The notes under the pieces are model-generated. The model was not told where the DNA came from, made no database searches, and worked only from the letters and a program-made list of their open reading frames with translations. A program made the translations under genes and the position numbers. 22,884 bases of DNA from an uncultured Lachnospiraceae bacterium (GTDB lineage Bacteria; Bacillota; Clostridia; Lachnospirales; Lachnospiraceae): positions 1 to 22,884 of the forward strand of contig CAJOQO010000093.1 of the NCBI GenBank assembly GCA_905236545.1, given 5' to 3'. Shown here one piece after another: positions 1 through 22,884 of the stretch; the first letter of the stretch is position 1; each line of letters opens with the position of its first letter.

Positions 1-9
1 CAGTCGGCA

Positions 10-68
10 GCCACAGGGGTTCCTTCGCTCCGACCCCCGAAAGTCTGCCGCTCAGGAACCCCTGTGGC
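10..68. repeat. Perfect 15-bp inverted repeat, possible palindromic repeat element
   Basis: The arm at 10-24 (gccacaggggttcct) is the exact reverse complement of 54-68 (aggaacccctgtggc), separated by 29 nt. The transcript would fold into a long stable stem-loop. No T-run follows on either side, so a dispersed repeat or an RNA structure is more likely than a simple terminator. Copy number in the genome cannot be judged from one window. Confidence 0.55.
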
Positions 69-237
69 CGTCTCATGGTGCTCAGGGAGCGGCCTGCGGC
101 AGGTGTAGCACAAGGCCGGAGTGGGCTACAGGTTTGCGTTGGGGAAGCCATCCGCAGGCCGGGGCAAGATTTGTAACGGCATTAAGAAAATCTTCATAAT
201 AAAAACAGAGCCTGCCCCGAAAAACAATCTCCGTCAG

Positions 238-246
238 TGATACAAT
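238..246 (+). promoter_or_regulatory. Candidate extended -10 promoter for the YARHG gene
   Basis: The bases TGA-TACAAT form an extended -10 element (TGn followed by a hexamer one base from TATAAT) about 100 nt upstream of the ATG at 344. No good -35 box lies 16-18 nt upstream, which is tolerable for an extended -10 promoter. A second, weaker possibility is TTGTAA at 171-176 with CATAAT at 195-200, spaced 18 nt. Assignment is by pattern only. Confidence 0.35.
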
Positions 247-343
247 AAAGACACCGCAAACAGTAACCCGCGAAGGATTGCGTTTGGCGGGAGAGAACTG
301 GCAGGGAGAGAAGACTGCGCAGCTCGGAAGGAGGAGAAAGGTT

Positions 344-1462
344 ATGAAGAGAGAGAGAGTATTATCCGATAAAAGGTGGTTTGCGCTTCTGGCGGTGATG
401 TGTCTGACATCAGTCATTCTGGTGATGAAGCGTACCCCTGCCCGTGCGGAAGCAACTTATGGTTACCTGCTTCCTTCCAGCAGCTATGCTTATCTGGACG
501 AGAGCGCGGTTGCCGGCTGGCCGGCGCAGGTCGTGTGCTACGCAAAGAATGAGATCTATGCGCGCAATGGCAGGCAGTTTGTCTCCAGGGAGCTTCAGGG
601 CTGGTTTGACATGCAATACTGGTACACACCGATCTACAAACCGGAACAGTTTTCGGACGGGATGCTGAACCAGTATGAGACAGCAAACGTTTCGATGCTG
701 AGCAATGTGGAGGCTTCGCTGGGAACCTACGCGCTGGATGGAGACTACAGCTACGATGTAGTGCGCCGGTATCTGAGTACAGCGGGTTCCACCCAGTATT
801 ATGTAAACCCGGACACCTACATCTTCTATGACAGCGACTCGCGGTATCTGACGGACGCGGATGTCAACCAGCTCAGCGCCCAGGAAGCCTGCTATGCGAA
901 GAATGAGATCTACGCGCGCCGCGGATATATCTTCGCTTCCACCGAGCTGTCCGACTATTTCAACGGCAAGAACTGGTACTGGGGAGCAGCAGACGCGGCA
1001 ACATTCAACCCGTCCGTATTCAATTCCTTCGAAACGGCAAACATCGATCTTCTTCAGAAAAGAGAGTTCGCCCTGGCTCCGGGGGGATACACGCTGGATC
1101 AGCCGGGCTACACCTATCAGAACATCGGATCCTATTCCACCGGTACGGTCAAAGATGCCCGCGCGGCCAGCAGTGATTATATCTTTTATGACAGCGCGGT
1201 ACGTCCGCTGACAGACGCCGAGGTCTCCGTGCTCTCCCTGCAGCAGATGTGTTATGCGAGAAATGAGATCTACGCACGCAGGGGATACATTTTCCAGTCC
1301 CAGGAACTGAGAGACTATTTCGGAAGCAAGAGCTGGTACTATCCGACAGTCCCGGCTGCCTCCTTCTCGGATTCGGTATTCAACAGTGTGGAGATCGGCA
1401 ACATCGAACTTCTGAAACGGTACGAATACTCGATTGATCCAAACGGATACAAGCTGTACTGA
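344..1462 (+). CDS. Secreted protein with three YARHG domains
   Basis: The protein has 372 residues. The ATG at 344 is chosen because AAGGAGG at 328-334 precedes it by 9 nt and because the N-terminus then reads as a signal peptide: a basic start (MKRER), a hydrophobic core at about residues 12-28 and a possible cleavage site near ARA at 34-36. The upstream TTG at 278 would bury this signal. Three similar units follow at about 46-123, 158-239 and 278-360. Each contains CYA-(K/R)-NEIYAR-x-G-x-x-F, then an aromatic WYW/WYY-type stretch, then an N-x-E-x-x-N-x-x-L-like end. This is the YARHG motif, an extracellular domain of Clostridia whose ligand is not known. The units alternate with tyrosine-rich linkers. 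No membrane anchor or sortase motif is visible at the C-terminus (ends GYKLY), so it is probably released or held on the surface by its domains. It is likely a single-gene transcript, bounded by hairpins downstream. Confidence 0.85.
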   Translation: MKRERVLSDKRWFALLAVMCLTSVILVMKRTPARAEATYGYLLPSSSYAYLDESAVAGWPAQVVCYAKNEIYARNGRQFVSRELQGWFDMQYWYTPIYKPEQFSDGMLNQYETANVSMLSNVEASLGTYALDGDYSYDVVRRYLSTAGSTQYYVNPDTYIFYDSDSRYLTDADVNQLSAQEACYAKNEIYARRGYIFASTELSDYFNGKNWYWGAADAATFNPSVFNSFETANIDLLQKREFALAPGGYTLDQPGYTYQNIGSYSTGTVKDARAASSDYIFYDSAVRPLTDAEVSVLSLQQMCYARNEIYARRGYIFQSQELRDYFGSKSWYYPTVPAASFSDSVFNSVEIGNIELLKRYEYSIDPNGYKLY

Positions 1463-1506
1463 CAACAGGGCGCTTTCTTCCATGCGCAGACAACAGGACA
1501 CAACCG

Positions 1507-1540
1507 CAGGCGCTGCCTGATGATCATCAGGCAGCGCCTG
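1507..1540. terminator. Perfect 34-bp palindrome after the YARHG gene
   Basis: The arm caggcgctgcctgatga at 1507-1523 is followed directly by its exact reverse complement to 1540. It would form a very stable hairpin 44 nt after the stop codon at 1462. The bases after it (aaattctaag) are not a T-run, so it may act as an RNA 3'-end stabiliser or as one half of a composite terminator with the next hairpin. Confidence 0.5.
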
Positions 1541-1547
1541 AAATTCT

Positions 1548-1578
1548 AAGGAAACACTGATATCATCAGTGTTTCCTT
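1548..1578. terminator. Second perfect hairpin, probable terminator before addB
   Basis: The arm aaggaaacactgat at 1548-1561 pairs exactly with 1565-1578 across a 3-nt loop (14-bp stem). Because the stem base is A-rich on the left and T-rich on the right (gtgtttcctt, then atgttgattt), it looks more like an intrinsic terminator than the preceding palindrome, although the U-tract is imperfect. It separates the YARHG gene from addB. Confidence 0.55.
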
Positions 1579-1581
1579 ATG

Positions 1582-1613
1582 TTGATTTGGAACACACGGA
1601 CCATCTGTATAAA
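1582..1613 (+). promoter_or_regulatory. Weak candidate promoter for the addB-addA transcript
   Basis: TTGATT at 1582-1587 resembles a -35 box and TATAAA at 1608-1613 a -10 box, but the 20-nt spacing is long. The overlapping TGTATA at 1606-1611 gives an 18-nt spacing with a poorer hexamer. The predicted start would fall very close to the ribosome binding site GGGAGG just before the ATG at 1631, leaving a very short leader. This is the only promoter-like pattern between the hairpins and addB. Confidence 0.25.
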
Positions 1614-1630
1614 AACAGGGAGGAAACAAC

Positions 1631-4600
1631 ATGGCACTGATCCTGATACCAGGCACTTCCGGAAGCGGGAAAAGCCATATGCTGTTTGAGCGCATCCTCA
1701 GAGAAGCCCGGCAGCATCCCGACCGGAGATTTATCGTACTGGTTCCGGAACAGAACACGCTCATGACACAGAAAAAACTCGTGCTGATGAGCCGCCGGAG
1801 CGGAATCTGGAACATCGACGTCCTGAGCTTCACCCGTCTGGCATACCGGGTATTTGAGCAGACCGGAGTGGAACGGCGGCAGATCCTGTCTGAGACAGGA
1901 AAGATTCTGCTGCTCCGGCTGATCGCGGAACGGGAGAGCAGCAGAATCCCGATCCTTTCCGGCGTTCTTGACCGGCCGGGCAGCCTGGCGGAGCTCAAGT
2001 CCATTCTGTCGGAGATGGATCAGTACGGGATCGGCCCGGAACAGCTCAAAGACATGGAGCGGGAAGTCAGAGGCGCAGGATCACACCCTGCTCTTGCGCG
2101 CAAGCTGTCGGAAATCGCGCTCCTGCAGGAAACGTGCGAACGCTATCAGGAAGGGCATTTTATAACAGGAGAAAAGCTGCCGCGAGTGCTGAGCGGGAAA
2201 GCGCCGCTCGATGAATCCCTGAAGGGGGTGACAATCGCGCTCGACGCGTTTACGGGGTTCACCCCGGCCCAGCTTCAGGTGATCACGGTTCTGCTGGGAA
2301 TCGCGAAGGAGATCTATGTAACCGTGACCATTGATCCCGGGATCCTGCAGCCCGGTACGACATCCTTCAAGGCGTGTACGCTGAGCAAAGAGATGCGGCA
2401 GGCCATCAGGGAAAGAAGCTTACCCGGGCCTGAACTGTTCTCCCTGTCCGTCAGAAGCATTCAGGCCCTGCTTCGCTGCGCGGATGAAGCCGGAACCGGC
2501 GTGGAGCTTCTTCCGGTGCCGGAAGGAAAGCAGCGCCGCCACCGGCCGGGCGGGGAGCTTGCACACCTGGAGAAGCATATCCTTCGCACGGGCAGAGAGG
2601 GAACGCGTCCCTATGCAAAGGACGGGGCCAGGCATGAGATCTTTCTGAGACAATGTGCCGATCCCTGGGACGAGGCGGTTTCCGCAGCGGTTACGATCGA
2701 GGAGCTGATCCGGCGGGGAATCAGGTACAGGGAGATCGCGATCGTCTGCGGAAGCCTGAAAGACTATGCGGAATATGTCAGACGGGCGATGTCTGTCTAT
2801 GAGATTCCATGCTACATAGACAAGTCGGCGGCTGTCGTTCTGAACCCGGCCTTCGAATTCGTGCGCTGCGCGATCGATATTCTGGAGAAGAACTATTCCT
2901 ATGAGAGTGTCATCGCCCTGCTTCGGACCGGGCTTGCCCTGGATGCGGAGAGCGGAGAGACGGATCTTCTGGAGAACTATCTTCTGGCCGCGGGGATCCG
3001 CGGAAGCAGGATGTGGTCCGCTCCCTTTACCCGCAGAACGCGGAAGGATGATCAGGAGCTGAAAGATACAGCCGAGCATGCCCGGTCTGAATTCATGGAG
3101 AGGTTCGGACCTTTTGCGGAGGAGATGAAAAAAAGCTCCTCCCTTTTCCGGAGCTACGCCGGTGCGGTCTGGAATCTGATTCTTGCCTTCGATGTGCCGG
3201 AGAAGCTGGAGCTTCTGAGCAGCCGGTGCCGTGAGGAGGGACGGGAGGCACGCGCGCAGGAATATGCGCAGGTTCTGAGAGTGATCAGCGATGTGCTGGA
3301 TGAAGCGGCTCTGCTGATCGGCGGGGAAAAGGTGACCCGCGCCCAGTTTGCGCAGATTCTCCAGGCAGGATTCTCGGAGGCGAAGATCGGGATCCTTCCG
3401 CGCGGGATCGATCAGGTACAGGTCGGTGATCTGGAGCGGTCCAGGCTGGATGAAGTCAGGGTGGTGCTGTTTCTGGGGCTGAACGATGAATACGTGCCCC
3501 ACAGAAAACAGCCGGGCGGCGTCCTTACGGATCCGGAGCGGGAATATCTGGTGTCGCGGAAGGTTCCTCTTGCTCCTACGGCAAGGGAGGACGCGAATAT
3601 TCAGCAGTTTTATCTGTATCTGACCCTGACAAGGCCATCGGAGGAGCTGTACCTTTCCTGGTCGGCCGCAAAGAGAAACGGAGAGGAGATGAGGCCGTCC
3701 GGTATTCTCAGGAATCTGCAGGCCATGTTTCCCCGGGCAGCATGGGTCAGCGCATCTTCCGCCGCGCCGTTTGAGAGCGTCAGCTCCCTGAGAACCGCTT
3801 CAGGGGTGCTTTCGCAGGCGCTGGGAGATTATCTGCACGCGGACCGGGCGGCGGACTGGAATGAGCCAAAGCTGAGGGAGCTTGTCAATCTGTTTCGAAG
3901 AGAGGAGAAGGCAGGACGAGAGGAAACACTGGCATATCTGAAAGATCTGACGTCGGAGGTGAAAGCAGCGGATCTGGACGGGGAAACGGCAATTGCGCTG
4001 TATGGCACGATTCTGCGGGGCAGCATAACAAGGCTGGAGGAATTCTCCGGGTGCGCGTTCCGTCATTTCGCACACTACGGGCTGGGGCTGCAGGAACGGG
4101 AGGAGTTCGCCGTCCGCTCCATCGATATCGGCAACCTGCTTCACCATGCGGTCGAGATTTTTTCCTCAAGGCTGAGAGACGGATCCTCTGCCTCGTCCTC
4201 CGGGCCCTGGACATGGCGCAACCTTACGGATGAGCAAAGGGATACCCTTGCCCGCGATGCACTGAAGGAGGCGCTGGAGCTGGAGCATGCGGGGGATCTT
4301 TACACGGATACCGGGCGCTCTGCCCAGACGCTCGCACGCTGCGAGAGGATCCTGCTCCGCTCGGTGAAGACGATGCAGAGGCAGATCTGCCAGAGCGCGT
4401 TTGAGCCTGCTTTGTTTGAGCTTTCCTTCGGGGAAGGGGATCCTGACAGTGTGTGGATCAATGACCTGCCGGGCGGCGGGAGGATGCGGCTGGGCGGGAA
4501 GATCGACAGAATCGATGAGTGCGGGGATGAAGACGCAAAACGGCTGTATGTCAAGATCGTGGATTATAAGTCTTCCTCGCGGGACATTGAACTGGAGCGC

Positions 4601-5224
4601 CTGATCGAAGGAGAACAGCTGCAGCTGATCGTGTATCTGGACGCCGCGCTCAGTCTGGAGCAGAAAGCCCATCCGGAAAAAGAAATCGTATGCGCCGGGG
4701 CATTTTACTACGCATTCCAGGAACCGATGGTCGAGATGTCGCCGGATATGACGCCGGAAGAGCTGGAAGACCTGACGGTCGGCAGCATGAGAGTCAAGGG
4801 ACTGGTCAACGGGAGGGCGGATGTCGTGGAGCGCCTGGACAGGGGGCTTTCGGAGCCGGGACCGTCCCTTGTCATTCCCGTGATCCGAAATAAAAACCCC
4901 GGAGAACTGAGAGCTTCGGACAATGTGATTACGGACAGGCAGTTTGAACTGCTCCGGGAATATGCGAAGGACAGGATGAGGAAGGCTGCTGCCTCCATTC
5001 TGTCCGGACAGACCGCGCCGAATCCTTCGCGGATGGATACGAACACAACGTCCTGCACCTTTTGTCCCTATCATGATGTATGCGGGTTTGATCCGCACGG
5101 GAAGGGGATGAGGTACCGGGAGCGTGCAAAGCGAAGCAGCAAAGAGAACTGGGAGATCATCGGAAATACGGTGTCAGGAAAGGATACATCATGCCGGAAT
5201 GGACAGCAGAACAAAAGCAGGTGA
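1631..5224 (+). CDS. addB: ATP-dependent helicase/nuclease subunit B (AddB)
   Basis: With AddA this subunit forms the helicase-nuclease that resects double-strand DNA ends and responds to Chi in Firmicutes. The protein has 1197 residues, close to the usual length of about 1160. GGGAGG precedes the ATG at 1631. A Walker A motif, GTSGSGKS, lies at residues 8-15, as expected for the inactivated AddB helicase half. The C-terminal nuclease domain shows HH at 838-839, GKIDRID at about 956-962 and VDYKSS with D978 and K980, the RecB-type nuclease residues. Four cysteines for the AddB 4Fe-4S cluster are present: C808 before the nuclease core and C1142, C1145 and C1151 after it (CX2CX5C). These features separate AddB from AddA and from plain UvrD helicases. 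The 3' end overlaps addA by 34 nt in another frame, which indicates translational coupling. Confidence 0.96.
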   Translation: MALILIPGTSGSGKSHMLFERILREARQHPDRRFIVLVPEQNTLMTQKKLVLMSRRSGIWNIDVLSFTRLAYRVFEQTGVERRQILSETGKILLLRLIAERESSRIPILSGVLDRPGSLAELKSILSEMDQYGIGPEQLKDMEREVRGAGSHPALARKLSEIALLQETCERYQEGHFITGEKLPRVLSGKAPLDESLKGVTIALDAFTGFTPAQLQVITVLLGIAKEIYVTVTIDPGILQPGTTSFKACTLSKEMRQAIRERSLPGPELFSLSVRSIQALLRCADEAGTGVELLPVPEGKQRRHRPGGELAHLEKHILRTGREGTRPYAKDGARHEIFLRQCADPWDEAVSAAVTIEELIRRGIRYREIAIVCGSLKDYAEYVRRAMSVYEIPCYIDKSAAVVLNPAFEFVRCAIDILEKNYSYESVIALLRTGLALDAESGETDLLENYLLAAGIRGSRMWSAPFTRRTRKDDQELKDTAEHARSEFMERFGPFAEEMKKSSSLFRSYAGAVWNLILAFDVPEKLELLSSRCREEGREARAQEYAQVLRVISDVLDEAALLIGGEKVTRAQFAQILQAGFSEAKIGILPRGIDQVQVGDLERSRLDEVRVVLFLGLNDEYVPHRKQPGGVLTDPEREYLVSRKVPLAPTAREDANIQQFYLYLTLTRPSEELYLSWSAAKRNGEEMRPSGILRNLQAMFPRAAWVSASSAAPFESVSSLRTASGVLSQALGDYLHADRAADWNEPKLRELVNLFRREEKAGREETLAYLKDLTSEVKAADLDGETAIALYGTILRGSITRLEEFSGCAFRHFAHYGLGLQEREEFAVRSIDIGNLLHHAVEIFSSRLRDGSSASSSGPWTWRNLTDEQRDTLARDALKEALELEHAGDLYTDTGRSAQTLARCERILLRSVKTMQRQICQSAFEPALFELSFGEGDPDSVWINDLPGGGRMRLGGKIDRIDECGDEDAKRLYVKIVDYKSSSRDIELERLIEGEQLQLIVYLDAALSLEQKAHPEKEIVCAGAFYYAFQEPMVEMSPDMTPEELEDLTVGSMRVKGLVNGRADVVERLDRGLSEPGPSLVIPVIRNKNPGELRASDNVITDRQFELLREYAKDRMRKAAASILSGQTAPNPSRMDTNTTSCTFCPYHDVCGFDPHGKGMRYRERAKRSSKENWEIIGNTVSGKDTSCRNGQQNKSR

Positions 5225-8200
5225 TAGAATCCCGCAGTCAGAGCCTTCTGGTAAGCGCGGCGGCCGGGTCAGGGAAAACGGCGGTTCTTGTACAGCGGAT
5301 CCTGGATAAGATTCTTGATCCTTCCGCCGGAGTCGATATTGACCGGATGCTGGTCGTCACCTTTACGAACGCAGCCGCGGCGTCCCTGCGTTCGAAGATC
5401 CGGACGCGCCTGGAAGAGGAGGCTGCAGGATGCGATCCTGAGCGGGTACGGCTGGCGATGCGCCAGCTTTCGATGCTGGCAGGGGATCATATCGAGACGA
5501 TTGACCGGTTCTGCAGGGAGATCGTGCTGGATCACGCGGATGCGCTGGAGATTGATCCGTCTTTCAGGATCGCGGACGGGGGAGAGATCGAACTGCTTCA
5601 GTCAGAGGTGGTTTCGCAGGTGATCGAGGAAGAAGCGGATGCTTCCGACCAGACAGACGGGGCGTTTTCTGATCTCGCCCGCCTCTATGCGCCTGGACGG
5701 ACAGATGAAGCGCTGGAAGGGCTGATCCTGGACTTTTATAATTTCTCCATGTCCCATGAGTTTCCGGGAATGTGGAGGCACAGGTGCGCCGACCTGTACC
5801 GGCAGGAGGCAGACGGAAGCGCGTGGATGCAGGAAATGACCCGCATGATCCGCATGCAGCTTGAGGAGGTTCGTGCGAGTCTTCTCGAGGGAATCTCCCT
5901 GTGCGGCGTACCGGGGGGGCCTTACCATTACCGGCAGGCGATGGAGGATCACCTGTCTTATGTGGAGCGTCTGCTGCGCTGCGGCAGCGCTGCGGAGTAT
6001 GCGGACCGCCTGAAGGACTTCGCGTGGCCCAGACCCGGCAGTAAGAAGAGGGGCAAGGACGCGCCCCCTGTGGACGAGACGCTTGAAAAACAGGGGAAGG
6101 AGATCCGGGAGCGGGCAAAGAAGACATTGACCAGGCTTATGGAGCGGTTCTTTTTCGCCCCGGAAGAGCAGATCGATGACATGCGCCGCAGGACAGCGCG
6201 TTATATGGATGCTCTGGTCCGTCTTACCGACCGGTTTGAAGATCTGTTTTCCAGAGAGAAGGCTGCAAGAAGGATTGCGGACTTTTCCGATGTGGCGCAC
6301 TGGGCGCTCCGCGTCCTGATCTGTGTCGGCGAAGACGGGATGCCGGTTCCGGATGAAGAGGGAAACTATGTCAGAACCCGCCTTGCGCAGGAATATGCAG
6401 ACTACTTTCAGGAGATCTATATCGATGAGTATCAGGATTCCAACCGTGTCCAGGAGATCCTGCTCCGGAGCATCTCCAGAGAGGGAGGGCGCTTCATGGT
6501 CGGCGACATGAAGCAGAGCATCTACCGGTTCCGGATGGCAGATCCGCAGATCTTTCTGGAAAAAGCAAAAACCTATCGGGAGGAGGAAGATGCGCCGGAG
6601 CGCAGGATCGACCTGCATCAGAATTTCCGCAGCCGTGCCTGCATCCTGGATGCTGTCAACCTCATCTTCCGGCAGATCATGCGCGCGGAGCTTGGCGGGG
6701 TGGAATACACGAAGGAGCAGGAGCTGCGGGCGGGATACCGGTTCCCCGTTTCCGGTGCCGGGCCGGCGCTTCCGGACGAAGCGTCATCTGAGCCGATGCC
6801 TTCGGCCGAACCGCCGTCTGATCCGGAGTCCCCGTCAGAATCCGGCGAACCGCCGTGTGAGCCGGCCGGCGCGGTCTCTGGAGCAGATGCATCCCAAGCC
6901 GGAGGCATGGTTCCCGAGCTTCTTCTGGCGGAAAAGGACGATGTGGAAGGCGCTTCCTCCGGCGCGGAGGCAGAAGCCGTGATTGTGGCGGAGCGGATCC
7001 GGCACATGGCAGGAAGGATGCAGATCTTTGACAAGGAGAAGAACCTGTGGCGTCCTGTCAGATACCAGGACATCACGATCCTTCTTCGAACGGCCTCGGG
7101 CTGGGCGGAAACGTTCTCCCGCGTGCTCGATGAATACGGGATTCCGAACCGGCCGGATGCAAGCACCGGATATTTCGACGCGGTCGAGGTGCGCACGATC
7201 CTTGCGTATCTGAGCGTTCTGGACAATCCGCGCCAGGATATTCCGCTGGCAGCATCCCTGCGCTCGGTCATCGGGGAGCTTGAGGACAGAGAGCTCGCCG
7301 TGATCCGGACCGAACAAAGGGGCGGATCCCTGTATGACAGCATCACCGCTTACGCCGGATCGGGGAAGGAGCCTTTGATCCGCCGCAAGCTGGAGCATTT
7401 TCTGGAGATGACCAGGCGGCTGCGCGCGTATGTGAAGGACACGCCGATCCACCTGCTTCTGTGGAAGATCTTTGATGAGACCGGTTATGAGAACCGGATC
7501 TCACAGATGGAAGGCGGCCGGCAGAAGCGGGCCAATCTTGCGCTGCTTACGGATATGGCGATCACCTTTGAACAGACCAGCTACAGAGGACTGTTTCACT
7601 TTGTCAGGTATGTGGAAAAGCTCAGAAAAGCACAGAAAGACATCGGGCAGGCACCCGGCAGCGGCGGTCAGGAGAACCTGGTGCGGATCATGACGATGCA
7701 TAAGAGCAAAGGCCTCGAATTCCCTGTCGTATTCGTGAGCGGGCTCAACAAAGGGTTCAACCTGCAGGATGCGCGGGGAAGAATCGTGATGCATGAGCAT
7801 CTTGGCGCGGGGCTGGACTTCCGCGACCCCGGGCGTATGGGGAGGATGCCAAACCGGATCCGCAGCGTAATCGCGCAGAGAATCGAATCGGATTCGATCG
7901 GGGAGGAACTGCGTGTTCTCTATGTCGCCATGACGCGCGCGGAGCAGAAGCTGATCCTTACCGGCTGCGTGGACAGCAGGCAGAAGGCGGTCACGAAAGC
8001 GCTGGCATGCCGCAGCTGTTCGGAAACGATGCTTCCCGAATTCATGATCCGGTCTGCCGCCGGCATGCTGGACTGGATTCTGGCGGCACTTTCCCGCCAC
8101 AGCGCGGAGCGTGATTTTTTCGACAGCGGCAGATGGGAGGGCCTGCCCTTCCGGGAGGACGGCCTCCTGCAGCTTCCCGGCAGGATCCTGATCCGGACAG

Positions 8201-9060
8201 GACCGGAGGTGCTGGCCGGAAGCATCCGGATCAGGAAGGAGCAGGAGAGGCAGCTGGAGTCTTTGTTTACCCAAAGCCCGGATGAGGTGACGGATCCGGC
8301 ACTGCGGACCCGCCTGGACGATATGCTTTCCTGGAATTACACCCATGATACGGAGCGCATGCAGATCCCCGCGAAGCTGTCCGTGTCGGAGATTAAACAT
8401 GAAGCTTACGCGGCGGAGATCAGGCGCATCATGGAAGAGGAGGACGGTACGCCGTGGCAGGAGAGCGATGCTTCAAAGATACCGCAGCCGCAGTTCCTGA
8501 AGGAGATCCGGGAAAAGGAGAAGCTTTCCGCAGCGGCGATGGGGAGCGTATACCATCTTGTGCTTGCCAGCCTGGACCTTACCGGGCCCTGCACACGGCA
8601 GAGTGTTCAGGCACTGTTGGAAACGATGGTTAATTGTGATAGAATCCAGAAGGAAGAGGCGTCGAGGCTCGAGGTCGGAAAGATCATGGCATTTCTTTCC
8701 TCCGGCCTTGCCGGACGCATGCAGGCTGCGGCGCGCAGAGAGAAGCTCTGGCGCGAAGCTCCTTTTGTGGTTTCAAAAAGCGCGGCCGGCATCCGCCCTG
8801 AGTGGAGCGCGGACGAGCAGGTCCTGATCCAGGGGATCATCGATGCTTTTTTTATCGAGGAAGACCAGGTGATACTGGTTGATTATAAGACGGATACTGC
8901 CGCTCCCGGAGACGAAGAGAGTCTGGTCAGAAGATACCGCACACAGTTCCTCCTCTATGCGGATGCATTGGAGAACCTGCTGAGGATGCGGGTAACAGAG
9001 GCCTGGCTCTATTCGCTGAGTCTGCAGAAGGCGATCAGGGTGGACCTGCAGGGACCGTGA
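5191..9060 (+). CDS. addA: ATP-dependent helicase/nuclease subunit A (AddA)
   Basis: This is the 3'-5' UvrD-type helicase and nuclease subunit of AddAB, 1289 residues. All superfamily 1 motifs are seen: Q-motif WTAEQKQVI at 4-12; Walker A AAAGSGKT at 23-30; Ia TFTNAAAASL; II IDEYQD at 411-416; III GDMKQSIYRFR from 438; IV HQNFRSR from 476; V MTMHKSKGLEFPVVF from 834; VI YVAMTRAE from 911. The nuclease domain has H1122, D1218, D1231 and K1233 (VDYKTD) and a downstream TQFLLYA with Q1252. The start at 5191 fits the protein family and lies inside the end of addB. Odd point: residues about 519-575 are a proline-, serine-, glutamate- and alanine-rich low-complexity stretch between motif IV and the next helicase block, which makes the protein longer than B. 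subtilis AddA (about 1230 residues). Confidence 0.97.
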   Translation: MPEWTAEQKQVIESRSQSLLVSAAAGSGKTAVLVQRILDKILDPSAGVDIDRMLVVTFTNAAAASLRSKIRTRLEEEAAGCDPERVRLAMRQLSMLAGDHIETIDRFCREIVLDHADALEIDPSFRIADGGEIELLQSEVVSQVIEEEADASDQTDGAFSDLARLYAPGRTDEALEGLILDFYNFSMSHEFPGMWRHRCADLYRQEADGSAWMQEMTRMIRMQLEEVRASLLEGISLCGVPGGPYHYRQAMEDHLSYVERLLRCGSAAEYADRLKDFAWPRPGSKKRGKDAPPVDETLEKQGKEIRERAKKTLTRLMERFFFAPEEQIDDMRRRTARYMDALVRLTDRFEDLFSREKAARRIADFSDVAHWALRVLICVGEDGMPVPDEEGNYVRTRLAQEYADYFQEIYIDEYQDSNRVQEILLRSISREGGRFMVGDMKQSIYRFRMADPQIFLEKAKTYREEEDAPERRIDLHQNFRSRACILDAVNLIFRQIMRAELGGVEYTKEQELRAGYRFPVSGAGPALPDEASSEPMPSAEPPSDPESPSESGEPPCEPAGAVSGADASQAGGMVPELLLAEKDDVEGASSGAEAEAVIVAERIRHMAGRMQIFDKEKNLWRPVRYQDITILLRTASGWAETFSRVLDEYGIPNRPDASTGYFDAVEVRTILAYLSVLDNPRQDIPLAASLRSVIGELEDRELAVIRTEQRGGSLYDSITAYAGSGKEPLIRRKLEHFLEMTRRLRAYVKDTPIHLLLWKIFDETGYENRISQMEGGRQKRANLALLTDMAITFEQTSYRGLFHFVRYVEKLRKAQKDIGQAPGSGGQENLVRIMTMHKSKGLEFPVVFVSGLNKGFNLQDARGRIVMHEHLGAGLDFRDPGRMGRMPNRIRSVIAQRIESDSIGEELRVLYVAMTRAEQKLILTGCVDSRQKAVTKALACRSCSETMLPEFMIRSAAGMLDWILAALSRHSAERDFFDSGRWEGLPFREDGLLQLPGRILIRTGPEVLAGSIRIRKEQERQLESLFTQSPDEVTDPALRTRLDDMLSWNYTHDTERMQIPAKLSVSEIKHEAYAAEIRRIMEEEDGTPWQESDASKIPQPQFLKEIREKEKLSAAAMGSVYHLVLASLDLTGPCTRQSVQALLETMVNCDRIQKEEASRLEVGKIMAFLSSGLAGRMQAAARREKLWREAPFVVSKSAAGIRPEWSADEQVLIQGIIDAFFIEEDQVILVDYKTDTAAPGDEESLVRRYRTQFLLYADALENLLRMRVTEAWLYSLSLQKAIRVDLQGP

Positions 9061-9114
9061 ATCGTAACTTTGCTTTTTATAAGGAACATCAGAAAAGGAA
9101 CAACAGGAAAGTTC

Positions 9115-12100
9115 ATGCAGGCAGTACGCAGACATACAGGCAAGTATTATTTTCTGACCGGGATGCTGGTTTCGGTTATTCTGGCCGGAATCGGTTTCAT
9201 CGTGATCGGAGTATGGCCGTTCGGCGACGGAACCGTACTGATCATTGATTCGCTTCACCAGTACCTCCCCTTCTATACGGACTATCACGAGAAGCTGACA
9301 TCCGGGCAGAGTCTCCTGTACTCCTTCTCCGCGGGGCTGGGTTACAACTTCTGGGCGACCTGGGCGTATTACCTGGCAAGTCCGCTCAATTTTCTGATCG
9401 CTCTTGTCCCGACGCAGAACGTGTGCGATTTCATGGATCTGATGATCCTCATCAAGATCGGCCTTTGCGGCGGGTGCATGACCTGGTACCTGCACCGCAG
9501 GAATACACGGTCATTTGCTCTGAGCGTTGCTTTCGGCACGATGTTCGCTCTGAGCAATTTCATGATCGGATATTATTTCAACCTGATGTGGCTGGATTCG
9601 GTCGCGATGCTTCCGCTGTGCATGTGCGGGATCGAGCAGATCTGCGGAATCGGAGAGAACCGGACGGTTACGGACCGGTCGGATGGAAGGCTCTACGGCC
9701 TTGCGCTGTGCATCGGCGTGTGGTGCAACTATTATATCGGCTTCATGCTGTGTATCTTCTCGGTCCTCTACTTTGCCGTCTGCCTGATCATCGCAGGGAA
9801 ATGCCGTGTGCGGAGATTCTTCACCAGGATCCTTCGTTTCGGATGGTTCTCGCTGCTTGGGGGAGGCTGCGGCGCGGTCGTGCTGCTGCCTGCCTATCGT
9901 GCACTCACGGCCTCAGAGGCGATGCAGAATAACCGCCTTCCGATCACGCTGGAATCCTTCGACAGCTTTCTGGATATGCTGCTGACGCATTTTGCGGGAA
10001 TCAAACCGATCAATATCGCGAATACGCAGGTCGGACTGAACGCGTACTGCGGAGTCATCGTTCTGATTCTCGTTCTGCTGTTTGCGATGGACCGGTACTG
10101 TTCCATCCGGGAGAGGATCGCCAGGATCGCTCTGGCGCTGTTCCTTCTTCTGAGCTTCACCATGAAGACGCTCAATTATATCTGGCATGGATTCCATCAG
10201 CAGAACGGGCTGCCGAACCGGTTCGCATTTGTCTATATCGCGATCCTGCTGACGATGGCCTTCGACGTGCTGCGGGATCTGAAAAAAATGCGCCTGTGGT
10301 GCATCCTGGCGTGCGGTGCGGCGCCGATTGTCTTTGCGCTGGTATGCCTGATCGGACAGTTTGGAGAGGACTACGAGAATCACCCGTATCCGTCCCGCGT
10401 TTTTCTGATCACGATCGCGCTTCTGGCGGGTTACCTGGTTCTGCTTCTGGTGCTCCGTTTCGTACGCATGCCACGAAGAGCGGCAGCGCTGCTTCTCGCG
10501 GCCCTGTGCATCACGGAGGCCGGAGTGAGCGCGGTTTACGGTATCATCTGCAATGATTCTGTCACCCGGTCGATCTATCTGAAGGATCAGGACTCTTACA
10601 AGACCCTGATGGCGCAGATCGGGGATGAGGACTGGTTCCGCTCCGAGGTGGATGCGCAGCGCATGAGGAATGTGACGCTGTTCTGCGGCGGAAACTCCGT
10701 GGTGATGTTCAATTCCACCATGCAGGAGTCTGTCACGGATTTCTGCGACAGGATCGGGATGGAGGCGCGTACCAATAAGAACGGATACAACGGCGTAACA
10801 GATTTGATGAATGATGTGCTTGGCATCCGGTATGTGCTGAGCGCAAACGGGCGGGGCAGCACCCTGTACGGGATGGAAACCCTGACGAAGGACAATAACC
10901 TGACCGTCTATGAGAATCCGGACGCGCTTCCGATCGGATTCCTCGCGAATCCCGGGGTGACAGAGTGGACGCTGTCCGGAGCGACGCCGATCGACGTGCA
11001 GAATGACTTTGTTTCGCTTGCGGCGGGGCATGATCCGATCTATACGCTTGACCGCTATGTGACACTGGAAAATGATGTCAGTACCGGCATAAAGATCCCG
11101 GAAGGCAAGCAGGTATATGTATATCTGCCGAACCGCGTCAAAGAGCTGGTTGTCACGACGCCTGAGTTCAACAAGACCTATACGACCTTTACCGATCATC
11201 TTTATGTGATCGAAGGATGTGACGGATCGGATGAAGCTTCGCTGAAGGCCAGGATCAACGGGGGAGGCACGCAGGAAGCGATCATCTATACCTGCCCGGA
11301 TAAGCTGGAGCAGGAAGTTGTCGACATCTTATCAGAGAGTGTACTTGAAAATGTTGAGGCCCGGGGAAACAAGCTTTCCGGAACCATCGACGCGGCCCGG
11401 GACGGAGAGCTTGTGATTACGGTTCCCTATGACCGGAGCTGGACCTGCATGGTGGACGGGAAAAAGGTGGAGGCAGACTGTATCGGAGAAGCCCTGACAG
11501 GACTTCCCCTTACCAGAGGCAGACATGAGATAAAGATGACCTACATGCCGGGAGGCATGGAGACGGGATTGTGGATCAGCCTGCTCTGTGCCGGTGCAAT
11601 GGTGTTATCCTTCCTGTATGAATGGAAGAAGAGAAAGAAAGAGAGAGCTATGGAGCAGGGGACGGTTGTGACGGACGATGCAGTATGCAGAATCACGGAT
11701 ATTGTTGGTGAGAAAGCTGTTTTCGAGCATGAGAGCATGAAGAAGCATACGACCTTCCGGATCGGCGGGGAGGCTGATCTGTATGTGGTGCCTGAAAGCA
11801 TACCGGATCTTGCACGTGTGCTTGACTGGTGCAGGCAGCAGAGTATTCCATACTATGTAATCGGCAACGGAAGCAACCTTCTTGTGTCGGACGAGGGATA
11901 CAGAGGCGTGATCATACAGATCTCAAAGAATCTTTCCCGGATCCGGGTTGCGGGAAATGAAATCGAAGCCGAGGCCGGGGCTTTGCTTTCGACAGTGGCA
12001 AAAAGAGCGATGGAGGCGTCGCTGACCGGTCTGGAGCCGGTATCCGGGATTCCCGGAACGCTGGGCGGCGCCCTGGTGATGAACGCCGGCGCCTATGGGG

Positions 12101-12612
12101 CAGAGATGAAGGACTTTGTGAAGTCGGTTCGTGTCCTGGACGGATCCGGAATGATCCTTGAACTGCCCGGAGAGGAGATGGAGTTTGGCTATCGCACCTC
12201 CATCGCGATGCAGAGAAACCTCGTGATCCTGTCTGCAACTCTGGTACTCGAAGCCGGGGAAAAGGAACAGATCGCGGCGGCCATGGAAGACATCCGTCAG
12301 AAACGCCAGTTAAAACAGCCGCTTACGGTTCCGAGCGCGGGCTCGACCTTTAAACGGCCGGAAGGCTGTTTTGCCGGCGCATTGATTGATGAAGCAGGCC
12401 TTCGCGGCTACCGCGTCGGGGGAGCGCAGGTTTCGGAGAAGCATTGCGGCTTCGTAGTGAATACGGGGAAGGCGACGGCGGAAGATGTACGGGAGCTGAT
12501 CAGAGAGGTACAGCAGATCGTGTTCGAACACGCGGGCGTGAGGCTGGAGCCCGAGGTTCGGATGCTGGGGTTTGCGCCGGATGAGGCGCAGGAGACACAG
12601 GAGATCAGATGA
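9115..12612 (+). CDS. murB: YfhO-family membrane protein fused in frame to MurB (UDP-N-acetylenolpyruvoylglucosamine reductase)
   Basis: One uninterrupted frame of 1165 residues encodes two proteins that are normally separate. Residues 1 to about 840 are a YfhO-type (GT-C-like) membrane protein: a first membrane helix near 10-33, the conserved loop IIDSLHQYLPF with D45, further helices to about 480, a large probable outside domain and a last helix near 818-838 followed by basic WKKRKK. YfhO of B. subtilis is linked to sugar modification of lipoteichoic acid. Residues about 846-1165 are a complete type II MurB, which uses FAD and NADPH to make UDP-MurNAc. It shows FRIGG at 881-885, GNGSNLL from 917, a PVSGIPGTLGGALVMNAGAYG-like FAD site, R1027 in YRTS, S1077 in AGSTF and E1147 in EPEVR. 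The basic tail puts MurB on the cytoplasmic side, as needed. ATG 9115 is preferred (AGGAAAG just upstream) over TTG 9070. MurB could also start separately at ATG 11650. Confidence 0.85.
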   Translation: MQAVRRHTGKYYFLTGMLVSVILAGIGFIVIGVWPFGDGTVLIIDSLHQYLPFYTDYHEKLTSGQSLLYSFSAGLGYNFWATWAYYLASPLNFLIALVPTQNVCDFMDLMILIKIGLCGGCMTWYLHRRNTRSFALSVAFGTMFALSNFMIGYYFNLMWLDSVAMLPLCMCGIEQICGIGENRTVTDRSDGRLYGLALCIGVWCNYYIGFMLCIFSVLYFAVCLIIAGKCRVRRFFTRILRFGWFSLLGGGCGAVVLLPAYRALTASEAMQNNRLPITLESFDSFLDMLLTHFAGIKPINIANTQVGLNAYCGVIVLILVLLFAMDRYCSIRERIARIALALFLLLSFTMKTLNYIWHGFHQQNGLPNRFAFVYIAILLTMAFDVLRDLKKMRLWCILACGAAPIVFALVCLIGQFGEDYENHPYPSRVFLITIALLAGYLVLLLVLRFVRMPRRAAALLLAALCITEAGVSAVYGIICNDSVTRSIYLKDQDSYKTLMAQIGDEDWFRSEVDAQRMRNVTLFCGGNSVVMFNSTMQESVTDFCDRIGMEARTNKNGYNGVTDLMNDVLGIRYVLSANGRGSTLYGMETLTKDNNLTVYENPDALPIGFLANPGVTEWTLSGATPIDVQNDFVSLAAGHDPIYTLDRYVTLENDVSTGIKIPEGKQVYVYLPNRVKELVVTTPEFNKTYTTFTDHLYVIEGCDGSDEASLKARINGGGTQEAIIYTCPDKLEQEVVDILSESVLENVEARGNKLSGTIDAARDGELVITVPYDRSWTCMVDGKKVEADCIGEALTGLPLTRGRHEIKMTYMPGGMETGLWISLLCAGAMVLSFLYEWKKRKKERAMEQGTVVTDDAVCRITDIVGEKAVFEHESMKKHTTFRIGGEADLYVVPESIPDLARVLDWCRQQSIPYYVIGNGSNLLVSDEGYRGVIIQISKNLSRIRVAGNEIEAEAGALLSTVAKRAMEASLTGLEPVSGIPGTLGGALVMNAGAYGAEMKDFVKSVRVLDGSGMILELPGEEMEFGYRTSIAMQRNLVILSATLVLEAGEKEQIAAAMEDIRQKRQLKQPLTVPSAGSTFKRPEGCFAGALIDEAGLRGYRVGGAQVSEKHCGFVVNTGKATAEDVRELIREVQQIVFEHAGVRLEPEVRMLGFAPDEAQETQEIR
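11650..12612 (+). other. MurB domain with a possible separate internal start
   Basis: ATG 11650 falls exactly where a free-standing MurB would begin: about 39 residues follow before the FRIGG core, as in ordinary clostridial MurB N-termini (SMKKHTTFRIGG). The preceding bases are purine-rich (gaaagagagagct) but hold no clear AGGAGG. MurB might therefore be made only as a fusion, only by internal initiation with readthrough of an eroded yfhO stop, or both ways. The sequence shows only that the frame has no stop between the two domains. Confidence 0.4.
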
Positions 12613-13463
12613 GATTTATCATTGTGACCGGAATGTCCGGATCCGGGAAGACGCAGGCACTGAAGATGCTGGAAGACATGGGGTATTTCTGTGTCGACAA
12701 TCTGCCGCTGGAGCTGGTCGGAAAGTTCGCCGAGCTGGCGTCAAATCCTGCGCAGGAATACAGCAAAGTGGCGCTGGGGCTTGATGTGAGGAGCATATAC
12801 AAGGGCGGAGGCAGTGTAGAGAGCTTTCTTGAGATTCTGAGGGATTATCCGCATGAGATTCTGTTCCTTGACTGCAGCCGGGAACAGCTGATGAGGCGTT
12901 ATAAAGCAACCCGAAGACTGCATCCTCTGGCGAAGGGAGGCCGGCTTGAGGACGGAATCGATGCCGAGCGGAAGTATCTGACGCCCCTTCGCGATGTGGC
13001 GGACTATGTGATCGACACCAGTGATTTCCTGACCAGACAGTTGATGGCAGAACTGTCCCACCTGTTCTCGGAGGAGACCGGGGAGGGAAGAGTTTTCCTT
13101 TCCATCCTGTCATTTGGCTATAAATACGGGATCCCCCCGGATGCGGATCTGGTTTTTGACGTCAGGTTCCTTCCGAACCCGTTCTATGTGGAGGAGCTGA
13201 AGCATAAGACCGGAAATGATACCGAGGTTCAGAAGTATGTCTGCCAGAAAGAAGAGGCGCAGGTGTTTCTGGATAAAGTGAAGGATCTGCTGGTATTCCT
13301 GCTCCCGCGGTATCGCGCCGAGGGGAAACGTCAGCTGATGATCTGCGTTGGATGCACCGGGGGAAGGCATCGTTCCGTGACGATGGCAAATAAACTGGCA
13401 GATGTATTTACCGGCCTTGGCTGGCAGGTTTCGCTGCTCCACAGGGATATCGTCAGACAATAG
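12609..13463 (+). CDS. rapZ: RapZ/YvcJ family nucleotide-binding protein
   Basis: The protein has 284 residues, the usual size. The Walker A motif GMSGSGKT is at residues 8-15, followed by the family block CVDNLPL. LFLDCS and RRYKATRRLHPL lie in the middle, and the C-terminal domain shows SFGYKYGIPPDADLVFDVRFLPNPFY-type sequence and CVGCTGGRHRSV, the conserved substrate or ligand pocket. In E. coli RapZ is an RNA-binding adaptor that controls glucosamine-6-phosphate synthase. In Firmicutes the YvcJ homologue binds nucleotides and its exact role is less clear. The ATG overlaps the MurB stop by 4 nt (ATGA), so translation is coupled. The murB-rapZ-whiA order links it to cell-envelope precursor supply. 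Confidence 0.95.
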   Translation: MRFIIVTGMSGSGKTQALKMLEDMGYFCVDNLPLELVGKFAELASNPAQEYSKVALGLDVRSIYKGGGSVESFLEILRDYPHEILFLDCSREQLMRRYKATRRLHPLAKGGRLEDGIDAERKYLTPLRDVADYVIDTSDFLTRQLMAELSHLFSEETGEGRVFLSILSFGYKYGIPPDADLVFDVRFLPNPFYVEELKHKTGNDTEVQKYVCQKEEAQVFLDKVKDLLVFLLPRYRAEGKRQLMICVGCTGGRHRSVTMANKLADVFTGLGWQVSLLHRDIVRQ

Positions 13464-13471
13464 GAGGCAAG

Positions 13472-14410
13472 ATGTCATTTTCATCCGGAGTGAAGGAAGA
13501 ACTGGCCTCTCAGAACCCTCCCGCAAGACATTGCAGGATCGCGCTGATCGCGGCCCTGTTTCACATGTGTCCTTATCTGAAAAAGGACTGCGCGGGGATA
13601 AGGACGGAAAGCGAGGCTGCCGCCTCGGCCTTTGAAGCTGCGCTCCGGAGGGTCTTACCGGATCCGGTTGAGGTAAACCGCAGCGGCCGGGAGACTACAG
13701 TGACAGTTCATGGGGAGGAGCAGGTCAGACGGTTTCTGGAGATGATGAAGCTCGATACGGTCATTTCTCCTGAAAGCCTGGAGGAAGACGGAAAGGAACT
13801 GGTCAGGCGCGCGAGGATCCCCTCGATCCTGCTCCAGAAAACATGCTGCAGGAGGGCTTTTCTGAGAGGACTGTTCCTCGCGGCGGGGTCGGTCAGCGAT
13901 CCGTCAAAAAGCTATCATCTGGAGATTGCCCCCCTTCTGGAGACGGAGGCGGATCAGATCATGAAGCTGCTGTCCTCCATCGGATTCTCCGCAAAGTGCA
14001 CGCGGCGCAAGGGCCGCTGCGTGGTTTATCTGAAGGAGGGCGCCCAGATCTCCAATTTCCTGGGGGCAACCGGCGCGACGGGCAGTCTGATGAAGCTGGA
14101 AAATGCAAGGATCCTCCGGGATATTGCGGGGAATATCAACAGGCAGGTAAATTTTGAGGCGGCGAACCTGAAGAAGACCGGGATCGCGTCCGAAAGGCAG
14201 CTGGGAGATATTGCCCTGATTGAGCGCACGGTGGGGGTCAGTTCCCTTCCGCCGATCCTGCAGGAGGCGGCCCGCCTGAGAGTCGAGAACCCGGACAAGA
14301 GTCTGCAGGAGCTGGCGGAATCCTGCCATCCGCCGGTCGGAAGAAGCGGGATGAATCACAGACTCCAGCGAATCGCCCGGATCGCGGAGAAGATACGGGA
14401 GAAGGGCTGA
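13472..14410 (+). CDS. whiA: WhiA, DNA-binding sporulation/cell-division regulator
   Basis: The protein has 312 residues, the normal WhiA length. It has the MSFSSGVKEEL start typical of Firmicutes WhiA. The degenerate homing-endonuclease (LAGLIDADG-like) core is visible around CCRRAFLRGLFLAAGSVSDP and YHLEI. The C-terminal helix-turn-helix runs from about residue 230 (NLKKTGIASERQLGDI) to the end (GRSGMNHRLQRIARIAEKI). WhiA binds DNA and is needed for sporulation septation in Streptomyces. In B. subtilis it affects division and chromosome segregation. AGGAGG at 13462-13467 overlaps the rapZ stop and gives tight coupling, with 8 nt between the genes. A degenerate repeat rather than a terminator follows. 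Confidence 0.95.
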   Translation: MSFSSGVKEELASQNPPARHCRIALIAALFHMCPYLKKDCAGIRTESEAAASAFEAALRRVLPDPVEVNRSGRETTVTVHGEEQVRRFLEMMKLDTVISPESLEEDGKELVRRARIPSILLQKTCCRRAFLRGLFLAAGSVSDPSKSYHLEIAPLLETEADQIMKLLSSIGFSAKCTRRKGRCVVYLKEGAQISNFLGATGATGSLMKLENARILRDIAGNINRQVNFEAANLKKTGIASERQLGDIALIERTVGVSSLPPILQEAARLRVENPDKSLQELAESCHPPVGRSGMNHRLQRIARIAEKIREKG

Positions 14411-14421
14411 AGGAAACGTAA

Positions 14422-14493
14422 GAAGCATCAGAAAAGGCTGAAGCTGCAGAAAAAAGCCGGAGACCCGTGAGAAGCAGCAGAAAAAGCCGGAGA
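14422..14493 (+). repeat. Three degenerate direct repeats between whiA and the transporter gene
   Basis: Copies of a roughly 20-24 nt unit resembling gaagcagcagaaaaagccgg lie at 14422-14441, 14440-14463 and 14471-14493. The last two are nearly identical apart from one A. They fill most of the 117-nt gap between the whiA stop and the next ATG. No hairpin terminator is seen, so transcription may continue. They look like slippage or tandem duplication of intergenic sequence. Confidence 0.5.
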
Positions 14494-14527
14494 TGCGTGG
14501 GATACAGGTGAAGGAAGGTAGATCAAC

Positions 14528-15742
14528 ATGCCGGTCGCATATTTGGTTTCCATCACGCTTGCGCTGTTTTCCGGAGCACTTCCGGCCCAGATCCTGGGTG
14601 TGCTCTGGGAACCGATCAGTAAGAGCATGGAAGTGGATATCCCGTATATCGCGCTGTTAAGGCTCCTGGGAGGCGCAGGCGCGGCTGCCGCAGTGATCCT
14701 TTCCGACAGGATCCGGGGATATATCCTTGCCAGGGATCTTATCGTAGGAGCGATCGCGCTGGAGGCTCTTTGCCTGATCGGATTCTCGATGTCAAGGGAA
14801 TACTGGAACCTGGCAGTCTGGATAACAGCGCTTGGTTTCTCCGGCGGGATGGGCCTGTCTCTTATCTGCTATCTGCTCCGCGGGACATATTCCAGGAAAA
14901 CATGCCTGCTGTTTGTCAGCAGTGCGCTGGGCATCACTGCGGGAGTATACTTTGTCTCATACGTTCTTTCCCTGGGAAGAAGCTGGCGTACAGCCTGTCA
15001 GGGGCTCGCCATCGGGCAGGTTGTTCTGTGCATCGTCGTTTTCCTTCTGCGGCGTACCGTTCTGCGGGATGTCGCGGCGATCCTGCGCAGACAGAAACTG
15101 GAGGAAGGGATCCGGAGAGAAAGACGCAGAGAGAAGCTGATCCGGGAACAGGGAGCGGTAGATGAGCGTCAGCAGGATGCTTATCTGGTGAGACTGCTGT
15201 TCCTGTATGCTTCCGTTTTGTGCTGTGGCCTGCTGCTTCTGTCTGCGGTTCATCTGATCCATCTCGCAGCGGTTTCACAAGGTTCCGCCTCCGCGGATCC
15301 CGGCGAGGGCATCCTGACGGTATGCGTTTCCATGGCAGCAGGACGGGCGGTTTTCTACTTTCTGAGGCGCAGCGCAAGGAGCGCGTGGGCGATCGGATCG
15401 GTTCTGACCATTGGCTGCCTGCTGGCCTGCACGGCGGCCGCCTGGGCAGGATATACCGGCAGCATGCTTTTTGTTCTGGCGCGAATCGGAACAGGGTGCG
15501 GAGCCGGACTGATCTTTCCGAATGTGATCCAGGCGGAGGATGAGCGATTTGATGATGAGGCGCAGACCACCATGGCCGGCCTGATCCCGGCATTCTATCT
15601 CGGCGCGGCTGCGGTCATTACTCCTTTTTCACAGATGATGGCCGGAGCCTCCACGATGAAGAACTGCTTTCAGGCGATGCTGGTGCTTGCAGGCTGTATG
15701 GGAGGCTGCCTTGCCTTTGCCGGCACGAGGGTGAGGAGGTAA
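14528..15742 (+). CDS. MFS-like transporter, 12 predicted membrane helices
   Basis: This 404-residue integral membrane protein has about twelve hydrophobic segments arranged six plus six. They are separated by a strongly basic cytoplasmic loop (about residues 175-215, with RRERRREK). Segments 1-6 lie roughly in the first 175 residues. The second half contains a glycine-rich helix (ARIGTGCGAGLIFPN) typical of major facilitator carriers. No motif identifies a substrate. AAGGAAGG at 14511-14518, 9 nt before the ATG, supports the start. It sits in line with whiA and the kinase-like gene downstream, probably on the same transcript. Odd point: its last codons and stop lie inside a 37-bp sequence that is repeated exactly just downstream. 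A different polytopic membrane family cannot be excluded. Confidence 0.75.
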   Translation: MPVAYLVSITLALFSGALPAQILGVLWEPISKSMEVDIPYIALLRLLGGAGAAAAVILSDRIRGYILARDLIVGAIALEALCLIGFSMSREYWNLAVWITALGFSGGMGLSLICYLLRGTYSRKTCLLFVSSALGITAGVYFVSYVLSLGRSWRTACQGLAIGQVVLCIVVFLLRRTVLRDVAAILRRQKLEEGIRRERRREKLIREQGAVDERQQDAYLVRLLFLYASVLCCGLLLLSAVHLIHLAAVSQGSASADPGEGILTVCVSMAAGRAVFYFLRRSARSAWAIGSVLTIGCLLACTAAAWAGYTGSMLFVLARIGTGCGAGLIFPNVIQAEDERFDDEAQTTMAGLIPAFYLGAAAVITPFSQMMAGASTMKNCFQAMLVLAGCMGGCLAFAGTRVRR

Positions 15743-15825
15743 GAAGGGCTGTCCTGCCTTTGCCGGCACGAGGGTGAGGAGGTAAGAAGGGAACAAGGGC
15801 TGTCCTGCCTTTGCCGGTACGGGAG
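15712..15825 (+). repeat. Tandem direct repeat duplicating the 3' end of the transporter gene
   Basis: The 37 bases at 15712-15748, which include the last codons and the TAA stop (15740-15742) of the transporter gene, recur without change at 15755-15791. A third, partial copy starts at 15806 and loses identity after about 13 nt. The unit carries GAGGAGGT, which resembles a ribosome binding site. The copies fill the gap before the kinase-like gene. A recent tandem duplication is the simplest reading. Confidence 0.85.
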
Positions 15826-15851
15826 AGAGAAGAGAAGGAGGCTGCGGCGGT

Positions 15852-16496
15852 ATGGAGAACTATATCATTACGATCTCACGCAGATTCGCGAGCAACGGTC
15901 ATGAGATTGCCGGACGGATCAGCAGGATGCTTGATATTCCGGTGTATGACAGAAGCGCGGTCGAAGCCAGAGTGCAAAGCCTGCAGATGGAAGAAAGGAT
16001 GCCTGAGAAGCCGGAAAAGCCGGAGGAAGGTACGAAAGAGCATTGCCGGCCGGAAGGAGGCTCAAGAAGCCTGCTGATGGGCCTGTTTCGCAGGGAGGCA
16101 CGGGACGAGTTCAGGGATGAGGCACAGCTGGAATTCGAACGTCAGAGCGAGGTGATCCGGTCGCTGGTCGCGGAGGGGCCGTGCATCATACTGGGACGCT
16201 GCGCGGATCAGATCTTTGAGGATTATCCCCGTGCGCTTCATATTTTCATCTATGCCTCGGACGAAGTGCGGATCCGCAACATGATGGAGCTGCTGCATAC
16301 CGGAGAGGAGGAAGCGAGGGCGCTTCTTCAGAAGGAAGACAGCGCCCGGGAAGCATACCGCAGGCGATTCTCCTCTCATCCCGAAGATGAAGTCCGCGGC
16401 CGCCATATTCTGATCGATTCGGGGAAGCTGGGAGTGGAGACCAGCACCGAGATCCTGGTACGCGCCGCGCGCCATCTGTTTCTGGAAGAGGCGTGA
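15852..16496 (+). CDS. Cytidylate kinase-like family protein
   Basis: This 214-residue protein of the small P-loop kinase type (cytidylate kinase-like family, common in Clostridia) is distinct from the housekeeping Cmk. It opens with NYIITISRRFASNGHEIAGRI, aligned with the usual ITISR-x-(F/Y)-G-S-G-G-R-x-(I/V)-G. Here the first and third glycines are replaced by A and N, so nucleotide binding may be altered. A downstream IPVYDRSAV block, EGPCIILGRCADQI (the family's G-R-(C/G)-A-D motif) and a lid-like RRRF segment are present. Residues about 52-75 are a charged, proline-rich insert (EKPEKPEEG). AAGGAGG at 15836-15842, 9 nt before the ATG, fixes the start. Substrate and pathway cannot be read from the sequence. 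It ends the series that starts at addB. Confidence 0.8.
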   Translation: MENYIITISRRFASNGHEIAGRISRMLDIPVYDRSAVEARVQSLQMEERMPEKPEKPEEGTKEHCRPEGGSRSLLMGLFRREARDEFRDEAQLEFERQSEVIRSLVAEGPCIILGRCADQIFEDYPRALHIFIYASDEVRIRNMMELLHTGEEEARALLQKEDSAREAYRRRFSSHPEDEVRGRHILIDSGKLGVETSTEILVRAARHLFLEEA

Positions 16497-16523
16497 GAAA
16501 AGTCACATGGGGACACCTCTTTG

Positions 16524-16532
16524 TGTTACAAT
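16524..16532 (+). promoter_or_regulatory. Candidate extended -10 promoter upstream of nrdR
   Basis: TGT-TACAAT forms an extended -10 element about 130 nt before the nrdR ATG and just after the end of the kinase-like gene. The -35 region (around 16502-16509) matches poorly. The same TGn-TACAAT pattern occurs at 238-246 before the YARHG gene. The 165-nt gap is the widest in the second half of the window, which fits the start of a new transcript. The rest of the gap shows no other clear element. Confidence 0.45.
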
Positions 16533-16661
16533 CTTACATGAGCGGCTGTACAGGTGGTTATAGTTGATCCTCCCCTGGCAGGTCTTGCCGTGCCGGATTA
16601 TCGGATCTGCATCAGACAGGTTACAGAGGATAAGAAAGAAAATGACAGGGGAGGAACACAG

Positions 16662-17111
16662 ATGAGATGCCCGTTTTGCGGAAGTGACGATACCCGGGTT
16701 ACAGACTCAAGGCCGGTGGAGGAGACGAATTCCATCCGGCGCAGAAGACAATGCGACCAGTGCGGCAAGCGGTTTACTACTTATGAGAAGATTGAAGCGA
16801 TCCCGCTTGTCGTGATCAAGAAGGACAGTACCAGACAGCAGTATGACCGCAGCAAGATCGAGTCCGGAGTGATGCGGGCATGCTATAAAAGACCGGTGCC
16901 GATCGCTGAGATTGAATCCATGGTGGACCGGGTGGAGGCAGACATTTACAGCCGCAGGACTTCGGAGGTTCAAAGCTCTGAGATCGGTGAGATGATCATG
17001 ATGCAGCTCAAGGAACTGGATCCGGTTGCCTATGTCCGTTTTGCGTCGGTCTACAGGGAATTCAAAGATGTTGAAACCTTCATGGATGAACTGAAGCTGT
17101 TGATCAAATGA
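16662..17111 (+). CDS. nrdR: NrdR, ATP-cone repressor of ribonucleotide reductase genes
   Basis: The protein has 149 residues, the normal size for NrdR. The N-terminal zinc ribbon has C3, C6, C31 and C34 (MRCPFCG and CDQCGKRF). Basic residues RRRR precede the second pair and help DNA binding. From about residue 47 the ATP-cone begins (PLVVIKKDSTRQQYDRSKIESGVMRAC). It senses ATP/dATP and controls binding to NrdR boxes before nrd operons. The ATG at 16662 is chosen because GGGGAGGAA lies just upstream and the protein then starts exactly as known NrdR proteins do. An upstream GTG at 16554 would add 36 unrelated residues. No nrd gene is in the window, so its targets are elsewhere. Confidence 0.96.
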   Translation: MRCPFCGSDDTRVTDSRPVEETNSIRRRRQCDQCGKRFTTYEKIEAIPLVVIKKDSTRQQYDRSKIESGVMRACYKRPVPIAEIESMVDRVEADIYSRRTSEVQSSEIGEMIMMQLKELDPVAYVRFASVYREFKDVETFMDELKLLIK

Positions 17112-17183
17112 TGGATTGTCCCTCCCGCGCCCGGAGCAGCGGCGGAAGGATCAAAGAAACCTTGTGAAGGAAGAGGATGAGCT

Positions 17184-20100
17184 GTGCGAAGACGCCTGGA
17201 ACAACTCTTAAATGAGACATTTGAATATGATCCGCCCAGGCTTGTGTATGAGCCGGCCTCGATCGAGCGGGAGGCGGAGGAGGGCGAGGTTCTTCGCGGC
17301 AGCATCCTGCTTTCCCATCCGGAGGCGAAACGGTGCAGAGGCTTCGTTTATTCTTCCAATCCCCGTATGGTTCTTCAGACGGCGGACTTTTACAGTGCGA
17401 GATCCGAGATCCGCTATCAGGCCGACCTTACAGGATTGAAGCCGGGTCAGAAGGCAGAGGGAAAACTGACGGTATGCTGTGAGCTGGGAGAGGAAACGAT
17501 TCCCTTCTGTTTCCGCGTGAGAGAGACTGCCGCGCCGGAGCCGGTGATGGATACGGACGCACTGTGTGAGCTTGCGCAAACGGACCTGACGGCCGCGGCG
17601 GAACGATTTGTCTCCCCCCGGTTCGGGGAATCCCTGGAACAGGTCAGCTATGAAGCGCTCACGATGTGGAAGGCTTTTGCTTCCGAGAAAGAGCCCAGAC
17701 GGGCGCTGGAACAGTTTCTGATCGCGGAAGGAAAGAAGGATACGATCGAGCTTTCCCTTTCCGGAGAGACGCATAAGATCGTGAATCCGGCAGGAACTGT
17801 TCTGGAAGAGGTCATGCTTTCCAAAAGTACATGGGGGTTTCTGGAGATCGAAATCTCCTCTGATTCACGTTTCCTGAGAGTGGAGAAGAAGCAGGTGAAT
17901 ACGGAGGAGTTTGTCGGCTCCGAATGGCCGCTGCGCTATGTCGTGGACTCCAACTTCCTGCATGCAGGGCGCAATCTCGGAAGAATCACCATTCACACCT
18001 GCTACCAGACCCTTGCCTTTGAACTGTGTGTTGAGGTGAGAGGGAACGCGGATCTGCGTCAGCACCGCGTGCAGAATGTGATGATCAAAAAGGCGCTCTG
18101 TCTGTATCTGGACTACAGGCTGGGCCGGATCGATCTGCATCAGTGGACAGAGCGTACCCAAAGTGTGATAGAGAGTTACAGACGTTCAGGAGGCAGGAAT
18201 CTTCTCGCGAATCTTCTGGAGGTCTTTGTGCTGCAGGCAGAGGGCAAACGAGCCTCCGCCGAGCGGGAGCTGCACAGAATCGAGAGGAATCCCCGGATTC
18301 TGGAGGATCCCAATGCGCAGGCTGTCTGGCTCTATCTTTCCACCTTTTTTTCCAGGGATGGAGACTACAGGACCCAGGTGCGGGAGAAGCTGATGGAGCT
18401 TTCCCTGAAGTACCGTTCCTCCTGGATGATCCAGTGGCTGAGCATGTATCTTCCGGAGGAGGAGCAGGGAACGGATGCCGGGAAGCTGGATAAGATCCTG
18501 CATTATGTGGAACAGTTCCATGCCAGCCCGATCCTACTGCTGGAAGGGGTCATGATTGTAAGGGAGAATCCTTTCCTTCTCCATGAATGGACGGGCGGTG
18601 CGAGGATGCTGTTTGGATGGGCGGTGAAGGAGCACGTGCTGGATGAGCGGTTTGTGCTTCACAGCATGAATCTGATCCGCCGCAAGGGGGGATATGATCC
18701 CGTTACGTTCCGTATTCTTGACAGATGCTACGCCGATACGCGTCTTGATGATGTACTCGCCGTGCAGGCTCAGATGGCAATCGACGGCGGGAAGACGGAA
18801 GAAAAGTATTTCCCTCTGTACCAGACAGCGGTTGCGCGCGATCTGAAGATCACCGGGCTGTATGAATACTATATGAAGACCATGCGTGAGGTCCGGATCG
18901 AGCAGATGCCGCAGGTGATCCGCCGTTATTTCGTGATGAACGAAACCATGGACTGGCGCAGCAAGGCCCATATCTATCGCAACATGTCCGACTCTGAGGA
19001 CAGCATCCCGCAGATCTTTGCGGCCATGCGTTCCCGGATGGAGAAGTTTATAACGGACCAGATCCAGATGGGACATATCAATGAAGATCTGTCGGTTCTG
19101 ATCTCCAGGTATCTCGTTCGAAGGATGGTGACGCCTCAGCTGGCAAGAAAGCTGATCCGCCTGCTGTTTACGTTCGAGGTGGACTGCCTGAGCCCGGATA
19201 TGAAAAAGGTTATCGTGGCGGACGCCCGCCGCAGCCGGGAATATATCACTGTAATCGAGAATCATATGGCGCAGGTGCGGATCTATTCCGAGCAGTCCAG
19301 GATTCTTCTGGAGGATGAGCAGGGAAGAAGGTATGCGTCCACCTCATTGTATATGGCGCAGCATCTGCTGAATGACACGGCCATCATGAACCTGTGCGTG
19401 CAGGAAGCGGCGGATGAGCCGCACCTTCTCATGTTCTTCACGCTGAATCCGATGGTGAAGCAGCCGATCACCCACAAGACGCTGAAGTTCTATCTTGAGG
19501 CCGCGCATATGGCGGCATTTTCGGAGAGCTACAGGATCCAGATTCAGACCTGGCTGCTGGACTATTATTATACCCATCCGGAGGAGGAAACCTTGTCTTC
19601 CTTCCTGCGGGAGATCGATCTGGAGACCTATATCCGGATAGACCGTTCGAAGCTTTTGTTTCTTCTGACACAGGACGGAAGATATGAGAAAGCCTGGACG
19701 ATCCTGGAGAAGTACGGGACACAGGACGTGGAGCTGAACCGGCTGATGCGGGTTCTTTCACAGGTTGTCATTTCCAGGGAGTACGAGGAAGACCGCACGC
19801 TTCTCGGATTCTGCGCCGCGCTTTTTGCAGCCGGCAGGGTAGAGGAGCACATCCTCATCTATCTGCTGATGTATTATGAAGGTCCCGTGGCGAGCATGAA
19901 GAACCTGTGGCAGGCCGGACGGGAGTACGGACTTGAGACGATCAATCTTGAGAAGAAGATCCTGAGCCTGATTCTGTTTACGAGACAGGGCAGTGAGAAC
20001 ACGGAACAGATTTACCGGTCTTACCGCAGATCGCTCGGAAGCCGCAGGATCTGCCAGGCGTATGTGATCCTGCGCTCCTATGAATATCTGGTCAAGGGCA

Positions 20101-20717
20101 CTCCGGTCGGAGAAGCGATCTTTGATGACTGCCTGACCGACTATGAGAAGGGCGGAAAGCTGCCGGATGTCTGCGCGCTTGCGCTCCTGCAGTATCTGAG
20201 TCACCTTACGGAATATACGAAGGAGCAGAAGGAGGCAGCGTCCGGCCTTCTCAGGAAGTATTCCGGAATGGGAATCCGGTTTGCCTTCTATAAGAATTTC
20301 CCGTATGAGATGCGCGCGTTTCTGGGTCTGGAGGACCGGGTATTCTGTGAAGCAGTCGCCGATCCGCGGAGCACGGTCAGGCTGTTTTACCGGATTCGGT
20401 ATGAAAATGAGCCTTTCATGGAGATTGTGATGAAGGACGTGTTTGAAGGCATCCGGATCAGGGAATTTGTCCTGTTTGAAGGGGAACAGCTTGAGTGTTA
20501 TACGGAAGAGGTGAAGGAGAATGGCGGGAAGGTGGTAAGCGCCCCCCGTGTTCTCAAGGCGGGACCGGTACCGGAGCAGCTCAGCGGAACCCGGTACGGA
20601 AGGCTGACCCGTATGGGAAAGGATCTGAGTGCGGGCCGGGAAGATGCATTCCGGGAAGAACTGAAAGAATACAGGCAGCTGGACAGCCTGACCAAAGAGA
20701 TCTTTACTTTAATTTGA
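17184..20717 (+). CDS. Large DUF5717-like protein: two beta-rich N-terminal segments and a long helical region
   Basis: This is a 1177-residue protein of unknown function, resembling what I recall as the DUF5717 family of Lachnospiraceae. The GTG at 17184 is used because AAGGAAGAGG lies 7-16 nt upstream and no better in-frame start is near. No signal peptide or membrane helix is visible, so it is probably cytoplasmic. Two N-terminal segments, about 17-113 and 204-287, look like related beta-sandwich domains. Each ends in a similar pattern (LKPGQKAEGKLTV then IPFCFRV; LHAGRNLGRITI then FELCVEV). From about 295 to 1010 the sequence is alpha-helical with repeat character, like TPR or other solenoids. 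The last 150 residues are again mixed, with strand-like YRIRYENEPFMEIVM. It sits 72 nt after nrdR and 92 nt before the ASKHA-like gene. A scaffold or client-binding role is inference only. Confidence 0.75.
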   Translation: MRRRLEQLLNETFEYDPPRLVYEPASIEREAEEGEVLRGSILLSHPEAKRCRGFVYSSNPRMVLQTADFYSARSEIRYQADLTGLKPGQKAEGKLTVCCELGEETIPFCFRVRETAAPEPVMDTDALCELAQTDLTAAAERFVSPRFGESLEQVSYEALTMWKAFASEKEPRRALEQFLIAEGKKDTIELSLSGETHKIVNPAGTVLEEVMLSKSTWGFLEIEISSDSRFLRVEKKQVNTEEFVGSEWPLRYVVDSNFLHAGRNLGRITIHTCYQTLAFELCVEVRGNADLRQHRVQNVMIKKALCLYLDYRLGRIDLHQWTERTQSVIESYRRSGGRNLLANLLEVFVLQAEGKRASAERELHRIERNPRILEDPNAQAVWLYLSTFFSRDGDYRTQVREKLMELSLKYRSSWMIQWLSMYLPEEEQGTDAGKLDKILHYVEQFHASPILLLEGVMIVRENPFLLHEWTGGARMLFGWAVKEHVLDERFVLHSMNLIRRKGGYDPVTFRILDRCYADTRLDDVLAVQAQMAIDGGKTEEKYFPLYQTAVARDLKITGLYEYYMKTMREVRIEQMPQVIRRYFVMNETMDWRSKAHIYRNMSDSEDSIPQIFAAMRSRMEKFITDQIQMGHINEDLSVLISRYLVRRMVTPQLARKLIRLLFTFEVDCLSPDMKKVIVADARRSREYITVIENHMAQVRIYSEQSRILLEDEQGRRYASTSLYMAQHLLNDTAIMNLCVQEAADEPHLLMFFTLNPMVKQPITHKTLKFYLEAAHMAAFSESYRIQIQTWLLDYYYTHPEEETLSSFLREIDLETYIRIDRSKLLFLLTQDGRYEKAWTILEKYGTQDVELNRLMRVLSQVVISREYEEDRTLLGFCAALFAAGRVEEHILIYLLMYYEGPVASMKNLWQAGREYGLETINLEKKILSLILFTRQGSENTEQIYRSYRRSLGSRRICQAYVILRSYEYLVKGTPVGEAIFDDCLTDYEKGGKLPDVCALALLQYLSHLTEYTKEQKEAASGLLRKYSGMGIRFAFYKNFPYEMRAFLGLEDRVFCEAVADPRSTVRLFYRIRYENEPFMEIVMKDVFEGIRIREFVLFEGEQLECYTEEVKENGGKVVSAPRVLKAGPVPEQLSGTRYGRLTRMGKDLSAGREDAFREELKEYRQLDSLTKEIFTLI

Positions 20718-20728
20718 GCGCAGACGGC

Positions 20729-20755
20729 TCACGGCCTGTGGGGAAGGGGCCGTGA
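20729..20755 (+). other. Hairpin between the DUF5717-like and DUF5716-like genes
   Basis: TCACGGCC at 20729-20736 pairs exactly with GGCCGTGA at 20748-20755 around an 11-nt G-rich loop, starting 11 nt after the stop codon. No T-run follows, so full termination is unlikely. It could attenuate transcription, or protect the 3' end of a processed upstream message and so lower the output of the next gene. Confidence 0.45.
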
Positions 20756-20809
20756 ATCGTAGCCTGCCATATCAGTGACGGAATGGATACCGATGGATGG
20801 AAGAATAAG

Positions 20810-21973
20810 ATGGAAGAGGATAGAGGTACTTTAATCGGAATACAGATGTCGGCGGAAGGGGCTCAGATTACGTGGTATCATGCTTCGCTGGAAGAACCCC
20901 AGACGCTGTCCCTTCCCGGCGAAGGGGAGGACGGCCTGATGAATGTGCCGTCTGAAGCGTGGAAAGGCGCGATGAGAGGCGGCAGATTCGGGACCCAGGC
21001 GCTGGCGCGCTTCCTCGGGACGCTGATCGATATGGTTCCCGGAGAGAAGCAGGTGAGGGATCTGAGAATCGCGATCACGGTTCCCGCGCTCACGCAGAGC
21101 CTTGGGGATCATATTGCCGCGGCTCTGGAGGGAATGGGATTCGAGCGCAGAAATATCTTCCTTCAGGACTGGAAAACAAGCTTTTACTATTACGTGGTAA
21201 ACATGCGCAGGGAACTGTGGAGCGGTGACGTCGCGTTCCTCAGGGTAAAGAATCAGCAGATCGTCGGAAATATCCTCCATATAGACCGCTCCGTGAAGCC
21301 GGGGGTTGCCACGATCGAAGAGATTGCCTCCGCCGATGTCAGTGAACGGGCGAGGGGAAATATGACGGAGGAAGCCTGGGACAGGGAGCGGGACCGCAGG
21401 CTGTATGACCTTCTGGGGCGGCTGTTTGAGCGCCGCAATGTTTCCACAAGCTATCTGTATGGCAACTATTTTGACAGGAGCTGGGCGAGCCGTTCGTTTC
21501 AGTATCTGACGTTCCGCAAACATGCTTTCCAGGGGCAGAATCTGTTCTCCAAAGGCGCCTGCTACTGCGTGATGGCCAGGATGGGTTATATAAAGATGCC
21601 GGATCTGCTGTTCATGGGAGTGGATCAGATCAGCGAAGAGATCGGTATCCGGGTGCGGGTGCGTGGAAAGGAGCAGTACCAGGTTCTGATTCCGGCCGGA
21701 CAGAACTGGTATGAAGCGCATTGTCAGATTGATATTATCCCGGATGAAGAGCAGAGCGTGACGATTCTGACTACGCCTGCGGACGGGGGCGAGACAGTGG
21801 GACATGTCCTGCGGCTGGATCATTTTCCGGACAGGGAGAATCGGGCGACGAGGCTCAGGATGACAATCTATTTCACAGCGCCTGAGCGATGTGAGGTGGA
21901 AGTGGAAGACCTGGGATTCGGCGGATTTTATCCGGCAGCAGGACGGGTCTGGAAGAGACAGGTGATGCTATGA
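20810..21973 (+). CDS. DUF5716-like protein resembling a degenerate Hsp70/actin-fold ATPase
   Basis: This 387-residue protein has no established function; I recall the family as DUF5716, found next to DUF5717. ATG 20810 is preferred since GGAAG lies 6 nt upstream. An in-frame ATG at 20783 would add nine residues but lacks a site. The first half can be laid over Hsp70: GTLIGIQMSAEGAQITWY at 6-23 stands where Hsp70 has GIDLGTT, and IAITVPAL at 87-94 followed by AALEGMGF and a conserved-looking QDWKTSFYYYV stands where Hsp70 has ITVPAYF, then AGL, then NEPTAAA. The phosphate-1 aspartate is replaced by Q11, and no GGG phosphate-2 motif is seen, so ATP hydrolysis is doubtful. The second half is beta-rich (about 260-387). 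It has no signal peptide. Its stop overlaps the next gene by 4 nt. The fold assignment is inference from pattern only. Confidence 0.65.
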   Translation: MEEDRGTLIGIQMSAEGAQITWYHASLEEPQTLSLPGEGEDGLMNVPSEAWKGAMRGGRFGTQALARFLGTLIDMVPGEKQVRDLRIAITVPALTQSLGDHIAAALEGMGFERRNIFLQDWKTSFYYYVVNMRRELWSGDVAFLRVKNQQIVGNILHIDRSVKPGVATIEEIASADVSERARGNMTEEAWDRERDRRLYDLLGRLFERRNVSTSYLYGNYFDRSWASRSFQYLTFRKHAFQGQNLFSKGACYCVMARMGYIKMPDLLFMGVDQISEEIGIRVRVRGKEQYQVLIPAGQNWYEAHCQIDIIPDEEQSVTILTTPADGGETVGHVLRLDHFPDRENRATRLRMTIYFTAPERCEVEVEDLGFGGFYPAAGRVWKRQVML

Positions 21974-22767
21974 GTTTTGACCTGTGTACCGTTAAGACAG
22001 CTCAGCACCCTTATTATATCGGGAGTGTCGGGACACGGATCTTTTCTGTTGAGGAACTGTGCTGGTTTCTGCACCGCAATCTGTGCCTGATTGACGAGAG
22101 CATCGCCGCTCCGGCGCTTGTGGACTGGATCAGAGATGAGCTTGGCCTGAAGGGACTGGCGAGAAAGCTGGCGGATGCGCTGGAGCGCCCGGACAGGGAT
22201 GTGAGTTATTTTGTCCTCCCGATTTTCCAGGAGATCGGGTATCTTCCTGCCGGGGAGACCAGACGCGTCAGAGAAGAACTGACGCGGGTGCAGGTGCAGC
22301 CGGAGGAGGAGCGGACAAAGACCCGGGCGGACTATCTGGTGAACGGAGGCCGCCTGCAGGCGGCATGTATTCTTTACCGGGGTATCCTGGACAACCGGAA
22401 TGCCGGCCGGCTCGGCGCACCGTTTTATTCGTCGGTCTGGAACAATCTTGGCTGTGCGCTCGCCCGGCAGTTCTGTTTCCGCGAAGCCGCTGACGCATTT
22501 TTAAATGGATGGAAGACATTCCAGACAAGGGAACTGATGCGCAGATATGTCAGTACGCTTCCCCTCTTTCTGTCGGAAGAGGAATACCGGAAGAAGCTGG
22601 AGGAATTTGGCGCGGACAGTGTGCTGGCCGGCAAGATTCAGGAATACAATGCCGCCTGCGCGAAGCGCGCGGAGGAAAAAGCTGCCGCAAAAAGCAGCAT
22701 GGCGAGGGAAAGCGCGGTGGAACTGGAGGAACTCAGGGAAGCCTACCGCAGGAGCGCGCTCGGATAG
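21970..22767 (+). CDS. Hypothetical protein with a TPR-like helical region
   Basis: This 265-residue protein is not recognised as a named family. The ATG at 21970 overlaps the previous stop (ATGA), so the two proteins are translated together and probably act together. The N-terminal part (1-100) starts SFDLCTVKTAQHPYYI and reads as mixed alpha/beta with an aromatic VEELCWFLHRN segment. Residues about 118-195 look like one or two TPR-type helical hairpins (ADYLVNGGRLQAACILYRGIL and VWNNLGCALARQFCFREAADAF). The C-terminus is a charged alanine- and glutamate-rich helix, possibly a coiled coil. It has no membrane helix and no signal peptide. It is the last gene before a strong terminator, so the cassette ends here. 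Confidence 0.8.
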   Translation: MSFDLCTVKTAQHPYYIGSVGTRIFSVEELCWFLHRNLCLIDESIAAPALVDWIRDELGLKGLARKLADALERPDRDVSYFVLPIFQEIGYLPAGETRRVREELTRVQVQPEEERTKTRADYLVNGGRLQAACILYRGILDNRNAGRLGAPFYSSVWNNLGCALARQFCFREAADAFLNGWKTFQTRELMRRYVSTLPLFLSEEEYRKKLEEFGADSVLAGKIQEYNAACAKRAEEKAAAKSSMARESAVELEELREAYRRSALG

Positions 22768-22773
22768 CGCGCG

Positions 22774-22833
22774 GAAAAGCCTGCTCCGGACAAAAGAGCC
22801 GATTAGGGCGCTTTGGTCCGGAGCAGGCTTTTC
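22774..22833. terminator. Strong bidirectional intrinsic terminator
   Basis: The arm at 22774-22791 (gaaaagcctgctccggac) is the exact reverse complement of 22816-22833, giving an 18-bp stem. A further 4 bp (AAAG at 22793-22796 with CTTT at 22811-22814) extend it past one mismatch. The stem base carries an A-tract on the left and a T-tract on the right (gcttttcgttt), as in a terminator that works for both strands. It begins 7 nt after the last stop codon. Confidence 0.88.
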
Positions 22834-22884
22834 GTTTGAGAGCGCCCCGCCGCCTGACGGACAGAACGCTGAAGTGCAGGCAGC

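Follow-up and report, generated by a model that had tools for sequence, protein, structure and literature searches.

The window analysed here, a 22,884-nucleotide stretch of DNA from an uncultured Lachnospiraceae bacterium, carries an in-frame fusion of a complete YfhO to a complete MurB, which we judge, with somewhat better than even confidence, to work as a dual-product gene. A single open frame runs from ATG 9115 to TGA 12610-12612 and encodes 1165 residues without an internal stop. This frame and the domain matches described below bear out the reading of the initial annotation, in which one open frame leads from YfhO into a full MurB. The features of the locus are as follows.

9115..12612, + strand: fused yfhO-murB coding sequence, 1165 amino acids, recognised from the frame, the domains and the in-frame join in 17 of 19 genomes of the genus
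9115..11634, + strand: YfhO part, residues 1-840, with the PF09586 match and the invariant D45/S46/H48/Q49
11563..11619, + strand: last hydrophobic segment, residues 817-835, from a Kyte-Doolittle scan
11620..11649, + strand: basic tail EWKKRKKERA, encoded by purine-rich DNA that also resembles a weak Shine-Dalgarno region, of a strength not above synonymous shuffles
11650..11652, + strand: retained murB start codon ATG (Met846), a probable internal translation start by start-codon conservation
11650..12612, + strand: MurB part, 320 amino acids, with an N-terminus about as long as in the standalone MurB of relatives
12193..12195, + strand: codon of R1027, placed by alignment to 1hsk and conservation in alignment A1
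12343..12345, + strand: codon of S1077, placed in the same way
12553..12555, + strand: codon of E1147, placed in the same way
12609..13463, + strand: rapZ, whose ATG overlaps the TGA of the fused gene (ATGA)
5191..9060, + strand: addA, upstream of yfhO-murB

The mechanically delimited frame carries an earlier TTG at 9070, upstream of ATG 9115. The order addB, addA, fused yfhO-murB, rapZ and whiA is common to the fused relatives with long enough loci (15 fused loci examined).

The MurB half is complete by several measures. FAD_binding_4 (PF01565) is found at residues 888-1017 and MurB_C (PF02873) at residues 1052-1151, both above cut-off. The MurB profile NF010480 matches residues 867-1153 with 376.8 bits (cut-off 259), and TIGR00179 matches with 253 bits against a cut-off of 144.5. 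The fusion's catalytic R, S and E, already noticed in the initial annotation, align with those of the solved MurB structure 1hsk, which we take to be the enzyme from S. aureus. R1027 is presumably the active-site Arg, S1077 the catalytic Ser and E1147 the catalytic Glu; in alignment A1 they are conserved in 43/43, 43/43 and 42/43 sequences respectively, the last with one gap. By its full-length match and its active-site Arg, Ser and Glu, the MurB half is classed as a predicted UDP-N-acetylmuramate dehydrogenase. A family search found exactly one MurB_C match per genome in 19 of 19 genomes, 8 of which reach 90% completeness or more with no more than 5% contamination (the source genome is 72% complete), and no second MurB elsewhere in any of them.

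The YfhO half matches PF09586 at residues 17-822, covering positions 2-835 of the 835-position profile with 454 bits (cut-off 28.5). It contains 13 hydrophobic segments, the last of which is directly followed by the basic tail. The GT-C criterion applied was the presence of many membrane helices together with an acidic motif (DxD or modified) in an extracellular loop, and the invariant D45/S46/H48/Q49, whose D45 is a candidate for that acidic motif, lie in the first predicted extracellular loop. No sequence match to this half was found in the PDB up to E = 1. The charge bias and the basic tail put the C-terminus inside, which supports the earlier proposal that MurB lies on the inner side of the membrane. 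YfhO of Bacillus subtilis is reported to take a sugar linked to undecaprenyl-phosphate and transfer it to a wall polymer (PMC8035078, PMC11081497), releasing undecaprenyl-phosphate, the carrier needed by MraY (PMC11081497).

The in-frame join is present in 17 of the 19 genomes of the genus, including that of the isolate Porcincola intestinalis (locus L042). Three of these 17 fused loci (L040, L041 and L045) are cut short by the end of a contig, though not at the junction, and none of the 17 frames read has an internal stop. At least 43 protein clusters carry the join among the best 120 of 315 matches to the MurB part, one of them the source's own, so that the proposed search for the same join in several species gave a positive answer. 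With 349 contigs and a completeness of 72%, the source genome is in a state in which a stop might be lost through sequencing or binning error. Because an identical join recurs in many independent assemblies and in an isolate, this explanation is already refuted and its probability is practically nil, and the earlier worry about a sequencing error at the junction can be set aside. Relatives with a stop between the two genes, which had been named as evidence against a fusion, do exist in 2 of the 19 genomes (L046 and L057) but not in the other 17. In a quick tree both fall inside the fused clade.

The internal murB start codon appears to be conserved, with three exceptions (L042, L043 and L047). 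In one supported clade all 22 of 22 proteins have Met846, and its neighbours are the least conserved of those at 37 Met positions (identity 0.48); against this, Met1057, another Met in a variable stretch, is also invariant. In the sister clade the start position at the junction is a TTG (Leu) in all five loci with DNA, and TTG is rare there (20 of 615 Leu codons). Elsewhere in the gene, ordered pair comparisons set a TTG against another TTG in none of 58 cases, nor in any of the 31 in which Leu is conserved, and no other TTG is common to any two of these five loci. Their 4-fold divergence is 0.46-0.59, and they represent one clade, not five independent events. Across YfhO-MurB fusions, 38 of 42 have a Met 20-36 residues before the MurB motif (background 0.45), and 22 of 42 have one at one exact offset. 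In contrast, Met in the same interval is not above background in Mur-ligase-MurB fusions (17/66, background 0.24). Since the start codon is conserved, as seen in Met846, the retained TTG and the contrast with Mur-ligase-MurB, it is probable that free MurB is made as well as the fusion. The initial annotation had offered MurB made from ATG 11650 after stop loss as the alternative to a fusion; start conservation backs that initiation, but not its exclusive character, and both products are probably real.

Shine-Dalgarno-like strength was compared between 18 start-like codons at the junctions of 14 fused loci and 674 other internal ATG/TTG codons, with means of -6.8 and -3.9 kcal/mol respectively, the former being the stronger. 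However, the junction is not stronger than synonymous shuffles (single P 0.23-0.91), and this measure was dropped as evidence for an internal start. Amino-acid composition accounts for this strength, as would be expected if only the fusion were made, MurB being solely membrane-tethered and the junction Met or Leu incidental. The frame without a stop fits such a reading, as do the three exceptional loci: in L042 and L043 the native position carries no start and an ATG follows 5 codons later, and in L047 the first start-like codon is a GTG at +23. Because the start is missing at the native position, the second product may be absent in all three. Nevertheless, the retention of TTG, absent from the comparisons elsewhere in the gene, the invariance of Met846 and the Mur-ligase-MurB contrast make a fusion-only gene improbable.

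YfhO is also joined to other partners. Among the best 120 of 775 matches to the YfhO part there are 51 in-frame YfhO-aminotransferase fusions, with a Met at one exact offset in 43 of 49; the junction is readable at 2 of four loci (L055 and L099). By this measure, YfhO-aminotransferase fusions keep the downstream start and Mur-ligase-MurB fusions do not. The best models for the aminotransferase are those of LL-diaminopimelate aminotransferase, but scores fall below cut-offs (L055: 418 versus 593), and that identity is not taken as proven. In G011, G017 and G018 there are long frames that span two YfhO matches. The long frames that surround MurB in G337 and G263 were judged by eye to be chance open frames and discarded.

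This apparent readiness of yfhO to fuse with whatever comes next, in aminotransferase fusions and two-YfhO frames, suggests a neutral loss of the stop in a compact operon, in which free MurB does all the work and the tethered copy is a tolerated by-product. The overlap of adjoining genes and the constrained appearance of the start codon point the same way. In a simulation of neutral stops over an 8-codon tail, with a model that ignores indels, a mean of 3.2 of 17 tips is expected to carry a stop and P(0) is ~0.05; at a tenth of the rate P(0) is 0.38. Retention of the fusion is thus weakly non-neutral and gives weak support to selection for the fusion itself; a firm claim of such selection was given up because P(0) ~0.05 is too weak. 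Against neutral loss stand the frame kept in 17 of 19 genomes and locus L047, where tethered MurB would have to work because its genome (G010, 91% complete) has no other MurB_C and the locus lacks a start close to the native position. We regard neutral loss as unlikely, though far from negligible.

Under the favoured dual-product reading, ribosomes starting at yfhO would meet no stop and read on, and because no stop separates the genes YfhO would exist only with MurB attached. The short basic linker would then hold MurB at the cytoplasmic membrane face, given expression and the predicted topology. A second set of ribosomes would start at ATG 11650 (TTG in the sister clade) and produce a free 320-residue MurB. 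Both forms would carry the full active site, and no source of MurB besides them was found in the genome. A hypothetical benefit of tethering to the cell, offered tentatively as its possible purpose, is to place part of UDP-MurNAc synthesis beside MraY and beside a YfhO-type enzyme that in B. subtilis releases the carrier. More speculatively, and in our view doubtfully, the stopless yfhO could be an evolved device that keeps envelope-precursor enzymes both tethered and free, with internal initiation setting the ratio and carrier-lipid recycling coupled to peptidoglycan precursor supply. Such a device would cover MurB here and the LL-diaminopimelate-aminotransferase-like enzyme in relatives, the tether being an undecaprenyl-phosphate-recycling transferase.

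In this group of gut bacteria, many species link the essential MurB to a membrane transferase via the reading frame, with a free copy apparently made in most. Gene callers give a single protein of 1165 residues for a locus that probably yields two. Porcincola intestinalis is cultured, so tethered and free MurB are directly testable.

No earlier report of a YfhO-MurB fusion appears among the papers listed in searches of the open-licence literature. The MurB/MurC fusion of Verrucomicrobium spinosum is described as remaining uncleaved and as complementing both murB and murC mutants of E. coli, and in vitro MurB activity is not shown in that account (PMC4803751). There, as here, MurB is a domain of a larger polypeptide, but its partner is a Mur ligase and not a polytopic membrane protein. 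A transporter-MurB fusion among the matches listed (AI-2E/YtvI-like, P0045) places MurB, as here, in frame after a polytopic membrane protein; it differs in being a single cluster with a membrane partner unrelated to YfhO. The early Mur enzymes have been described as cytoplasmic, with a membrane-near complex of them proposed, and the fusions named are MurE-MurF of Bordetella and, among other Mur fusions, MraY-MurG, MurG-MurC and MurC-Ddl (PMC6420597). These resemble the present case in that peptidoglycan-precursor enzymes are fused and membrane proximity is a proposed benefit, and MraY-MurG, like YfhO-MurB, joins a membrane protein (MraY) to a Mur enzyme. However, the partners named there all belong to peptidoglycan precursor synthesis, and YfhO lies outside it. 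In the CsbB-GtcA-YfhO system, YfhO of B. subtilis and S. aureus is described as the GT-C transferase (PMC8035078, PMC11081497). The end-to-end PF09586 match and the GtrA-YfhO fusions in relatives, among the matches listed, recall that system, although CsbB, GtcA and YfhO are listed as separate proteins in those accounts and YfhO is here fused to MurB. Finally, in-frame internal starts are described as giving rise to pairs of N-terminal proteoforms in bacteria, for example for InfB, CheA and CcmM (PMC11005335). As proposed here, one frame yields a long and a short product, sometimes with different locations; unlike in the pairs described there, the internal start of yfhO-murB looks as if it once belonged to a gene in its own right, and an entire essential enzyme would make up the short product.

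The fused yfhO-murB gene is a single reading frame that runs from ATG 9115 to TGA 12610–12612. It lies on C93, one of the 349 contigs of a 2.4-Mb source genome that is 72% complete and 4% contaminated. The gene and the domains matched in its product are as follows.

9115–12612, forward strand: fused yfhO-murB gene
residues 17–822: YfhO (Pfam)
residues 867–1153: MurB (NCBIfam), exceeding the curated cut-off
residues 888–1017: FAD_binding_4 (Pfam)
residues 1052–1151: MurB_C (Pfam)

Both domains are complete, the catalytic residues are kept, this is the sole MurB match, and the murB start codon is conserved within the fusion. The local gene order is addB-addA-[yfhO-murB]-rapZ-whiA. The start of rapZ overlaps the stop of the fused gene as ATGA, and addB shares 34 bases with addA (5191–5224), which together indicate a tightly packed operon. 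Three uncharacterised neighbouring genes, all oriented in one direction, carry DUF5717 (17184–20714), DUF5716_C (20783–21970) and no Pfam match (21970–22764). Hydropathy analysis of the product shows 13 hydrophobic segments, 12 of them at or before residue 474 and one at 817–835. As we read them, the short loops have positive charges that call for one more helix near residues 190–228; given this helix, the N-terminus would be inside, as would the basic tail (EWKKRKKERA), and a 342-residue domain would be outside. MurB would then be on the correct side of the membrane for its activity.

The join is widespread in the genus. Each of 19 genus genomes has exactly one MurB_C match, and in 17 of them yfhO and murB are joined in frame. 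There are two exceptions: in L046 the stop of yfhO (TGA) and the start of murB (ATG) overlap, and in L057 a gap keeps the genes apart. A MurB match is present in 382 of 397 family genomes, and frames of more than 1100 codons were found, among the matches listed, only in the three genomes from the window's own genus. The best 120 of 315 matches to the MurB part, in a search confined to proteins of fusion size, include 43 YfhO-MurB clusters (counting that of the window), three of which also carry GtrA (P0032, P0041 and P0043). Another membrane protein is joined to MurB in P0045, an AI-2E/YtvI-like transporter. The relatives' records are titled Lachnospiraceae, Clostridia or Clostridiales and are mostly metagenome bins, some with RUG (for rumen) in their names. 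One is the cultured, strictly anaerobic isolate Porcincola intestinalis, described from a pig gut collection (PMC7738495), whose protein is already in databases as UDP-N-acetylmuramate dehydrogenase. A quick tree (LG+G4, SH-aLRT only) was built from 64 rows, 45 fused and 19 separate; the window was entered as P0001, and only L043 and L047 of the 17 fused genome loci appear under their own names. In this biased sample of rows, the tree requires four or more switches between the fused and the separate state, and L046 and L057 fall within the fused clade. Long-branch warnings apply to L061, L055, P0042 and P0033.

Conservation of a start codon inside the frame suggests that the gene has two products. 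The codon corresponding to ATG 11650 (residue 846) is ATG in 8 of the 17 fused loci and TTG in 5. The ATG is displaced one codon upstream in L048 and five codons downstream in L042 (Porcincola intestinalis) and L043, while L047 has no start-like codon ahead of a GTG at +23. In a tree-supported clade of 22 rows Met846 is invariant (22/22), and its neighbours are the least conserved (0.48) among 37 methionine positions. Met1057, with the next-lowest value (0.57), is likewise invariant, so this test is suggestive of Met846 but not unique to it. Among the leucine codons of the five TTG loci, TTG is rare (20 of 615, the five junction codons included), and the junction is the sole column with TTG in all five. 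Other TTGs in these loci have a TTG partner in 0 of 58 ordered comparisons, or 0 of 31 where leucine is kept, and 4-fold sites have diverged by 0.46–0.59. Such retention would be expected from constraint on a start codon and not from constraint on the protein alone. The five loci form one clade, which implies a single codon change followed by retention. Three further rows of the clade (P0023, P0026 and P0029) were read as protein only; P0029 has neither leucine nor methionine in the junction column.

A methionine lies 20–36 residues ahead of the MurB motif in 38 of 42 YfhO-MurB fusions (background 0.45; one more lacks the motif), at one exact offset in 22 of them. In the control, Mur-ligase-MurB fusions, it does so in 17 of 66 (background 0.24); six more lack the motif, and four other fusions were left out (19 of 68 with these). 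The control fusions, where named, come from other lineages (Verrucomicrobia, Chloroflexi, Chlamydiae). In YfhO-aminotransferase fusions the aminotransferase start methionine is at one common offset in 43 of 49 (two lack the motif), and a purine-rich Shine-Dalgarno-like sequence precedes the ATG at both junctions read as DNA (L055 and L099). At the YfhO-MurB junction, Shine-Dalgarno-like pairing averages −6.8 kcal/mol (18 codons, 14 loci) versus −3.9 at 674 other in-gene ATG or TTG codons. However, it does not exceed that of synonymous shuffles, a consequence of the many lysine, arginine and glutamate residues in the tail.

On the simplest alternative reading, the join arose as a by-product of operon compactness and is merely tolerated. 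With neutral drift modelled along the 4-fold tree, the absence of stops from eight tail codons in 17 genomes has P ~0.05 (0.38 at a ten-fold lower rate), so persistence of the fusion is weak evidence for function. YfhO is also joined to other proteins. Of the best 120 of 775 matches to the YfhO part, 41 end in MurB, 51 in an aminotransferase (among P0125–P0200) and 28 in neither, by our count of the Pfam columns listed, which indicates that yfhO frequently lacks a stop and reads into whatever gene comes next. Twelve of the 51 are GtrA-YfhO-aminotransferases. The best models for the aminotransferase are those of LL-diaminopimelate aminotransferase, with scores under their cut-offs, and the window's own genome has an unfused relative on another contig (C177). 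Of the 19 separate loci, 17 (all except L046 and L057) have ~1.0–1.6 kb between the YfhO match and murB, and in both loci inspected a class I/II aminotransferase gene lies there, identified by profiles in L055 and through similarity of the translated sequence in L050. YfhO and the aminotransferase share one frame in L055 (5968–9717). In L050 (8572–9740) the aminotransferase-like gene appears to shift frame, through either assembly error or decay. Single frames of ~1900 codons, each spanning two tandem YfhO matches (G011:C12, G017:C12 and G018:C21), indicate that yfhO genes also run into one another in the genus. Seven loci in which a long gap or a gene separates yfhO from murB were examined. 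Six of these (L050, L053, L055, L060, L063 and L064) have no match to rapZ, with whiA next after murB; rapZ is present at the seventh (L061) and at the fused loci examined.

In a dual-product gene, each completed YfhO would carry a MurB, free MurB would arise by initiation at codon 846, and both forms would be active. Free MurB may be missing in L047 and in the Porcincola pair; tethered MurB would then have to suffice there, which would show that the tether is tolerated. YfhO is a plausible partner by analogy with Bacillus subtilis, in which it is reported to transfer GlcNAc from undecaprenyl-phosphate onto lipoteichoic acid. There, deletion of yfhO, or production of CsbB without YfhO, traps the carrier, which is also used by MraY, and activates SigM (PMC11081497). 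GtrA-type flippases belong to the same systems (PMC8035078); GtrA-YfhO fusions occur in the relatives, and all 19 genus genomes have GtrA matches elsewhere as well as further YfhO matches. Neither a fusion of MurB to a polytopic YfhO nor a start retained inside such a fusion was found among the papers listed by searches of open-licence literature. Fusions of Mur enzymes are of a known kind (PMC4803751; PMC6420597), as are in-frame pairs of proteoforms (PMC11005335).
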